Program-made: the position numbers and the translations under genes
Notes under the pieces: generated by a model
Told to the model about the DNA's origin: nothing
Seen by the model: the letters and a program-made list of their open reading frames with translations, nothing else
Databases searched by the model: none
Shown: piece after piece, positions 1-64,000 of the stretch
Numbering within the stretch: position 1 is the stretch's first letter
Layout: every line of letters begins with the position of its first letter
Origin: Synergistaceae bacterium
Lineage (GTDB): Bacteria > Synergistota > Synergistia > Synergistales > Aminobacteriaceae
Assembly: GCA_017439345.1 (NCBI GenBank)
Contig: JAFSJJ010000044.1
Location: 124,001 to 188,000, forward strand
Length of the DNA: 64,000 bases
Reading direction: 5' to 3'

Positions 1-1
1 G

Positions 2-223
2 TACATAGGCTGGAAGGTTGCGGGAGCCTTTGATCAGAACGGCTGGGCAATAACTAAAGTAATTGTTTATATAAGCAAGGGCTATCTTATCGTTAATAAC
101 GCTACAAAACTTTTAGACTACATATTCAGCGGTAAAGTTATCGAATTAGTAGAGGCTTTACTCAAGGGAGGCAAGGAGCTGGGAGACATTTTGAAAGATG
201 CAGGCTTGGCACTGGCAAATTAA
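2..223 (+). CDS. 3' end of a hypothetical protein
   Basis: An open frame enters from the left edge and ends at TAA 221-223, giving about 73 C-terminal residues. The tail is mostly hydrophobic and helical with small residues and ends in GLALAN. A terminator hairpin follows directly, which supports a real gene end. I recognise no family from this fragment; the 5' part lies outside the window. Confidence 0.6.
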   Translation, partial: YIGWKVAGAFDQNGWAITKVIVYISKGYLIVNNATKLLDYIFSGKVIELVEALLKGGKELGDILKDAGLALAN

Positions 224-236
224 TTTACAGGCATTG

Positions 237-270
237 AGGGGAGCAGGGGATAAGCTCCCTTCTTTATTTA
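237..270 (+). terminator. Rho-independent terminator
   Basis: GGGAGC (239-244) pairs with GCTCCC (254-259) around a nine-base loop and is followed by a T-rich stretch. It closes the gene that ends at 223. The leftward radical SAM gene ends at 278, so the hairpin lies in a convergent gap. Confidence 0.7.
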
Positions 271-277
271 TTTACTG

Positions 278-1168
278 TCAATGCGCACCTTCTGAGCCTT
301 TTAACGGTATCGTGTGCAAATACTCTTCAGGGATAAACTTTAACTCTTCATCAATATAAGCAAGCATTTTTTCTTTATCTTCAGGCAAATTACCCCATAC
401 AGGAATAGTGTTAGAGACGTGACGGCCGTAAAAGTAAGTATTCTGCATTTCGAGTCCCCTGAGTAATTCTATTTCTTCAGAGATATTTTCTCCGACAGTG
501 CATTCTGTGAAATTCCCTGCAAGGACGTCATCATAAAGCGTAGTATTTTTCTCTATGTGCATTGTTCCCGCGAAGATAAAAGGGGGTTGAATCTCGTTCA
601 GAAAATTTATGTTTGCCCGAGCGTTCTCGATATATCTTTTAGAACCTGCTGCACCGATAATGATATTCAGTGAAAAATTTATACCTGCTTCCTTGAGCCT
701 TAATAATTGAGTTCGAGCCTCGTCAAGCGTGAAGCCTTTGTTAAAATATTCGAGCATGTCATCAAGTGCTGTCTCAAAGCCTATATTCAGATCATTAATT
801 TTTACGCTCACAAGTTCCCTTAATTCGTGATCGCTCTTATTCTTGATATTCATGATCGAAGCGTACATTGAGATATTTTCAAGACGGGGCAGATATTCCG
901 AACACTTGAGAGCAATAGCTTTTAATCTTTCAGCACTCAGGACAAACGCATCACCGCCAAGCAAGAATATTCTTTTGTACCAGATATGATTCTTTGCCCT
1001 GACTTCCTGCAAATCGGCTTCAATTTGACTCAGGGACTCAGCCTGGAACTTAACGCCTCTGTACATTGAGCAGAACGAACACTTATTATGCGAACACCCT
1101 ATAGCCGCCTGAAGCAGAAGCGAACTCTCTTCAAACGGAGGCCTGAACACCGGAGGAGTATATTGCAT
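278..1168 (-). CDS. Radical SAM protein
   Basis: A radical SAM enzyme of about 296 residues. Near the N-terminus it carries the cluster-binding segment GCSHNKCSFCSMYR, a C-x4-C-x2-C spacing seen in a family related to COG1032/Elp3-type proteins. The rest fits a TIM-barrel with GGDAF and IIIGAAGS segments. There is no B12-binding or C-terminal accessory domain, so the substrate is unknown. The frame extends upstream to a GTG at 1183, but ATG 1168 (protein starting MQYTPPVF) matches the usual start of this family. The gene is transcribed alone, divergent from the 5'-nucleotidase. Confidence 0.85.
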   Translation of the reverse strand: MQYTPPVFRPPFEESSLLLQAAIGCSHNKCSFCSMYRGVKFQAESLSQIEADLQEVRAKNHIWYKRIFLLGGDAFVLSAERLKAIALKCSEYLPRLENISMYASIMNIKNKSDHELRELVSVKINDLNIGFETALDDMLEYFNKGFTLDEARTQLLRLKEAGINFSLNIIIGAAGSKRYIENARANINFLNEIQPPFIFAGTMHIEKNTTLYDDVLAGNFTECTVGENISEEIELLRGLEMQNTYFYGRHVSNTIPVWGNLPEDKEKMLAYIDEELKFIPEEYLHTIPLKGSEGAH

Positions 1169-1183
1169 TATAAAATCACTCAC

Positions 1184-1213
1184 TTATCATCAATAATATT
1201 TTTAGGTTATAAT
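1184..1213 (+). promoter_or_regulatory. Putative promoter of the 5'-nucleotidase gene
   Basis: TATAAT at 1208-1213 has TTATCA (4 of 6 to TTGACA) 18 bases upstream at 1184-1189. The expected start point is about 25-30 bases before the ATG at 1245. This is a pattern match only. Confidence 0.4.
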
Positions 1214-1244
1214 AACACGCACTTTTTAAGGAGGTATTTAATAT

Positions 1245-2867
1245 ATGCGAAAACTTTTAGCGTTTATTCTTATCATTGCAGCTTTGATGATTCCTTCGAG
1301 TTCATTTGCTGTAAATCTTCCCGACAAAGATATTATTATTATTTACACCAACGATGTTCACTGCGGAGTTGATGACTTTATCGGCTATGCAGGTCTGGAA
1401 CTGTACAAGAAGCAAATGCAGGCTCAGAGTCCCTATGTAACGCTTGTTGATGCAGGCGACGCTGTTCAGGGTGCTACAATCGGGGCAATCTCTCAGGGAC
1501 GTTATATAATCGAGATCATGAATTATCTTGGCTATGACGTTGCAGTACCGGGCAATCACGAATTCGATTACGGCTGGAATCAATTTGAGAACTTCACAAA
1601 GAATCTCAAGTGCGGTTATATCTCTTGCAATCTCAGGGACTCAATAACAGGGCAGCTTTTCCTTAAGCCGTATAAAATTCTCAAGTACGGAAATACAAAA
1701 GTTGCTTATGTAGGTATCTGTACGCCTGAAAGTATCACTAAGTCAACGCCATCGAGCTTTATGGACTCATTAGGAAATTATATTTACGATTTTTGCGGCG
1801 ACAAGACAGGAGAAAAATTATGCGCAGCCGTTCAGAAAGCAGTAGACCAGGCCAGAGACGAAGGAGCAGATTTCGTTATCGCAGTTGCGCACTTGGGCGA
1901 ATATGAAGACACTCCGAAAGAATGGAGTTCACCTAGTGTAATCGCAGGAACAAGGGGCATTGATGCTCTGATTGACGGACATTCACACGAAGTAACGCCG
2001 GGCTTGAAAATTAAGAATCTTGACGGTAAAGAAATAATCATCACTCAGACCGGAACGAAATTAAAGAATATCGGCAGGATGACTATTAACACTAAGGGCG
2101 AAATTTCCACCGAGATTATTTCAGAAGTCAAAGGCGGCCGAGATAATGAAGCTGATAAATTTATCAATGAGATAAAATCACGCTTTGAAGGCACGTTAAA
2201 CGCTCATATCGGACACTCTAATTTTATTCTCAGAGCAATGGACGATAACGGGACATGGCTTGTCAGGAACGGCGAGACAGGTTTATGCAACTTAATAACA
2301 GACGCATTATTATATTCAGCAAAAAGCACTAAGACAGGAACAGCTGATATTGCATTCTACAACGGAGGCGGAATCAGGACTAATATTAACCCCGGCGAAC
2401 TGACATACGGCTCGGCTTTGAGCGTCCTTCCATTCAGTAACACTGTATGTATTTGCGAAGTTTCCGGACAGACAATACTTGACGAACTCGAACACGGAGC
2501 AAGAAACTTCCCGGAGAGAAACGGCGGATTTCTTCATGTCGCAGGAATGACCTACACAATTAACGGAAAGATTCCCAGTCCTGTAAAAATTAATGAAATC
2601 GGTATGCTTGTCAGTATCGAAGGCGAACGCAGAGTCAGTGACGTAAAAATTAATGGCGAACCCCTTGACCCTGAGAAATTATATAAAGTCGTCAGCACCA
2701 GTTATGTTTTATTAGCAAAAGGCGACGGACATATATTCAAAGGCGCAAAAATTCTTGAGCCTGATTATGAAGTTGCATGTGACTCTCTTGTTCACTATAT
2801 AAAGAGTTTGGGTGAAATTCCTGAAAAGTATAAAGACTCTCAGAATCGAATCACGTTCATAAAGTAA
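1245..2867 (+). CDS. Secreted 5'-nucleotidase / 2',3'-cyclic phosphodiesterase (UshA-like)
   Basis: A 540-residue exported phosphoesterase. Residues 1-22 form a signal peptide ending SSSFA. The metallophosphatase domain has YTNDVHCG, VDAGDAVQG, GNHEFDYG, AHLGE and DGHSHE, which are the dinuclear metal motifs. The 5'-nucleotidase C-terminal domain has YNGGGIRTNI and GMTYTI. The family hydrolyses extracellular nucleotides to nucleosides and phosphate for salvage. An AAGGAGG at 1228-1234 fixes the ATG start. The length is typical of UshA/YfkN single-unit enzymes. It is monocistronic, with a convergent terminator downstream. Confidence 0.93.
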   Translation: MRKLLAFILIIAALMIPSSSFAVNLPDKDIIIIYTNDVHCGVDDFIGYAGLELYKKQMQAQSPYVTLVDAGDAVQGATIGAISQGRYIIEIMNYLGYDVAVPGNHEFDYGWNQFENFTKNLKCGYISCNLRDSITGQLFLKPYKILKYGNTKVAYVGICTPESITKSTPSSFMDSLGNYIYDFCGDKTGEKLCAAVQKAVDQARDEGADFVIAVAHLGEYEDTPKEWSSPSVIAGTRGIDALIDGHSHEVTPGLKIKNLDGKEIIITQTGTKLKNIGRMTINTKGEISTEIISEVKGGRDNEADKFINEIKSRFEGTLNAHIGHSNFILRAMDDNGTWLVRNGETGLCNLITDALLYSAKSTKTGTADIAFYNGGGIRTNINPGELTYGSALSVLPFSNTVCICEVSGQTILDELEHGARNFPERNGGFLHVAGMTYTINGKIPSPVKINEIGMLVSIEGERRVSDVKINGEPLDPEKLYKVVSTSYVLLAKGDGHIFKGAKILEPDYEVACDSLVHYIKSLGEIPEKYKDSQNRITFIK

Positions 2868-2877
2868 TGCAAAATAA

Positions 2878-2917
2878 AAGGCTGCCCCGTTCGTCCTGAA
2901 TGAGACAGCCAAATTTT
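2878..2917. terminator. Bidirectional terminator
   Basis: GGCTGCC (2880-2886) pairs with GACAGCC-type sequence up to 2910 with one G-U pair, followed by ATTTTATT rightward and by a T-rich run leftward. It sits between two convergent genes ending at 2867 and 2927. Confidence 0.55.
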
Positions 2918-2926
2918 ATTAATAAC

Positions 2927-4348
2927 TTACATTCTGTCTAATGCCCTCTTCGCAGGGACGTAATCCGGGTTAATCTCTAATGCCCTCTCGAACCATTCAC
3001 GAGCCTCACGCCTTCTCCTGAGTGATTTAGCGAGTTCTCCTGCCCTGAATGCTGCCAAATAATCGCCGTCGTAAGATTCAGCAAGCTCTACAAATTTGTT
3101 ATATGCACGCTGGCCCCTGAGCTTGTTTGCGTTGATGTGGGCAATTCTCCGCGAGTTAATCTCTCCTGATGATAAATCGTATGTAGCTATAACTTCAGAA
3201 GGATCCGTTGACCTGTTAGCCCTGTCATTATTATTAGGGTGTCTGCCGCGCCTTGAGTCTGAGTCTGAGTCATCATCATAATCTGAGTCATGGCGTGAAG
3301 GACTCGGCCTTGATGATACTGCAGGAGTTCTTGAGTCATTATCGAGTCCGCTTATATCTATATCAGAATCAAAAGTATGAGGTCTTGACTTTGCAAACGC
3401 CTTTTTCTTGACGAGATCCCTTACTTCCCCTGATGAGATAGGAGCTATCTTGTCGCCCCTCCTGATTAGTGAAGCGTTCCCCCAGCCTTTATTTACTTTG
3501 CCTGTGCTGAAGTTGTTCTGAACGTCTGTTATCTCTACTGCTGCGATGACAATTTGTTTGCTGCCGAGTTCATTGCCGTCCATGTCGAAGACTTTTGCTC
3601 CGTCAGCGTAGACTTTGTATATTGCACCTTTGCGGGCTCCTGAAGTTGCGCCTACACTGAGAGTTATTTCACTGCCTCCTGCGCTCAAGACTTGAGTATA
3701 TTCTCCTGAGACTTCTTCGCGGATTCTGACTCCGAGTTTAGTTACAGCGTCTTCAACGGCTTTGCTTTCGATACCTGTTATCGATGATGAAGTATTGCTG
3801 CCTGAATTCCCGTAGCCTCCCCAGTAGACACTTGATGCATTGCGTTCACCGACTGCATTGCCTGTTTCGGACATTGATAAAACTATTTCAGTTGTCTCAA
3901 CGTTTACGACTCTCATATCAATAGTAACGTTTGCTTCATAATTCTGCTTGCTCTCTTGAACAGTTACTCCGAATATCGGTATAGGGATTCCGCTTGACTG
4001 TGAGGACTGCTTCGAGTCAAACTGCGTAACTGAACCCAAAATCATGAACTGACAGCCTGCTATGCGTCCTATCTGAACAGCTGTATTTGCATCGACAAGG
4101 CCTGACATGCTGAATCTATGTTCGCGTGCTATATCTTCGAGTCTTTCACGTTCTAATACTGCAATTTTCTTAGAGCTTGCTAACATCCTGATAAATATAT
4201 CAGTTATTGCTTCTGCCTGAGAGCTTGACATGTTAGGAGCTTTATTCTCGAATCTCATTACGCCGATTCTGTAAACCTGTTCGGAGTAAGCAGCACTTGA
4301 GAATAACGCTGTGATTATGATTAATAGTGTGAATAAAAACTTTCGCAT
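2927..4348 (-). CDS. CsgG-family secreted protein with C-terminal TPR-like tail
   Basis: A 473-residue exported protein with a signal peptide at about 1-22 (ending SAAYS). Residues about 25-320 match the curli-assembly CsgG fold: IGVMRFEN, TDIFIRMLASSKKIAVLERERLEDI, GRIAGCQFMILGSVTQF, and a middle strand region on effects of METTEIVLS type. A charged, disordered linker (about 320-405, with DDDSDSDSRRG) follows, then a TPR-like helical pair at the C-terminus (ALEINPDYVPAKRAL). CsgG-type proteins form envelope pores or rings; the TPR tail is not part of classical CsgG. It is the last gene of a four-gene leftward set of exported proteins. AAAGGAGG precedes the ATG. Confidence 0.8.
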   Translation of the reverse strand: MRKFLFTLLIIITALFSSAAYSEQVYRIGVMRFENKAPNMSSSQAEAITDIFIRMLASSKKIAVLERERLEDIAREHRFSMSGLVDANTAVQIGRIAGCQFMILGSVTQFDSKQSSQSSGIPIPIFGVTVQESKQNYEANVTIDMRVVNVETTEIVLSMSETGNAVGERNASSVYWGGYGNSGSNTSSSITGIESKAVEDAVTKLGVRIREEVSGEYTQVLSAGGSEITLSVGATSGARKGAIYKVYADGAKVFDMDGNELGSKQIVIAAVEITDVQNNFSTGKVNKGWGNASLIRRGDKIAPISSGEVRDLVKKKAFAKSRPHTFDSDIDISGLDNDSRTPAVSSRPSPSRHDSDYDDDSDSDSRRGRHPNNNDRANRSTDPSEVIATYDLSSGEINSRRIAHINANKLRGQRAYNKFVELAESYDGDYLAAFRAGELAKSLRRRREAREWFERALEINPDYVPAKRALDRM

Positions 4349-4375
4349 AATATTAATTGCCTCCTTTATTGACTC

Positions 4376-4990
4376 TTAAAACATTTCGTACATTCCTGAT
4401 TCTACAGCAGATAATATTGATTTATACTGTGCTTCATCTTCAGTGTAGCCGACTTGCTTGCCCATTGAAGTCTTGCCGCCTAATTTTCTGCCTCCTGAAG
4501 TTACGGCCATCAATGCAACTGACGAAGTTCCCGTGTAGAGTCCGAACTCATTCACAACAGGATAGCCTGCCTGGACTCTTGCTATTATCGTAGCAGCAGC
4601 ACTGTAACTCGCATTAATCTTGAGTATAGCTTCTACATTGCCCTCAAGTGCGTAACGTGCAGCCTTAGCCCTCGCAGCAGCCTGGCGGATCTTCCGCATC
4701 TTTGCTTCATCAACGACTCTGTAGCCTTTATCAGCGAGCATTTCTACTATGATTGACTCAGTTATTCTTACGTGCTGTGAATCATCGCCTGTAACGACTA
4801 CTGCAATATCGCCGTGTCTGGGTAAAACGCTTCTGTAATTATTCGTGACTCCTCCGTTTGAGTAATAATCATTGTCATTATAATTACGCCTTGACCTGTC
4901 GAGTTTGCCTTCAAGACCTTTAGCAAGAGAGCATGACGCAATAACAATCACGAGAATTACTGCAAGAGAGCCTACAAAAATTTTTCGCAT
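4376..4990 (-). CDS. Putative lipoprotein of the envelope cluster
   Basis: A 204-residue protein with a lipoprotein signal: a hydrophobic stretch ending IASC puts the lipidated Cys near residue 20. After a polar, Asn/Tyr/Arg-rich linker comes a compact domain (about 60-204) with VVVTGDD, IIVEMLADKGYRVVDEAKMRKI and ALEGNVEAILKINASY. The pattern of alternating helices and strands resembles the CsgG/LPP20 nucleus, but I cannot assign a named family with certainty. It lies between the CsgG-like and FlgT-like genes in the same orientation with 20-30 base gaps, so it probably belongs to the same envelope assembly. Confidence 0.65.
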   Translation of the reverse strand: MRKIFVGSLAVILVIVIASCSLAKGLEGKLDRSRRNYNDNDYYSNGGVTNNYRSVLPRHGDIAVVVTGDDSQHVRITESIIVEMLADKGYRVVDEAKMRKIRQAAARAKAARYALEGNVEAILKINASYSAAATIIARVQAGYPVVNEFGLYTGTSSVALMAVTSGGRKLGGKTSMGKQVGYTEDEAQYKSILSAVESGMYEMF

Positions 4991-5009
4991 AATTATTCTG
5001 CCTCTTTAT

Positions 5010-6524
5010 TTATTTATATCCGCGTATCTTATCAGGTCTTATATTAAATTTATTTCTGCGTCTGGGAGGCAAATGCTTCTTGACATGACCACTGACTTTT
5101 TCGGGTGAGACTTCATCGATCTCTATATTCTTGTCGCTGAGTAACGAAGCTATATCCCTTGCAGAGAGTCTCTTTTCACCGCGGGTCTTGATTTCAAGAG
5201 TCAGAGTCTTTGATTGATAACTGCTCTTGATTTCTGATTCGCGTCCTGCCTGAGTCCGTATTAAGTCCTCAAGTTCGCCTGCTCTATTAAATGAGTCTAT
5301 TTCTGAGACAGTAACGTTAATAATATGAGCGTCTTCCCTGTGATGTCTGGGAGGCATTGGAGGTCTCGGCCTGTGATTTTCGCGAATAACATTGCCTGTT
5401 ATGGTCTGCTGGGTCAAGCCCGTAATCTCGATGTGATTATCAGATAAGAACGAAGCAATTTTTCTAGCTGTATTCTCTGAGACTATATCAACTTCAAGGG
5501 TGTTATTGCTGTAATCACGCTCGAAAACTTCACCGGATTTGCCTGCAAGCTCCCTGAGTCCCTCTTCAATGCGTTCAACGTCCTTGAATGAAGCTCCGGA
5601 AATTTTTATATTGACTGTTATGCCTCCCAGTGAAGAACCTGCCGATGCGAGATTATATGCTATTTTGTAAACTATCTCTTCAGCTGCTGACTTGGCCGCG
5701 ATATTGAAACATGATGCTGCTCCGCCTTCGATTGTCTGAGCCGGTCTCTTTCCTGTTGAAGCTGTTGCAGTCTTTGAGCTTATCTGATATGCCGTACGCG
5801 TTAATATAGCTTTGACTTGAACATTGCCGTTGACTCCGTAGAGTCTTATTCCGTGAACCCGTTGTGAAGCGAATGCACCTGCCTGAGCCCTTGCGACTAT
5901 GATAATATCAGCCTTGAGAGTCCTTGCTGCCCTTGATAACATTTCAGGGTCATCGAATGCCTTTGACGGATCGAGATGCAATAGATTTCGTGCCTGTTCC
6001 TGGTCAACGAGCAAATACCCTGCCTGCTCAAATATTTTTTGCAGAACGCCTTCTGTCGTTGACATAAAAGGAGTCTTTCCTGAAATTTTCTCGTCTACTA
6101 TGATCATGACTCTTGGATTGCCGAGCATTGCTATGACTTCCGGGCCTAAGACTCCATCAAGAGCTCTCTCTGAGACCTTGCACGAAGCCGTTATATTCAA
6201 CACTCCGTCAGAGTCAATATTTTGGCTTGTAACCCTGAAATCTTTTACCAGACCTGAAGACCTAGAGAAAACTTTATCCCTTGTAACAGCAAAATTTTCC
6301 ATTTCAGTGATACCCGTAACACATGCGCCAAGAGCCTTCTCGAGTGCGTCTCTATATGCCATCCTCTGAGCCTCTGAGAATGCAGCCCTTCTATTATTAT
6401 TCCTGACAGGAGCGTAACCTTCTGCATTATCTACTATGTACATTCCGCCTTCTCTTGTAACTCTTGATTCAGAAGGCACTGCTAACGATAGAATTATTAG
6501 TAACGCGCATAAAAATTTTTTCAT
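5010..6524 (-). CDS. Secreted FlgT/LPP20-like protein with a duplicated C-terminal domain
   Basis: A 504-residue exported protein with a signal peptide at 1-20. Residues about 45-125 (SEAQRMAYRDALEKALG, then NFAVTRDKVFSRSSGLVKDFRV) match the N-terminal fold shared by FlgT and LPP20 proteins. A middle domain (about 130-280) has MIIVDEK and ADIIIVARAQAG. Two copies of an ~80-residue alpha/beta unit follow, each with an INV/VNI strand, a helix, and an ASxLSDxxIEI ... GxV ending; the copies are separated by a Pro/Arg/His-rich linker. The protein ends in a basic tail. A role in an outer envelope or flagellar ring is inferred from the fold and neighbours only. Confidence 0.65.
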   Translation of the reverse strand: MKKFLCALLIILSLAVPSESRVTREGGMYIVDNAEGYAPVRNNNRRAAFSEAQRMAYRDALEKALGACVTGITEMENFAVTRDKVFSRSSGLVKDFRVTSQNIDSDGVLNITASCKVSERALDGVLGPEVIAMLGNPRVMIIVDEKISGKTPFMSTTEGVLQKIFEQAGYLLVDQEQARNLLHLDPSKAFDDPEMLSRAARTLKADIIIVARAQAGAFASQRVHGIRLYGVNGNVQVKAILTRTAYQISSKTATASTGKRPAQTIEGGAASCFNIAAKSAAEEIVYKIAYNLASAGSSLGGITVNIKISGASFKDVERIEEGLRELAGKSGEVFERDYSNNTLEVDIVSENTARKIASFLSDNHIEITGLTQQTITGNVIRENHRPRPPMPPRHHREDAHIINVTVSEIDSFNRAGELEDLIRTQAGRESEIKSSYQSKTLTLEIKTRGEKRLSARDIASLLSDKNIEIDEVSPEKVSGHVKKHLPPRRRNKFNIRPDKIRGYK

Positions 6525-6542
6525 GATAAATAAATCACCTGC

Positions 6543-7496
6543 TTATTTGCTTACGACTATAACTTTGCATTCTTTTCTGAAGTCCGGAGAGCTTGCTCGA
6601 ATCTTAGCTGCGTCCGAGTTCGAGAGATATATATCAACGTTGCCCTTGCCGAGTTTAACTGCTCTGGCTACAATTGGATTGCTTGCTACCATGAGTTCGC
6701 CTTTTGCAGCATTAATATTCGTGAAGTAAGCACACAGTCCCGATGATAAATAATTAGTTCTATTTACGAAATTCATTCCGTAGACTGGTCTGCCTTTAGA
6801 GTCATAAACGTTAAACGTCATTGCAGGAGTGTAGGGAAGGTGCCTAACGTCAATAACGAGTCCTGTATATCTTGCTTTCTTTCTTGCAGGAGCAGGAGTC
6901 TTCTTTGATGGTGAATTTCTCCTAACTGCTTTTCTTGTAGCTTGAGCCGGTGCAGGTTCGTTATTATCATCATCTTCGTCATCTTCATAAATAATTACGT
7001 CAGGAGTCGCCCCGACTTCAGGATATTTTGGAGCTATAATCTTTCTTATCTGGCCGAGTTTAATTCTGCCTTTGACAGTGTAAGACTCTCCGTCCCATTC
7101 TCCGCTGATTGTCTCAACGTTCCTGATTATTCCGTGAACTTCGCTTCTGACTCTGTCTTCTGCCATGAAGTTTTCCATTCGAGTCTCTGCATCGACCTGA
7201 ACGCCTATTAAGAACTCGAGCAAGTTTCTTTGTAAGTCAAGCATTGCGCCTCGACGTGCAAGAGCCTTAGCCTGAGGTCCTGAAGTCCCAGCAGGAGCAA
7301 CCGCCATCCCCGTAGCTTCGACGTAATTATTTGTCCAGTCAACGAGTCCCCTTTCCTTCTGAGTTACGACTGGAGCATTTTGTGTAGAGTTTGTCGTTTT
7401 TGAGTCAGTTGTCCGGTCAACCTCTTCAAATGCAGACGCACTGACAGGACACACAGCGAGAACGAGCGCGAAAAATATAACTGCAAAACGCTTCAT
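6543..7496 (-). CDS. Secreted LPP20/FlgT-like protein, first gene of the envelope cluster
   Basis: A 317-residue protein with a signal peptide ending VSASAF. Residues about 55-160 hold an LPP20-type domain (ATGMAVAP, AKALARRGAMLDLQRNLLEFLIGVQVDAETR, VRGI-type helix, YTVKGRIKLG). An acidic and then basic Ala/Pro-rich linker (about 170-215) leads to a C-terminal beta domain (GLVIDVRHLPYTPAMTFNVYDSKGRPVYG) like those in FlgT-related proteins. AAGGAGG precedes the ATG. It is the promoter-proximal gene of the four-gene run, divergent from the large surface protein across 166 bases. Confidence 0.65.
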   Translation of the reverse strand: MKRFAVIFFALVLAVCPVSASAFEEVDRTTDSKTTNSTQNAPVVTQKERGLVDWTNNYVEATGMAVAPAGTSGPQAKALARRGAMLDLQRNLLEFLIGVQVDAETRMENFMAEDRVRSEVHGIIRNVETISGEWDGESYTVKGRIKLGQIRKIIAPKYPEVGATPDVIIYEDDEDDDNNEPAPAQATRKAVRRNSPSKKTPAPARKKARYTGLVIDVRHLPYTPAMTFNVYDSKGRPVYGMNFVNRTNYLSSGLCAYFTNINAAKGELMVASNPIVARAVKLGKGNVDIYLSNSDAAKIRASSPDFRKECKVIVVSK

Positions 7497-7583
7497 AAAA
7501 ATATAACCTCCTTGTTGAAATAAAAATATGTGCGCTAAATTGTATCAGGTATGAAAAGTTTTTGTATTTCTCAATAAGTAATC

Positions 7584-7614
7584 TTGACAGGGGGGGGGGG
7601 GGGGCATGTATAAT
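7584..7614 (+). promoter_or_regulatory. Candidate phase-variable promoter (consensus -35/-10 around a poly-G spacer)
   Basis: A perfect TTGACA (7584-7589) and a perfect TATAAT (7609-7614) are separated by 19 bases, of which 15 are an unbroken run of G. The optimum spacer is 17, so loss of two G by slippage would give an ideal promoter and other changes would weaken it. The predicted start point near 7621 leaves a ~42-base leader before the ATG at 7663, with an AGGGAGTG ribosome site. The same layout is known for porA in Neisseria meningitidis. Confidence 0.8.
7590..7604 (+). repeat. Homopolymer tract, 15 G
   Basis: Fifteen consecutive G, by far the longest G run in this AT-rich window. It fills most of the spacer between two consensus promoter boxes. 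Such tracts mutate by slipped-strand mispairing; the exact length may also be uncertain from sequencing. Confidence 0.95.
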
Positions 7615-7662
7615 TGCGGGACTCAATTAATTTGTAAGTATTATATCAGGGAGTGAATATTT

Positions 7663-10600
7663 ATGCACAGGAAATTTTTTATCTTCACCGCTTTACTTCT
7701 CCTCATTTGTTCACCTGCACTTGCCGAGCCCCGCTTGTGGTCAGTGCATAACAGCTACGTTACTGTTGGTTCTACTGTCGGTTCTGATGACTACTTCAAG
7801 ACAGATTTATCGACAGCAAAATTTTTAAACGTTGATCTCGAAGTTGTTGACGATAATACAGCACTTCTTCCGGATATCAACATTAATGACCGTGAATCGA
7901 TTCCCAAATTAACGATTAGTAACGGCAATTATTCTTACTTCACAGGCAGCCTTGTAGAAGAAGTTTCGGGAGGTTCAAAGACTTTCGAGATTGCACGCAC
8001 AGACACTCTCGTACATAATGAAGTCGGCTACAAGAGAACGGGATATAACACACCAGGCTACACAGCTACTAATGAAGAAGGGGACTGGGTACACTTCATG
8101 TTTAATGCTGACGGAGGCATGAACGGAGCGACAGTAACTTGGCCTGATTATGAATCATTAACAGGAGGCAGCGGAACAGTTCCGAATTTCAAGACTACAA
8201 AAGAACAGCTTGATGACATTGTGCCTTATATCGAATATTTTGGAACGCAGGCAGAAGGCTACGAGGAAGGCTGGCTTGCTGTTGAGGGCTTCAAGTGGCG
8301 TTTTGTGAAATCTTCGGACGTAACTAAAGCTGTAACTACTGACGTAAAAATAACTCTTCAGGTAATCGGCAGCTATAATCACGCTGATGATTGTGGTGAG
8401 GATGAGACATACTATGACGGTACAGGGCAGCAACCTATTGTCATTGAAGCCGGTCAACTTCTTTCAGGCGAAGTGAGATTTGAAAAGGGTAATAATGACA
8501 TGCTTTTTTATAACATGCCTAATCAGACAGTCCTGAGATATTACAAAGGTGATAACAAGGACGAATGCTATCAATGGCGTTTTATCCCTAATATGTATCC
8601 TCATAATACCCAAGACTCGAAAGACTCAGTACAGTTAGGTGCGAGTTACGGCTTCTCTGTTCCTCTCAAGAATGGGAAACCCGATTACAAATACACGCAA
8701 TACTTTGGCTCTGGTGTAGGTCTCGTAGTGTATAGGACATTTACACCTGAAATTTTAGCTGCAACAGGTAAAGCTACCATGACAATAGGCGGAGGGAATT
8801 ACTGGCTCAAGAATACCGATGATGAAAAAATCGAGGACGTTTCAGGCTCGAAGACCTACACACTTTTCAGCAGGACATCATTGTTAGACAGTTATTTCGA
8901 GTTCAACTATCTTGTGCCCGGTTACCGCAAAGTCTATTTCACTTACATCAATGACTCATACTCAACAAGAGGCGTGAACTTCATGGACGAGGCAGGCACG
9001 CTCGGCGGACAAAGTATAAGCTGGAGTTTCCCAGGTGAGGCCGACTGGATTAGCTACAGTTCAACACTCCATGAATATCAGGGCAGGGAAGAATTGCTCG
9101 CTTCAAGATATATTCCCTATGTTGAAGCAATTTCAAAGGATAATTATATTACTGAGATAAAATACGGCTTCGTTGAATCTCCTGACCTGGACGGCAGCAA
9201 ATTCGTTACACCTGAACACTTCGCGTCGATGGGTATAAATCTGATAGTCTGGGGTGAAGAAGGGACTTCAACGTTAGACTTTGACACCAAAAACAATGAT
9301 GTAATTTACAACAGTCATTCATTCAAATTAGATAATCCTATTCCTTTTAAAGCCGAATACGGTTACAGAATAGGAGTTATTGTTGATATTTATCCCGAAG
9401 TCGGCCCTACATGGGAGGATTTTAGTTCCTGGCTAGGTGAAGGTAACAGCCATCTTGACGCAAATAAAGCTATCGGATACAACTGGATATTCGATAATTT
9501 ACCGTCTGTAAGCCAAATGAACAGACTCGGTGATGATTTCGATAACGTAGCGGATAACATCGCAGACTCTCTAAGTGAAGACGTGTCGGAAATTATGCCT
9601 GTAGAACGTGAAGAAATGGGCGACGAGACGGGATTTATGCTTGATGTTATAAACGACATAGAACAGACAGAAAGCGTTGACGTTATCGGAAGATTCAAGC
9701 AGCTCAACGTTACTGAGTCAGGAACTTTCGCAGTGAAAGTTACTCTTCCTGATGAGCTATACGACGAAATAGAGGGTGCAGCTTCAAGAGATTTGGTAGT
9801 GTATCCGATTACCAATAGTGAAATTTCAGAGCCAGAATCTGAATCGGAGGCAGAGTCAGAGTCAGCCTCTGCTTCAGCTGCAAGAGTTTCCGGAGGTATC
9901 AAAGTTTCAAGACCTGTAAGGACTTCAGCGAGTAATAAATCATCAGGAAAGTTATTAGCTTCTGACGGCAAGACATTCAACACGATTGACAAGAAAGAAT
10001 TCATTCTAACAGTGCCTTTGACCAAAGCAGAATATGAAGACTACACGAATTACGGTTTGTATCTCGGCCTTAAGACAGCAAGCGACACACCGGCTCCGGC
10101 AGTCCCTGATATCAAGTCCCCTGATGAGACTCCGGACACTGAGTCACAGGATACTAAACCAGGCATTGAATCTCCTGACAACGAGCCTGAAGTTGAAGAT
10201 GACTCGCAGTATGATTATCTTAACCAGAATATTGATCCTGCTGTGAAAGCTGCAATCATGAAACTAATCAGCACTGATTACGAGATAAAAACTTTTATCG
10301 AAGCTATAAAATCTAATGACATAACGAAATATAATAACAATGTTGCAGTCAACAAGAGACACTTTGAGACAATTTCGGGCGATCTTACGAATGCAGAATT
10401 AATCAGCGTCATGCCTGCTTTCACATTCAGTGCGAACGAGCATATTGTTATCATAATGAAAGTATCTGCGGACTTGGCCAATCAGCAAGAGTTACACCTT
10501 TATACGCTCAAGGGTGCTGAGGTCGCAGGGGCAAGCCTAAAGTTCGTGAGGTTCTCGTCAAATCCCGACACCAATGAAGACTCAGGAGCGATGTTCTTTA

Positions 10601-10836
10601 ACTCTAGGGGAACAGCTAAGATAAAGACTCTGACAGAAAATATTGTTTACCTGGCTGCGGAGTTCTCGAAAGGTTCATATGCTCCGTTAGTCTTAACAGG
10701 TACGGCAAAGATTGAAGAGCCTGAAAAAACTTACTCTGATAATATACTCGGCTCATCTTCAGGAGGCTGCAATTCTGGTCTATTTGCTTCAGGTGCTTTA
10801 ATGCTCTTGTTGTTGATGTTCGTTAAGAGAAAATAA
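7663..10836 (+). CDS. Large surface protein with Synergist-CTERM-like sorting tail
   Basis: A 1057-residue exported protein. Residues 1-21 are a signal peptide (ending SPALA). Two diverged ~200-residue units follow, beginning near residues 83 and 372; each has a GNY, an SGxSKT, an RTxxL, a PGY and a PYVE element. A second part has an acidic Glu/Ser run (PESESEAESESASAS, about 722-745) and a Pro/Asp/Glu linker (about 805-855), then a beta-rich domain. The C-terminus has SSGGCNSG, a hydrophobic helix and VKRK, which fits the Synergist-CTERM sorting signal. It is inferred to be anchored at the cell surface. It is single-gene, with its own promoter and terminator. Confidence 0.85.
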   Translation: MHRKFFIFTALLLLICSPALAEPRLWSVHNSYVTVGSTVGSDDYFKTDLSTAKFLNVDLEVVDDNTALLPDININDRESIPKLTISNGNYSYFTGSLVEEVSGGSKTFEIARTDTLVHNEVGYKRTGYNTPGYTATNEEGDWVHFMFNADGGMNGATVTWPDYESLTGGSGTVPNFKTTKEQLDDIVPYIEYFGTQAEGYEEGWLAVEGFKWRFVKSSDVTKAVTTDVKITLQVIGSYNHADDCGEDETYYDGTGQQPIVIEAGQLLSGEVRFEKGNNDMLFYNMPNQTVLRYYKGDNKDECYQWRFIPNMYPHNTQDSKDSVQLGASYGFSVPLKNGKPDYKYTQYFGSGVGLVVYRTFTPEILAATGKATMTIGGGNYWLKNTDDEKIEDVSGSKTYTLFSRTSLLDSYFEFNYLVPGYRKVYFTYINDSYSTRGVNFMDEAGTLGGQSISWSFPGEADWISYSSTLHEYQGREELLASRYIPYVEAISKDNYITEIKYGFVESPDLDGSKFVTPEHFASMGINLIVWGEEGTSTLDFDTKNNDVIYNSHSFKLDNPIPFKAEYGYRIGVIVDIYPEVGPTWEDFSSWLGEGNSHLDANKAIGYNWIFDNLPSVSQMNRLGDDFDNVADNIADSLSEDVSEIMPVEREEMGDETGFMLDVINDIEQTESVDVIGRFKQLNVTESGTFAVKVTLPDELYDEIEGAASRDLVVYPITNSEISEPESESEAESESASASAARVSGGIKVSRPVRTSASNKSSGKLLASDGKTFNTIDKKEFILTVPLTKAEYEDYTNYGLYLGLKTASDTPAPAVPDIKSPDETPDTESQDTKPGIESPDNEPEVEDDSQYDYLNQNIDPAVKAAIMKLISTDYEIKTFIEAIKSNDITKYNNNVAVNKRHFETISGDLTNAELISVMPAFTFSANEHIVIIMKVSADLANQQELHLYTLKGAEVAGASLKFVRFSSNPDTNEDSGAMFFNSRGTAKIKTLTENIVYLAAEFSKGSYAPLVLTGTAKIEEPEKTYSDNILGSSSGGCNSGLFASGALMLLLLMFVKRK

Positions 10837-10841
10837 TAATA

Positions 10842-10873
10842 TTAGCCCCCAAGCTTCGGGGGTTATTTTTTTT
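10842..10873 (+). terminator. Rho-independent terminator
   Basis: CCCCC (10846-10850) pairs with GGGGG (10858-10862), extended by wobble and A-T pairs outward, followed by TTATTTTTTTT. It ends the surface protein gene and overlaps the 3' end of the convergent flagellin gene. Confidence 0.85.
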
Positions 10874-13139
10874 ATTGCAGGAGACTCAAAACGCTTCGTG
10901 GCATTCCGTTAGCCTGCGATAACATTGCTGTCCCTGACTCAGTTAATATTTGCAGTCTCACAAATTCCATCATTTCTTTAGCCATATCTGCGTCGCGAAT
11001 TCTGCTCTCTGCCTGAGAAAGATTCAAGCTCGTAGTCTCAAGGTTCTCTTCTGTCCATTCTAAGGCGTTCTGATAAGAACCTATTTTGGCTCTGTTTGAA
11101 GCAACTTTTTCTATTGCACGATCGATTAAAGTTATTGATTGAGAAGCTGACTCTCTGGTCAAAACGTTCACAGTGTCTATGCCTATTGCGTGAGCCCCCG
11201 AGTCGTCAAGCTGAATGATAAAGTCTTCGCCCATGTTAGCTCCCGTTTGAAGTATCGTTGTGTTGTCGGTCAAGTGAATTAATGTCTCGTAAGTGTCGCC
11301 CTTAGTCTGAATGAATTTCTTTGCGCTCTCTGACCATAGAGTATTAATTCCCCTCATTGAGTCAATTTTCACGTCAACGGCAGGAGTAATAAGCCCCCTG
11401 AAGTCAGCCTTTGCAGCAGTGATTCCCGAAGCTATGCACTTGTTAGAGTGGGCATCGTAAACGTTAGCTGTGAACTTGCTCTCTTGAGACTCTTGAATAG
11501 TGTTAAGTCCTAATGCATTGAGAATCTCTTCTGCGCCTGAAAAATGAATTTCACCTTCACGGCCTGTAACTACGCTGCGGATTACCAGAGTCCCGGGAAC
11601 TGACTCGCTTGTGTTCTCGATAGGATCATCATAAACGTAATTAGCAAAGTGATTCAAGTCCTGAGTATATTCTTTCTGGCCGAGTCCGTTAGCTATAGCG
11701 TCATTAATTTTTTTCGCAAACGTTGTGAGTGTGTCGCCTTTATCTATATAAATTGAAGTAGTCTTTGTGCCTTGAGTAAGCGTGATTTTTTGAGGTTCTT
11801 CAAGCAGATTAACTCCTGAAGATGATACGAAGCTCGTTAATTCCGAAAGTTTTGTATCAGGTTCAGCAGGACACGTAACGGGTTCAGTAGAGTCAGACTG
11901 CGCGTCTTCTGCAATTTTCTCTGCGAAAGTGTTTACTAGATCCGAAGCCCATGTTGATGAGCTTGAGTTAAACATCATGCCCCCTGAAGAACTCGATAAA
12001 TTATAAAACTCTCCGCTTGAATCTGTTTTAGGTCCTACAACAGTTAATTGAATATCGTCTGCTTGTGTCGTTGAGTCTCCTGCAAGTGCTTCCTGAACGT
12101 CTGACTCTGTAACACTTGAACCGCCGTGATGATCTACGTCCGTAACGAGTATCATATAACGGCTTTGAAGGACATCACTTCCCGAAATAATATTATCGTC
12201 GTAAGAATCTCTGTAATAATCCGCTGCTGTCTTGACTGCATAATAATTATTAACATCGCCGCCGTTTGCTGTAATAGGGTCAAGCAGTGCATTTATTTCG
12301 TCTATATCGCCTGACCAAAGCTCTCCGTCAGTGTACGTGTAGGCTTTCACCTGTTCATCAGCCGGGTTGCTTGTTCCGTAAGTGCATATGCCTATTTCAA
12401 CGTTGCTGACGCCTTCGGATTTTATGTTCTGAACAAATTCGCTTATGTTATCTTTGACTGCCTGAATCTTATCGCCCATTGAGCCGGATACATCGATAAG
12501 AAATAATACTTTGACTGCTTCGACTGAGGCATCACTTGAAGACTCATTAATTCTGCTCATTATGTTAGTCTTCTGAACCTGAGCCTGTCCCGGATCTGTA
12601 GTGATTTCGAGTCTGTAATTGCCCTCGTTGTTAATTTTCTGGTTGAACTGGTCAGTAATCATGAGTCCGCCGTTGATATTAACTTGAACGTTCTGATCTG
12701 TTGATGACCATGAAGCCTGGCTGCTCCCGTCAAGTAATCTTTTTCTGTTGAACTGTGTATTATGTGCAATGTTGTCAATCTGGTCTCGTAACTGGTCGAT
12801 TTCTAGCTGAATAAATCCCCTGTCCTGAGCCGTTAGAGTATCATTCGCTGACTGTACAGCAAGTTCACGCATTCTCTGAAGCATTGAGTTAATTGTCTCA
12901 AGTGAACCTTCTGCAGTCTGTAAAAACGAAATTCCGTCTTTAGTGTTCTGAGCAGCCATGTTGAGTCCCCGAACTTGAGAGCGCATTTTCTCACTGATTG
13001 CGTATCCTGAAGCGTCATCGGCAGCCGAGTTAATCCGCAGTCCTGATGATAATTTGCGTATCGAGTTCTCCATTGCCTTACTTGTCGAGTTCAGAGCATT
13101 GAATGCCCTTATAGCCGGAATGTTGTGAGTGATTCGCAT
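10872..13139 (-). CDS. Flagellin with an inserted von Willebrand factor A domain
   Basis: A 755-residue flagellin. Residues 1-140 are a standard N-terminal D0/D1 (MRITHNIPAIRAFNAL, SSGLRINSAADDASGYAIS, IDQLRDQIDNIA) and 660-755 a standard C-terminal D1/D0 (SRIRDADMAKEMMEF, LSQANGMPRSVLSLL). Between them residues about 208-411 form a complete VWA fold: VLFLIDVSGSMG with the metal site D216-x-S-x-S220, then IGICTYG, GGD (293-295) and ILVTD (D334). A flagellin_IN-like part follows (ITLTQGTKTTSIYI). The frame opens at 13154, but GGAGG sits just after that ATG and eight bases before the ATG at 13139, so 13139 is chosen. An adhesive filament is inferred. Confidence 0.92.
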   Translation of the reverse strand: MRITHNIPAIRAFNALNSTSKAMENSIRKLSSGLRINSAADDASGYAISEKMRSQVRGLNMAAQNTKDGISFLQTAEGSLETINSMLQRMRELAVQSANDTLTAQDRGFIQLEIDQLRDQIDNIAHNTQFNRKRLLDGSSQASWSSTDQNVQVNINGGLMITDQFNQKINNEGNYRLEITTDPGQAQVQKTNIMSRINESSSDASVEAVKVLFLIDVSGSMGDKIQAVKDNISEFVQNIKSEGVSNVEIGICTYGTSNPADEQVKAYTYTDGELWSGDIDEINALLDPITANGGDVNNYYAVKTAADYYRDSYDDNIISGSDVLQSRYMILVTDVDHHGGSSVTESDVQEALAGDSTTQADDIQLTVVGPKTDSSGEFYNLSSSSGGMMFNSSSSTWASDLVNTFAEKIAEDAQSDSTEPVTCPAEPDTKLSELTSFVSSSGVNLLEEPQKITLTQGTKTTSIYIDKGDTLTTFAKKINDAIANGLGQKEYTQDLNHFANYVYDDPIENTSESVPGTLVIRSVVTGREGEIHFSGAEEILNALGLNTIQESQESKFTANVYDAHSNKCIASGITAAKADFRGLITPAVDVKIDSMRGINTLWSESAKKFIQTKGDTYETLIHLTDNTTILQTGANMGEDFIIQLDDSGAHAIGIDTVNVLTRESASQSITLIDRAIEKVASNRAKIGSYQNALEWTEENLETTSLNLSQAESRIRDADMAKEMMEFVRLQILTESGTAMLSQANGMPRSVLSLLQ

Positions 13140-13162
13140 TGTTTCAGCCTCCATGTAAATTT

Positions 13163-13189
13163 TTATCGTATTGCTAAAGAATATCTTCC
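13163..13189 (-). promoter_or_regulatory. Weak sigma-28-like promoter for the flagellin gene
   Basis: On the minus strand TACGATAA (13163-13170) matches the CGATAA core of the flagellar sigma -10 element. At the expected 15-base spacing the upstream element is GGAA rather than TAAA. It overlaps the end of dprA and lies 23-30 bases before the flagellin start. This is a partial match only. Confidence 0.3.
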
Positions 13190-14278
13190 TGCTTCTCCGT
13201 TAATAAGTCCGTTTGCTTCAAGTTCTATTAAGACTCCCTGAATCGTAACGAAATCGAGTCCGCTCTCTGATAATAAATCATCGGTCGTAATTCGTTCGTG
13301 TTTCTGAATCAGCGAGTAAATAATTTTCTCCTCGTCAGAATTTAAACTTAAAGCATTTTGTGAATCTTCGTGAGATTTATTGCTATTATCGTCAAGATTT
13401 ATCTCAAACTGTGTATTTCCTGCAATCGAGTTAATGAACTCCTCAAGACTCGTTAATGCTCCTGTGCCCTTATTGAGTAACTCATTGCTGCCCTTGAAAG
13501 AGTCCTCGTTAATGCGTCCCGGAACAGATAAGACTTCGCGGCCAAGTTCGAGTCCAAGATTAGCCGTTTTCATAGCTCCTCCGCCCTCAGGAGACTCGAC
13601 GATGACGACTCGAGAAGCAAGGGCTGCGATGATTCTATTGCGTTCAGAGAATCTCCAGACCTCACCGCCGGAAGTCATGGGGTATTCTGTGATTAACGCT
13701 CCGTGTTCAAGAATTCGCGAGAATAATTCTTTGTGTTCAGCAGGATATGTTTTCTCGAGTCCAGTTCCGAACACTGCAACTGTTCTCCCGTCAAAGTCAA
13801 GACATCCCCTGTGTGCAGAAGCGTCAATGCCCTTTGCTCCTCCGCTGATGATTATTATATTTCGTTGTGAAGCCAGACTTGCGAGTCTGTAAGCAACATC
13901 ATGACCGTATGAGCTGCATTTTCTTGTTCCTACTATTGCAACCGAAGGCAGAGATAAAATATTTGCGTTCCCCCTGATATAAATTCCAATCGGAGGCTTC
14001 TTCAAGTCGCGTAACTTTTCGGGATAATCTAAATCTTGAGCCGTTATGAATCTTGCATCAAGTTTCTCTGCGTGTTCGAGTTCACGTTCTGCCCAGCCGT
14101 CTTTTGCGATAATCCCTGCGAGTCTGTTCTGAACACTTTTGCTCATCTCCAGTTCTTCCCAGAATGACTCGCCCTTGAATAAGTCTTCAGGTTCATAATT
14201 TTCACACAGCTTCATAAATATTTCATAGGGTGCTTTGATTGCGTTTAACAGCAAGCCTGCTTTTATTGTCGTATTCAT
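13163..14278 (-). CDS. dprA: DNA processing protein DprA
   Basis: A 371-residue DprA/Smf protein, which loads RecA on incoming single-stranded DNA during natural transformation. The Rossmann-like core has VAIVGTRKCSSYG, IISGGAKGIDASAH and TVAVFGTGLEKTYPAEH, followed by GALITEYP and SERNRIIAALA. A winged-helix DprA_WH domain is at the C-terminus (about 310-371). An N-terminal helical part covers 1-80. It precedes the flagellin gene by 23 bases on the same strand. Other competence genes (comEC, comEA, comF) lie elsewhere in the window. Confidence 0.94.
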   Translation of the reverse strand: MNTTIKAGLLLNAIKAPYEIFMKLCENYEPEDLFKGESFWEELEMSKSVQNRLAGIIAKDGWAERELEHAEKLDARFITAQDLDYPEKLRDLKKPPIGIYIRGNANILSLPSVAIVGTRKCSSYGHDVAYRLASLASQRNIIIISGGAKGIDASAHRGCLDFDGRTVAVFGTGLEKTYPAEHKELFSRILEHGALITEYPMTSGGEVWRFSERNRIIAALASRVVIVESPEGGGAMKTANLGLELGREVLSVPGRINEDSFKGSNELLNKGTGALTSLEEFINSIAGNTQFEINLDDNSNKSHEDSQNALSLNSDEEKIIYSLIQKHERITTDDLLSESGLDFVTIQGVLIELEANGLINGEAGRYSLAIR

Positions 14279-14318
14279 GCTATTATTTTATTATTTATTT
14301 TTCAGGAGGCAAAAAATT

Positions 14319-16286
14319 TTGTGTAACGGGAAAACTTTTTATATCACGACACCGATTTATTACGTTAATGACATACCGCATATCGGACACGCTTACACGA
14401 CTATAGCATGTGATACGATTTCACGATACAAGCGCATGAAGGGCTATGATGTTCACTTCTTAACAGGGACTGACGAACACGGCCAAAAGATCCAGACTTC
14501 AGCCGAAGCTAAGGGCAAGACTCCTCAGGAACTTGTTGACGAGATTCACCAGAACTTCAAGCACTTATGGGAAGTCCTTAACATCAGCAACGATGACTTT
14601 ATCAGGACGACCGAGCCGAGACACATTAAAGTCGTTCAAGCAATGTTTAAGAAACTCATGGATCAGGGAGATATTTACAAAGGCACTTACACCGGATATT
14701 ATTGCATTCCCTGTGAAACTTACGTCCCAGAGTCCAGCATGGGCGAGAATAAAACTTGTCCCGAATGCGGAAGACCTTTAACTATTATGGAAGAAGAGAG
14801 CTACTTTTTCAGGGCATCTAAATATGTTCCTGAACTCATAAAATTTTATGAAGCTAATCTCAAAGCCGTAATGCCCCGAATCCGCTACAACGAGATAATG
14901 AGCTTTCTTAAAGGCGGAGTCAAAGATCAGTCTGTCTCGAGAACTTCAATTAAGTGGGGTATACCTGTACCAGGAGACGAGAAGCATGTTATATACGTGT
15001 GGTTCGATGCGCTGATTAATTATGCGTCTGCGATAGGCTATCTCGATGACCCCGAAAACTTCAATCACTGGTGGCCGTACGTTCATCACATGGTCGGCAA
15101 GGACATAATCCGCTTTCACTGTGTCATATGGCACTTAATGTTATTGGCTCTGGGCTTGAGTCTCCCTGTCAGCGTCATTGCTCACGGCTGGTGGACTAGA
15201 GATGGCGACAAAATGAGCAAGTCCAAAGGCAATGTAGTCGATCCCTTCAAAGTTGTTAGCGAGTACGGACTTGACCCCTTCAGATATTTTTTATTGCGTG
15301 AAGTACCTTTTGGGAATGACGGCGATTTCAGCGAGCTTGCATTAATCGGGAGAATTAACAGCGACTTAGCTAACGACTTGGGAAATTTATTAAACCGGAC
15401 TCTTCAGATGATAAAGAATTATCGTAACGGTGTAGTTCCTGAGTGTAAAGATTCAAGCTCCGAGTTAAGCACTATGGCAGCAAATATTCTTGATAGAGTC
15501 GACTCCTTCATGAATAACTTTGCGTTTAATGAGGCGTTAAAAGCTGTATGGGAGTTCATATCACGTGCTAACAAGTTCATTGATGAAACTATGCCGTGGA
15601 AGCTCGCGAAAGAGTCAGACTCAAGCTCACAGGAGAAATTAAATTTTGTGCTGTTAAATCTCTATGAAGCATTGAGGCTCTCTGCTCTGTTAATAGCTCC
15701 GGTAATGCCTGACACTGCAAAACGAATCTGGAGTCAATTAGGACTCGAAGGCGAACCGGTAAAATTTTTATACGACTCGTTCAAATGGGGAGAAGGAACA
15801 GGGAAAATAATAAATAAAGCTGAAATCCTATTCTCAAGAATTGATATAAAGGAATGGCAGAAATCACAGGAGGCAAAGAAAATGTCAGAACAAGAATTAA
15901 ACTCAGGCTCAGAGTCAGAAGCAAAACCTGTAATCGAACACGAAGCCGAGATCAGCATTGACGACTTCAAAACGGTTGAGATGAGAGTCGCGAAGATTAC
16001 TAAATGTGAGGAAATTCCGCGCTCAAAGAAATTATACAAGCTCGAAGTAGATCTAGGCTATGAGACTCGGACAGTGTGCTCAGGGATAAAAGCATTCTTT
16101 ACACCTGAAGAACTCGAAGGACGCGTAATAATTCTCGTTACGAACTTGAAGCCGGTGAAATTATGCGGAGTCGAAAGCAACGGAATGATTCTCGCTGCAA
16201 GTGTCAAGAAGGACGGAGTATCAGAACAGCTGACGTTATTAGAACCTGCTGACAAAAATATTCCATTAGGGAGCAGAGTGAGCTGA
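14319..16286 (+). CDS. metG: Methionyl-tRNA synthetase
   Basis: A 655-residue class I synthetase charging tRNA-Met in the cytoplasm. HIGH is at residues 21-24, the zinc knuckle has CIPC and CPEC pairs near 130-150, and KMSKS is at 298-302. A C-terminal EMAP/tRNA-binding domain (about 545-655) starts at SIDDFKTVEMRVAKI. A long frame extends upstream to 14235, but AGGAGG at 14304-14309 sits nine bases before TTG 14319, and the protein then starts at the conserved KTFYITTPIYYVND. The DUF2157 gene starts two bases after the stop. Confidence 0.95.
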   Translation: MCNGKTFYITTPIYYVNDIPHIGHAYTTIACDTISRYKRMKGYDVHFLTGTDEHGQKIQTSAEAKGKTPQELVDEIHQNFKHLWEVLNISNDDFIRTTEPRHIKVVQAMFKKLMDQGDIYKGTYTGYYCIPCETYVPESSMGENKTCPECGRPLTIMEEESYFFRASKYVPELIKFYEANLKAVMPRIRYNEIMSFLKGGVKDQSVSRTSIKWGIPVPGDEKHVIYVWFDALINYASAIGYLDDPENFNHWWPYVHHMVGKDIIRFHCVIWHLMLLALGLSLPVSVIAHGWWTRDGDKMSKSKGNVVDPFKVVSEYGLDPFRYFLLREVPFGNDGDFSELALIGRINSDLANDLGNLLNRTLQMIKNYRNGVVPECKDSSSELSTMAANILDRVDSFMNNFAFNEALKAVWEFISRANKFIDETMPWKLAKESDSSSQEKLNFVLLNLYEALRLSALLIAPVMPDTAKRIWSQLGLEGEPVKFLYDSFKWGEGTGKIINKAEILFSRIDIKEWQKSQEAKKMSEQELNSGSESEAKPVIEHEAEISIDDFKTVEMRVAKITKCEEIPRSKKLYKLEVDLGYETRTVCSGIKAFFTPEELEGRVIILVTNLKPVKLCGVESNGMILAASVKKDGVSEQLTLLEPADKNIPLGSRVS

Positions 16287-16288
16287 AG

Positions 16289-17431
16289 ATGACTCAAATT
16301 CGCAAACGTGATATGGAATTCTTGAACGGTGAAATAGACTGCTGGCTTGAGAATAACATAATCACCGATGAACAGGCAGATGAAATACTTGAACTCTACG
16401 AGATCAAGAAGAGTAACTTGCGGATGATATTATTCATTGCAGGAGGAATTTTATTAGGACTCGGCGGAGTCTGCTTTGCTGCTGCACAGTGGCACGAGCT
16501 TCCCAAATTATTGCGTGTCTTCATGATAATCGGGGGCTATCTTGGTTCACTCGCATTGTACTTTATAACCGGTAAATCTAATACGCGTTCGGGGCGTTCG
16601 TTCCTGTTACTGGCGAGCATAATATTAGGCTCAGGGATATTCTTAATCACAAGAATGTATGATATAAAACTCGAATTCCGGGAAATTATAGGCTGGTGGA
16701 CTCTCGCAGCGTTACTTACAGCGACAATTGCAAAAGATTTCTGGCAGGTATATTTATCTCAAATTTTAGCGTTCTTGTATCTTCATGCTATCTCAGCGAT
16801 AGATATATTTGCTCTCGAATTCATGAGTCTTGCAAGAGTCGAGATAACTTCATTTTTCTCACCGGTTCAAGCGTTTATATTAATAGCTGCCCTCTGGTTC
16901 ACGTGCTGGAGGGTCAACGATAGACTCGCAGTGAATATAAATACCCTTCTAACGATATTATTATTTGCATCGAGAATGACTCTTTGTTTCGGAGGCACTG
17001 TAACTCTTATTATTCTTGCACTCTCAGGAGCGTTATTATCGTTCATAGGACGCTGGCATGACTCGCAGGTAACAGGACTCTTAATGCTGGGCATGTTCGG
17101 CTTATTATTAACTTGGCCGGAGTTCTGGCGCGGTGAGGCATTCATTGAGAACACAAAATATTTGTCCGTAGCAAGTGCATTAGTCATAGCTCCTGTAATG
17201 ATTATAAATATTTATCGGGGACATTCAGGCACAGGAATAATATTCTGCGCATTGTTGATTTCGCGATACTTTTTCGATCACTTGTTCGGCTATGTACCAA
17301 AGGCATGGGGATTTACTTTACTGGGAATAATCTTCATGATAGCGGCGTTATTTTTCGGACGGATAAAAAGATATTTCGTGAAAGACGTTCATGAAGTCAA
17401 AGAAGTAAAAGAAGAGCTTCAGGAAGAATAA
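16289..17431 (+). CDS. DUF2157 membrane protein
   Basis: A 380-residue polytopic membrane protein. The soluble N-terminal part (about 1-45, with LENNIITDEQADEILELY) and the first membrane helix with GGILLGLGGVCFAAAQW are typical of DUF2157. About ten to eleven hydrophobic segments follow, and the last 20 residues are a charged tail rich in Lys, Glu and Val. Function is unknown. It is coupled to metG (start two bases after the metG stop) and followed by a terminator. Confidence 0.8.
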   Translation: MTQIRKRDMEFLNGEIDCWLENNIITDEQADEILELYEIKKSNLRMILFIAGGILLGLGGVCFAAAQWHELPKLLRVFMIIGGYLGSLALYFITGKSNTRSGRSFLLLASIILGSGIFLITRMYDIKLEFREIIGWWTLAALLTATIAKDFWQVYLSQILAFLYLHAISAIDIFALEFMSLARVEITSFFSPVQAFILIAALWFTCWRVNDRLAVNINTLLTILLFASRMTLCFGGTVTLIILALSGALLSFIGRWHDSQVTGLLMLGMFGLLLTWPEFWRGEAFIENTKYLSVASALVIAPVMIINIYRGHSGTGIIFCALLISRYFFDHLFGYVPKAWGFTLLGIIFMIAALFFGRIKRYFVKDVHEVKEVKEELQEE

Positions 17432-17440
17432 AAAAACTTG

Positions 17441-17475
17441 TTCCCCCTGTGAGATTTGAGCGGGGGGATTTATTT
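17441..17475. terminator. Bidirectional terminator
   Basis: TCCCCC (17442-17447) pairs with GGGGGGA (17462-17468) around a 14-base loop, with a T-rich run rightward and an AACAAGTTTTTTT-type run on the other strand. It separates the convergent DUF2157 and rng genes. Confidence 0.75.
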
Positions 17476-19002
17476 ATATATTACGGCGTTGAGACTCTTT
17501 GCGTGTTCGTTGGTGTTAATTAAGCTGCCCTGATATTCGAGCTTGTATTTATTCCAGTCGAAATTTGAGACTCCTGCGATTAATAATTTTCGTCCGAATT
17601 CTTCCTGCCATTCTGATAAATAATTGCTGATGTACTTTGCCATATGAACGCTCATAGTTAATAAGAATGCTTCTGAATTATTCGAGCCTGTAACTTTCCT
17701 GATGAAACGCCTTATGTTCATTGCGATGTTCTCTTCACGTTCGACAAAGCCGTAATCAACGCACACAGGACAATTGCGGGTTAATATATTCTTTATGTCT
17801 GGTCTTTCGCGCTTGCGGGTCATCTCTACCAGTCCGAGCTTCGTTATGCCCATTACATGAGGCTTCATTCGGTCAGGTTTGAGACATGCTTCAAAGTGAG
17901 TTAATAATTTCTCTTTGTCCTCGTTGAACTGCATATCGATAAAGTCAATAATGATTATTCCCCCGATTGAACGCAGTCTTAACTGTCTTGCAACTTCTTC
18001 GGCTGCTTCGAGATTTGCCGCTAAAATAGTCTGCCTCATGTCTGGTATTTTCGTGAACTTGCCTGTATTAACGTCTATAACAGTGAGTGCTTCTGTCTGG
18101 TCGATGATTAAATATGCACCGCTCTTGAGCCACACTTTGCGTTCGAGTGTCTTTGCGAGTTCGTTTTCGATTCCGTAATAGTCAAATATGGGCGTTAATC
18201 CTGAATATAAAGTTATGCTTGGTGACTCTTCGTGAAAGAATCTTGACATGAAAACTTTTGCACGTTCGTATTCTTCTTGATTATCTATAATTATCTCGTC
18301 AATTTTACCGGATACTTCATCACGCAGCACGCGCCCTAAAGTTCCTGCCTCTCGATATAATAAACACGGAGCAGGTGAATTCTTTGTTTTGTTAATAATT
18401 TCGTCCCAGAGAGCTAATAATTTATCAAGTTCGTCATGTAAAAATTTCTCGTCAAGTTCGCTTGATATTGCAGCAGTCCTGATTACTACTCCGAACCCCG
18501 GAGCTTTGGCTTTTAACTCGTCAGCTATTTTCTTGAGTCTCTTTCTCTGTGAATTATCTTCGATACGGCGCGAGACTCCTGACTCTTCACTGCCTGGAAC
18601 TAGAACAAGATACCTTCCGGGTAGTGATATTCTTGTGCTGACTCTGGGAGCTTTATTCCTGCCTGAATTCTTGATAACCTGAACTATTAATTCACGGCCT
18701 GGCTTTATATCATCAGGGTTATCAGAGATTTCACTGAGATAAATAAATGCGTTGCGTGAAGAGTCTTTGTGACTATTGCGCTTTGACAACACACAGAATG
18801 CAGCGTTAATAGCGGGTAAAATTTTATCGACTCTAGCCTTGAATATGTCGCCTGGACGAGTCTTAAATCGTGAAGGGATAAAAATATTTTCGTCGTCAAG
18901 ATTGTAGTCTATAAATATTTCAGCGAGTCTGCCGTTCTCTAACACAGCGACTCTTGACTGTTCACACTCTCTTAAATCTGCAATGATTTTCACTTCAGGC
19001 AT
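17470..19002 (-). CDS. rng: Ribonuclease G/E family endoribonuclease
   Basis: A 510-residue RNase E/G catalytic protein that cleaves single-stranded RNA and matures rRNA. The S1-like domain (about 30-125) holds GDIFKARVDKILPAINAAF. The DNase I-like catalytic part has LTVIDVNTGKF and GGIIIIDFIDM, which supply the metal-binding Asp residues. The zinc-link CPVC lies near residue 418. The length is close to RNase G and lacks the long RNase E tail. Its start overlaps the stop of the DUF2344 gene by one base, so the genes are probably cotranscribed. Confidence 0.93.
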   Translation of the reverse strand: MPEVKIIADLRECEQSRVAVLENGRLAEIFIDYNLDDENIFIPSRFKTRPGDIFKARVDKILPAINAAFCVLSKRNSHKDSSRNAFIYLSEISDNPDDIKPGRELIVQVIKNSGRNKAPRVSTRISLPGRYLVLVPGSEESGVSRRIEDNSQRKRLKKIADELKAKAPGFGVVIRTAAISSELDEKFLHDELDKLLALWDEIINKTKNSPAPCLLYREAGTLGRVLRDEVSGKIDEIIIDNQEEYERAKVFMSRFFHEESPSITLYSGLTPIFDYYGIENELAKTLERKVWLKSGAYLIIDQTEALTVIDVNTGKFTKIPDMRQTILAANLEAAEEVARQLRLRSIGGIIIIDFIDMQFNEDKEKLLTHFEACLKPDRMKPHVMGITKLGLVEMTRKRERPDIKNILTRNCPVCVDYGFVEREENIAMNIRRFIRKVTGSNNSEAFLLTMSVHMAKYISNYLSEWQEEFGRKLLIAGVSNFDWNKYKLEYQGSLINTNEHAKSLNAVIYK

Positions 19003-19592
19003 TATAAATACACCTTATCTGACTCATGATTATATTTGCCGATTGATACGCGAACTATATTAATCTCGTGCCAGCCGTTGATAATATTCTTGCCGATCAT
19101 GTGCTTCACCAGTCCGCCGATTGGATTCTGTGCAGGTTCAGATAATATTATTCTCAGCCATGAGTCTTGAAGTTCTGATTTAATTATTGAGTCATTATAA
19201 AAATTTTTTGCGTGTTCAATCAAGTCTCCACATTTTGAGCTTCGTAATAAATATTCAGCGTGTCTGCATAATTTTCCAAGTGAGGGCGAGTCATCGTCCG
19301 GGAATATGACTCGTGAAATACTAAAGCCTTCCGGTAAAGAATTATTCATGTCATCGAGCAGGTTATTATTATTCAAGTCCTGAAAGAACATATCAACGCA
19401 TTCATTCAGAGCTATAACTCCGGCCGGGAGTTCAGGCCCGAAAGAAATTTTTGCTCTCGGTGAGAAGCCTTGAGTCATTTCGAGTTCAAGACCTGCACGC
19501 CTTGCACTTCGAGAGAATATCTGAGCTAATGCAATGTGAGGCACGAAACATGCACCCTGTCTCTTAGAGTAAATAAATCGTGTTCGCGTCAT
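19002..19592 (-). CDS. DUF2344 protein, radical SAM partner (TIGR03936 type)
   Basis: A 196-residue protein with TRTRFIYSKRQGACFVPHIALAQIFSRSARRAGL and GFSPRAKISFGPELPAGV, the hallmark of DUF2344. In most genomes this protein follows, or is fused to, the TIGR03960 radical SAM protein. Here the two are separated by an Rpn-family nuclease gene. Its ATG overlaps the nuclease stop in ATGA. The reaction is unknown. Confidence 0.85.
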   Translation of the reverse strand: MTRTRFIYSKRQGACFVPHIALAQIFSRSARRAGLELEMTQGFSPRAKISFGPELPAGVIALNECVDMFFQDLNNNNLLDDMNNSLPEGFSISRVIFPDDDSPSLGKLCRHAEYLLRSSKCGDLIEHAKNFYNDSIIKSELQDSWLRIILSEPAQNPIGGLVKHMIGKNIINGWHEINIVRVSIGKYNHESDKVYL

Positions 19593-20578
19593 GAATTATT
19601 ATCGTCCTGTTCCTGTGTCGGGTAAAGAGCTTTAAATTTAGCTATGTCTTCAGGGGAGATACCTAAATTTTTGAGCATTTCTACTCCTTGAGCAAATGCC
19701 TTCGCTGCCCTCGAAGCCTCTTCTTTTATGCCTTGAGCTATACCCTGAGTTATGCCTTCTACTCTACCCTCATCTTTGCCTTCATGAAGTCCTGCCCTGT
19801 ACATGCCTCCGACAAAATCTATCATGTTCTTACGTCCTCCTTCTTGATATTTGAGTATTGCTTCCTCGAAAAGTTTACGATGTCCCGTTAATGCCTGCAA
19901 GAGTCTCAAAGCGTCCTCTATGTGCTTAACTTCCCATAAACTTTGGGGATTATATTCACGGGTCAGCCTCATTTGCTTTAACGCATGAACTATGAAACGC
20001 AAATCACTCTTCATGCTCTGCTCGAATTCATCACTGAGCCAGGCAAGTTCGACAACGTGAATATGTCTGTCTTCAATGAGACCTTCAAGCACAGGGGAAA
20101 TATCAAGACATTCAAGAATTGATTTATGCTTCTTCCAACGACGCTTAGTATCAAAATATAACACAGCAGTTATAACAGGATAAAATTTTCTGCGCCTGAT
20201 TGCACGTGCCTTTGCCTTATAGCCTTTCTCTGAAGCTTCCCTTGCTGCTTCATCGCGTTCAACGATTTGATTTCTGTAATCCGCACCTTCATAGCTAAAG
20301 ACTCTCAGGGGCATAGTGTTATCTATTGCAGTCTGATTCTCAAGTCCCATTAAGCATAATATAACATTACCCTTCTTCCAAAACTTGGCAATGTCGCGCT
20401 CCTGTTCCCTCACTGAGTTTTCATCTTCAGACAACGGAACATAAATGCTTCGGACTCTGGCATCTTCTAAATCGTCAGGATCAATCTTTACTGCCTTATC
20501 ATTCAGAAAGATAGAGTTAAACACGTCCGCGAAAACGTCATTATTTGCAAAAAATTTCTTCTCGCTAATATCTTTCAT
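19589..20578 (-). CDS. Rpn-family recombination-promoting nuclease (PD-(D/E)XK, transposase-like)
   Basis: A 329-residue protein with the features of Rpn/PDDEXK_2 proteins: KKFFANNDVFADVFNSIFL at the N-terminus, RDIAKFW...NVILCLMGLENQTAID with the Glu-x-Gln catalytic element, and MPLRVFSYEGADYRNQ. The C-terminus has the repeated GIxQGIxEG-type spacer and the helix KNLGISPEDIAKF. These proteins are DNA endonucleases linked to RecA-independent recombination. It overlaps the next gene by four bases and starts four bases after the previous stop, so it sits seamlessly inside an otherwise conserved gene pair. Confidence 0.85.
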   Translation of the reverse strand: MKDISEKKFFANNDVFADVFNSIFLNDKAVKIDPDDLEDARVRSIYVPLSEDENSVREQERDIAKFWKKGNVILCLMGLENQTAIDNTMPLRVFSYEGADYRNQIVERDEAAREASEKGYKAKARAIRRRKFYPVITAVLYFDTKRRWKKHKSILECLDISPVLEGLIEDRHIHVVELAWLSDEFEQSMKSDLRFIVHALKQMRLTREYNPQSLWEVKHIEDALRLLQALTGHRKLFEEAILKYQEGGRKNMIDFVGGMYRAGLHEGKDEGRVEGITQGIAQGIKEEASRAAKAFAQGVEMLKNLGISPEDIAKFKALYPTQEQDDNNS

Positions 20579-20582
20579 TTCA

Positions 20583-22352
20583 CTACTTCACGCACCCTAT
20601 TCCGCAGCCTGCACAGCCGCTTAAGCAGTCTTGAGTCAAATCGCCTTTGTATGCCTTGTGCCGTTCCCGCAGCAGGAAACTTTTACTCACTCCGACATTG
20701 ACGAAATCCCACGCAAGGGACTCTGATTCATATCTTTCACGGGTAAAGTCTTCGGGGTCTAAGCTGCAATACTCGAACGCTTCAAGCCATCGACTCAAAT
20801 CAAAATATTCTGTCCAGTTATCGAATCTTGCTCCGGTCTGCCATGCACGTAATATAACATCACAGGTTCTCTTGTCGCCTCGAGATAAAACGCCTTCTAA
20901 GAAAGTCTGCTCGGGTTCATGATAGGCTATGCTTAAGGCTCGATCATGAATTAATGATTTAATATATCTGCCCTTGTCTCGTAGTTCCTGAATCGAGTCT
21001 TGCTTCTCCCACTGAAACGGGGTATGAGCTTTAGGCACAAATCCTGAGACACTGACACTGACTGTTAAACGCTTTCGGCCCATTGCCCTGCCAAGACGCA
21101 GAGTCCTGAGTGATAAATCTGCAATCGCGTCCAAGTCCTCCTGAGTCTCCGTTGGAAGTCCCATCATGAAATATAATTTGACTCTGTCCCAGCCCCGTGA
21201 AAAAATTTCGTTTAAGCAAGCAATAATCATCTCTTCGTTAATGCCTTTATTAATCACATCGCGTAATCTCTGAGTCCCTGCTTCAGGTGCAAACGTTATG
21301 CTGCCGTGTTTTGATCTCAAGCCTTCGAGTTTCTCTGCAAGATTCACTGAGAAGCCGTCCATTCTTAGACTGGGTAAACTCAATTTTGCGTGACGTGAAT
21401 TAAGTTCGCTGCTCAAAGAATCAATTAATTCCGCAATCCCTGAGTAATCGCACGATGCAAGAGATAATAACCCTGCTTCCTCCCAGCCCGTTGACCTGAT
21501 TATATTTAATATAGAGTCATGAGCTTCGTTAATACCGCGTTCCCTTACCGGTCTATTTACCATACCTGCCTGACAGAACCTGCAACCGCGTGAACAGCCT
21601 CTGAATAATTCAATTGCTGCCCTGTCATGGACTATATTCACACTTGGGACGATCATAGAGTCAAGCCTGAATAATTTTTGTGAAATCTGACGAGTAATTA
21701 TGCTTCCTGACTCGTAACACAAAGGCACATACACTCCGGGTAACTTCGCAAGCTCCCTTAATCTCTCATCACGTGAAAAATTTTTTGTGGCTTCGATGAC
21801 CGGCAAAAGCTCAGGCAGTAACGCTTCAGCTTCACCTATACAGAACGCGTCAATAAATTCACTCATGACTTCAGGGACATATGCTCCGTAGCCTCCTGCT
21901 ATGACAAGGGGAAAATCTTTATTATCACGCTCAGAACTTTTGATGGGCAGTCCTGCGAGATTAATTATCGTTAATATATTCGTGTAAGCTGCTTCATGAG
22001 GCAATGTGAACGCCAGAACGTCAAAGTCTTTAATGCATTTCTTGTGTTCAGTCGAAGTGAGAGCAATATTATTCGCAAGCATTAACTTTTCCATGTCAGG
22101 CCAAGGGGAATAAACCCTATCAGCGAGATAATTATTATTCATTGAGTGAATGAAGCTCTCTATAATCTGAAAGCCGTAATAACTCATGCCGATTTCATAA
22201 ACGTCAGGAAATGCAAGACAGACTCGTAATTTTGCATCGTCCCAGCTTAATTTATTATTATCCGGTCTCCATTCACTGCCTGAATATCGAGAAGGCCTCG
22301 AGACTTGAGAAAGAATCTTCCATTCAGGGGAGTCAAATTCATCAAAATACAC
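20583..22352 (-). CDS. TIGR03960-type B12-binding radical SAM protein
   Basis: A 589-residue protein. An N-terminal cobalamin-binding-like part (LRVCLAFPDVYEIGMSYYGFQII) is followed by the radical SAM core with RGCSRGCRFCQAGMVNRP (C-x3-C-x2-C), then TFAPEAGTQRLRDVINKGI and KLYFMMGLPTET. The C-terminal tail is rich in Cys (CLSGCAGCGIGC) and may bind a second cluster. The GTG start at 22352 lies inside the last codons of rodA, an 11-base overlap. Its usual partner, DUF2344, is displaced by one gene. Confidence 0.88.
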   Translation of the reverse strand: MYFDEFDSPEWKILSQVSRPSRYSGSEWRPDNNKLSWDDAKLRVCLAFPDVYEIGMSYYGFQIIESFIHSMNNNYLADRVYSPWPDMEKLMLANNIALTSTEHKKCIKDFDVLAFTLPHEAAYTNILTIINLAGLPIKSSERDNKDFPLVIAGGYGAYVPEVMSEFIDAFCIGEAEALLPELLPVIEATKNFSRDERLRELAKLPGVYVPLCYESGSIITRQISQKLFRLDSMIVPSVNIVHDRAAIELFRGCSRGCRFCQAGMVNRPVRERGINEAHDSILNIIRSTGWEEAGLLSLASCDYSGIAELIDSLSSELNSRHAKLSLPSLRMDGFSVNLAEKLEGLRSKHGSITFAPEAGTQRLRDVINKGINEEMIIACLNEIFSRGWDRVKLYFMMGLPTETQEDLDAIADLSLRTLRLGRAMGRKRLTVSVSVSGFVPKAHTPFQWEKQDSIQELRDKGRYIKSLIHDRALSIAYHEPEQTFLEGVLSRGDKRTCDVILRAWQTGARFDNWTEYFDLSRWLEAFEYCSLDPEDFTRERYESESLAWDFVNVGVSKSFLLRERHKAYKGDLTQDCLSGCAGCGIGCVK

Positions 22353-23460
22353 GCTTTGAGTTCACCTCACTGATATAAATACTTGCAACGAGTCCCAGTG
22401 CCATAAATACAGCGAGTAATGAACTTCCCCCGTAACTCAGGAAAGGCAGAGGCAGTCCCGTAACAGGTGTTAAGCCAATGCTCATGCCCATAGACTCGAA
22501 CATCTGGAACCACAGCCACGAAGCTACACCTGAAGTTAATATCTTGCAGCGTCTATCACGTGCCTTGAGTCCAGTAAGAATCACTCTAAATAACAATATA
22601 GAGAACAGGGCAATTAATACAGCGTTGCCGGCAAATCCGAACTCCTCAGAAAATACACTGAATATAAAATCCGTATGAGGTTCAGGCAGAAATTTCAGCT
22701 TGCTCTGAGTTCCCATCATGAAGCCCTTGCCGGTAAAGCCACCGGAACCTACAGCTATTCTTGACTGAATGACGTTATAGCCTGCTCCTAAAGGGTCTCT
22801 CATTGGGTCAATGAACACGAGAAGCCTATTAATCTGATACTCTTTCAGGACGAATATTATTAACACAGGCAGTGCAGCAAGTCCTGTGCCTACGATCGTT
22901 AATAAATACTTCAGGGGAGTCCCTGCGGCTAAGAGCATTCCGAACGATATAACGAGATACACAAGTGCGCTCCCTGCGTCAGGCTGAAGCAAGACAAGTA
23001 ACACAGGCAGAGAAATTACTCCTAAAGCTGCAAAGAAAGTTTTAAGATCTAAAGGCGGATAACGGCTCAAGAATTTTGACATGACCAAGATGATCGCAAC
23101 TTTCGCAAATTCAGAAGGCTGGAATCTTATGCCCCCGAAGCCAAGCCAGCTTTGAGCACCATTAACTTTAGGAGCTAATAAATCAGTCAATAGAAGCAAT
23201 AAAAGCATCAAGAAATACAAAGGGTAAGCACCCTCAAGCAGTTTATTATGACCGACGATAATAATTAACAGCATAGCTAACACACTCACGAATAACCACG
23301 CTGCCTGTTTGAATGCCAAGTCAAAGCCTCGTCCCGCTGAACCTGCACCAGCGCTGTAAATACAGAACACTCCCCATACTCCAAGAGAAAGCGCACATAA
23401 AATCATAAGCCTGTCAGTCAAGAAAATATCTTCCTTGAGAGAGGCCCATAAATCTTTCAT
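22342..23460 (-). CDS. rodA: Rod shape-determining peptidoglycan polymerase RodA
   Basis: A 372-residue SEDS glycosyltransferase with about ten membrane helices. Conserved segments include GGIRFQPSEFAKVAIILVMSK, LLQPDAGSALVYLVI, GSGGFTGKGFM, FLPEPHTDFIFSVFSEEFGF and TGLPLPFLSYGGSSLL. It polymerises glycan strands with PBP2 (mrdA, upstream on the same strand) in the elongasome. The FtsW alternative is less likely given the mre/mrdA context. Confidence 0.92.
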   Translation of the reverse strand: MKDLWASLKEDIFLTDRLMILCALSLGVWGVFCIYSAGAGSAGRGFDLAFKQAAWLFVSVLAMLLIIIVGHNKLLEGAYPLYFLMLLLLLLTDLLAPKVNGAQSWLGFGGIRFQPSEFAKVAIILVMSKFLSRYPPLDLKTFFAALGVISLPVLLVLLQPDAGSALVYLVISFGMLLAAGTPLKYLLTIVGTGLAALPVLIIFVLKEYQINRLLVFIDPMRDPLGAGYNVIQSRIAVGSGGFTGKGFMMGTQSKLKFLPEPHTDFIFSVFSEEFGFAGNAVLIALFSILLFRVILTGLKARDRRCKILTSGVASWLWFQMFESMGMSIGLTPVTGLPLPFLSYGGSSLLAVFMALGLVASIYISEVNSKRVF

Positions 23461-23472
23461 GGTTTAAATTTA

Positions 23473-23754
23473 CTATTGAGCCGCTTCGATTTTCCCGCCG
23501 CGCTTGATTCTCAAAACAGGGATACTTGCAACTAGTGCAACTGCGTCCTCTTCATGTTCAAGATTAATGCCGATTTTACCGGTATCAATGTCCATATACT
23601 TTATCAAAACTTTCACGATTTCAGCACGAAGATTATCAAGAAGTTCGGGAGATATGTCTGTCCTGTCATGCATTAATACTATTTGGAGTCTATTTTTTGC
23701 CACGTGAGCTGACCCCTTGCCGCCTACACCGAAAATTTTTTTCAAGAAATCCAT
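23473..23754 (-). CDS. minE: Cell division topological specificity factor MinE
   Basis: A 93-residue MinE. The N-terminal amphipathic part (MDFLKKIFG) and the anti-MinCD helix region (NRLQIVLMHDRTDISPELLDNLRAEIVKVL) are both visible, and the C-terminal strand region dimerises. It triggers MinD ATPase release from the membrane so that septum formation is limited to mid-cell. It lies directly downstream of minD. Confidence 0.94.
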   Translation of the reverse strand: MDFLKKIFGVGGKGSAHVAKNRLQIVLMHDRTDISPELLDNLRAEIVKVLIKYMDIDTGKIGINLEHEEDAVALVASIPVLRIKRGGKIEAAQ

Positions 23755-23771
23755 TAATATTCACCTCGTTA

Positions 23772-24584
23772 TTATTTCTTGCGCTTGCCTGAGAAGAAAC
23801 TCTTTAACTTGCTCATGAATCCCCGTCCCGCATAGCTCTCGAGATCCATCAAAGGCACGTCATGACCTAATAATCTTTCAGCTATGTTCAAGTATGCATG
23901 TGCTGCAGGAGAGTCAAGATTCATAGTCATAGGCTCTCCGCTGTTGGTAGCTCGTATAACATTCTCGTCTTCAGGAACTACTCCGATTAAATCAATCGAA
24001 AGCACATCAAGAATATCATCTTTTGCGAGCATATCTCCGTCTTGAACCATGTTAGGCCGTAACCTGTTGATTATTAATCTTATAGGCGACTTGCCCATTG
24101 ACTCAAGCATTCCGATTATTCTATCAGCGTCCCTCACTGAAGGAATTTCCGGAGTTGTAACAACAAGAGCTTCGTCCGCACCGGCTGCAGCGTTCTTGAA
24201 GCCGCCTTCTATACCTGCAGGACAGTCAAGCATAATGAAATCAAAGTCCGGTTTTAGCTCCTCACATAGGGCGACCATCTGTTCCGGGTTCACTGCGTCC
24301 TTAGTTCGAGTCTGGGCAGCAGGAAGCAGAAATAATCCTGGGACTCTTTTATCTTTGACGAGAGCCTGATTTAATTTGCAAACTTTCTCGATTACGTCAA
24401 TGAAGTTATATACTACCCTGTTCTCAAGTCCCATAATCACATCGAGATTACGAAGACCTACATCAGCATCAATTGCTACGACTTTCTTTCCGAACTTGGC
24501 CAGGGCTGCGGCAATATTTGCTGTTGAAGTTGTCTTGCCTACTCCGCCTTTTCCGGATGTCGTTACGATTACACGTGCTGCCAT
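23772..24584 (-). CDS. minD: Septum site-determining ATPase MinD
   Basis: A 270-residue ParA/MinD ATPase. The deviant Walker A reads GKGGVGKTT near residue 11, followed by DADVGLRNLD and IMLDCPAG. The C-terminal ~20 residues (LKSFFSGKRKK) form the amphipathic membrane-targeting helix. It recruits MinC to the membrane. The gene order minC-minD-minE is standard. Confidence 0.96.
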   Translation of the reverse strand: MAARVIVTTSGKGGVGKTTSTANIAAALAKFGKKVVAIDADVGLRNLDVIMGLENRVVYNFIDVIEKVCKLNQALVKDKRVPGLFLLPAAQTRTKDAVNPEQMVALCEELKPDFDFIMLDCPAGIEGGFKNAAAGADEALVVTTPEIPSVRDADRIIGMLESMGKSPIRLIINRLRPNMVQDGDMLAKDDILDVLSIDLIGVVPEDENVIRATNSGEPMTMNLDSPAAHAYLNIAERLLGHDVPLMDLESYAGRGFMSKLKSFFSGKRKK

Positions 24585-24618
24585 TTAGAAAAATTTACCT
24601 CCTGAACAATTTTTATAA

Positions 24619-25386
24619 TTATAATTTCTTATCGCCTGACAAAAATTTATTCTCTCTGATAACCGGCGTTCCGTCTTCAAGAGTTATTAACACGCTCTTA
24701 CGCCAGCAGTTTGTTGAATTTGCATCAGCGTAACATAATTTATTTGCGATTCTGACTTGAGGAGTCTCAAAGCACCCTGCCCACACGAAAACGTCATCGC
24801 GTCCGAAGCCTCCTGCATGAACGACACCTAATAACTTTCCTGCAATGATTATGCTTCCTCCTGCAAAGATCTCTGCGCCGGGATTCAAATGACCCCAGAC
24901 TATGACATCGCCTGTAACTTCGATTCGCTGGCCGCTTCTCATTGAGCCTCTGATAAATTTCACTTTGTCAATCTGAAGTTTCTCTCTATCGTCATTATGC
25001 ATGTCTTCAGATTTAGAACTCTCGCGAAGATTTACGTTCAGTGCAGGTTCATGAGTGCTTAGTCCCGCAGCTTCAAAAAGTTTCTGGGTATCTTCATTTG
25101 TCGACAGCCACGCAGCTACTTGAATGCCCTTCTCCCATACTATGCTATTAAGCATGTGAAGTATAAGCCTTCGAGAACATGAACGTCCTGCAAAGTCCAA
25201 TGAGATTACCTGACCTTCAGGAAGTTTATATCTCTCCGCAGGTATTCGGCCAAGTGAATTTACAAGAACTCCTTCACTTACATTTTCAGGCAGCTTCAGC
25301 TTCATTCCGTAGTGAGTCTTCTCAGGTTTAATGCTTACTTCGTGCCTGCGAATTTTATTCAGCAAATTTAAATCAGATATTTTCAT
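24619..25386 (-). CDS. minC: Septum site-determining protein MinC
   Basis: A 255-residue MinC. The N-terminal FtsZ-inhibiting domain (about 1-110) is diverged. The C-terminal beta-helix (about 145-250) shows the family pattern FIRGSMRSGQRIEVTGDVIVWGHLNPGAEIFAGGSIIIAGKLLGVVHAG in split form. The 119 bases upstream, up to mrdA, are AT-rich and may hold a promoter, but no convincing boxes were found. Confidence 0.92.
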   Translation of the reverse strand: MKISDLNLLNKIRRHEVSIKPEKTHYGMKLKLPENVSEGVLVNSLGRIPAERYKLPEGQVISLDFAGRSCSRRLILHMLNSIVWEKGIQVAAWLSTNEDTQKLFEAAGLSTHEPALNVNLRESSKSEDMHNDDREKLQIDKVKFIRGSMRSGQRIEVTGDVIVWGHLNPGAEIFAGGSIIIAGKLLGVVHAGGFGRDDVFVWAGCFETPQVRIANKLCYADANSTNCWRKSVLITLEDGTPVIRENKFLSGDKKL

Positions 25387-25505
25387 TTTTGAATCACATC
25401 ACATCATCTATTCTCGTTTGCAAAATTTTTTTGAGTGTAATATTTCCGTGAATATAATTATTTTGTGAATGCGCGAATTTTGCAAGTGTAAATTATCTTA
25501 ATGCT

Positions 25506-27218
25506 TTAATGTGCTAGTAAGTGCGCCAATAACTGCCCGACTAATGGAGCTGCAACACTGCTGCCGTGTTTTCCTGCCTCGATAACTGCAACTGCTACAT
25601 ATCTGGGATCTTCTACAGGTGCATAACCTGCGAACAATGCATGATCATCACCGTGTGAGTTCTGAGCCGTCCCTGTCTTGCCTGCTACACTGACTCCATA
25701 TCTGCCTGCACGTGAACCAGTTCCCCGACTTACTACATAAGTTAATCCCTTCTGGACAATCGCTAATTTCTCAGGAGTAACGCCTATCTCTTCAGGTTCT
25801 TTATAGCTTCTTTTATTCAAGTGAGGTGTAACTAATTTCCCTCCATTGGCTATAGCTGCGTAGACTCTAGCAATCTGAATCGGAGTCATCAACACATAGC
25901 CTTGACCGATTGAATAATTAACAGTGTCCCCTGATGCCCAGTTAGCTTTGAATCTTCTCATCTTCCAATCAGGCCCGGCGATGTTGCCTCCGCTCTCACC
26001 TGGTAAGTCGATCCCTGTAGGCTCTCCCAAGTGAAATTTTCTGCCCCACTTGATTAATTTCTCTATGCCTGCCTTCAAGCCTACCTGATAAAAGAATACG
26101 TCGCACGAATGCTGCAAACCTCCAATCACATTAAGCCCCCCGTGTCCTGAATGCTTCCAGCACTTGAACAAATGAGAACCCATTCTTAAACCTCCGCGGC
26201 ATGAAAACATACTCGACTCGTTAATAACATTTTCTTCAAGAGCAGCAATTGACATGAAGGCTTTGAACGTACTTGCAGGAGGATAGACTCCAGCGATGGC
26301 TCTATCTAACATGGGTCTGTCAGGGTTATTCATTATCTCGTTCCATTCACGGCCGGAGACTCCCCAGGTTAACGGGTTGTTGTCATAAACGGGACTCGAA
26401 GCAAGAGCTAACACAGCACCGGTTTTTACATCCATTGCGAGTAACGCGCCTTTGTAGTTCTTTAATAACTCGACAGCAAATTTTTGAGCAGCCATATCAA
26501 GAGTCAAATGCAAGTCTTCTCCCTTAACTGCGTCTGCAGCATCAAGAGTCCTGACCTTGCGCCCCCGAGCATCGACTTCAAGACTCTCTTGACCGGGTCT
26601 GCCCCGCAAAATATTCTCGTAGCTTCGTTCGACTCCTGATTTGCCTATTGAGTCCCCTCCGGTATAACCTTCTTCGTAGCGTGCCTTTAACTCTTCTTCA
26701 GAGATTTCGCCAACGTAACCCAAAACATTAGCAACGACATTGCCGGCCGGATAAGTGCGCCTCCATACGCTCATGGGAAATAATTCATGCGGGAATTCAT
26801 AATCTGCAATCAACTCCGCCATTTGAGTCATTGTTAAATTCGGAACTATCTTCATGACTCTATAAGGCGCGAGTCTTTGCTGCTTGATGACTTTTTCCAG
26901 GTCTTGAACTTCAATAGGAATCCCATGACGCTTTAATATTTTGCTTAATCTCTCGAGCTTCTCAGGTGTATTAAGATCCAACGGGTAACCCATTATGCAA
27001 AACGTAGTGTCATTCACTGCCAAAGGGACTCCGTTCCTGTCAAAGATTTCGCCTCTAGGAGCAGGGAATCTCATAACGCGCAGTTTATTATTATTAGCGA
27101 GCCTGATATATTTATCGCCTTGATATATCTGACATAAATACAAACCTCCCAGCAATAAAAACATCGTGAAGGTTATAGAATACATAAAAAATTTTAATCG
27201 ACCGTCTATTACTTCCAT
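25506..27218 (-). CDS. mrdA: Penicillin-binding protein 2 (class B transpeptidase)
   Basis: A 570-residue class B PBP with one N-terminal membrane helix (about 10-29). The pedestal domain has RGEIFDRNGVPLA. The transpeptidase has the nucleophile motif STFK near residue 315, a SCD-type second motif (LQHSCDVFF) and KTGTAQ near 510. It cross-links glycan made by RodA during side-wall growth. It follows mreBCD, the usual elongasome order. Confidence 0.93.
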   Translation of the reverse strand: MEVIDGRLKFFMYSITFTMFLLLGGLYLCQIYQGDKYIRLANNNKLRVMRFPAPRGEIFDRNGVPLAVNDTTFCIMGYPLDLNTPEKLERLSKILKRHGIPIEVQDLEKVIKQQRLAPYRVMKIVPNLTMTQMAELIADYEFPHELFPMSVWRRTYPAGNVVANVLGYVGEISEEELKARYEEGYTGGDSIGKSGVERSYENILRGRPGQESLEVDARGRKVRTLDAADAVKGEDLHLTLDMAAQKFAVELLKNYKGALLAMDVKTGAVLALASSPVYDNNPLTWGVSGREWNEIMNNPDRPMLDRAIAGVYPPASTFKAFMSIAALEENVINESSMFSCRGGLRMGSHLFKCWKHSGHGGLNVIGGLQHSCDVFFYQVGLKAGIEKLIKWGRKFHLGEPTGIDLPGESGGNIAGPDWKMRRFKANWASGDTVNYSIGQGYVLMTPIQIARVYAAIANGGKLVTPHLNKRSYKEPEEIGVTPEKLAIVQKGLTYVVSRGTGSRAGRYGVSVAGKTGTAQNSHGDDHALFAGYAPVEDPRYVAVAVIEAGKHGSSVAAPLVGQLLAHLLAH

Positions 27219-27245
27219 AGTTAATTATTTCTCTCTCATAATTTC

Positions 27246-27716
27246 TTATACTTTCTGTGAGTTCTTAACTTTACGCGAATATATATACATGAACAGCAAT
27301 ATAGCCGGCAGTGAATTACCCTGCTGTCTGATAAAGAATACCCATCCCGCCGAGCCTCCCAGAATCAACACAGGCAGCAACGGGGGAATCAGCTGAGAAA
27401 TTTCCATCAAGACAAACACAAGCCAGCCTGTCCCTGAAATCCTGCCTTGAGGGGGAATCAATGCCCAGACCTGAATCACTATCATGACAACTGCAACATA
27501 ACCAAGAGTAAAGAATCCGGGAATGCCTACCCATCGCAAGTCCCAGAGAATCCCTCCTGCAAAGGCGCACCATATAGAACGAAGGCTGCTTTCACTGCTG
27601 GAGTCAATCAAGAGCTTATACACTATGCCCAAGATAAAGAGTCCTGGTATCTGCATACCGCCTCCGCTGAAGACTGTTAATAGATCCTGAATAAGCCATA
27701 AAATAATTAGAGTCAT
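27246..27716 (-). CDS. mreD: Rod shape-determining protein MreD
   Basis: A 156-residue hydrophobic protein with about five membrane helices, placed between mreC and mrdA. MreD sequences are weakly conserved; the call rests on size, topology and gene order, with GGILWDLRWVGIPGFFTLGYV as the most family-like stretch. Confidence 0.8.
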   Translation of the reverse strand: MTLIILWLIQDLLTVFSGGGMQIPGLFILGIVYKLLIDSSSESSLRSIWCAFAGGILWDLRWVGIPGFFTLGYVAVVMIVIQVWALIPPQGRISGTGWLVFVLMEISQLIPPLLPVLILGGSAGWVFFIRQQGNSLPAILLFMYIYSRKVKNSQKV

Positions 27717-27721
27717 GATGA

Positions 27722-28492
27722 TTAATAGCTCACTGTGTAAAATCTCGACAAGTCTGCACCAGGCTCAACCTTGTACGTAGCGTAACCGTCAGGCCCTACA
27801 GCAAACTCGCTGGTAATTTTCCCTATAGGAAGTCCGGGGGGGAGCTGCTCGCCTATCATTGCAGTACTTATCTTCATTCCGGCTCTGGCTGCTCCTTTTG
27901 ACGCAGGAATATAACGCAAATAAACATTTCCGTCACCGTTGCCCATGACGACTCCAAGCTCTCGGGTCTCTTCGATTACTACGGGAATCATGAAAGACGG
28001 AGAAGTTATTAACTCTGCCCAGCTTGACATTAAAGATACTGAACTGACCCGGCCGATTAAATAACCGTTCGAGAACACCGCGAGTCCCTGAGTGATTTTA
28101 TCGTGTTCGCCCTTGTCGATTCTAATTTCACTCCACCATGACATAGGAGCTCTTAGGGTAACCCTTGCTGTTCGTATGTCATTGCTTGCGACTGAGTAAT
28201 TTTTCTCGCCTGTTAATCTTGCTAAGTCTATTCGTAATTTTGCATTCTCTTCTTTGAGTCTCGTAACTTCGTCATTCAAGAAATTTTGATTCACAGAGCG
28301 CGACTTCCAATTCAGATACATTTCACGCATTATGACAGCAGGATATTCAGGAATAGATAAAATCATGCCCCATATGTCGACTATACTTTTCATGACTCCG
28401 AGTCCTGAACTCACACCAAGCAGGAACAACGCAATTATTAACGCTGTCAGACCGTGAGTCCATTCCCGTGAAGTATTTCTAGTATTATCCAT
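27722..28492 (-). CDS. mreC: Cell shape protein MreC
   Basis: A 256-residue MreC. It has an N-terminal membrane helix (about 14-32), a coiled coil (about 65-95, DEVTRLKEENAKLRIDLARL) and a periplasmic beta domain with IDKGEHDKITQGLAVFSNGYLIGRV. It links MreB to the extracellular synthesis enzymes. It starts three bases after mreB. Confidence 0.9.
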   Translation of the reverse strand: MDNTRNTSREWTHGLTALIIALFLLGVSSGLGVMKSIVDIWGMILSIPEYPAVIMREMYLNWKSRSVNQNFLNDEVTRLKEENAKLRIDLARLTGEKNYSVASNDIRTARVTLRAPMSWWSEIRIDKGEHDKITQGLAVFSNGYLIGRVSSVSLMSSWAELITSPSFMIPVVIEETRELGVVMGNGDGNVYLRYIPASKGAARAGMKISTAMIGEQLPPGLPIGKITSEFAVGPDGYATYKVEPGADLSRFYTVSY

Positions 28493-28495
28493 TTA

Positions 28496-29551
28496 CTAAC
28501 GTGAGCCGCGTTCAACGGACATTAAGACTCTGCGCATTGAGTTCAAGTTATCTAGAATTTTGCCGATCCCAAGAGCTACAGAATATAAAGGCTTCTCAGC
28601 TGGTATAACAGGAGTATTAACAGAGCGCGATAATCTCTCAGCGAATCCGTTTAAGAGACTCACTCCGCCGGTTAAGATTATGCCTCTATCGACAACATCT
28701 TTCGCTAACTCAGGGGGCATCTTCTCAAGTGCTGTCTTGACCATATCTTCAATGCTGATTAATATAGGCTCGATTGCTTCACGAACTTCAATTGATGAGA
28801 CAATATCGCTCTTGGGCAGTCCGTCAGATAAGTCCCGGCCCTTAACGTGCATTTCAAGTTCAGGATTCATAGGTAAAGCACTTCCGATTGTATTCTTGAC
28901 TTCCTCAGCTGTGGACTCGCCTATTAAGAGTGAATAACGCTGTCTGACCATCGCAATAATAGCATCGTCCATCATCTTGCCTGCTGTCCTAAGTGAACTC
29001 GTTACGACAATGCCCCCTAATGAAATAACGCTGACTTCGCTTGTTCCTCCTCCTATATCAATTACCATGCAGCCTGAAGGCTTATCAATAGGCAGACCGA
29101 CTCCTAGCGCGGCACTTATAGGCTCCTCGACAACATAGGCTTCACCGGCTCCGGCACCTAGTGTAGCATCAATGACGGCTTTGCGTTCGACTTCAGTGAT
29201 TTCTGCAGGTATAGAGATAACGACTCTTGGATGAGCTGAGAAGGCACTATTTGAACTCACCCTGCGAAGACAATATTTTATTAACTCCTGAGTCATGTCA
29301 AAATTTGCTATGACTCCGCCTTCAAGAGGCCATATAGCTTCGATTCCAGCAGGAACTTTCCCGGACATTGCTTTTGCCTCGCGGCCTACTGCTATAATCT
29401 GGAAGCCCTCGCCTCTGGGTAATTTCTTAACGGCTACTGCGCTTGGTTCACTTAACACGATGCCTTTATCTTTCACGTAGACTACTATATTTGACGAGCC
29501 TAAATCTATTCCGACATCAAGGCCTAACATTCCCGAAAACATATTGAACAT
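28496..29551 (-). CDS. mreB: Rod shape-determining actin homologue MreB
   Basis: A 351-residue MreB with actin-type nucleotide motifs: VGIDLGSSNIVVYVKDKG, MVIDIGGGTSEVSVISLGG and GIILTGGVSLLNG. It forms membrane-bound filaments that direct side-wall synthesis. It is the first gene of the mreB-mreC-mreD-mrdA set, eight bases after the MBL hydrolase gene. Confidence 0.95.
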   Translation of the reverse strand: MFNMFSGMLGLDVGIDLGSSNIVVYVKDKGIVLSEPSAVAVKKLPRGEGFQIIAVGREAKAMSGKVPAGIEAIWPLEGGVIANFDMTQELIKYCLRRVSSNSAFSAHPRVVISIPAEITEVERKAVIDATLGAGAGEAYVVEEPISAALGVGLPIDKPSGCMVIDIGGGTSEVSVISLGGIVVTSSLRTAGKMMDDAIIAMVRQRYSLLIGESTAEEVKNTIGSALPMNPELEMHVKGRDLSDGLPKSDIVSSIEVREAIEPILISIEDMVKTALEKMPPELAKDVVDRGIILTGGVSLLNGFAERLSRSVNTPVIPAEKPLYSVALGIGKILDNLNSMRRVLMSVERGSR

Positions 29552-29558
29552 GATTCAA

Positions 29559-30197
29559 TTAACCTCTTGGCCAGTATGGATTTAACTCGCGTTCTGAGCC
29601 TATGTTAGTATCAGGGCCGTGACCGGGCAATACGTGAAGACCGTCCGGGAACTCTGCAATTTTTCTGAGTGATGACTCAAGTTTTAACTGATCTCCGCCG
29701 TCTAAGTCAGTTCGTCCTACGCTCTGAGCAAATAACGTGTCTCCTGAGATTAATAATTTATGGCCGTCTTTGTCAGTGATTAAGTAGCAAACGCTGCCTT
29801 CAGTGTGTCCGGGGGTCTCTATGACTTTGATAGTATATCCGTGAAATGTTATCTCTTGACCGTCATGAACTTCTTTGAAGCCTTGAATGCCCTCACAGTG
29901 AACGCCTAATAACGCCTGAAGTTTGCCTGATGGATTACGCAGCATGAATGAGTCTTTCGAGCCGATATAAATATTATCTTTCACGAATGGGACAAGCTCA
30001 GGAATTCCCGCAATGTGGTCTATATGACCGTGAGTTAATAATACCATCGTGAGCTTTAAGTCATGTTCTGACATAAATTTTGTTACGTCCTTAGTCTTAC
30101 CGCCCGGATCAATGAAGAATGCCTCGCGACTCTCATCGTCCCAGAATAAATAACCGTTAGTCCAGAGTGCACCCAGAGGAAAACGTTTATAATTCAT
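29559..30197 (-). CDS. MBL-fold metallo-hydrolase (glyoxalase II-like)
   Basis: About 212 residues with the metallo-beta-lactamase metal motif THGHIDHIAGI, a later ETPGHTEGSVCYL and the closing LPGHGPDT. Related proteins are often annotated as hydroxyacylglutathione hydrolase-like, but the substrate is unknown. Two starts are possible: ATG 30227 overlaps the dtd stop in ATGA, while ATG 30197 is preceded by AAAGGAAG and gives the family-like MNYKRFPLGALWTNGY start; the latter is preferred. Confidence 0.88.
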   Translation of the reverse strand: MNYKRFPLGALWTNGYLFWDDESREAFFIDPGGKTKDVTKFMSEHDLKLTMVLLTHGHIDHIAGIPELVPFVKDNIYIGSKDSFMLRNPSGKLQALLGVHCEGIQGFKEVHDGQEITFHGYTIKVIETPGHTEGSVCYLITDKDGHKLLISGDTLFAQSVGRTDLDGGDQLKLESSLRKIAEFPDGLHVLPGHGPDTNIGSERELNPYWPRG

Positions 30198-30223
30198 GTG
30201 TAAAAATTTCTTCCTTTCGTTTA

Positions 30224-30670
30224 TCATTTATCAATTATAAAAGTCAGCGGCCCGTCGTTAATTATTTCAACTTCCATACTTGCACCGAATTCACCGCATG
30301 AGACTTTGTTTATTCCCATAGATTTTACACGTTCGACAAAGTAATTATATATTCTCTCTGCTTCGTCAGGGTTAGCAGCCTCACTGAAGCCCGGTCTCCT
30401 GCCCTTGACGCACGAAGCATATAACGAGAACTGAGACACTAATAACACTTCGCCGTTAATTTCTTTGAGTGAGAGATTTATCTTGCCTTCAGAGTCTTCA
30501 AATATCCGCAGGGCTGTCATTTTGTCCGCGAGCCAGTCTGCATTGGCCTCGTTATCTCCGTGAGTCACTCCTATGAATACGCACATGCCTTGATTAATTT
30601 CGCGCTTATCTTGTTTATTATTATCAATAATGACACTTGCACGCTTGACACGCTGAATCAACAAACGCAT
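30224..30670 (-). CDS. dtd: D-aminoacyl-tRNA deacylase
   Basis: A 148-residue DTD. It removes D-amino acids mischarged on tRNA. Family marks are MRLLIQRVKRASV at the start, the SQFSLYA active-site strand, KGRRPGFSEAA, and a GPLTF motif near the C-terminus (GPVTF in most). It lies six bases after rel and overlaps the following MBL frame, so this is one transcript. Confidence 0.94.
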   Translation of the reverse strand: MRLLIQRVKRASVIIDNNKQDKREINQGMCVFIGVTHGDNEANADWLADKMTALRIFEDSEGKINLSLKEINGEVLLVSQFSLYASCVKGRRPGFSEAANPDEAERIYNYFVERVKSMGINKVSCGEFGASMEVEIINDGPLTFIIDK

Positions 30671-30676
30671 AAAATT

Positions 30677-33016
30677 TTACCCCCTTGTTACTTCCATGAT
30701 GCCCCGAACTTCATTAAGTCTTGCCATAGCTGAATATAAATGCTCAAGATTTCTAACACGCACTTCAAGTTTCATGCGCATTAAACTATTTCCGACAACT
30801 GAAGCCTTGACACTTAATATGCTTATGCCTTCAAGACCTACTGCTTTAGCTGCGTCTGCTAATAACTCCTCACGGTCAGCACCTTCAACCTTGAGCCTTG
30901 CCTTGTAATATTTAGTATCTCGTCCGGGAATTATGCTCTTGTCAGTATTAGCCCATGATACATTAATTCTGCCTTCGGTTCTGCCTGCTATGGTCTGACA
31001 GTCTGCACGGTGAATAGTTATGCCCCGCCTTATCGTTGATATTCCTACTATCTCATCGCCGGGAACAGGTTCACAGCAATTTGCAAGGGTAACACTGACT
31101 CCGCCTTCGCCTTCGACTAAAATATCAGACTTGAAAAATTTCTTGCTCTCGTGAGCAGGTTCAAGATTCACGGGGGCTGCTTGAGGTTCTGGGGCGTGAT
31201 GTTGGACGTATGCGAGTGCCAGCTGCTGGGCGATTGTTGCGGGTCCTGTTGAGCCTGAGCCTACAGAAATTAACTGATCGTCAATGTTATTGAAGTCCTC
31301 GCGGGTTACATGTTCGAGTCCTCGTTTGCGCAATTCACGCTCTACAAGTTTCCAGCCCCGTTCAAGTTTTTCATCACGGTCTGCTTTCTCTGCCTGCTTG
31401 AAGTAGCTTCGAATCTTTGCTCGAGTCTTTGCTGACGATACAATTTTCAGCCAGTCCTTACTCGGTGAACCCTGAGGAGATGTTAATATCTTGACTATAT
31501 CGCCGCTGTGTAACTGAGTGTTGAGGGGAACTATCCTGCCGTTAATCATTGCTCCGACACAGTGATTGCCGATTTCAGTATGAACAGAATATGCAAAGTC
31601 CAGAGTCGTTGAACCGTTTGGGAGAATCATAGGCTTTCCGTCAGGTGTGAAAACATATACTTCACTGGTTAATAATATGTCGCTCTTCAAAACGTCCATG
31701 AACTCGTGAGCGTTGCTCTCATCTCCGCCAGCTTCGAGAGCCTGACGAACCCACATTAATTTAGCGTCAAGACCCTTGATTAACTTCTTGCTGCCTCCTG
31801 CCTTGTAGACCCAGTGAGCCGCAATTCCGTACTCAGCAAGATTATTCATCTCGTAAGTTCTTATCTGGACTTCTAACGGGACTCCGAATGCCATTACTGT
31901 TGTGTGAAGTGATTGATACATATTCGATTTCGGAGTCGCAATATAATCATCGAATTGGCCAGGTACAGGAACCCATAACGCATGGACAATGCCTAACACT
32001 GCATAACAAGTTGATACATCGCTGACAAGGACTCTGACGGCTAATATATCGTAAAGTTCTTCAAATGATAACTTCTTGCGCTGCATTTTTTCATATATGC
32101 TGTAGTAGTGCTTTGACCTGCCTTTAATCCTGCACGGGATATTTTCTTTCTGGAGTCTGTCTTCAAGGACTGAGCGGGCCTTATTGATAACTTCCTCCAT
32201 CTTGGGCATTCGCTGTTTGACTCGGCGTTCGACTTCTGAATATATATCGGGGTGAAGATACTTAAATGATAAGTCCTCAAGTTCGCGCTTAATCTGATAG
32301 ATTCCTAACCTGTGAGCTAACGGAGCATAGATCTCCATAGTTTCCTTTGCTATTCTCTGCTGCTGATCTGGTCTCATGACTTCAAGAGTACGCATGTTGT
32401 GTAATCTGTCAGCAAGTTTAATCAAGACAACCCTAATATCCTGAGCCATAACTACGAACATTCGGCGCAGATTTTCACTCGTTAAATCTTCACGGGACAT
32501 GAATTTTTTTACGTCCTCGCCTGCAAGTTTCGTTACTCCCTGAACTAGAGTCAATACATCAGGGCCGAACTTCGCACTTAACTCTTCAGGTGTTACTTCA
32601 GTGTCTTCAAGAGTGTCATGAAGCAGTGCTGCCTCAAGTGTCGCCATATCGAGTCTCATTCCTGCAAGAATTAACGCTGCGCTGATTACGTGAATAACAT
32701 AGGGATCTCCTGACCTCCTGAGCTGTTTCCCGTGAGCATTAGCCGCAAACACAAACGCTTCACCGAGTCTGCGCATTTGATCTGGAGTCAAGGCAAGCAT
32801 TGATTTAGCCCATAACTCGCCCCAGACTGAACGAACGCACTCCTGCTGTGATGACTCAGGGATTCGAGAGAAGAACTCATCACGCAATGAGGACATTTCA
32901 TGTAAATAATTCGAGCTGTCATCTTCAACTGAAGGTACACTGTTCATAATTGACGAAATAGTATCACTGCCGGTTTCGAGAGTCTTTAGATTGTCGTTAT
33001 TATTATCATCTGGCAT
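30677..33016 (-). CDS. Bifunctional (p)ppGpp synthetase/hydrolase Rel
   Basis: A 779-residue RelA/SpoT protein. The HD hydrolase part has ALLHDTLEDTEVT with VTKLAGEDVKKF, the synthetase part has DDYIATPKSNMYQSLHTTVM, then a TGS domain (YVFTPDGKPMILPNGSTTLDFAYSVHTEIG), a Cys/His-containing region (CCEPVPGDEIVGI) and a C-terminal ACT domain. Both catalytic sites look intact, so it should make and break the stringent alarmone. It follows recJ by three bases. Confidence 0.95.
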   Translation of the reverse strand: MPDDNNNDNLKTLETGSDTISSIMNSVPSVEDDSSNYLHEMSSLRDEFFSRIPESSQQECVRSVWGELWAKSMLALTPDQMRRLGEAFVFAANAHGKQLRRSGDPYVIHVISAALILAGMRLDMATLEAALLHDTLEDTEVTPEELSAKFGPDVLTLVQGVTKLAGEDVKKFMSREDLTSENLRRMFVVMAQDIRVVLIKLADRLHNMRTLEVMRPDQQQRIAKETMEIYAPLAHRLGIYQIKRELEDLSFKYLHPDIYSEVERRVKQRMPKMEEVINKARSVLEDRLQKENIPCRIKGRSKHYYSIYEKMQRKKLSFEELYDILAVRVLVSDVSTCYAVLGIVHALWVPVPGQFDDYIATPKSNMYQSLHTTVMAFGVPLEVQIRTYEMNNLAEYGIAAHWVYKAGGSKKLIKGLDAKLMWVRQALEAGGDESNAHEFMDVLKSDILLTSEVYVFTPDGKPMILPNGSTTLDFAYSVHTEIGNHCVGAMINGRIVPLNTQLHSGDIVKILTSPQGSPSKDWLKIVSSAKTRAKIRSYFKQAEKADRDEKLERGWKLVERELRKRGLEHVTREDFNNIDDQLISVGSGSTGPATIAQQLALAYVQHHAPEPQAAPVNLEPAHESKKFFKSDILVEGEGGVSVTLANCCEPVPGDEIVGISTIRRGITIHRADCQTIAGRTEGRINVSWANTDKSIIPGRDTKYYKARLKVEGADREELLADAAKAVGLEGISILSVKASVVGNSLMRMKLEVRVRNLEHLYSAMARLNEVRGIMEVTRG

Positions 33017-33019
33017 GAA

Positions 33020-34729
33020 TTAAGCTCCTCCTTTCTCTGCAAAAACTGCACAGTCTAATATAAATTGCAGCTGTTCTTCATTCCTCCAGTATTCTAATCT
33101 AGGGTGATATACCCAGCCTTTAACCCTGCTCATAATATCTAACACATCACGTGCAGGAGTATTGAACGCTAATAATCTTGCATTGTTGTTGACGCGTATA
33201 TAACTGTGTCTGCCGTCCTTGCCCATTGGATTTATCTCGCTTTGAATCCTGTCAGTGCTGATAAAAAATTTCGGTGAAGGATTGTTATTCCCAAAAGGCC
33301 CTAGAGCTGACACTGCCCTCCAGTCCTGAATCGTTATATCTGAAGGCTTAATATCTATAACAGGAGTCTGACTCTCCGGGACGATCTCTATATTCGTGAG
33401 CATTCTCTCTAAGTCTGCGCGGACTTCCCGCCAATTTTGAGTCAACACGCTGAAACCTGCCGCGTATTTATGTCCTCCCCATGCGTCGAGCTTCTCTGCT
33501 ATCTGCCTTAAGATTCCTACTGCATCGCCTCCTTCAGGGACTCTTAACGTGCCTCTAATAACAGTACTACCCACCGGAGCAGCTAATACAATGGGAATGT
33601 TGTACTGAGCACAGACTCGACTCGCAACTCCGCTTAGGACTCCGATTGGCCAAGACTCGTGATATAGAACTTTGTGCTTGATAGTTCCCGTTAATATTCC
33701 GTCATCGATTGAGTGAGCAATATTCTCTGTCAAAGTCTGACGCTTTCGATTTATTCTCATCAAGTCATTAACGCAAGAGTAAACAGACTCATTGCTTCCG
33801 TTCCCTAATAAAGCCCTGACTCCTACATCTGCCGTAGTTATTCTACCTGGAGCATTCAGGCAGGGTATTACTCTCATTGATAAATGCTCTTCTGTCAACT
33901 GCGACTTGTTGAGACCAAGACACTCAAACAACGCAGCGAGTCCCCTTCTTGGATTGACTTTCATTTGATTCATTCCGTAGCGTACTAACGAACGATTCAG
34001 ATTATGTAACGGCATACAGTCGGCGATCGTAGCAAGGGCAGCCAAGTCAACTTCATATTTCAGGAAATCTTTTGAGACAATATTCTCTTTCCATGCCCAG
34101 CACCATAACACAGCAGTTGCACATATCTTTTGATTTATATCGCCGGCTTCAGGACCTATTGAAGGATTCACGGGATTTACTATAGTAGGAATTGTAACAG
34201 GAGCACTCACTGAATGATGATCGAATACGAATATATTTATTCCTGACTCCCTTAACTTTTCGAGCATCGCTGAGTCATTCGTTCCGCAGTCAGTTACTAC
34301 AAGGGTGTTAGTTCCCAGTGAAGCAACTTTGTCAAGAACTCCTGCGTTGAGTCCGTAACCGTGAACGTCTCTTCTTGGTATAAAGTGCCTGACCTGAGCA
34401 GCTTTGTTGCGAAATATTTCCATTGCAAGAACTGTAGAGCTTATTCCGTCAGTGTCATAATCGCCGTAGACTAAGACATTACCGAATGAGCTTTTACTCT
34501 CCCAGAGTGCTTTAGCCGCCTTAGCTCCTTCCCCCAGATTCAGAGCCGCAATTTGTTTCGTGAAGTCAGGTCTTATCCATTCACGCAGAGCATTTATATC
34601 TTCGTCGCCCTTGAGCATATCTAACACTCCTGCAGCAAGTTCGGGGCATGATAACTCGCTGGCAAGCTGTCTAGTTGTCTCGTTAGCCTGGTAAATTTTC
34701 AGATCAGATATTAAGCATGTCGGCAGCAT
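33020..34729 (-). CDS. recJ: Single-strand DNA 5' exonuclease RecJ
   Basis: A 569-residue DHH-family exonuclease. Motifs include VYGDYDTDGISST, VVTDCGTND and VFDHHSVS for the metal centre, then the DHHA1 region with GGHKYAAGFSV. The C-terminal OB-like part is present. It acts in recombination and mismatch repair. It overlaps tadA by 19 bases. Confidence 0.94.
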   Translation of the reverse strand: MLPTCLISDLKIYQANETTRQLASELSCPELAAGVLDMLKGDEDINALREWIRPDFTKQIAALNLGEGAKAAKALWESKSSFGNVLVYGDYDTDGISSTVLAMEIFRNKAAQVRHFIPRRDVHGYGLNAGVLDKVASLGTNTLVVTDCGTNDSAMLEKLRESGINIFVFDHHSVSAPVTIPTIVNPVNPSIGPEAGDINQKICATAVLWCWAWKENIVSKDFLKYEVDLAALATIADCMPLHNLNRSLVRYGMNQMKVNPRRGLAALFECLGLNKSQLTEEHLSMRVIPCLNAPGRITTADVGVRALLGNGSNESVYSCVNDLMRINRKRQTLTENIAHSIDDGILTGTIKHKVLYHESWPIGVLSGVASRVCAQYNIPIVLAAPVGSTVIRGTLRVPEGGDAVGILRQIAEKLDAWGGHKYAAGFSVLTQNWREVRADLERMLTNIEIVPESQTPVIDIKPSDITIQDWRAVSALGPFGNNNPSPKFFISTDRIQSEINPMGKDGRHSYIRVNNNARLLAFNTPARDVLDIMSRVKGWVYHPRLEYWRNEEQLQFILDCAVFAEKGGA

Positions 34730-35196
34730 TGATTCTTTCTCCTGTTAATAAAGTACTCCTGCAAGATATTCATGCATTCTAAGGCCATGACTCCGGATTT
34801 AACTTGACACACATGATTCAATCTTGAGTCATTTAATATATTGTAGAGAGTTCCCCCTGAGCCTGACTTGTAGTTCTTAGCTCCATAGACGACCCTTGAG
34901 AGCCTGGCATTGACGCACGCACCTGCACACATTGGACACGGTTCAAGAGTTACATAGAGAGTACAGCCTTTCAGATTCCAGTGATTGATTTTCTGAGCGC
35001 ATGAACGTATTGCGATAATCTCTGCGTGTTCAGTTGGATCTGAAATTTTCTTATCGCTGCCGTAACTTATTATTTCTCCGTCACGAACTATCAATGCTCC
35101 TACAGGGACATCACCCCGGCTGAATGCTTCTCTTGCTTCGTTAAGTGCTTCTGTCATGAACAACTCATCATGATTAATAATAAGACTCATCTCCAT
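34711..35196 (-). CDS. tadA: tRNA-specific adenosine deaminase TadA
   Basis: A 161-residue zinc deaminase that converts A34 to inosine in tRNA-Arg. The catalytic [12 protein letters not shown] and the zinc pair PCPMCAGA are intact, with SGSGGTLYN downstream as in TadA. Two close starts exist (35196 and 35190); the difference is two residues. Confidence 0.93.
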
Positions 35197-35218
35197 TGTA
35201 TATATTTATGATTCTGAT

Positions 35219-35248
35219 TTGAGAGTTAATTATACACGCCGCTACAAT
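35219..35248 (+). promoter_or_regulatory. Putative guaB promoter
   Basis: TTGAGA (35219-35224) and TACAAT (35243-35248) are separated by 18 bases. The predicted start point lies about 50 bases before ATG 35306, which also argues that the longer frame from 35219 is not translated. Confidence 0.5.
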
Positions 35249-35305
35249 GAGGCAATGTGTTATCATTATCAGCAAAATTTTTTGAAAGGGGATATTTTCC
35301 TAATT

Positions 35306-36817
35306 ATGGCTTATTTTTTCAGCGAACCTTCTCACACGTTTTCGGAGTATTTACTACTTCCCAATTACTCGTCAGAAAACTGCGTACCCTCTAACGTCTC
35401 ATTAAGAACACCTCTTTGCAAGTTCAGAAAGGGAGAAGAATCTCCTCTATCTATAAACATTCCTTTGACGAGCGCAATTATGCAGTCAGTATCCGATGAC
35501 AACATGGCGATTGCTCTGGCACGTGAAGGCGGTATATCGTTCATATTCTGTTCTCAGCCGATAGAGAAGCAGGCAGCAATGGTCGAACGCGTCAAGAGAT
35601 ACAAGGCAGGCTTCGTAGCAAATGACTCAGCGATAGGGCCTGAACAGACTCTCAGGGACATTCTAGCTCTCAAAGAACAGACAGGACACACTACAGTTGC
35701 AGTTACTCATGACGGAAGTTTAACAGGCAAGCTCTTAGGAATGGTAACGAGCCGCGATTATCGAGTCACCCGCACTGACCCTGATATGAAAGTTAAAGAC
35801 TTCATGACTCCGATTGATAAAGTCATCTCTGCTCATGACGGCTTGAGTCTCAGTGAAGCAAATGATTTACTCTGGGAACATAAATTAAACGCCCTCCCTG
35901 TAGTTGATGACAATGGGAACATGGTAGCTTTCGTATTTCGCAAAGATTACGACATGCACAAGGAGAACCCTTTAGAACTTCTTGATGAACAAAAACGTTA
36001 CATGACAGGAGCAGGCATTAATACCCGCGATTATGAACAGAGAGTCCCGGCTTTAATCAACGCAGGCGCAGATGTATTATGCATTGACTCATCAGAAGGC
36101 TTCACTGAGTGGCAGAGAAGGACTCTTAAATGGATTCGCGATAGATACGGCGACTCTGTCAAGGTCGGAGGCGGTAACGTTGTAAGCGCAGAGGGCTTCA
36201 GGTTCTTAGCAGACGCAGGAGCAGACTTTGTGAAAGTAGGAATCGGAGGCGGCTCAATCTGCATTACACGAGAGGCTAAAGGAATTGGCAGGGGACAGGC
36301 TACGGCGGTGATTGAAGTTGCTGCGGAACGCGATAAATATTTCAACGAGACAGGAATATATATCCCTATCTGCTCAGACGGCGGAATCGTCATGGATTAT
36401 CATATTACGTTAGCTCTTGCGATGGGCGCAGATTTCTGCATGTTAGGGCGGTACTTTGCACGCTTCGATGAGTCACCGACTAATAGAGTCATGGTCAACG
36501 GCAATTACGTCAAAGAATACTGGGGCGAAGGTTCATCACGAGCAAGGAACTGGCAGCGTTACGACTCCGGAGACTCTTCACAGGTTAAGCTCTCGTTTGA
36601 AGAAGGAGTCGACAGTTACGTACCCTATGCAGGCTCACTCAGGGACAACGTAACAGAAACACTCAGCAAGATTAAATCAACGTTTTGCAACTGCGGGGCA
36701 TTGAATCTCTGCGAAATGAGAGATAAAGCAAGAATAACCCTTGTGTCTCCTGTAACCCTCGTTGAAGGCGGAGCGCATGACGTTATCACGAAAGAAGCTG
36801 TGAGACGCTCTAAATAA
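35306..36817 (+). CDS. guaB: Inosine-5'-monophosphate dehydrogenase
   Basis: About 503 residues, converting IMP to XMP in GMP synthesis. A TIM-barrel is interrupted by a CBS pair (about 95-215). The catalytic loop reads [19 protein letters not shown] with Cys near residue 319, and the flap has [21 protein letters not shown]. The N-terminus ([19 protein letters not shown]) is that of the long IMPDH type found in protists and some bacteria. The frame begins at 35219, but ATG 35306 gives the conserved start and has AAGGGGAT upstream. Confidence 0.9.
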
Positions 36818-36826
36818 CAGTTAATT

Positions 36827-39616
36827 ATGATTAGTCTTGAATCCGATAGATCAGAGCAGGCTGAAAAATTCGCGTCATCATGGCTTAACAGGGGCGATGA
36901 AAGACAAGACTCTCAAGTATTCTGGCTTGAACTCCTTCACGATGTCTTAGACGTTGACTCCACCGGCGAGTTCATAGAGTTCGAGAAGACAGTTGCACTC
37001 TCACACAAGAGCTATATTGACGCTTACATACCTTCTACAAGAGTCCTGATTGAACAGAAGAGCATTAACACGGACTTAACGAAAGCTGCTTTACAGTCCG
37101 ACGGGACTTATCTCACACCGTTTGAACAGGCCAAGAGATACAGAGACTGGCTGCCGGCCTCAGAGCAGGGACGATGGATAATAACATGCAACTTTCAGGA
37201 GTTCAGAGTCCATGATTTAGAGTTTCCCAGAGACGAACCGGAAATAATTTTACTCAAGGACTTAGAGTCAGAGTGGCAGAAGTTATTAATATTAGTCAAC
37301 TCGAACGCCAAGACACCGAAAGAAATACGCGAGCAGAGACTCTCAGAGGAAGCAGGCAATTTGATTCGCAAGTTCTATGAAAGCATTGCACCTCGCTATA
37401 AAGAATCTAAATCGCAGCGTGCTAAAGAGAGCCTCAATATGTTATGCACAAGACTCGTATTCTTGTTATACGCTGAGGACTCCGGAATATTTCACAAGAA
37501 CGCTTTTCATGACTTCTTAGACTCACGCAGGAACACCGCAAGAACTTCACTGCTTGAGTTATTCAATGTCCTGAACACTGAAGACGATAAACGAGACTCA
37601 TATTTAGAGGACGATCTTAAAGCATTCAGATTCATTAACGGCGGACTATTCGAGCAGCCTGATATAGAGATTCCCAAACTTGACGGCGAACCCTTGAGAA
37701 TAATTCTTGAGGACATGTCAGAGTCATTTAACTGGTCATCAATAAGTCCCACGATATTCGGAGCTATATTCGAGTCAACCCTCAATGACGAGACGCGCGA
37801 AGAAGGCGGAATGCATTACACCATGCCCGAAAATATTCACAAGGTAATAAACCCGTTATTCATGAATGAATTAAATCACGAGTTCAATAAAATTCTTGAG
37901 GACAGCAAAAGCTCTTCACGGGTCAAAAAGTTAATTGCGTTTCAAGATAAACTTGCTTCACTCACTTTCTTAGATCCTGCGTGCGGTTCAGGGAATTTCT
38001 TAACTGAGACATTCATAATGCTCCGGAGACTCGAGAATAAAATCATTGCCGAGCTCTCAAAGAGTCAAAAGACTGTCGCAGAAGGTTCGCTCACTCCCAT
38101 AAAAGTTTTGATCTCGCAGTTCTACGGGATTGAAATAAATGATTTCGCCGTCAACGTTGCAAAGACAGCTTTATACATCGCTGAACATCAAATGAGAAAA
38201 GAGACTGAAGCTATTATCGACATCAAAGACGAGTATTTACCCCTTAAGTATTACACTCACATAATCAGGGAGAACGCAATTACTTATCACTGGGAAGACC
38301 TGATTAAACCTGAGAGACTCAATTATATAATCAGCAATCCTCCGTTCAGGGGAGCGCGAATAATGGACTCAGAACAGAAAAAGGAACTCTCGCGAATCTT
38401 CAAGAACTGGAAATCAGCAGGAAATATTGATTACGTAGCGTGCTGGTATGTCAAAGCATTTCACTTCATGAAGGGTTCAGGGGTCAGGGCTGCCTTTGTC
38501 TCTACGAACAGCATTAACCAGGGCGATAATGTCAGCGTCCTATGGAAAGATTTATTTGACGGGGGATTGAATATTAACTTTGCATATAAAACTTTCAAGT
38601 GGGATAACAAGACCCTTGAGAAGAAGGCTCAGGTTCATTGCGTAATAATAGGCTTCAACGTCGGAGAACCTGACTCGCCCAGACACATTTACGACGTATC
38701 AGATGACGGAATTCTCATCGACACTCCTGCAAAGAATATTAATGCGTATCTCGTTGACGCTCCGAATGTTATTGTATTCAATACAAGCAGACCGTTATTT
38801 GACGTTCCGTTAATGCGAATTGGAAACATGCCGATTGATGACGGAAATTATTTATTCACGCCTTCAGAGTTTCTTGAATTCACTAGAAGAGAGCCTCATT
38901 CTCTGAGATATTTTCACTTATGGTTCGGCGGTGAAGAGTTTATTCACAACACTCCGCGCTATTGTTTGTATCTTGGTAACTGTACTCCTCACGAGCTTAA
39001 AAAGATGCCTCTATGCTTAAAACGTGTTGAAGCTGTCCGGGCTTACAGGCTTGCAAGTGATAGGGCATTAACAAGAAAACTTGCTGATACTCCGACAAGA
39101 TTCGGGACTGAGACATTTTCAAAGGGTGATTATTTAGTCATTCCTCAAGTGTCTTCATCGACAAGGGAATATATACCTATGGGATTTCTTGATGACTCTG
39201 TCATGTGCGGTAGTCAGTTAAAAATTATTCCTGACGCAACTTTATATCATTTCGGAGTCTTAACGAGTCTTCCTCACATGGGATGGGTTCGCAGAGTCTC
39301 AGGCCGTCTCAAGAGTGATTACAGATATTCAAATGGAATAGATTATAACCCGTATATATGGCCGTCCCCGACTGATGAGCAGAAAGCAAGAATCGAGTCA
39401 ACTGCTCAAATGATTCTTGATGCCCGTGCTTTATATCCCGACAGTAATTTAGATGAACTCTACACGGACGCAATTATGCCTATCGAGTTAAGGCGCGCTC
39501 ATAGATTGAACGATGAGGCAGTGTGCGAGGCGTACGGGTTTGACTTGGGCAGCATGGGTGAATTTGAAATCGTGAATGAGTTAATGAGGCGTTATCAGGA
39601 GTTCACTAAGCAGTAA
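36827..39616 (+). CDS. MmeI-family type IIG restriction-modification enzyme
   Basis: A 929-residue single-chain protein that should both methylate adenine and cut DNA. An N-terminal PD-(D/E)XK nuclease reads D65-x10-E76-Q-K78, the arrangement known in MmeI. A helical spacer leads to the methyltransferase with motif I DPACGSGNF (D383) and the N6-adenine motif SNPPF (N504-F507). The C-terminal ~330 residues carry the target-recognition part and a typical MmeI ending. The length is that of complete family members. It starts ten bases after guaB with no clear ribosome site. The target is not predictable here. Confidence 0.9.
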   Translation: MISLESDRSEQAEKFASSWLNRGDERQDSQVFWLELLHDVLDVDSTGEFIEFEKTVALSHKSYIDAYIPSTRVLIEQKSINTDLTKAALQSDGTYLTPFEQAKRYRDWLPASEQGRWIITCNFQEFRVHDLEFPRDEPEIILLKDLESEWQKLLILVNSNAKTPKEIREQRLSEEAGNLIRKFYESIAPRYKESKSQRAKESLNMLCTRLVFLLYAEDSGIFHKNAFHDFLDSRRNTARTSLLELFNVLNTEDDKRDSYLEDDLKAFRFINGGLFEQPDIEIPKLDGEPLRIILEDMSESFNWSSISPTIFGAIFESTLNDETREEGGMHYTMPENIHKVINPLFMNELNHEFNKILEDSKSSSRVKKLIAFQDKLASLTFLDPACGSGNFLTETFIMLRRLENKIIAELSKSQKTVAEGSLTPIKVLISQFYGIEINDFAVNVAKTALYIAEHQMRKETEAIIDIKDEYLPLKYYTHIIRENAITYHWEDLIKPERLNYIISNPPFRGARIMDSEQKKELSRIFKNWKSAGNIDYVACWYVKAFHFMKGSGVRAAFVSTNSINQGDNVSVLWKDLFDGGLNINFAYKTFKWDNKTLEKKAQVHCVIIGFNVGEPDSPRHIYDVSDDGILIDTPAKNINAYLVDAPNVIVFNTSRPLFDVPLMRIGNMPIDDGNYLFTPSEFLEFTRREPHSLRYFHLWFGGEEFIHNTPRYCLYLGNCTPHELKKMPLCLKRVEAVRAYRLASDRALTRKLADTPTRFGTETFSKGDYLVIPQVSSSTREYIPMGFLDDSVMCGSQLKIIPDATLYHFGVLTSLPHMGWVRRVSGRLKSDYRYSNGIDYNPYIWPSPTDEQKARIESTAQMILDARALYPDSNLDELYTDAIMPIELRRAHRLNDEAVCEAYGFDLGSMGEFEIVNELMRRYQEFTKQ

Positions 39617-39630
39617 ATAATAAAGTAATT

Positions 39631-39667
39631 AAGAAAGGAGGTGAATTATTAATGAGTGAGTCAACAG
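39631..39667 (+). repeat. Leader repeat, copy 1 of the antitoxin cassette
   Basis: Contains AAGAAAGGAGGTGAATTATT followed by the ATG and first codons of the antitoxin gene. A near-identical stretch occurs at 40280-40316 before the second, broken copy, so ribosome site and coding start were duplicated together. Confidence 0.8.
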
Positions 39668-39975
39668 TAATGAACAAGGAAAAAATAACCTGCATACCTG
39701 AAGGAGGCTTTGACAGGAAGCTGACCGATGAGGAAATAGACGAGTTACTCGAAAATTACGGCTATGATCCTGACTACTATGCAGAAGACGGAAGCGATAC
39801 TCCCCGCGAAATCTTTGACAGGTTTGGGAATCCTACACGGCCTACGCTTGATGTCATGTACGAGAAGAAGCACGGAATTGCTGCGAGTGAAGGGCCTATG
39901 ACTCTTGATGAGTTTAAAGTCTGGCTCGATGACATATTAGCCGAAACAGAGGAAGAGGAGCAGTTAGTTAAATGA
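39652..39975 (+). CDS. Putative antitoxin of a YafQ-like system
   Basis: A 107-residue acidic protein with no family I recognise. The central part has RKLTDEEIDELLENYGYDPDYY and PREIFDRFGNPTRPTLDVMYEKKHG, and the C-terminus is Glu-rich. Its stop overlaps the start of a YafQ-type toxin gene by four bases (ATGA), the usual antitoxin position. It does not resemble DinJ or RelB. A strong AGGAGG site precedes the ATG. The antitoxin role is inferred from position. Confidence 0.6.
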   Translation: MSESTVMNKEKITCIPEGGFDRKLTDEEIDELLENYGYDPDYYAEDGSDTPREIFDRFGNPTRPTLDVMYEKKHGIAASEGPMTLDEFKVWLDDILAETEEEEQLVK

Positions 39976-40256
39976 GACGTATTGAACCCAAGAACGTATT
40001 TAAAAGGGATCTAAAACGTGAAATGAAGGGGCGGTATCGACTCATTGTAGCAGGAGAAATGTGGGAGGTAGTAAACACTCTTGCTAATGATATATCCCTT
40101 GATTTTATTTACAGTGATCACCCGTTGAAAGGCAAGTGGCGCGGTTCTCGTGAGTGTCATATTGCTCCTGATTTGTTGCTGGTTTACAGATTTGAGGGCG
40201 ATGATATTTTATGGCTCGAGAGGCTGGGGAGTCATTCAGAAATTTTTGACATGTGA
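39972..40256 (+). CDS. YafQ-family toxin (mRNA interferase)
   Basis: A 94-residue RelE-superfamily toxin of YafQ type, which cuts mRNA on the ribosome. The mark is DHPLKGKWRGSRECHIAPDLLLVYR, seen here in segments, with a C-terminal LGSHSEIF supplying the second His. It is translationally coupled to the upstream gene. The preserved catalytic residues suggest it is active. Confidence 0.85.
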   Translation: MRRIEPKNVFKRDLKREMKGRYRLIVAGEMWEVVNTLANDISLDFIYSDHPLKGKWRGSRECHIAPDLLLVYRFEGDDILWLERLGSHSEIFDM

Positions 40257-40279
40257 ATATAAAGCATAAAAGCACATTA

Positions 40280-40316
40280 AAGAAAGGAGGTGAATTATTC
40301 ATGAGTGAATCAGCAG
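40280..40316 (+). repeat. Leader repeat, copy 2 of the antitoxin cassette
   Basis: Nearly identical to 39631-39667 across the ribosome site and the first codons (ATGAGTGA-TCA-CAGT). It lies just after the toxin gene and leads into the damaged antitoxin copy. Confidence 0.8.
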
Positions 40317-40511
40317 TCATAGAAAAGCGCAGAGTCTGGAAAGCTCCGACAAGAAAGCTGACTGATGAAGAGATTGACGAGCTTATAGAAAATTATGATT
40401 ATGACCCCCGTTATCTTGACCCGGATTACGACGATAGAAAGAAGCGGACAGTACGGCAAGGTCATGAAAGAACGTTTCAAACCTGCTGTATTAGCTCTAA
40501 AGTTTCGCTAG
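40301..40511 (+). pseudogene. Truncated or frameshifted second antitoxin copy
   Basis: Starts at ATG 40301 behind AGGAGGTGA and encodes MSESAVIEK then RKLTDEEIDELIENYDYDPRY, a clear paralogue of the antitoxin at 39652. After about residue 45 the open frame reads unlike protein (TVRQGHERTFQTCC) and runs on to 40663, over the end of comEC. A shifted frame reads YGKVMKERFKPAVLALKFR and stops at 40509-40511, which looks more natural. A frameshift is therefore likely. No toxin gene follows it. Confidence 0.55.
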
Positions 40512-40584
40512 GTAATAAAGAGCTGCGACAATATTATGTATCCCGTGAAGGAAACTGCGCCGATGCTTTTTGCTGGTGTACGTA

Positions 40585-41997
40585 CTACATGAACAGCACG
40601 AACGCTAATAGACTCCCTGCACTGACAAGAATAAACGTTCTCACAAGAGACAGCCTGAAATAATTACACATTATAACTATCAGCATTCCCGCACTCAGCC
40701 ACGCAAGAACATTACTCCAGGTGAAGACATACGGTATTAACTTCAAGAAAAAGTTTGCGATGTATTCCCACATGATAAATATTCCTTCACATGAGAGCAT
40801 CATATATTTCGACAACGGAAGATTCAGCAGCCTCATGAAAGCTCCTCCCGATGCAATCATAAACGCTACGGAAAAATAAAGAGGCGCGAACAAATTCAAC
40901 ACTACCCCGACTAGAGGGACGCTCGTAAACGTGTAAGAAATCTGCGGATATGTCGTTATAAAGACAGCAGGACTTATTAACAGCCACATGAATTTATTCT
41001 TGCCCCCGAACGAAGCTATAGTGATCACTGCGAGCATTGAGAGTCTCCAGCCTATATCCCAGAAATAAAACGGTGAGTAAACGAGCAGCAGCACTCCTGC
41101 AAATGAGACGCTGTTCAACGTGTTCACAGGACGGCCAAGAACTCGAGCAAATAATCCCGTCTGAATCATAAGGCCCGCACGCATGGCACTGGGAGCAGCT
41201 CCGGTCATGAAGATATAAGACCATAATATAATCGACAAGAGCAAAATATTTTTCCAGCCAAAGAAGAACCCTGCACAGAATATTACTATTGCAACATGAA
41301 AGCCTGAGACAGCCAATAAATGAACCGTTCCCCATTTTTTATGAGAGTCATTAAGCAGGTCAACTCTTTCACCGAGCCACGCAGCTTTTAAATATCGTCC
41401 TGTTAATTCAGGCATATAGATAGATAATAAACGCGACAACTTATAACGCATAAGATTTATCGAGAACTTTTCGGGTAACTCTTCATAGTGAGACAGCTTC
41501 ACCCAGCCTTTGACTCCCCGTGCTTTCCAGTATCGCAGCTCGCTGAATTCATTTCCTCCTTTTGAATGTGAAGGCTTCAGAGGAGTAACAGGACTCGTAA
41601 ATTTAATTCTCGTCCCTTCCATGAGAGTCATAAAATGGAGTCGAGTCACAAACTTTCCGTCGTGTTCAGTGCCGATTACCGCAACATAATTTCTCTTTCC
41701 CCATGTCCTGACGGCTTCAATAGTTCCCGTAACATCTTGCAGCAAATAAGGCTTCAGGGCAGGCTGTGAGACTACGTGATAAATTCGCATTGAACACAAC
41801 AGAGCAATAATTAACGAGTACGCGAAAAATTCCCATTGAGAAGGCAAATCATTTTTATACGTGCAGAAGATTATACCTGTAAAGAATAACGGAACTCCCA
41901 TAACGAACGCCCAGAGTCCTAATCTGTCATAGACTGCAAGAGAACATACAAGAGAGATTAAGACTCCGAACATAGGAGCGCGCCTGATTATTTCCAT
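40585..41997 (-). CDS. comEC: ComEC/Rec2 family DNA uptake channel
   Basis: A 470-residue polytopic membrane protein. An N-terminal domain (about 1-190) with several helices and an OB-like part (DVTGTIEAVRTWGK) is followed by the Competence domain with VHLLAVSGFHVAIVIF and GAAPSAMRAGLMI. It lacks the C-terminal metallo-beta-lactamase domain of longer ComEC proteins, so it is a short form. It should carry single-stranded DNA across the inner membrane. comEA lies 13 bases upstream on the same strand. Confidence 0.88.
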   Translation of the reverse strand: MEIIRRAPMFGVLISLVCSLAVYDRLGLWAFVMGVPLFFTGIIFCTYKNDLPSQWEFFAYSLIIALLCSMRIYHVVSQPALKPYLLQDVTGTIEAVRTWGKRNYVAVIGTEHDGKFVTRLHFMTLMEGTRIKFTSPVTPLKPSHSKGGNEFSELRYWKARGVKGWVKLSHYEELPEKFSINLMRYKLSRLLSIYMPELTGRYLKAAWLGERVDLLNDSHKKWGTVHLLAVSGFHVAIVIFCAGFFFGWKNILLLSIILWSYIFMTGAAPSAMRAGLMIQTGLFARVLGRPVNTLNSVSFAGVLLLVYSPFYFWDIGWRLSMLAVITIASFGGKNKFMWLLISPAVFITTYPQISYTFTSVPLVGVVLNLFAPLYFSVAFMIASGGAFMRLLNLPLSKYMMLSCEGIFIMWEYIANFFLKLIPYVFTWSNVLAWLSAGMLIVIMCNYFRLSLVRTFILVSAGSLLAFVLFM

Positions 41998-42010
41998 ATT
42001 GCAATTATTA

Positions 42011-42814
42011 TTATCTGATTAAAATTTGCGGTCTCATCTTCTCAAGAGTCTTAGGGCCTATGCCTCGAACTTGCAGCAAATCCTCAGGAGTCTTGAATGA
42101 TCCCATATTGTTCCTGAAGTCTATTATTCTCTTAGCGATTGCCGGGCCGACACCTTTTAGTTTCGTTAATTCCTGCTCTGAGGCGTGATTTACGTCAACG
42201 AGATTAGAGCCTGCGTTCTGATTATTATTATTCTGAGTCCTAGTCCTGACGTTGCTGACCTGAATACCGGGAACTTTAACAGTAGTAACGTGCTGTGTCT
42301 GTGTCTGAGTCTGAGTCATCATTGCGTGTGCAGCTTCTCTTGACTCTCGTGCCTTCTTTGCCTCTTTAGCTTCAAGTGCCTCGCGTTCGCCCATCTCGTA
42401 TATGTGAATGTGAAGGCCGTCCATCAAAATTTTTTCTGCGAGATTGAGTGAATTTCTATCTGCTTTAGGAGTCATTCCTCCTGCTGACTCGATAGCGTGA
42501 AAGACTCTAGGGTTATCGGGGAGCTTGTAGACTCCGGGCTTATTCACTGCTCCTGTAACGTAGACAAACCAGTCTTCATGTTGACTCTGTTCTTGAGTCT
42601 GAGGCTGAGGCTTTGACTCTGACTCTGACTCTGAGACTTGAGGCAATGGCTTTGGACTCTCCGGGACTTGTTGAGTCTGAGTCTGACTCTGAGTTTGAGT
42701 CTCTTTAGGTGTTGAACTCGTCATGAACATCGCAAGTACTCCTGTAAGCATGAACAAGACAACGCCCAAGCATGGAATTATAAATTTCTTGTACTGATCA
42801 AAAAGTTTTCGCAT
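42011..42814 (-). CDS. comEA: ComEA-family DNA-binding protein with SLBB domain
   Basis: A 267-residue membrane-anchored protein. One N-terminal helix (about 12-31) is followed by a linker of Gln/Thr and Ser/Glu repeats (about 35-78), an SLBB domain (VYVTGAVNKPGVYKLPDN...HAIESAGGM), a second Gln/Thr linker (TQTQTQTQH) and a double helix-hairpin-helix at the C-terminus (VDVNHASEQELTKLKGVGPAIAKRI; VRGIGPKTLEKMRP). It binds incoming double-stranded DNA in the periplasm. The repeat linkers are unusually low in complexity. Confidence 0.9.
   Translation of the reverse strand: MRKLFDQYKKFIIPCLGVVLFMLTGVLAMFMTSSTPKETQTQSQTQTQQVPESPKPLPQVSESESESKPQPQTQEQSQHEDWFVYVTGAVNKPGVYKLPDNPRVFHAIESAGGMTPKADRNSLNLAEKILMDGLHIHIYEMGEREALEAKEAKKARESREAAHAMMTQTQTQTQHVTTVKVPGIQVSNVRTRTQNNNNQNAGSNLVDVNHASEQELTKLKGVGPAIAKRIIDFRNNMGSFKTPEDLLQVRGIGPKTLEKMRPQILIR
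42293..42320. repeat. TGAGTC-type hexamer tract in comEA
   Basis: Tandem TGTGTC/TGAGTC hexamers encode Gln-Thr repeats on the minus strand. The same kind of hexamer occurs in several unrelated genes of the window. Confidence 0.7.
42613..42702. repeat. TGACTC/TGAGTC hexamer tracts in comEA
   Basis: Two clusters (42613-42636 and 42671-42702) of GACTCT/GAGTCT hexamers. On the minus strand they encode Ser-Glu and Thr-Gln repeats in the linker between the membrane helix and the SLBB domain. Confidence 0.7.
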
Positions 42815-42882
42815 GATTTATTTTCTCCGGGTGAATAAAATTTTAGCTGATTATAGCATTGACTAATCACTAATTACTCTAA

Positions 42883-42911
42883 TTGACGCGTATAAATCTG
42901 CAAAATAAAAT
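42883..42911 (+). promoter_or_regulatory. Putative promoter of the DUF1015 gene
   Basis: TTGACG (42883-42888) and TAAAAT (42906-42911) with an optimal 17-base spacer. The predicted start point is about 30 bases before ATG 42948. Confidence 0.55.
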
Positions 42912-42947
42912 GTTCGCTATTCACAATAAATTTTTTCACGAAACGGA

Positions 42948-44168
42948 ATGATAAATATTTTTACTTCAGCAAACTTCTTAGTACCGTTAAGAGACAAGCT
43001 GCCTCAATGGTCTGTCATTGCCTGCGATCAGTTCACGTCTCAGCCCGAATACTGGGACAAAGTTAGAGACATCGCCGGAGACTCTCCGAGTGCATATAAT
43101 ATAATTCTGCCCGAAGCTATGCTCTCACAGTTAAGCCCTGAGAAAATTTCACAGATAAATTCATGTATGCTTGATTATCTTTCAAGAGAACTTTTCAGGA
43201 AATTCAACGATACATATATTTACGTCGAACGCACTTTGTTAGACGGCTCAATAAGACGCGGAGTCGTCGGAGTGATTGACCTTGAAGAATATGATTACAT
43301 GCCCGGCTCAACGTCAAGGATTCGAGCTACAGAACAAACTGTAACTGAGAGAATCCCTGCCCGGCAGTCCATCAGGGAGAAGGCACCTCTTGAACTCTCA
43401 CACGTTATATTACTCTGCGACGACGAACGCAAGAACTTAATAGAGCCTCTGACTATATCACGGCACAGCATGAGGAAAATTTACGACTTCGATTTAATGC
43501 AGGGAGGAGGCAATATCAAAGGCTGGCTTGTCCATGAGGAGAACGCAAGGGCATTCAATACCAGAATGGCAGCTTACATCAAACGCAAGTCTCAGGAACT
43601 CTCATTAATATTTGCTGTAGGGGACGGCAACCACTCACTCGCGGCGGCTAAGGCATGTTACGAGGCAGACAAGTCTAACCCCCTGGCACGTTATGCAATG
43701 GTCGAGCTTGAGAACCTTCACGATGACGCATTGAAATTCGAACCTATTCACAGGATCGTTAAAGGAGTCATGCCAGAAGATTTAATCAGCTCAGTGAACA
43801 AGAATATCTGCACTCAGGACAAAAATAATTCATGGCCTGTAAAGATTTATTACAGGGATCAAGACAAACATGATAGAGAAGAGATCATCTATATCGACAA
43901 GAGTCGTGGAGCTTCGGCTTTGATAGTCCTGCAAAAGTATCTTGATGAGAAAAAATTTACGATTGATTATATTCATGACTTAGACGCACTCAAAGAATTA
44001 TCGCGTAACTTCGGCTGCGTAGGTTTCGAGATGCCTGCATTTGACTCACAAGCGAAACTTGAATTCTTCAAAGTCATATCAGAGTCCGGAGTCTTACCCC
44101 GAAAAACTTTCTCGATGGGACATGCTCAGGAGAAAAGATATTATCTCGAAGCCAGGAGAATCAAATAA
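42948..44168 (+). CDS. DUF1015 family protein
   Basis: A 406-residue cytoplasmic protein typical of DUF1015: PLRDKLPQWSVIACDQFTSQPEYW near the start, HVILLCDDERKN, LIFAVGDGNHSLAAAKACYE and the closing KTFSMGHAQEKRYYLEARRI. Function is unknown; the DGNHS segment is the most conserved. It is the first gene of a rightward run; the EamA gene starts one base after its stop. Confidence 0.9.
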   Translation: MINIFTSANFLVPLRDKLPQWSVIACDQFTSQPEYWDKVRDIAGDSPSAYNIILPEAMLSQLSPEKISQINSCMLDYLSRELFRKFNDTYIYVERTLLDGSIRRGVVGVIDLEEYDYMPGSTSRIRATEQTVTERIPARQSIREKAPLELSHVILLCDDERKNLIEPLTISRHSMRKIYDFDLMQGGGNIKGWLVHEENARAFNTRMAAYIKRKSQELSLIFAVGDGNHSLAAAKACYEADKSNPLARYAMVELENLHDDALKFEPIHRIVKGVMPEDLISSVNKNICTQDKNNSWPVKIYYRDQDKHDREEIIYIDKSRGASALIVLQKYLDEKKFTIDYIHDLDALKELSRNFGCVGFEMPAFDSQAKLEFFKVISESGVLPRKTFSMGHAQEKRYYLEARRIK

Positions 44169-44169
44169 T

Positions 44170-45033
44170 ATGCTCGCTGATCTTGGCCTGTTATACTGCG
44201 CTTTGTTCTGGGGAGTCAGCTTCCCTGTCATGAAAGTCTTGGTGAGTTATTATTCACCGTGCTGGCTGTTATTCTTGCGTTTCTCTGCAGGAGCGTTGTT
44301 GATATATATATTCTTTCACAAGAGAATTAATGACTCGTTCATGAAAGTCTTCAAAGGAGGCTTCATTATAGGAGCATTATTATTTCTTGCGATAGGGACT
44401 CAAACAGTGGGACTTAATTACATAGGCGGGGGGCGTTCTGCGTTTATCTCTGCAATTTATGTGCTGCTAGTGCCGTTAATAATCTGGGTCATCAAGAAAA
44501 AGTTTCCTGGATGGGTGACTCTGTTTGCTGCATGTCTTTGCGTTATGGGAATGTACTTTCTTGCAGGCGATGAGATGTCCGGAGGCATTAACAGGGGCGA
44601 TGTCTTGACGATAATCTGCGCGTTGTCGTTTGCAGTCCAGATTATAGCGATAAGTCATTATACAAGTGATTCTGATCCTATAGTCCTGAGCTTCATTGAA
44701 TTCCTTGTGCTTTCTGTTATGGCATTTGCAAGCTCGCTGATATTCGAGTCTCAAGCCGAGTTAATCAACATGCATACACTTTACGGGTTATTATTCATGA
44801 TTACGTTCTGCACGTTCGGATGTTACATGATTCAGATATGTGCCCAGAAATATGCAAAGCCGAGTCACGCTTCAATCATAATGAGTCTTGAGTCAGTATT
44901 CGGACTCTTGAGCAGCGTTGTCTTTCTGAATGAGTCGGTATCGTTTCATATGGCTTTAGGGTGTGCGTTAATCTTCTCAGCTGTCATGATTGCAGAACTC
45001 GAGCCGTTATTTAATCACAAGAATCGAGGTTGA
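44170..45033 (+). CDS. EamA/DMT-family transporter
   Basis: A 287-residue protein with ten membrane helices in two EamA repeats: ALFWGVSFPVMKVLVSYYSPCWLLFLRF in the first and SLESVFGLLSSVVFLNESVSF in the second. The family exports or imports small metabolites; the substrate is unknown. The frame extends upstream into DUF1015, but ATG 44170 has AGGAG at 44155-44159 and gives the standard N-terminus. Confidence 0.9.
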   Translation: MLADLGLLYCALFWGVSFPVMKVLVSYYSPCWLLFLRFSAGALLIYIFFHKRINDSFMKVFKGGFIIGALLFLAIGTQTVGLNYIGGGRSAFISAIYVLLVPLIIWVIKKKFPGWVTLFAACLCVMGMYFLAGDEMSGGINRGDVLTIICALSFAVQIIAISHYTSDSDPIVLSFIEFLVLSVMAFASSLIFESQAELINMHTLYGLLFMITFCTFGCYMIQICAQKYAKPSHASIIMSLESVFGLLSSVVFLNESVSFHMALGCALIFSAVMIAELEPLFNHKNRG

Positions 45034-45038
45034 TTACG

Positions 45039-46148
45039 TTGCGTGCGTTCCTGTCGGGTACTAATTGGCTGTTAATAATTTCGCTTATATTCGGATCTGC
45101 TGCCCTTGCTGTTCTAGGTGATTCAGTAGGCTCTAAGTACGGCAAGAAGAGAATATCTTTATTCGGAATGAGACCCAAGCATACAAGCAGGTTAATTACT
45201 GCACTGACAGGAGCATTAATCGCAGTTGGAATCTTGGGCGTTATGTCAATATTCTCTCAGGATGTCAGGACTGCTTTATTCGGAATGAAGTTATTACGTC
45301 AGCAGATGTACAGCCTTCAATTTCAATTAACTCAAAGCGAAGAGAATACGACTCAAATGAGAATAGAACTCGCCGAGACTGCCGCAAGTCTTGATTTAAC
45401 AGGCTTTGAACTTGACTCACTGAGAAACGACAAATTAATTCTTGAACAAGAGAAAAACGAACTCGAAGCATCACTAAGAATAATGCGCGAGGAATCAGAA
45501 CAATTGAAGCGCGAAATGAAATCACTCAAGAATGAGTCAATAGCACTCAACGCAAATGTCTTGTTAGGTCATACAGCATTTGAGGCAGGCTCATCGCATG
45601 AAGAGATTATCGAGGGACTTGAAGACCTGAAGCAGGCTGTGAAATTGAACGTCCTTGAGAGAATCTCTAACCAGTCATTTACGAGACTGCGCGATGTTTC
45701 TGTTGAGTTCGACGAGTCAGAAGAAGCAAAGTTAATTGACTCTATTGCAAGTGCTGACATGAGGCAGTATGTGAGGGCATTATCAGGAGCGAATTATACT
45801 CTAGGCGAAAAGATGGATGTCATGATAAAGCTGCAATCAGGGACGAGCATAATAATTTACCCGGATAATTCAACAGTGTACAAAAAATTTTTCGAGATCG
45901 AGAATACTAACAAGACCTCTGAAGAAATTTTGCATGTCTTCTTGAGAGAGCTGCGCAATAAGGCTATTAATGACGGAGTCCTTCCTGAACCTGCGACTAA
46001 TAATATAGGCACTATGGACGGCGAGTCTTTCTTCAGTGCAGTTGAAGAGCTAGGGACGATTAAAGGCGGAGTCATAATCAGTGCTGTTGCATCAGGAGAT
46101 ATTTACACCGAAGGCCCTGTAACGATAAATATATTTTTCGAGGAGTAA
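45039..46148 (+). CDS. DUF3084 membrane-anchored coiled-coil protein
   Basis: About 369 residues. Two N-terminal helices flank AVLGDSVGSKYGKKRISLFGMRPKHTSRLIT, the DUF3084 signature. A coiled coil (about 85-160, rich in Glu and Leu) and a C-terminal alpha/beta domain follow. Function is unknown. The earliest possible TTG (45030) overlaps the EamA stop; the TTG at 45039 lies nine bases after GAGG and is preferred. Confidence 0.85.
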   Translation: MRAFLSGTNWLLIISLIFGSAALAVLGDSVGSKYGKKRISLFGMRPKHTSRLITALTGALIAVGILGVMSIFSQDVRTALFGMKLLRQQMYSLQFQLTQSEENTTQMRIELAETAASLDLTGFELDSLRNDKLILEQEKNELEASLRIMREESEQLKREMKSLKNESIALNANVLLGHTAFEAGSSHEEIIEGLEDLKQAVKLNVLERISNQSFTRLRDVSVEFDESEEAKLIDSIASADMRQYVRALSGANYTLGEKMDVMIKLQSGTSIIIYPDNSTVYKKFFEIENTNKTSEEILHVFLRELRNKAINDGVLPEPATNNIGTMDGESFFSAVEELGTIKGGVIISAVASGDIYTEGPVTINIFFEE

Positions 46149-46154
46149 TTAATC

Positions 46155-46601
46155 ATGAAACCCCGCGTAATAATTTACACTGACGGAGGAGCTTCACCCA
46201 ATCCAGGACTCGGAGGCTGGGCAGCAATTCTCTATTCACCTGCTCACAACAAGACCCGCGAGATCTACGGAGCTGAAGACAAGACTACTAATAACAGAAT
46301 GGAATTAACTGCGGCTATAAAAGCTCTCGAGGCTCTCAAGACTTCATGCGTTGTAGATCTGCACACTGACTCTGAATATTTGCATAATGCATTTGTCAAA
46401 CACTGGCTTGATAACTGGCAGCGCGAGAACTGGAAGACTTCAAACGGAAACGGAGTCCTGAACCGCGACTTATGGGAAAAGTTATTAAGACTCACGAGGA
46501 CTCATGAAGTCAACTGGCACTGGGTAAAGGGACATGCAGATGATGAACTCAATAACAGATGTGACGAACTCGTTCAGAAGGCACGCAGAGAATTTTATTA
46601 A
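46155..46601 (+). CDS. rnhA: Ribonuclease HI
   Basis: A 148-residue RNase H that degrades RNA in RNA-DNA hybrids. The catalytic residues are visible in YTDGGASPNPGLGGWAAIL (Asp), NNRMELTAAIKAL (Glu), LHTDSEYL (Asp) and KGHADDELNNRCDELV (His/Asp). The length matches the bacterial enzyme. The comF gene overlaps its 3' end. Confidence 0.95.
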   Translation: MKPRVIIYTDGGASPNPGLGGWAAILYSPAHNKTREIYGAEDKTTNNRMELTAAIKALEALKTSCVVDLHTDSEYLHNAFVKHWLDNWQRENWKTSNGNGVLNRDLWEKLLRLTRTHEVNWHWVKGHADDELNNRCDELVQKARREFY

Positions 46602-47208
46602 AGTCCTGCTTCACTTGATATGGCCGATTAACTGTCCTGTGTGCGGCCGTCCCGGTGAAGTGATTTGTCATGAATGCATAGAGTCTTTATTCTGGGACGA
46701 AATTATTACTCATGAGGCAGAGAACCTGCAAATATATTCTGTGTCGTTCTATCACACTGATATAAAAGATGTAATTCTTGCATTCAAGTACGCCGGGTTA
46801 AAGTCCATATGCAGACCAATAGGCAGAGTCATGGGAGAATTTCTGCCCCGTCCTGAAGGAGTCGATTACATAATTCCTGTGCCTTTGCATATCGACAGCT
46901 CAAGAAAATATAATCAGGCTTATGAATTAGCTTTAGGTCTAAGCGATATATGGCATATTGAAGTCATGAACCCTGCACGGTGGACTAAAGTTATTCCAAA
47001 TCACGCAGGCTTGAACGCAATAGAACGCAAGAAGCTCAGCAAAGATGCATTCAGAATCTCACGGGATATTAATAATCTGAGTCTTGTCCTGGTCGATGAC
47101 GTATGCACAACAGGGACGACTCTATTAAGGCTCGCTCAAGTATGCAGGGACTCAGGAGCAAGAGTCAAATGCGCATATACCCTTGCAACTGTAAGCGGTG
47201 ATTTGTGA
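46534..47208 (+). CDS. comF: ComF-family phosphoribosyltransferase-like protein
   Basis: About 224 residues. A zinc-finger part near residue 33 (INCPVCGRPGEVICHECI) precedes a PRT-like domain with IIPVPLHIDSSRKYNQA and the pyrophosphate loop VLVDDVCTTGTTL. ComF acts in natural transformation, probably with PriA/DprA. The start is in the 3' end of rnhA; ATG 46534, 46540 or 46543 are possible, the last two being better spaced from AAAGGGA. Confidence 0.88.
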   Translation: MQMMNSITDVTNSFRRHAENFIKVLLHLIWPINCPVCGRPGEVICHECIESLFWDEIITHEAENLQIYSVSFYHTDIKDVILAFKYAGLKSICRPIGRVMGEFLPRPEGVDYIIPVPLHIDSSRKYNQAYELALGLSDIWHIEVMNPARWTKVIPNHAGLNAIERKKLSKDAFRISRDINNLSLVLVDDVCTTGTTLLRLAQVCRDSGARVKCAYTLATVSGDL

Positions 47209-47246
47209 TAAACTCTTTATGAGTTCTTTACGAGGTGAAAACAATC

Positions 47247-48797
47247 TTGCAGGATAATAATAATTCGAGTCCTTCAATGATTCGTCATGCAGTCATGATG
47301 ATGGCAGGGACTCTCATGAGCCGTATTCTTGGCCTGGCGCGTGAAATTCTTGTAGCAGCATTTTTCGGAGCTTCCCGGAGCATGGACGCTTTCAACGTTG
47401 CATATACTCTCTCGAACCTGGCACGTCAATTATTAGCAGAAGGTGCTTTGTCGGCAGCATTTGTCCCTGTGTTCTCTCAGGCATTGACCAAGAGCCGCGA
47501 TAAGGCATTAGCTTTGGCACGTGGAACTATGACGGTCTTATTATGTGTTACGAGTCTCGTTGTAATTCTCGGGATATTCTGCGCTCCTGTTCTGGTTAAT
47601 GTCATGGCACCGGGCTTTGATGAAGCTAATCATGTTCTTGCAGTAGGCTTGACTCGTTGGATGTTCCCATTCTTGATATTTATCTCTGTTGAGGCTCTCA
47701 CAATGGGAGAATTAAATAGTTTGGGATCGTTCTTTATTCCTGCGTTGTCGCCAGCGTTCAGCAATCTTGTATTCATTATCACAGCTCCTTTATTTGCATC
47801 TCATTTCGGAGTGTATGGACTTGCCCTGTCAGTCTTAGCGGGAGGGTTTGCCCACTTTATGACTCAATGGCTGTGGAGTTTCAGAATGCACGCCGTGTTA
47901 TATCCTGCGAGACCAGATTTTTCTGACCCTGACTTAAAGCGGATCATGAAATTATTTTTGCCGTATGCAGCAGGACTCTCACTAAATCAAGTCAACCCTG
48001 TTATAAGCCGTATGCTTGGTTCGTTCCTGCAAGAAGGAAGTATTTCTGTCTTGAATTACTCGAACAGAATTTTGCAGCTCCCATTAGGACTCTTCGTGAT
48101 AGCTATTTCTCAGGCTGTATTGCCTCAGTTAGCGAGAGCCAAAGATGACTCGGAGTTCATAGAGACTCTAAGGCAGGCGATAAGATTTGCATTGTTCGTA
48201 GTGCTTCCTGCATCACTGGGAATAATATTAATCTCTAGTGAGTTCGTTCACTTAATATTCGTCAGGGGAAATTTCAACGCTTGGGCATGGTCTGCAACTT
48301 CATCATGTTTAGCGTTCAGTATGCTGGGACTCGGGGGTATGGCGTGTTCAACAGTTATAATGCGTGCGTTATATGCTCTGTCAATGCCTCGGGAAGCGTT
48401 CAAAGTTACGTCATTCAGTGTAATTTCTACTGCAATATTCTCGTTAATTCTCGTGTATCCTATGGGTTACAACGGTCTTGCACTGGCACCGGGGATAGCA
48501 TTCACTTTGTCCGGACTCTTAGGGCTTTACTATGTCCGAAAGAAGCTGGCTCGTTCACTTGGAATAATAACGCTGAAAGTTTTAGCGAAATATATATTTG
48601 CTCTTGCAATAGTAGTTCTCTCAGTGAGTCTTTATAAATTCTTGTGGCCGTATTCTCCTGACTCAAGATTATTAATGCGTGCCTTATGGGTTCTGGGAGT
48701 GATAATTATCTCTGCTGTGAGTTATTTCACCGGTGCTGTCTTAATGAAATTTGAAGAGTATAAATTACTTCGAGGAGCATTCGTCAGGAAGAAATAA
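47247..48797 (+). CDS. murJ: Lipid II flippase MurJ
   Basis: A 516-residue MviN/MurJ protein with about fourteen membrane helices. Family segments include MAGTLMSRILGLAREILVAAFFGAS, NLARQLLAEGALSAAFVPVF and INQVNPVISRMLGSFLQEGSISVLNYSNRILQLPLG. It moves lipid II across the inner membrane. A GTG at 47235 overlaps GAGGTG; TTG 47247, nine bases later, is the likely start. Confidence 0.93.
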   Translation: MQDNNNSSPSMIRHAVMMMAGTLMSRILGLAREILVAAFFGASRSMDAFNVAYTLSNLARQLLAEGALSAAFVPVFSQALTKSRDKALALARGTMTVLLCVTSLVVILGIFCAPVLVNVMAPGFDEANHVLAVGLTRWMFPFLIFISVEALTMGELNSLGSFFIPALSPAFSNLVFIITAPLFASHFGVYGLALSVLAGGFAHFMTQWLWSFRMHAVLYPARPDFSDPDLKRIMKLFLPYAAGLSLNQVNPVISRMLGSFLQEGSISVLNYSNRILQLPLGLFVIAISQAVLPQLARAKDDSEFIETLRQAIRFALFVVLPASLGIILISSEFVHLIFVRGNFNAWAWSATSSCLAFSMLGLGGMACSTVIMRALYALSMPREAFKVTSFSVISTAIFSLILVYPMGYNGLALAPGIAFTLSGLLGLYYVRKKLARSLGIITLKVLAKYIFALAIVVLSVSLYKFLWPYSPDSRLLMRALWVLGVIIISAVSYFTGAVLMKFEEYKLLRGAFVRKK

Positions 48798-48964
48798 TTA
48801 ACGTAACAGCCTTGAAAGTTAATAACTGTTATGCAAATCATTCACGTTAAATTTTTGTATTAGTAAATGTATTAGTAATTGAGATTCTTTCTGTGAGATC
48901 AACTTTGCGTGAAAAGATTATAATTAATTATATATTATTTTATTCATTATGGAGGTATCTTTTT

Positions 48965-49678
48965 ATGCGCAGAGTAAAATTATCCGCGTTAATTCTTGCC
49001 GCAATTCTTGCTTTCACTTTCACTGAGAGCTCGTTTGCTTCTGATATTATCTTCCCTGCTCTTGGAGTCTGCACGGGCAGCAACGTCAGGCTCAGAGAGT
49101 CCCCCGGCACTAACTCGGAAATAATAGGCAAGGTCAACGAGTCTGATAGATTAGTAATCTTGGGTGAACGCAAATTCAAGGGCGACTTATGGTACTCTGT
49201 CGATAATCCTAAAGAAGAAGGCACAGCATGGATAATTTCACGTTACGTTGATATAGCCAGCGAGGACGGAGAGAGAACGCCGGCTGTTGATATAGCTATT
49301 AATGTTCGAATGAACTTCGGCATAAGACCTGAGAAGGCAAAAATATTACTCGGTAAGCCGTTAAAAGATAAGCGCGGAAAATTTTTCTTTGAGTCTGCAA
49401 ATCAGAATTTATCAGAAGAAATATTAACGTATCGAGGCTGCACCCTGCGTTACATCGAGAATAATTTACGTCACGTAGAAGTTACGAGGCAGGGCTATAA
49501 CTTTGACGAATTCAAGATAGGGGACTCTCAAGAGAAATTAATTCAGAACATAGGCGACCCTTCAGACAAGGCGGGCAATGTGTGGATTTATAATATTACT
49601 CCAATTGAAGTTCTCGAGTTCACGATTGAGAATAATGTTATTGTCAAAATGGAATGGAACGAATATATGGACGCTTAA
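48965..49678 (+). CDS. Secreted SH3b-domain protein
   Basis: A 237-residue exported protein. The signal peptide is about 1-26 (ending SSFAS). An SH3b domain follows (about 30-100: GVCTGSNVRLRESPGTNSEIIGKVNESDRLVILGE). The C-terminal ~130 residues are alpha/beta with no family I know (YRGCTLRYIENNLRHVEV). GGAGG at 48952-48956 sets ATG 48965; the frame runs further upstream without support. SH3b domains often bind peptidoglycan, and murJ lies upstream. Confidence 0.75.
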   Translation: MRRVKLSALILAAILAFTFTESSFASDIIFPALGVCTGSNVRLRESPGTNSEIIGKVNESDRLVILGERKFKGDLWYSVDNPKEEGTAWIISRYVDIASEDGERTPAVDIAINVRMNFGIRPEKAKILLGKPLKDKRGKFFFESANQNLSEEILTYRGCTLRYIENNLRHVEVTRQGYNFDEFKIGDSQEKLIQNIGDPSDKAGNVWIYNITPIEVLEFTIENNVIVKMEWNEYMDA

Positions 49679-49687
49679 TTTAATATC

Positions 49688-50782
49688 ATGCAGAAATATC
49701 AAATCGGACTAGTTCCCGGCCCCGTAAGCATCCCCGAAAGTATTCGCCAGGCATGGAACACGGATTATGCAAGCTCAGATTTAGAACATGAATTCTTTGT
49801 GTTATATCAAGAGAATCAAGAGCTGACTCAAAGACTGCTTCACACTGAGAATGACATAATTATTACTTCAGGCGAGGCAATGTCGATCTTATGGGCTGCT
49901 CTCAAATGCACGTTAAGACCTGGTGAAAAATTATTAGCTGTCTCATCAGGCTTATTCGGTGAAGGCTTTGCGGATATGGCCAAGTCTTTCGGAGTCAATG
50001 CTCAAGTCTGCGCGTTCGATTATGACTCAGTGCCGGACTCTCAGAAAGTTTATGAACACGCTAAAAAGTTTCGTCCCAAAGTTATTAGTGCTGTACACTG
50101 CGAGACACCTTCAGGGACGTTGATAAATCATGAATCACTTGCTGAATTAGGAAGCATAGCTCGTGAAGTCAATGCGCTCTTTGTCGTAGATTTCGTATCG
50201 AGTGCAGGAGGTGCGCCTCTTGACGTTGACGAGTGCAATATTGATATTGGTCTGCTGGGAAGTCAAAAAGTTTTGTCGATGACTCCGACTCTATCTATTT
50301 CGAGCATTTCACCTAGAGCATGGGAAGTGATTCAAGATATAAATTATCAGGGCTATGAGTCTTATATTAACTGGCGCGATGTTCCTGAAAGAGAATACAT
50401 GCCTTACACTCACGACTGGCAAAGCATGAAGGCTCTAAATATCTCACTGAATAATATTATCATGTCAGAAGGACTCGAGAACGTTATAGCACGTCATGAT
50501 GAGTCAGCAAAACTTTGCAGAAGATTAGCTCTCGAAATGGGATTAAAGTTATTCCCTAAGAGTCAAGAAATTTGTTCGCCCACTGTCAGCGCGTTCTATA
50601 TTCCTGAAAAATTTACGTGGTCAGAGTTTAATAATGCGCTGCGTGAGAGGGGACTCGCTGTCGGAGGCAATTACGGCTCTCTTGCGAATAAAGTCTTCAG
50701 AATTGGACACATGGGCAGCCAGGCAGATATTAATTTGATTCAAAATGGAATGCAGATAATCAAGCAGGTAATATCGAGTTAA
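49688..50782 (+). CDS. Class V aminotransferase (alanine-glyoxylate / serine-pyruvate type)
   Basis: A 364-residue PLP-dependent aminotransferase. LVPGPVSIPESIR starts the family pattern; VVDFVSSAGGAPLDVDECNIDIGLLGSQKVLSM carries the cofactor Asp and the Schiff-base Lys. It probably moves the amino group of serine or alanine to glyoxylate, pyruvate or hydroxypyruvate. It begins nine bases after the SH3b gene. Confidence 0.88.
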   Translation: MQKYQIGLVPGPVSIPESIRQAWNTDYASSDLEHEFFVLYQENQELTQRLLHTENDIIITSGEAMSILWAALKCTLRPGEKLLAVSSGLFGEGFADMAKSFGVNAQVCAFDYDSVPDSQKVYEHAKKFRPKVISAVHCETPSGTLINHESLAELGSIAREVNALFVVDFVSSAGGAPLDVDECNIDIGLLGSQKVLSMTPTLSISSISPRAWEVIQDINYQGYESYINWRDVPEREYMPYTHDWQSMKALNISLNNIIMSEGLENVIARHDESAKLCRRLALEMGLKLFPKSQEICSPTVSAFYIPEKFTWSEFNNALRERGLAVGGNYGSLANKVFRIGHMGSQADINLIQNGMQIIKQVISS

Positions 50783-50880
50783 TAATTTATCAGGGACTCT
50801 GTTTTTATAATCTGGTAATATAATTAGCATATTTCACGCAATCATAATAACAAGATTACAAAAGGAGTCCTAAAAATTTT

Positions 50881-53800
50881 ATGTGTCATAAATCCGAACT
50901 TGACAAGCAAGAAATTTTCACAGACACAATAAAGCAGCTTGGAGATAACGCAATATTAATACTCCTTCACGATGATGACAGACCAGAAGCAGTGTTCATA
51001 TCGCCCCAGTATGCAGCCATGATGGAAGATTCACGGGATAATCTCAAACGCTTTAACAGAACCGGAGACTTTCGGGAACTCATTCACCCTGAAGACAGAC
51101 ATCTTGTTGATTACATGCTCGATAATCACGAGTCGCCTGATGAGAATAAATCCCAAAATATCCAGATAAGATTAATCACAGCTCAGAAAAATATAATATG
51201 GTGCGATGTTCATTATGCGTTTATCACGGTAGGGACTCTGAATTATATATATATTACGTTTCATGACATAACTTTATTCAGGAATTACGAAGACAAGATC
51301 AGGACAAGCTATGACTCTATAGGCCAAAATTTTTATCATCAGGACGAGCACACTTTGGGAATGTTCCGGGCAGATTTGACTCTTGACGAGATTAAAGAAG
51401 TCAGGGGCAGAGATATATTTAATCTTAATCACGAACACGAACAGAAAATTTATTCAGAAATGTTAAAGCTGAGAGCAAGGCACTACATAAATTTTATGGA
51501 ACGCAAAAAGTTTCTGGAATTATTTAACGTTGACTCCCTTCTCGATAATTATATTAAAGGCCGGATGGAGACCAAGCAGGTATTATTATCAAAGCGTGAG
51601 AACGGTGTTATATGCTACGTTGAAATTTCCGCGATGACTACACGAGACCCCTTGAGCGGACACGTTATGGCGTTTATCACAGAGCGTGAATGCAATGACT
51701 CGAAAGTGTATCAGACTATAGTAGACAAAATTCTTGCGCGCCAGTTCGAGATGATTGCATACATGGCAGCAGGAAAATATCACGTTACAGTCAGCGATAA
51801 AATTGAAGGCAGCATTTTACCTAAAAGCACTCATGATACTTTCAGCGATTATATTAATGACGAGATTGTACCCATCCTGCACGGCACTGAAGAACAGAAA
51901 AATTCTATGGCTCATTCGTTAGCCCCTGACTCTATAGCATTCGGGACTCAGAGAAACGCCCTCTATGAAGTTAATATAGTCTGTGAAATCGAACATAAAA
52001 TTTTCTACAAGCAATTTAATTTTTACGCAGTCAACCCCGGATTCTTTATTATTCTTGTTGCAGATACTACACGGCTTCACACTGAACAGCAGGAGAGAGC
52101 AGCACAGCTTGAGGACGCTCTTGAACTAGCGAAGGCAGCAACTATTCAGGCACGTAAAGCTAACTCGGCGAAGAGTGAATTTCTCGCTAACATGTCCCAT
52201 GAGATTCGCACTCCAATTAACGCAGTCTTAGGCATGAACGAAATGATCATACGTGAAAGCACCAGCTCAAGAATTACGACTTACGCAAGAAATGTAGAAA
52301 GCGCAGGCAAAAATTTATTATCGATAATAAATGACATACTTGACTTCTCAAAGATCGAAGCAGGCAAAATGGAAATCGCAGAGAGTGATTACAGGTTAAG
52401 TTCTGTTCTTAATGACGTTACTAATATGATAGTCTTCAAGGCTAAACAGAAAGATTTGCAGTTCACTGTCAGCGTTGACGAGGAATTACCGGACGGACTC
52501 TACGGCGATGAAGTGAGGGTCAGGCAGGTTGTTACGAACGTGTTAAATAATGCAGTGAAATATACCCGTGAAGGCAGCGTTACTCTTAACGTCTCAGGCA
52601 GCAAATCATATCAGGACGACGGCAGCGTGATTATAAATCTTGTCTTCAGAGTCAGCGATACAGGCATAGGCATTAAACAGGAGGACTTGCCCAAATTATT
52701 CAGGAAATTTGAACGCATTGATTTAGTCCAGAATAACACTGTTGAAGGCACAGGACTCGGACTCTCTATAACTCAGAATCTGCTTCACATGATGAACGGA
52801 ACTATTGAAGTCGAAAGCGAATACGGCAAAGGTTCAGTCTTCACGATAAATTTACCTCAAAAAATAATTTCCGATGAGGCAATAGGCAACTTCCACGAGA
52901 AATTTGAACGCTACGTTCACACCATGAGGGCATATAAAGAGTCATTCAAGGCTCCTGACGCAAAATTATTAGTCGTCGATGATACGGACATGAATTTAAC
53001 GGTCATTGAGGGCTTACTCAGCAAGACGGAAATCAATCTCGATACAGCTTCAAGCGGTGCGGAGGCTCTGACATTCACGAAATCAAAGCGTTATGATTTA
53101 ATCTTCATGGATCAAAGAATGCCTCACATGGACGGGACTCAGACTCTGAATAATATACGCTCTCAAGATGACGGACTGAATAAAGATACTCCGGTTATAT
53201 GTCTTACTGCTGATGCTGTCAGCGGTGCAAGAAGTAAATATATCGAAGAGGGCTTCACTGATTATTTGTCTAAGCCTGTAGAAAGCTCCAGCCTTGAAGG
53301 TGCGCTAATAAAATATCTGCCTCCTGAAAAAATTATCTTGCAGGACGAGAACGAGTCAGAGTCTCAAGAGTCAGACTCAGAGTCAGAGTCATTATCTGAA
53401 CTCGCAAAGTTTTATTCTCAGACTGAAGGACTTAATTATGACGAAGCCGTCAAGAACTGTGCGAATGAAGCTATACTCGCTAAGACTTTACAGCAATTTT
53501 GGAACTCGATAAATAATAACCTGCGCGATATTCAGAAATTTTTGAGCGAACACGACATCAAGAATTACACTATCAAAGTTCACGCCTTGAAGTCATCAGC
53601 AAGACTAATAGGAGCAGAAGAGCTTTCACGGCAGGCAGCATATCTTGAAGAGTGCGGCAATAACGATAATCTTGACGAGATAGAAAAATTAACACCGGCA
53701 TTGCTAGAGCTTTATAAAACATATCTTGATAAACTCGCAGTGTTGTATAAGCAGGATGATAATGCAGAAGTCATATTACGTGAAAGATTATACGAGGCTT

Positions 53801-53976
53801 ACGAGGCATTAAAAGAATTTGCGGCAATGTTCGACAGCGACTCTATTGACGGAATAATTAACATGCTCAGAGAGTATAAAATTCCTGACTCAGAGTCCGA
53901 AAGATTTAATATAATTGCTTCATGTGCAGACAGTGCGGACTGGAACGGCCTTGAAGAAGCATTGAAAAATATATAA
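50881..53976 (+). CDS. Hybrid sensor histidine kinase with receiver and HPt domains
   Basis: A 1031-residue cytoplasmic kinase with no membrane helix. A PAS domain covers about 15-140, and a further sensing part follows to about 420. HisKA has NMSHEIRTPINAV with His440; the ATPase part has NVLNNAVKYTREG, DTGIGI and GTGLGLSI. A receiver (LLVVDDTDMNLTV; phospho-acceptor Asp744 in LIFMDQRMPHMDG) leads, through a Ser/Glu/Asp repeat linker (about 824-840), to an HPt domain with His901 in HALKSSARLIGA. Phosphate can pass from His440 to Asp744 to His901 and on to the adjacent response regulator. Confidence 0.93.
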   Translation: MCHKSELDKQEIFTDTIKQLGDNAILILLHDDDRPEAVFISPQYAAMMEDSRDNLKRFNRTGDFRELIHPEDRHLVDYMLDNHESPDENKSQNIQIRLITAQKNIIWCDVHYAFITVGTLNYIYITFHDITLFRNYEDKIRTSYDSIGQNFYHQDEHTLGMFRADLTLDEIKEVRGRDIFNLNHEHEQKIYSEMLKLRARHYINFMERKKFLELFNVDSLLDNYIKGRMETKQVLLSKRENGVICYVEISAMTTRDPLSGHVMAFITERECNDSKVYQTIVDKILARQFEMIAYMAAGKYHVTVSDKIEGSILPKSTHDTFSDYINDEIVPILHGTEEQKNSMAHSLAPDSIAFGTQRNALYEVNIVCEIEHKIFYKQFNFYAVNPGFFIILVADTTRLHTEQQERAAQLEDALELAKAATIQARKANSAKSEFLANMSHEIRTPINAVLGMNEMIIRESTSSRITTYARNVESAGKNLLSIINDILDFSKIEAGKMEIAESDYRLSSVLNDVTNMIVFKAKQKDLQFTVSVDEELPDGLYGDEVRVRQVVTNVLNNAVKYTREGSVTLNVSGSKSYQDDGSVIINLVFRVSDTGIGIKQEDLPKLFRKFERIDLVQNNTVEGTGLGLSITQNLLHMMNGTIEVESEYGKGSVFTINLPQKIISDEAIGNFHEKFERYVHTMRAYKESFKAPDAKLLVVDDTDMNLTVIEGLLSKTEINLDTASSGAEALTFTKSKRYDLIFMDQRMPHMDGTQTLNNIRSQDDGLNKDTPVICLTADAVSGARSKYIEEGFTDYLSKPVESSSLEGALIKYLPPEKIILQDENESESQESDSESESLSELAKFYSQTEGLNYDEAVKNCANEAILAKTLQQFWNSINNNLRDIQKFLSEHDIKNYTIKVHALKSSARLIGAEELSRQAAYLEECGNNDNLDEIEKLTPALLELYKTYLDKLAVLYKQDDNAEVILRERLYEAYEALKEFAAMFDSDSIDGIINMLREYKIPDSESERFNIIASCADSADWNGLEEALKNI
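53352..53390. repeat. GAGTC/GACTC tract in the kinase linker
   Basis: Six to seven GAGTC or GACTC pentamers in tandem hexamers encode ESESQESDSESES in the linker between receiver and HPt. Confidence 0.7.
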
Positions 53977-53993
53977 GGAGTAATTAATTAATC

Positions 53994-54692
53994 ATGAAAG
54001 AAAAAATTTTGTATATAAGCGACCGGCCAAGTATGGGAGCTGATATGTTACTCAGAAATTTGGGCATGGATTACGAAGTTTTATGGGTACATTCAGGCGA
54101 TGAGATAAAGCACGTCCCGGATATTATATTTGTGAATTTATCAGGACTCGAAGACTCGGAGCGCATTAAAACTTTCACGAACTCTAAAATTTTCTTACTG
54201 GGCAGCCAGTCGGACTCAGCGAAATATAACGGCATTCCAAATTCAGAGAAATTCTTTAAGCCGTTCAACGCTAACGAGATTCGAGACAAATTGCAGGGTA
54301 TCTCAGAACAGAAAGCCGAACGAATCGAGAAAACTATATTGCTTGTAGATGACGATGCAGTTATGATTCGCACTCTTAGAGAAGGATTAAGCACAAGTTA
54401 TAAAGTCCTGCCCGCTAATTCGGGTGCTAATGCGTTGAAGATTCTTGCGCGCGCCAAGCCTGATTTAATATTGCTTGATTACGAGATGCCTGAAATGAAT
54501 GGGACTCAAGTACTCGAGACTCTTAGAGCCGACCCTGACACTGCGAATATTCCTGTGATGTTCCTGACTGCAAAGAGCGACTCGGGCAGCATTGAGAAAA
54601 TTGACGCGTTGAAACCTGAAGGCCACATGTTAAAGACTTTGCCTTTACGAGAGATCAAAGCGATAATTCAGAAATTCTTTGACAGTAAATAA
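53994..54692 (+). CDS. Response regulator with degenerate and intact receiver domains
   Basis: A 232-residue protein. The first half (about 1-108) has receiver topology (ILYISDRP, FVNLSG, KIFLLGS, FFKPF) but no acceptor Asp. The second half is a full receiver with ILLVDDDAV, acceptor Asp in LLLDYEMPEMNG, MFLTAKS and LKTLP. There is no DNA-binding domain, so it is likely to work by protein contact. It lies 17 bases after the hybrid kinase and is its likely partner. Confidence 0.88.
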   Translation: MKEKILYISDRPSMGADMLLRNLGMDYEVLWVHSGDEIKHVPDIIFVNLSGLEDSERIKTFTNSKIFLLGSQSDSAKYNGIPNSEKFFKPFNANEIRDKLQGISEQKAERIEKTILLVDDDAVMIRTLREGLSTSYKVLPANSGANALKILARAKPDLILLDYEMPEMNGTQVLETLRADPDTANIPVMFLTAKSDSGSIEKIDALKPEGHMLKTLPLREIKAIIQKFFDSK

Positions 54693-54702
54693 ATATTAGA
54701 GC

Positions 54703-54735
54703 TTCCCCGGCTTTGAGAGTCAGGGGAATTTTTTT
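54703..54735 (+). terminator. Rho-independent terminator
   Basis: TTCCCC (54703-54708) pairs with GGGGAA (54723-54728) followed by seven T. It closes the two-component pair and overlaps the stop of the convergent gene. Confidence 0.85.
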
Positions 54736-55462
54736 ACAGTTCAGCCTCGTCAATAGGTCTCACAACGTCTTCGAATGTATCAAGGACGTAAATAGATCCG
54801 TCGTTCATGCCCACATAATAGTCATTAATAGCTGAAATATAATCCGGGAAATCTTCGCCGTGTATGAAATGCCAGCAGAGTTCTTCTTTATTGTCAGCCT
54901 CGTCATAAAGCGTTAGAGTCTCTCCGCCTGCTGAGTCTGAGTCAGAGTCAGAGCCTATGACAAGGACGTTATTACGCTGCCATATTCCGCGCTTCTTGAG
55001 TTCACGTTCAAGCAGTTCTTGAGCTTCTTTCTGAGTCAGTTTTCTTCTTTCGTGTTGAGTCTGAGTCTGAGTCTGAGTCTCCGGTTCAGGTTTAGATTCA
55101 GTCATTGCTATTTCTGGTTCAGGTTCGTTGGTGTATCTTCTCTTGAGCCTCTCGATATATTTAATGCGTCCTTCGATAGACTGCACATAAGCATCAACTT
55201 TAGAAAGATTATTATTCGCGATTAAGTCTTCTGCTGTCCTGTCGAGACCTGAAGCGATCCATTCTTTATGAGACTCCCTCAAGGCTTTATAGTCTTCGTC
55301 AGGCAAAATATTTTTTAACTCGTCAATAAGTTTCGTTAATCTTTTATCAGAAGCACGAAAGAACGGATCCTTTTTCATGTCGTAATATTCACGGTCATTC
55401 AGAGCAAATGCACTTTCACATAAAGTTAATACAAACATGATGATAACTATAAGCCTTCTCAA
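54734..55462 (-). CDS. Secreted protein with LprI/DUF1311-like domain
   Basis: A 242-residue exported protein starting at TTG 55462 (AGGAGG eight bases upstream). The signal peptide is about 1-20 (ending SAFA). Residues 25-110 are helical and reminiscent of lysozyme-inhibitor LprI proteins (ADDKRLTKL-type start, DEDYKALRESHKEWIASGLDRTAEDL). A Glu/Pro and Gln/Thr repeat linker (TQTQTQTQH) and a C-terminal segment with SDSDSDSAGGE follow. The family call is tentative. Confidence 0.6.
   Translation of the reverse strand: MRRLIVIIMFVLTLCESAFALNDREYYDMKKDPFFRASDKRLTKLIDELKNILPDEDYKALRESHKEWIASGLDRTAEDLIANNNLSKVDAYVQSIEGRIKYIERLKRRYTNEPEPEIAMTESKPEPETQTQTQTQHERRKLTQKEAQELLERELKKRGIWQRNNVLVIGSDSDSDSAGGETLTLYDEADNKEELCWHFIHGEDFPDYISAINDYYVGMNDGSIYVLDTFEDVVRPIDEAEL
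54931..54953. repeat. TGAGTC hexamer tract in the LprI-like gene
   Basis: Tandem TGAGTC/CAGAGT units encode Ser-Asp repeats on the minus strand. Another such tract lies about 100 bases away in a different reading phase of the same gene. Confidence 0.65.
55055..55080. repeat. TGAGTC hexamer tract, four units
   Basis: Four perfect TGAGTC-type units encode Thr-Gln repeats on the minus strand; the neighbouring tract at 54931 encodes Ser-Asp from a related hexamer. Confidence 0.7.
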
Positions 55463-55634
55463 TTCGCAAGCCTCCTGAAAATTTTTTTTTTCGCAGCAAG
55501 TATATTACAAGATAATCGAGATTTTGTGAGTCCCTGATATTCTATAATAAATTTAATTTCGCGCTATAATATTTCACATTCACAATTCATAAAATTAATT
55601 AATTAATAATCATAAAGGGAAGGTGTTCATTTAA

Positions 55635-57701
55635 ATGGGGGTACGTAAACCCGAAGATACACGGAGCTTCGCATTATGTGCACACGGAGGAGCAGGCAAG
55701 ACATCGTTAGCAGAAGCAATGCTCTTCGACAACGGCAATATAACGCGTATGGGCAGTGTTCAGAACGGTAACACAGTCAGCGACTTTCAATCAGAGGAAC
55801 AGAAACGCAATATCTCAATCAGCACGTCATTAATGACTCTCGAGCGCAAGGGCAAAACTTTTTATATTCTCGATGCTCCAGGCTATGCAGATTTCACCGG
55901 CGAGATGAGTGCAGCTATTCGAGTTGCAGATACAGCAGTTATTCTCGTCAGCTCAGTCGGAGGCATTGAAGTTCAGACAAGCAAAGCATGGGAGTACGCA
56001 GAACATCATAATGCTCCTGTCTCGTTCGTGATTTCTAAAATGGACAGAGAGAACGCAGATTTTGACAAAGTGTTAGCCGACATTAAGTCCCAGTTCTCGA
56101 ATAATGCCCTGCCTGTGTTCCTGCCTATTGGGAGCGCGGATAAATTCACGGGAGTAGTTGACGTTCTTAAAGGCAAAGCATATATGTATAAGCCTGACGG
56201 TTCCGGGAAATTCACAGAAAGTGAAGTCCCTGCGGACATGGTCTCTTCATGCGAGTCAGCGAAAGAAGCATTAATCGAAGCAGCCGTTGAAATGGATGAT
56301 GCTCTCATGGAAAAATATTTGGAGGGCGAGTCAATTTCTGACTCAGACTTAGAGAGGACGTTCAAGCAGGCAGTTGCAAAGCGTCGAATTATGCCTGTTG
56401 CTGCGTTGTCGTCAACTATGAATATTGGCGTTCCCCAGTTCATGGACTTCATAGCCGATTACTTCCCTTCACCTGTTGACATTGGAGCCGTTGAGGGTGC
56501 CGAGCCTAAAGTTGATGCCCCGTTCTCTGCATTGTGCTTTAAGATTCTGGCTGATGCATTCGTAGGCAAACTTTCATTCATGCGAGTCTATTCGGGTAAA
56601 CTTTCATCAGAAGGCAGCAATATATACAATCTCAATCAGGGTGAGGACGAGCGCATTTCGTCATTCAAGCTCATGACAGGCAAGGACGGCAAGGACGTTA
56701 AGGAAGTCATAGCAGGAGACATCGTAGCAATTCCCAAGTTACAGAGCGCAAGGGTCGGACATACGCTAACTACAAAGGGAGGCTTCTCGACTCAGTTCAA
56801 GCCCATAGAGTTCCCGAAACCTGTTTATAGTGTCGCAGTTATCGCAAAGTCCAGAGCTGACGAAGATAAACTCGGCAACGCAATATCACGAATTCTTGAG
56901 GAAGACTGCTCGCTCACGTTCGAAAAGAATCCTGAGACAAGAGACAACGTTTTATCAGGTATGGGAGACATGCACATTGATATAGTGTTAGCTAAGATGA
57001 AGGAACGTTACGGCGTTGAACTTGATACGAAGACTCCTCAAGTTCCCTATAGAGAGACTATCCGCAAGATGAGTGAAGCTCAAGGCAAACACAAGAAGCA
57101 GTCAGGCGGTCACGGACAATACGGCGATGTTTATATTCGTTACAGACCACTTGAACGCGGCGCAGGCTTTGAATTCATTGACTCAGTTGTCGGCGGTGCA
57201 GTTCCCAGAAACTTTATCCCGGCAGTCGAGAAGGGTTTACGCGAATACATGACAGCAGGACCGTTAGCAGGCTTCCCAGTTGTTGACTTCAGCGCAGAAT
57301 TATATTACGGCTCGTATCATGACGTTGACAGCTCCGAAATGTCATTTAAATTAGCGACTCGACTCTCATTCAGAAAGGGAATCATGGACGCGAATCCAGT
57401 TTTATTAGAGCCTGTTATGGACGTTGAGGTTACTGTCCCTGAGAGATTCATGGGCGACGTTATGGGAGACTTTAACTCACGACGAGGCCGCATTATGGGC
57501 ATGGAAGGTCACGGAAAATTGCAGGTAGTCAAGGCTCAGTGTCCGTTAGCTGAAATGTTCAGATATGCAATTATCCTGCGTTCTATGACTTCAGGTGAAG
57601 GATCGTTCTCAATGGAATACTCGCACTATGAGGAAGTTCCGGGCGACATTGCAAAGAAAGTAATAGCTGCCCACAAGAAAGAAGACGAGGACGAAGAATA
57701 G
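55635..57701 (+). CDS. Elongation factor G-like GTPase
   Basis: A 688-residue protein with the full EF-G domain order. The P-loop reads AHGGAGKTS instead of AHIDAGKTT, switch II reads DAPGYADF instead of DTPGHVDF (catalytic His replaced by Tyr), and G4 is ISKMDREN. These are the marks of the EF-G-like (EF-G2 type) family, not the main translocase. Domain IV has SGGHGQYGDVYIRYRP, and domain V ends with YEEVPGD. The ribosome site is GGGAAGG. The 172 bases upstream, shared with the divergent gene, contain TATAAT at 55543 and 55565 but no matching -35. Its exact role is unknown. Confidence 0.88.
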   Translation: MGVRKPEDTRSFALCAHGGAGKTSLAEAMLFDNGNITRMGSVQNGNTVSDFQSEEQKRNISISTSLMTLERKGKTFYILDAPGYADFTGEMSAAIRVADTAVILVSSVGGIEVQTSKAWEYAEHHNAPVSFVISKMDRENADFDKVLADIKSQFSNNALPVFLPIGSADKFTGVVDVLKGKAYMYKPDGSGKFTESEVPADMVSSCESAKEALIEAAVEMDDALMEKYLEGESISDSDLERTFKQAVAKRRIMPVAALSSTMNIGVPQFMDFIADYFPSPVDIGAVEGAEPKVDAPFSALCFKILADAFVGKLSFMRVYSGKLSSEGSNIYNLNQGEDERISSFKLMTGKDGKDVKEVIAGDIVAIPKLQSARVGHTLTTKGGFSTQFKPIEFPKPVYSVAVIAKSRADEDKLGNAISRILEEDCSLTFEKNPETRDNVLSGMGDMHIDIVLAKMKERYGVELDTKTPQVPYRETIRKMSEAQGKHKKQSGGHGQYGDVYIRYRPLERGAGFEFIDSVVGGAVPRNFIPAVEKGLREYMTAGPLAGFPVVDFSAELYYGSYHDVDSSEMSFKLATRLSFRKGIMDANPVLLEPVMDVEVTVPERFMGDVMGDFNSRRGRIMGMEGHGKLQVVKAQCPLAEMFRYAIILRSMTSGEGSFSMEYSHYEEVPGDIAKKVIAAHKKEDEDEE

Positions 57702-57717
57702 CAGCAATAATAAATTT

Positions 57718-57753
57718 CCCCTCCTGAGTGAACGTGAACCGGGAGGGATTTTA
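57718..57753 (+). terminator. Rho-independent terminator
   Basis: CCCTCC (57719-57724) pairs with GGAGGG (57742-57747) around a 17-base loop, followed by ATTTTATTT. It ends the EF-G-like gene. Confidence 0.8.
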
Positions 57754-57818
57754 TTTAACTGAAAAATTCGGTATAATTGCGTAAAAAATTTACATGAAAG
57801 GAGCTTGACAAAATAAAA

Positions 57819-59417
57819 ATGGCCGCTAAAATTGTCAAGTCAAGTCAAGTCAAGTCATATTATTGTCTCTTAATATCTTATCTTAAAAATTGGCATTGGC
57901 GTAATCTTCTTCTCACAGTATATTTATTCTTTGTCCTGATGTCGTATTTTATCGTAAATATGGATCTCAGGAAGTTCGGACGTGCTTATATAATTTCTCT
58001 TGCTGAGGTTATATTAATCATATCGATTTATATTTGTCCCAAGCTGTTAAAATTTGCAGAAGGACTCAGCATACATTATGACGATGAAGAAAAAGTTACA
58101 CGAAAATTTTTTATTGAGGCATTGCTTATTTCGTTTGCCGTATTCTTCAGCATGTATATTATTTATTATCCCGGAGCTTTCTCGCCGGATTCAATTGACC
58201 AATACGGACAGGCCGCAGGATTCAGGAATTATAAAGACTGGCATCCTGTTTTACACACACTATTTGCTTTTACCCTGCCTTTAAAGATTTCCGGGGGCTG
58301 GATAGGCTCTATAGTACTCTTTCAGATTATAGTTTTCTCGCTGGCTTTGGCTTATATGGCTTATACTCTGACTGAGTTCGGAAATATTAAATACGCGAGA
58401 TTATTTTTGCTGTATATCCTAATTAATCCTGCGACTTTGGGAATTTCAATGTATCCGTGGAAAGATGTATCGTTTGCAGTGTTTGCGATGCTTGCTATGT
58501 GTTTTGCTGTACGTGTTTATTTTTCCGGCGGTGAATGGCTGAAGAGTCCGTTGCACATGATTATATTTTTGCTTGTAATCGTTGCAGCGACCATATTTAG
58601 ACATAACGCAATATTATTTACACTGCCCCTTTTAATCGCTGTTATATTTTATGTATCACGAAAGAAAAAATTTTTACTGGCTGCAGGTTTTGTGTTGATT
58701 ATATTTCTTGTTAGAGGGCCTCTTTATTCGTGCCTGAACGTTTCAAGTCCCGGCTATAGAGTAGAACCTGCTTTTTTTCCAATGACTGTTATAGGCAATG
58801 CAGTTACACAGACTCCCGAAAGAATCGATAAAGATATTACTGATTTCGCGTATAAATTTCTTCCTAAAGATGAATGGCAGAAACATTATGTTACAGGAAA
58901 CTTTCTAAGCGTGGCCTTTAGGAAAGTAAACTGGGAGGTTGTAAAGTCTGTTGGATACATAAAAATTCTTAATATGATGTTCAGATGCTTCAAAGAATCT
59001 CACATGGCCTCACTTAAAGGATTACTTGCTCTTACTGATATGGTTTTTGGTATAGCAGGGCGCGTTGATTGGCTGATCATTCCCGGCATACACACGAATT
59101 CGTACGGAATTAAACAAAACGGTATAAGTTTTATGCAGACTTTGTTTATATATTATATACGCTTCTCAAGAATGTTCTTAAAGCATATTTTCTGGCATAT
59201 AGGAGTATTGCTGCTTATTACGTTAATATTTACTCTTGTGAAATTAAATCTTTGCACTAAATCAGGCTGGCAGAAGTTATCTTTTGTTATTCCGTTATTT
59301 ATGCATGACTATGGGACAATGCTTTTTATAGGCGGCAATGATTTTAGATATTTTTACTGCACGTATCTTGTTATGCCCTTACTTTGTCTAATTCTGCTTG
59401 TAAAGGAGTCGGATTAA
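57819..59417 (+). CDS. DUF6020-like polytopic membrane protein, possible GT-C glycosyltransferase
   Basis: A 532-residue protein with about twelve membrane helices. The segment YPGAFSPDSIDQYGQA followed by DWHPVLHT fits DUF6020; an acidic pair in the first outside loop is typical of GT-C lipid-sugar transferases. The first codons hold 4.8 tandem GTCAA units (57834-57857). GAGTC/GACTC pentamers are few (I count about four in 1.6 kb) and codon use is more AT-rich than in neighbours, hinting at transfer. An AAAGGAG lies 15 bases before the ATG. The next gene begins three bases after its stop. Confidence 0.7.
   Translation: MAAKIVKSSQVKSYYCLLISYLKNWHWRNLLLTVYLFFVLMSYFIVNMDLRKFGRAYIISLAEVILIISIYICPKLLKFAEGLSIHYDDEEKVTRKFFIEALLISFAVFFSMYIIYYPGAFSPDSIDQYGQAAGFRNYKDWHPVLHTLFAFTLPLKISGGWIGSIVLFQIIVFSLALAYMAYTLTEFGNIKYARLFLLYILINPATLGISMYPWKDVSFAVFAMLAMCFAVRVYFSGGEWLKSPLHMIIFLLVIVAATIFRHNAILFTLPLLIAVIFYVSRKKKFLLAAGFVLIIFLVRGPLYSCLNVSSPGYRVEPAFFPMTVIGNAVTQTPERIDKDITDFAYKFLPKDEWQKHYVTGNFLSVAFRKVNWEVVKSVGYIKILNMMFRCFKESHMASLKGLLALTDMVFGIAGRVDWLIIPGIHTNSYGIKQNGISFMQTLFIYYIRFSRMFLKHIFWHIGVLLLITLIFTLVKLNLCTKSGWQKLSFVIPLFMHDYGTMLFIGGNDFRYFYCTYLVMPLLCLILLVKESD
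57834..57857 (+). repeat. Pentanucleotide tandem repeat (GTCAA, 4.8 copies) inside the start of a gene
   Basis: Four full GTCAA units plus GTCA begin five codons after the ATG at 57819. The present number keeps the long frame open. Reading by hand, loss of one unit stops at about codon 21 and gain of one unit at about codon 20. This is the layout of a translational phase switch. Confidence 0.9.
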
Positions 59418-59419
59418 TC

Positions 59420-60955
59420 ATGAAAATCTTAATCATCGGCGCAGGCCCGGCAGGTCTTACAGCAGCATATGAATTACTCGCAAAAAATAATAATGATCAT
59501 GAAGTAATCATACTCGAAGAAAGCTCTTACATGGGCGGAATTTGCAAGACGGTCATTCACAACGGAAATTATCTAGACTTAGGCGGACATAGATTCTTTA
59601 CCAGAGTTCAGGAAGTCAGTAACTGGTGGCAGAATATCATGCCTTCTCAGGGAGCTTTGCCTTATGACTATAAAACTTTGGGACGTGAAGCAGTAATCAC
59701 TCCAGGAGGCCCTGACCCTGAAAAAACTGATCGAGTCATGCTGCTCAGAAACACTCTTTCAAGAATATTATTCAAGCGCAAATTTTTTGACTATCCTGTT
59801 TCACTTAGATTAAGCACGTTAAGAAATATGGGCTTTATTACAAGCATTACTGCAGGCTTTAGTTACATCAAGAGCCTAATCTTTAGACGCAAAGAAAACT
59901 CACTTGAGGACTTCTACATAAATCGCTTCGGCAAAAAGTTATACTCGATGTTCTTCGAGAATTACACGCAAAATCTATGGGGCAGGCATCCTTCAGAGAT
60001 TTCACCGGAATGGGGTTCTCAAAGAATTAAAGGGTTGTCAATTGCTGCAATAATACGCGACCTCTTTCACTCTGATAGTAAACGAAGCGAACCTTCATTA
60101 AGTAACAATTTTGCGTATCCCAAGTTAGGCCCCGGCCAATTATGGGAAATCACTGCTCAGGAAATAATAAAACTCGGAGGCAGGATCATAACAGGAGCAA
60201 AAGTTATCGCGCTTAACAAGTCAGGTGATGTTATAACAGGACTCGAATACGTGAAGGACAATCAAACTGTTACGCTTACAGGAGATATTATTATTTCATC
60301 AATGCCCTTGAAAGATTTAATTGCAGGACTTAATGACGTTCCAGAACGAATTAAATTTATTGCCTCAGGTCTGCCGTATCGTGATTACATGATAGCAGGG
60401 ATATTGATTAAATCTCTTGCCCTCAAGAATGAGACCCGCATTAGGACTTTGGGAGGCATCGTTCCGGATAACTGGATTTACGTTCATGACAAGAGCGTAA
60501 AAATGGGACGCATTCAGGTCTTCAATAACTGGTCGCCTTATATGGTCAATGACGTTGAACATACCGTGTGGCTTGGCCTTGAGTACTTCTGCAATGAAGG
60601 TGACTCGTTCTGGTCAATGAGCGATTCTGAATTTGCGGAGCTTGCCGTTAATGAAATGCTGAAGCTGGGCTTGATTAAGTCTCTTGATGATGTCCTTGAC
60701 TCTCACGTTGAACGCGTCAGGAAAGCATACCCCGCTTACTTTGACACGTATGAACATATTGACGAGCTGAGAGAATTTCTTGACTCGATTAATAATCTTT
60801 ACTGTGTCGGCAGGAACGGCCAGCATAGATATAATAATATCGATCACTCAATGTGTACGGCGTTTGAAGCTGTGAAAAATATTTTGTCAGGCACTCAGGA
60901 TAAATCTAACATCTGGAACGTCAACACAGATAAAGAATATAACGAAAGCAGATAG
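59420..60955 (+). CDS. FAD-dependent oxidoreductase (protoporphyrinogen oxidase / UGM-like)
   Basis: A 511-residue flavoprotein. The Rossmann dinucleotide motif MKILIIGAGPAGLTAAYELL opens the protein, with ILEESSYMGGICKTV and LDLGGHRFF typical of the COG1232/amine-oxidase group. The C-terminus has YCVGRNGQHRYNNIDHSM. The substrate is unknown; proximity to a putative glycosyltransferase suggests a sugar or lipid-sugar. The frame extends to 59384, but AAAGGAG at 59402-59408 and the motif at the start favour ATG 59420. Confidence 0.85.
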   Translation: MKILIIGAGPAGLTAAYELLAKNNNDHEVIILEESSYMGGICKTVIHNGNYLDLGGHRFFTRVQEVSNWWQNIMPSQGALPYDYKTLGREAVITPGGPDPEKTDRVMLLRNTLSRILFKRKFFDYPVSLRLSTLRNMGFITSITAGFSYIKSLIFRRKENSLEDFYINRFGKKLYSMFFENYTQNLWGRHPSEISPEWGSQRIKGLSIAAIIRDLFHSDSKRSEPSLSNNFAYPKLGPGQLWEITAQEIIKLGGRIITGAKVIALNKSGDVITGLEYVKDNQTVTLTGDIIISSMPLKDLIAGLNDVPERIKFIASGLPYRDYMIAGILIKSLALKNETRIRTLGGIVPDNWIYVHDKSVKMGRIQVFNNWSPYMVNDVEHTVWLGLEYFCNEGDSFWSMSDSEFAELAVNEMLKLGLIKSLDDVLDSHVERVRKAYPAYFDTYEHIDELREFLDSINNLYCVGRNGQHRYNNIDHSMCTAFEAVKNILSGTQDKSNIWNVNTDKEYNESR

Positions 60956-60968
60956 CAAATAAAAATTT

Positions 60969-61015
60969 CCCTCCGGATTCATTTTATTAATTACGAGTCA
61001 GGAGGGTTTTATATT
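60969..61015. terminator. Bidirectional terminator
   Basis: CCCTCC (60969-60974) pairs with GGAGGG (61001-61006) around a 26-base loop, with T-rich runs rightward and AAATTT on the other strand. It lies between convergent genes. Confidence 0.65.
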
Positions 61016-61019
61016 CTTG

Positions 61020-62063
61020 CTATAAAAAGAAATAACGTATCACGAATAACAGGCCTATTAACGCTGCTCCCAGAAGTCCAAAGAAAAACATATCTTCAAC
61101 AAAGTGCGATGCTTTTTCCTGTCTGGCAACGTCAGCAGGATTCTCTTTGATCTTCATGCGAATATCTTTCGTAACATTAATGAAGCCTCGTATCTCGTCA
61201 TTAATTCTCACGTAAATTAAAGTCTTGCCCTCGAGCTTCTTGACTTCTTCAACAGGGAATAAAGGCTGCATATCGTTCTCTTCAAGAAATTTGCGGACGA
61301 GTGCGCTTGCCCCATCGCCTTCTATGCTGACTTCGATTATGTCTCCCGGCATTATTTCAGAGCTTGGCTTGCCTTTGACGGGATCAACAACAGCTCCGCA
61401 TTTGATTAACGTACCTTCAAATATGCCTTCTTCTTTGGCTTGAGCTTTCCTTGCTTCGTCTTCAGCTTCTTCCTGCTTCTTCTTCTCTTCTTCAGCCTTT
61501 TTTCTCCGTTCGAGTTCTTCCGGTGTCGGTTCAATCGGCTTTAACACTTTGGCTCGTTCGAGTTCGTGGCGTGCTATAGGTTCGGCGTCAATTGCTGCAC
61601 TGAATACACATTGTGAGACTGTTTCAAAGGCTCTGCGTAAAATGCTCTCGAGCTGACGTAATTTTACTTTAGTGTAATTCTCGAATAATTTGCGCTTCTC
61701 TGCAGGTGTGAATATTTCCTTGAGCTGCTCCTGAAGTTTACCGCTCCATTCTTTATCGAGAGGCCCTAACTGAGGGAATCTCTTGACGAAGTTGCGCCAG
61801 TCTTTAGCAGGTTCGATTATTACGCTGCCTGCATAGGGTTTAGCGAGCCAGAATACTTGAAAAACTGTTTTACCTGACTGACCTTCAAAAATTACGCAAA
61901 ATGCTCCTCCCATATCTCCGCGACTCGGTGCAAATGTAAATTTCAAAGCAAGATAACCCGGTACATCTTTCGGAGCTTCAGGAATCGGAGGCTGTTCGGG
62001 TCTAATCTCTGTCTCGGCTGCAATGTCTGTAACGTCCAAAAAATTATTAGTCGGTGCGGCCAT
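61020..62063 (-). CDS. Hypothetical protein with coiled coil and C-terminal membrane anchor
   Basis: A 347-residue protein of no family I know. The N-terminal ~30 residues are polar and Pro-rich, then a globular part (LALKFTFAPSRGDMGGAFCVIFEGQSGK), a helical segment, a strongly charged Lys/Glu coil (about 185-220), a beta-like domain (about 225-315, EGTLIKCGAVVDPVKGKPSSEIMPGD), and one C-terminal membrane helix ending FFL. The frame runs upstream to a TTG at 62135, but that overlaps the small zinc-ribbon gene; ATG 62063 follows its stop by four bases and is preferred. Confidence 0.65.
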   Translation of the reverse strand: MAAPTNNFLDVTDIAAETEIRPEQPPIPEAPKDVPGYLALKFTFAPSRGDMGGAFCVIFEGQSGKTVFQVFWLAKPYAGSVIIEPAKDWRNFVKRFPQLGPLDKEWSGKLQEQLKEIFTPAEKRKLFENYTKVKLRQLESILRRAFETVSQCVFSAAIDAEPIARHELERAKVLKPIEPTPEELERRKKAEEEKKKQEEAEDEARKAQAKEEGIFEGTLIKCGAVVDPVKGKPSSEIMPGDIIEVSIEGDGASALVRKFLEENDMQPLFPVEEVKKLEGKTLIYVRINDEIRGFINVTKDIRMKIKENPADVARQEKASHFVEDMFFFGLLGAALIGLLFVIRYFFL

Positions 62064-62067
62064 GATT

Positions 62068-62229
62068 CTATCTCGCTGAGTAAGTCTTTGCGCTCCAGGA
62101 TTTACCGCGCTGTATTTCTCCTGAGACGAGCTCAAGGTAACGGCTCATGCATTCGGGGCAGCGTCGTGATTGTGAAGCTGAGTCGATCTCAAATTCTTTC
62201 TTGCATTCAAGGCATCGAAATTTTGCCAT
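62068..62229 (-). CDS. Small zinc-ribbon protein (53 residues)
   Basis: A 53-residue gene hidden in the overlap of a longer frame. It starts at ATG 62229, with GGAGG six to ten bases upstream, and ends at TAG 62068-62070. It encodes two CxxC pairs (CLEC and CPEC, 14 residues apart) typical of a zinc ribbon, followed by a basic tail. It is probably cotranscribed with the membrane-anchored protein that starts four bases after it. Function is unknown. Confidence 0.75.
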   Translation of the reverse strand: MAKFRCLECKKEFEIDSASQSRRCPECMSRYLELVSGEIQRGKSWSAKTYSAR

Positions 62230-62429
62230 TATTAAATCCTCCATGTTTAAGTTTGGCTTATTTGCTTAGAGTGAATTAGCGTTGATTATAAATTTGTGTC
62301 GTGAATTTGCAAGGGTAATAATAAATATTTGTGAATTTTACTCAATTTTTTTACGGGAAATAATTTATAATATTCGCACTCACATTTTCATTTAAAAATT
62401 TTATATTTTATTTCAGGAGGCTTTTTATC

Positions 62430-63446
62430 GTGAAAAAGTATGTTGTATTATTAGCAGCACTTTGTCTCGCAGTTTTCGCAGTATCAGCGTTTGCAGCTTC
62501 CGATGACCCCATCGGAGCTTGTATCTATAAGTATGATGATACCTTCATGACAAACGTCAGGCGCGCAATGTTGGCCGAAGCAGAGAAATCAGGCGAAACA
62601 CTTGATGTCGTTGACTCCCAGAACAGACAGCCCCTCCAGAATGACCAGGTTGACGCTCATATTTCCAAAGGCGTTAAGGCTCTCATCATCAACCCCGTTG
62701 ACAGAACAGCAGCAGAACCCCTCATGAACAAGGCCAAAGCAGAAATGCTCCCGATAGTCTTTATTAACAGAGAGCCATACGAAGACGTTATGAAGGCTTA
62801 TGACAAAATCTGGTACGTAGGCGCAAAGGCTGAAGAGTCAGGCACTCAGTCAGGACAAATTATAGTCGATTACTTCAAGTCTCACCCCGAAGCAGATAAG
62901 AATCACGACGGCAAGATTCAGTACATCATGATTCGCGGAGAGCAGGGACACCAGGACGCTACCCTCAGGACTGAATACTCGACCAAAGCAATGAAGGACG
63001 CAGGCTTTGAGATCGTAGAGCTCGGCAACGACACAGCTAACTGGGACAAAGTTCAGGCAACTGACAAAATGAAGGGCTTCATCTCAGCAGTCGGAATCGA
63101 TAACATCGAGGCAGTATTAGCTAATAACGATGATATGGCACTCGGAGCAATCGAAGCACTCAAGGCAGAAGGCTACAATCTCGGCGACCCCGCAAAATAT
63201 ATCCCCGTCGTAGGAGTTGACGCAACTGCACCGGCACTCGAAGCAATGAGCAAAGGCGAGTTACTCGGCACAGTTCTTAATGACGCTGACAACCAGGGAA
63301 TCGCAGCAGTGAAGATCGCAGCCCTCGCAGGTGATGAGAAGGCAATCACTGAGGAGTCAATCGGCTACAAGATCACTGACGGCAAATATATCTGGATACC
63401 CTATCAGCCCGTTACAGTCGAGAATTACAAGAATTTCATGAAATAA
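62430..63446 (+). CDS. mglB: Galactose/methyl-galactoside ABC transporter substrate-binding protein
   Basis: A 338-residue periplasmic sugar-binding protein. The signal peptide is 1-22 (ending SAFAA). The two-lobe type I binding fold shows IGACIYKYDDTFM, ALIINPVDRTAAEPL, VFINREP, and a calcium loop DKNHDGKIQY as in MglB; IRGEQGHQDATLRTEY and LANNDDMALGAI line the sugar site. AGGAGG precedes the GTG/ATG start region. It has its own terminator and probably a highly expressed transcript (codon use is strongly biased). Confidence 0.92.
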   Translation: MKKYVVLLAALCLAVFAVSAFAASDDPIGACIYKYDDTFMTNVRRAMLAEAEKSGETLDVVDSQNRQPLQNDQVDAHISKGVKALIINPVDRTAAEPLMNKAKAEMLPIVFINREPYEDVMKAYDKIWYVGAKAEESGTQSGQIIVDYFKSHPEADKNHDGKIQYIMIRGEQGHQDATLRTEYSTKAMKDAGFEIVELGNDTANWDKVQATDKMKGFISAVGIDNIEAVLANNDDMALGAIEALKAEGYNLGDPAKYIPVVGVDATAPALEAMSKGELLGTVLNDADNQGIAAVKIAALAGDEKAITEESIGYKITDGKYIWIPYQPVTVENYKNFMK

Positions 63447-63465
63447 GTTATAGCGTATTTAATGC

Positions 63466-63500
63466 CCCCGTTGAGCTAATTATCTTCGGGGGTTTTGTTT
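63466..63500 (+). terminator. Rho-independent terminator
   Basis: CCCCCG (63466-63471) pairs with CGGGGG (63487-63492) followed by TTTTGTTT. It separates the two tandem binding-protein genes and may reduce expression of the second. Confidence 0.85.
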
Positions 63501-63525
63501 AATCAATGTCAGAGAGGTGATTTTC

Positions 63526-64000
63526 TTGCGTAAAATTTTTATGTTAGCTTTCATATTAATTCTTGCCCTCGTATCATGTTCATATTCACAAGAAAATATT
63601 ACAATCGGTGCATGTATTTATAGATTTAATGATGCTTTCATGCTCAGATTCAGAAACGCAATGCAGGCAGAGTCCGAGAAGTCAGGAGCAAAAATTTCTA
63701 TCACGGACGGCCAAGACGACCAGAATACACAAGATGCTCAAATTGATGAGTTCATTGCAAACGGAGTCAACGTCTTAATAATTAACCCTGTCGACAGAAT
63801 GACTTCACAAGGCATAATCGATAAAGCCAAGTCCGCAAATATTCCCGTAGTATTTATCAACAGAGAGCCTACACCCGAAATGCTGAACTCGTACGAACGC
63901 GCTTATTACGTCGGAGCTAAAGCAGAAGAGTCAGGGACTCAGGCAGGGCAGCTTATAGCGGATTATTTCAAGGCTCACCCGGAAGCAGACAAGAATCACG
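63526..64000 (+). CDS. Second MglB-like binding protein, lipidated, cut by window end
   Basis: Starts at TTG 63526, with GAGAGGTG upstream, and runs off the right edge after about 158 residues. The signal ends LVSCSY, a lipobox, so this copy should be a lipoprotein. The rest aligns with the upstream mglB: IGACIYRFNDAFM, LIINPVDRM, VFINREP, YVGAKAEESGTQAGQLIADYF and the start of the DKNH calcium loop. A recent-to-moderate duplication is inferred. Confidence 0.85.
   Translation, partial: MRKIFMLAFILILALVSCSYSQENITIGACIYRFNDAFMLRFRNAMQAESEKSGAKISITDGQDDQNTQDAQIDEFIANGVNVLIINPVDRMTSQGIIDKAKSANIPVVFINREPTPEMLNSYERAYYVGAKAEESGTQAGQLIADYFKAHPEADKNH

Follow-up and report, generated by a model that had tools for sequence, protein, structure and literature searches.

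A Synergistaceae flagellin with a predicted von Willebrand factor A domain and a conserved, nontextbook metal site in its outer slot

An open reading frame in a Synergistaceae genome joins the two conserved ends of a flagellin to a von Willebrand factor A (VWA) domain, which raises the question of whether its product is a true filament flagellin and what the domain does on it. The gene lies in the window, the whole stretch of 64,000 nucleotides analyzed here (contig JAFSJJ010000044.1). That contig is 257 kb long and comes from a genome of 2.54 Mb with a completeness of 98%. The features of the gene and its immediate surroundings, in window coordinates, are as follows.

10872..13139 (-), gene of the 755-aa VWA flagellin, with its ATG at 13139 and the stop included (open reading frame and Pfam)
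13148..13152 (-), Shine-Dalgarno-like GGAGG 5' of the ATG at 13139 (direct sequence reading)
12720..13133 (-), Flagellin_N, the N-terminal half of D0/D1, residues 3-140 (Pfam PF00669, 8e-43)
11868..12554 (-), slot between D1 and D2, residues 196-424, with different inserts in paralogues
11898..12518 (-), VWA domain as modeled, residues 208-414, with low-confidence linkers on both sides (Pfam and model)
12480..12494 (-), first metal-site (MIDAS) motif, DVSGS, residues 216-220 (D, S, and S invariant in 15/15)
12252..12254 (-), V296, at the MIDAS threonine position (T in 3/15)
12138..12140 (-), MIDAS D334 (invariant in 15/15)
11136..11867 (-), D2-like outer framework, also present in the genome's other flagellins and in the Geovibrio flagellin 9au6
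10878..11135 (-), Flagellin_C, the C-terminal half of D1/D0, residues 669-754 (Pfam PF00700, 2e-25)
13163..14278 (-), dprA, so named from its resemblance, the next gene upstream and on the flagellin's strand
10843..10865 (+), terminator-like hairpin that separates the flagellin gene from a convergent gene of 1057 aa

The flagellin gene is a single uninterrupted open reading frame on the minus strand. We preferred the start at 13139 over one at 13154 because GGAGG stands 8 bases before the former and because the relatives begin MRI..N; an earlier, sequence-only reading of this DNA had used the same start. That reading had also described the flagellin ends as intact, and the Pfam scan bore this out. 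Run on a 760-aa version of the protein (residue numbers elsewhere follow the 755-aa form), the scan found, in order and in one frame, Flagellin_N at 8-145 (8e-43), VWA at 216-406 (1.2e-10), and Flagellin_C at 674-759 (2e-25). All three matches exceed their cut-offs, the VWA match with 42.3 bits against a gathering cut-off of 23.8. The genome also holds the flagellar export gene FlhA (8.7e-267) and, at L041, FlgK/FlgL-like genes named by resemblance.

We modeled the VWA region with AlphaFold2 from 15 aligned sequences (pLDDT 88, pTM 0.86). The sequence-only reading had claimed a full VWA fold and called for a structure prediction; a VWA fold is what the prediction gave, in agreement with the Pfam match. 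The model resembles the I domains of integrin alphaM with Z of 17.2-17.4 and an rmsd of ~3 (Foldseek, VIA-align), and its structural matches comprise integrin I domains, a TFIIH subunit, a Sec24 subunit, and other VWA folds. In the full-length model, whose scores (pLDDT 80, pTM 0.51) leave the relative placing of the domains unsure, the VWA stands apart as a body of its own, spanning 213-419 in the 760-aa numbering, between two linkers of pLDDT <50.

The best structural matches of the whole chain are flagellar filaments, with the Geovibrio thiophilus flagellum (PDB 9au6) first. In a sequence comparison, 9au6 aligns with residues 2-205 and 426-754 of the window flagellin (E 6.5e-104) and not the VWA, and the VWA profile had no match in 9au6 even at E 5. 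The two proteins share a frame, with D0/D1 ends and a D2-like domain, but where the window flagellin has the VWA, the slot of 9au6 holds 262 residues of other content. The VWA is placed between D1 and D2, as expected from the outer-region position first proposed for the insert.

The metal site follows the earlier description in part. The DVSGS motif at 216-220 and the second aspartate, 334, are exactly where they had been put. D216, S218, S220, and D334 are all invariant in the 15 aligned VWA flagellins, in a domain with a mean column identity of 36% and 16 invariant columns out of 199; the chance of four preset columns all being invariant is ~3e-5. The column of the MIDAS threonine, which we located via alignment to PTMP1, has valine in the window flagellin (V296); three relatives have threonine there, and the others one of V, L, M, E, or Q. 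The DxSxS of loop 1 and the aspartate of loop 3 are therefore present and the threonine of loop 2 is not, so that the DxSxS...D core of the claimed site stands and a complete MIDAS does not (four of five residues, with Val for Thr). Judged from the alignment, the site is conserved yet not the textbook five-residue MIDAS, and it is predicted to bind metal.

The VWA flagellin is not confined to this genome. Among 188 genomes of the phylum searched for the domain (43 genomes of the window's genus were among those examined), it was found in the window's genus and hardly beyond. The VWA flagellin genes number 16 and are spread over 15 species, of which 14 belong to the window's genus and one to a sister genus (G090). 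Both flagellin ends are complete in one frame in 10 of the 16 genes, the window's included; the remainder run into the end of a contig, apart from the gene of G065, which a frame break interrupts. A VWA profile scan of 84,980 genomes, using one short pattern, yielded beyond Synergistales, among the matches listed, only VWA proteins without flagellin ends, and it sets no bound on how widely VWA flagellins occur. Such separate VWA proteins also occur in the same genus (L059 and L062-L065), and they are distantly related to the VWA of the flagellins, for which they are possible donors. Several of the five (L059, L062, L063, L064, and L065) have hydrophobic C-terminal tails.

These relatives bear on whether a frameshift or mis-assembly simply joined a flagellin to a VWA protein. 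Flagellin paralogues do break assemblies, and the contigs of several relatives end inside these genes. However, the window gene is a single open frame in the 257-kb contig, with its Shine-Dalgarno sequence and neighbors in order, and the same fusion recurs in 15 separate genomes. The sequence-only reading had named absence of the insert from relatives as a sign of an artefact; the insert is present in them, which refutes an artefact, and we regard that explanation as extremely improbable.

Other flagellin genes in these genomes are irregular. G073 has two VWA flagellins in tandem (L054:2707-9196), and in G069:C33 four flagellin matches follow one another. Broken-frame flagellin genes occur in the window's own genome (L040:4743-7950 and L043:4068-4709) and in G065, where the gene is a VWA flagellin (L049:5515-7853); decay, phase variation, or assembly error are the alternatives.

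The sequence-only reading took VWA flagellins to be undescribed, which proved mistaken. In the survey of 26,587 flagellins by Eckhard et al. (2017), vWFA appears in Table 1 as the eighth commonest insert, with 21 sequences (PMC5595980). Those proteins have the same architecture as the window gene product, with the VWA between the flagellin N and C regions; in the main text of that paper they occupy one table line (PMC5595980), and we found no analysis of their metal site, structure, or context. We found no functional or later study of a VWA flagellin in the open-access literature; papers on an Azospirillum minor flagellin and on Paenibacillus CmoA mention VWA, though not inside a flagellin. 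The VWA flagellin is thus real, conserved, and already catalogued, though it seems never to have been the subject of a study. What this analysis adds is the conserved metal core minus the threonine, the two insertion positions described below, and a set of paralogues that have the same frame but a different insert or none.

Flagellinolysin, the metalloprotease flagellin (NCBIfam NF033876), likewise carries a functional domain in the flagellin outer region, and its D2/C frame partly matches the window flagellin at 487-686 (E 6e-15). Its domain is a gluzincin peptidase, whereas the window flagellin has a VWA and no HExxH. Membership of that family was rejected, as the NF033876 score is 55.6 against a cut-off of 205 and the translation lacks HExxH.

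Our preferred reading, to which we give a probability of about 0.55, is that the gene encodes a true filament flagellin whose D1-D2 outer slot is filled by an integrin I-like VWA domain that binds a ligand at the surface. From what is known of the family, the D0/D1 ends would export and polymerize the protein via the flagellar type III system. In integrin I domains, both chain ends exit opposite the metal site. The VWA would hang at the filament surface on its two flexible linkers with the metal site outward and would bind its ligand, probably through Mg or Mn, and this binding would give the filament an adhesive or surface-sensing capacity. The VWA is most likely a surface-displayed, metal-binding, ligand-binding outer domain, and adhesion is its presumed role.

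In favor of this reading count the domain matches, the predicted VWA fold, the invariance of the four metal ligands at 36% mean identity, the low dN/dS of the VWA given below, the recurrence of the gene in 15 species, the sigma28-like promoters of three relatives' genes, and the presence of FlhA. We favor the ligand-binding mechanism because PilB of Streptococcus sanguinis, in which a VWA module is grafted on a type IV pilin, is a proven adhesin (PMC8179133), and because Mfa5 is a VWA tip protein (PMC7835359). PilB is like the window flagellin in having a VWA module on a filament subunit and unlike it in being a modular type IV pilin, a minor subunit with a functional MIDAS in an unrelated filament (PMC8179133). 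Integrin alpha I domains, Mfa5, and the SpaC pilus VWA adhesins likewise have a VWA fold with a metal site inserted in a carrier protein, but their MIDAS is complete with Thr where the window flagellin has Val. This substitution, with T in only 3/15, counts against the preferred reading. The TFIIH and Sec24 subunits among the structural matches also count against it, as the VWA serves there as a nonadhesive fold. Metal loss did not stop PilB from binding fibronectin in vitro (PMC8179133), and a working metal site would thus not prove metal-dependent adhesion. If the VWA binds ligands, the flagellum would be a long adhesive polymer, equivalent among flagella to the VWA pilins and the adhesins of pilus tips, and would show in nature how a functional domain can be loaded into the flagellin slot.

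The VWA occurs in two architectures. In the short type (~750 aa; the window, G046, G056, G065, G077, and G047), it directly fills the D1-D2 slot. In the long type (~1050-1120 aa), it begins ~200 residues further in, and the stretches flanking it match two halves of another outer domain. In L036, a flagellin from the same genome as the window, only ~14 residues and no VWA separate these halves. The VWA therefore holds two different positions in the frame, and the long type has the look of one domain inserted within another. On a tree of the D0/D1 ends, we tested whether these ends have a single origin in all the VWA flagellins and rejected it (p-AU 5e-5). Since the one-clade constraint fails, modules or ends were probably exchanged between paralogues, with a frequency that the tree, many of whose forks are unresolved, does not give.

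The genome holds about ten flagellins (L035-L044) of 450-1232 aa in 2.5 Mb. They share a common frame with slot contents of 25 to 677 aa, two of them with beta-helix repeats, and L039 (561 aa), with a slot of only 25 residues, is a natural near-empty version. All 43 genus members examined have several flagellins (2 to 14 Flagellin_N matches). Between the window flagellin and that of sister species G056, the VWA is the fastest changing segment, at 58% identity versus 81-96% for the rest; its dN/dS of ~0.2, a rough value with dS near saturation, indicates that it is maintained. By these comparisons, the VWA is changing fast, under constraint.

This variety suggests a different account, in which the VWA would be a surface decoration, interchangeable with many others and with no specific ligand, in a slot diversified for antigenic or phage escape, filament stiffness, or sheath formation. 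The range of slot contents, the several flagellins in every genus member, and the rapid change of the VWA all fit it, as does the finding that sheaths of outer domains can alter filament waveform (PMC8931119). But diversification alone would not hold four metal ligands invariant at such low mean identity, and the dN/dS also speaks against it; we consider decoration without a ligand unlikely. The genus supplies natural controls, with the same frame carrying a VWA, other inserts, or a near-empty slot, which makes the question of a ligand-binding VWA directly testable.

How much of the filament the window gene product would make up depends on its expression. The dprA stop lies 23 bases upstream of the flagellin gene, which may be read from the dprA transcript; a non-consensus promoter is a possible alternative. 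A flagellin lies 3' of dprA in the window and in G046, a flagellin without VWA occupies that place in G063 and G065, and no flagellin stands there in most of the remaining species whose flanks could be read. We searched for a sigma28-like motif, T[AT]AA-N14-17-CCGAT[AG][AT], which precedes 7 of 39 flagellins versus 0.075 expected in shuffles. Flagellins preceded by it include L036, possibly the main flagellin, with its orthologues, and three VWA flagellins of relatives. No such motif was found within 1200 bases 5' of the window gene, whose product may for this reason be a minor flagellin; the missing promoter counts against our preferred reading.

The sequence-only reading had pictured a filament with thousands of VWA domains. 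This presupposes a major flagellin, whereas the genome has about ten flagellins, a sigma28-like promoter at L036, and dprA 23 bases upstream of the window gene. It is quite possible, if short of probable, that the product is a minor or rarely expressed flagellin, either a low-abundance subunit in part of the filament or one expressed with dprA and not with the motility genes, so that the VWA would matter little for the bulk filament. The short dprA gap and the lack of a site such as L036 and its orthologues have argue for this, while the sigma28-like promoters at three VWA flagellins of relatives argue against it, and other promoter forms may have been missed. Such a subunit concerns dose and is compatible with adhesion. 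We put forward only tentatively, and as something that may well not hold, the more extended idea of a motility filament that doubles as an adhesive cable, multivalent, metal-dependent, and integrin-like, with paralogues exchanging VWA modules to give species-specific sets of surface-binding filaments.

The surrounding genes gave some minor observations. The downstream neighbors of the flagellin are conserved in sister species G056, and the convergent 1057-aa gene (7663-10836, plus strand) is absent from this otherwise matching locus. Its protein has no Pfam or NCBIfam match and ends in a hydrophobic C-terminal tail after GGCNSG, which we take to resemble a Synerg-CTERM sorting tail. The protein encoded at 5010-6524 (minus strand) weakly resembles leptospiral LipL46, at E 6e-9 and well short of the cut-off. 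The dprA frame of G065 (L124:81-2114), which adjoins a flagellin, has grown to 678 aa and contains its C-terminal stretch in repeated copies.

Follow-up and report, generated by a model that had tools for sequence, protein, structure and literature searches.

A gene in the genome of an uncultured rumen bacterium of the family Synergistaceae carries a short tandem array of the pentamer GTCAA directly inside its start. The question raised by this locus is whether the array turns the translation of the gene on and off, and whether the locus stands alone. The window, i.e. the whole stretch of DNA that was analysed, comprises 64,000 nucleotides, and it was compared with the remainder of its own genome and with other genomes of the genus and the order. 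The array is most probably a translational on/off switch, and the start region that holds it one copy of a start module distributed throughout the genus (rough probability 0.84). The original prediction had read the locus as translational phase variation, and that reading was too modest in one respect: the locus is one of many sharing a start module.

Reading frame of the GTCAA array

57819..57821, plus strand: ATG, start codon of the candidate switchable gene; with the present number of units, no other ATG, GTG or TTG precedes the conserved core in the frame of the gene
57834..57857, plus strand: (GTCAA)4.8 array (TRF, 100% matches), giving a VKSSQ cycle whichever frame is translated
57819..59417, plus strand: predicted GT-C-fold membrane glycosyltransferase gene of 532 codons ending at 59417, ON as assembled (open reading frame; AlphaFold2; fold matches)

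The pentamer repeat reported directly inside the start is real: TRF places 4.8 copies of GTCAA at 57834–57857, in the open reading frame that runs from ATG 57819, and these 24 nucleotides form codons 6–13 of its 532 codons. A scan over unit numbers found the frame open with 1, 4, 7 or 10 full units, and the assembly has four, which is the ON state. With three units (−1) the frame of ATG 57819 ends at codon 20 and with five (+1) at codon 19, in agreement with the earlier hand reading of stops near codon 20 and of 532 open codons at the present number; a change of three units restores the open frame. With three units a TTG located 13 nt into the open reading frame enters the gene frame, and the three-unit state is therefore possibly not completely off, some weak expression being left from this internal start.

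A true start 3' of the repeat, which the original prediction had named as a finding that would speak against it, was looked for and rejected: the gene frame has no ATG, GTG or TTG before codon 27 past the array, and this codon is inside a predicted helix (residues 27–47). Also a chance repeat was rejected. Only two perfect pentamer arrays of at least three copies are present in the 452 kb of the own genome that were checked, the GTCAA array of the window and one GACAA array, and both adjoin the same start module. The 2.54-Mb genome has no other GTCAA array of 3.6 copies. The start codon is spanned by two potential RNA hairpin arms (CTTGACAA and TTGTCAAG), which were rejected as a functional element, the fold being no better than that of shuffled sequences (z −0.63).

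The start module and its promoters

57772..57777, plus strand: TATAAT, −10 element of a candidate upstream promoter (P1), read directly
57797..57803, plus strand: AAAGGAG, Shine-Dalgarno-like, read directly and conserved in the module alignment A5
57805..57832, plus strand: TTGACA-16 nt-TAAAAT, near-perfect sigma-70 promoter (P2) with 11/12 consensus matches, overlapping the start codon

The shared 5' flanks of the arrays have a constant order of Shine-Dalgarno sequence, TTGACA, start codon, NATAAT and array. Altogether 101 non-redundant loci with a module and an array were compared. An exact TATAAT is present upstream in 50 of them, against 8.5 in shuffles, and a −10 element of the P2 type (at least 5/6 matches, 16–18 nt from TTGACA) in 80, against 4 in shuffles. 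The ATG commonly stands at offset 8 or 14 from TTGACA. AAAGGAG is located 15 nt before ATG 57819, which is a long spacing, and 9 nt before an alternative ATG slot that reads ATA in the window. The near-universal presence of TTGACA and of a G-rich upstream stretch is no independent evidence, because the search models contain TTGACA and the count of 101 required TTGAC together with the G-rich stretch. When loci with upstream sequence were selected by their GTCAA array instead, six of the 21 lacked TTGACA by eye (L112, L113, L115, L121, L122 and L132), and all of these except L122 keep the ATG (5/6).

The transcript from P1, which would include both the Shine-Dalgarno sequence and the ATG, is probably the productive one. 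A transcript from P2 would begin inside the array and without the ATG, and the conservation of P2 has no explanation in the switch model. It may be that a conserved promoter pointing into the array raises the instability of the array or sets the transcript of the OFF state.

Distribution in the genus

Of the 43 genus genomes, 16 have a run of three GTCAA copies, as does one of the 137 other genomes of the order. The module model R1 had matches in 34 of the 43 genus genomes (E 0.01), and the broader model R2 in 30 of 41 genus genomes and in none of the 137 others (E 1e-5). The possibility of a single odd gene was thus ruled out by the genus-wide module search. Most of the R1 matches are followed by other perfect tandem repeats, their units including GACAA, GACCA, GACAC, TCCAG and CACAT. 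Behind the module were further found GGAGTCA, GAACCAC, ATCGGTT, AGCTCAC, GGTTCACA and more, and the units differ between the loci. The scan detected an array in 72 of the 79 R1 matches examined, while seven were without one.

The alignments A4 and A5 used 16 of 21 and 68 of 81 upstream sequences, respectively. The 101 loci are the 114 scanned arrays minus 13, these being arrays of ACTTG and CTTGT together with one 12-nt coding repeat in L092; the ACTTG and CTTGT arrays were dropped because they are reverse-strand readings of GTCAA and GACAA and themselves hold TTGAC. Another tabulation, made with a different rule, gave 98 array loci, and the two sets overlap.

The window's own genome has at least 20 loci with a module and an array, and among its best 30 R2 matches, 22 were by reading followed by an array of 5- or 7-nt units. 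Many module arrays are situated at contig ends (G003, G004, G009, G013, G015, G020, G041 and others). Because of this the numbers of modules are probably undercounts, short-read metagenome assemblies appearing to break at these loci, which is also a warning for work on such assemblies.

Unit length, stop codons and start codons

In the 101 loci the unit length was 5 nt in 56, 7 nt in 43, 8 nt in one and 6 nt in one. The unit is thus no multiple of three in 100 of the 101, and the only 6-nt array has 2.5 copies. No tetramer units were found behind the module among these loci. As a control, arrays of at least three copies outside the modules in 452 kb of the own genome had mostly units of 1, 3, 4 and 6 nt.

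Neither 5 nor 7 nor 8 is divisible by three, so that an array of such units encodes one peptide cycle whichever frame is read, and any stop codon in the unit closes every frame. Stop codons were absent in any frame from all the 41 distinct units in the sense direction, against 12 of 41 in the antisense direction (Fisher 1e-4; unit-shuffle P 0.001). The spacer holds an ATG in 95 of the 101 loci, compared to 34 in shuffled spacers, and some start codon in every one of them (101/101).

Genes behind the module

An open reading frame of at least 600 nt runs straight out of the array at 46 loci. These fused genes are ON in 16 cases, the window locus included, OFF in 23 and unresolved in seven, and the OFF ones are intact. 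The proportion of 16 ON genes out of 39 is what random frames (one third ON) would give, so that the ratio as such proves nothing and it is the intactness of the OFF genes that counts. In annotation, fused genes in the OFF frame resemble pseudogenes or receive wrong start codons. The Pfam families most often found in the fused genes were glycosyltransferase 2 (six), acyltransferase 3 (five), GT61 (five) and bacterial sugar transferase (four), followed by DUF2142 (two), polysaccharide pyruvyl transferase (two), methyltransferases and UDP-glucose dehydrogenase. Two fused genes, L163 and L195, have a GT2 domain from residue 5 past the array onwards, and their first in-frame start stands at codons 34 and 20, respectively. 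Since the domain begins before that start, the array would have to be translated for the whole domain to be made.

Other genes stand behind a short leader. In 21 of 27 leader loci one frame ends within −6 to +8 nt of the ATG of the gene (6.8 ± 2.0 in dinucleotide shuffles), and in 14 of the 27 it overlaps the gene start as ATGA or TAATG (5.1 in shuffles). Six of the 27 were without a coupled frame, and eight further loci were left out of the test, their gene start not being found by the rule. Terminator-like hairpins were seen by eye in the leader between array and gene at L126, L128, L130 and L135. In such coupled loci the translated leader frame might also decide on transcription beyond the leader.

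When 16 genes behind the module were scanned in the own genome, the window gene excluded, GT2 was found in six; LicD, GT8, MBOAT, acyltransferase 3, ATP-grasp sugar transfer, UDP-glucose dehydrogenase and methyltransferases were also present. Judged by these families, the genes behind the module are surface-glycan enzymes.

Unit numbers differ between closely similar copies. G025 and G041, a pair from different species, have eight and six units of GTCAA with a downstream sequence 96% identical, and two near-identical copies within the window's genome have ATCGGTT in 7.6 and 5.6 copies.

The GT-C gene and its neighbour

The product of the window gene had been called GT-C/DUF6020-like, of which the first part is supported by the predicted fold and the second finds no Pfam match above the cut-off. 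The AlphaFold2 model has a mean pLDDT of 88.3, the residues below 50 (1–10 and 18–20) falling in and around the repeat-coded end. Compared with solved structures, the model gave Z 20.7 over 319 residues with Pmt4 and Z 16.1 with ArnT, and the top rows were GT-C enzymes, even though the sequence identity to these two is only about 10%. Foldseek alone gave no PDB match for the model at E ≤0.001. The Pfam scan of the protein found no family even at E 10, and only one relative, L058, matches DUF6020 (PF19484), with 25.0 bits under the curated cut-off of 28.3. GT-C enzymes have a conserved acidic residue in an early loop, with a catalytic role; D124 and D216, invariant among 16 aligned homologues, would be candidates for it. 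The model thus supports a GT-C-fold enzyme as the product.

A homologue search with the single sequence found no relative in the genome contigs or the viral contigs; an alignment-based query found 20. The gene is present in seven of the 43 genus genomes, the own genome counted. In two sister species (G038 and G012) the homologue lacks an array and begins at a plain ATG behind a normal ribosome site. In the alignment this start falls at the window array or just behind it, the product in G038 (MRKFMAYLKGW) just behind it. From these plain starts we infer that the array-coded N-terminus was not part of the ancestral GT-C protein. The family occurs in both forms, fused in the window and with a leader in G041 (GTCAA array) and G029 (GACAA array), the two leader forms being out of frame as assembled.

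In the homologue of G008 (L006), two copies of GTTCC follow right after an ATG and, read by eye, shift the gene from the frame of that ATG; the duplication sits where the normal N-terminus of the family starts. It is possibly a second pentamer switch of the GT-C gene, although two copies are weak evidence.

The gene downstream starts shortly after the stop of the GT-C gene.

59421..60955, plus strand: FAD/NAD(P)-binding amine-oxidase-like gene (Pfam PF01593; NCBIfam NF005546)

A similar start sequence also comes after the GT-C homologue of G012, and the downstream gene is a probable operon partner.

Other repeats in the window and its genome

At positions 7590–7604 of the window a tract of 15 G exactly fills the gap from TTGACA to CATG-TATAAT (19-nt spacer); an open reading frame of 1057 amino acids (7663–10836) lies downstream. 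A switch of promoter spacing by homopolymer length is plausible here. By our own count the genome has approximately 37 poly-G tracts with a length of 10 nt or more, e.g. in L017, L021, L088, L095 and L096. The motif [AC]GTAA occurs at most 30 nt upstream in 16 of the 25 tracts examined, compared to 5% of random 30-nt stretches. With these tracts the genome may have contingency elements of a second family.

Also in the own genome (C33, L096:2680–2757), the octamer GAACAATC is repeated 9.8 times directly after ATGAAA and without a TTGACA module, before a methyltransferase-like sequence with an in-frame TAG soon after. Hexamer runs of TGAGTC/GAGTCA are present in the window at 42581–42702, 53353–53391 and 54933–55080. 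They are frame-neutral, unlike the module arrays, as six is a multiple of three.

Proposed mechanism and alternative explanations

According to the proposed mechanism, replication slippage would add or remove 5-nt units of GTCAA and each change would bring the GT-C gene into or out of phase with ATG 57819, the assembly having captured the ON state. The start region would be one copy of a module that stands before many surface-glycan genes of the genus, its units of 5, 7 or 8 nt being interchangeable. A gene would either be fused directly to the array, as in the window, or be reached by translational coupling through a short leader, of which only one frame is open and ends on the start codon of the gene. 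Translational phase variation, as originally predicted, is supported by the logic of the frames, the 5-, 7- and 8-nt units of the modules, the absence of stops from the sense units, the starts in the spacers and the intactness of genes in either frame state, and the coupled leaders belong to the same pattern; all of these are read from sequence. Switching in the cells and a change of surface glycans would follow from slippage. The rate at the window locus may be low, because its array is short, with only 4.8 units.

An unlikely alternative is that P2 is the real promoter, its transcript beginning in the array, which would then be an untranslated leader tuning expression, with ATG 57819 unused within the promoter spacer. 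This would fit the near-perfect sequence of P2 and its conserved −10 element in the modules (80 of the 101 loci against 4 in shuffles). It would, however, leave the fused genes without a start before their domains, and it gives no reason for the unit lengths of 5, 7 and 8, the avoidance of stops, the ATG in the spacer or the coupled frames of the leaders. Moreover, in the array-selected GTCAA loci it is TTGACA that is missing from six of 21, and yet the ATG is kept in five of these six. Less probable still is a fixed and harmless N-terminal extension, the repeats of the genus being relics that vary no longer. The shortness of the array and the predicted disorder of residues 1–10 and 18–20 would agree with it, but the number of units differs between near-identical copies, and a fixed array would leave the many intact out-of-frame genes dead and decaying.

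That the pattern is an artefact of collapsed or mis-joined repeats is hardly credible. Short reads do struggle with such repeats, as the many arrays at contig ends indicate, and array lengths near the read length may be wrong. The window array, however, is 24 nt, far under the usual read length, and lies inside a 257-kb contig, and the same pattern recurs in independent assemblies.

The translational switch remains the preferred reading. A wider one, for which we see somewhat less than an even chance, is that promoters, ribosome site, start codon and array together form a portable cassette. It would have spread through the genus by replacing the starts of unrelated surface-glycan genes, its units rewritten freely under two rules, a length not divisible by three and the absence of stops from all frames.

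Comparison with known systems

The best-known cases of phase variation by repeats are those of host-adapted pathogens. The genus studied here, uncultured Synergistaceae of the rumen, apparently has at least 20 switches in one genome, on glycan genes and from a shared module. If this is true, very many combinations of surface glycans would be available in one lineage of rumen commensals. The locus makes testable the diversification of commensal surfaces, presumably against phages, protozoa or host antibodies, as well as the origin of contingency loci by the capture of start codons and the question of whether the unit sequence matters beyond the frame. No report of repeat switching in Synergistota was found in the titles and abstracts searched of the open-licence literature, nor one of a shared start module with interchangeable units or of the form with a coupled leader.

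The tetranucleotide contingency genes of Haemophilus influenzae include lic, lex and mod. The window's genome resembles this species in that some of its genes with a module belong to the LicD family or to GT8, and differs in that no tetramer was found among the repeats behind the module. We know of no promoter and start module shared by different genes in H. influenzae. A general parallel is the placing of repeats near the start codon of surface-sugar genes in that species (PMC2651432). In Campylobacter many surface genes per genome are switched by simple repeats, the phasome (PMC6321876), and these repeats are poly-G/C homopolymers (PMC8355987), unlike the 5-, 7- and 8-nt units of the modules. 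Poly-G tracts, however, are numerous in the window's genome as well. The product of the window gene is like Pmt4 and ArnT in fold and unlike them in sequence.

The nearest known system is Neisseria opa, in which, according to PMC3745409, the pentamer (CTCTT)n in the 5' coding end moves the frame by gain or loss of units at several loci per genome. The window likewise has a pentamer array in the 5' coding end with a frame shift per unit, and its genome several such loci. The window gene is not itself an opa gene, the unit being GTCAA instead of CTCTT and the product a predicted GT-C membrane enzyme. The opa genes make up a single family with one unit, and their repeat lies in the signal peptide; the module, by contrast, stands before glycan genes unrelated to each other, whose units differ (5, 7 or 8 nt) and of which many are reached via a coupled leader. 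The switching of translation by pentamers has long been known from opa, and what appears to be new is the shared module with exchangeable units.
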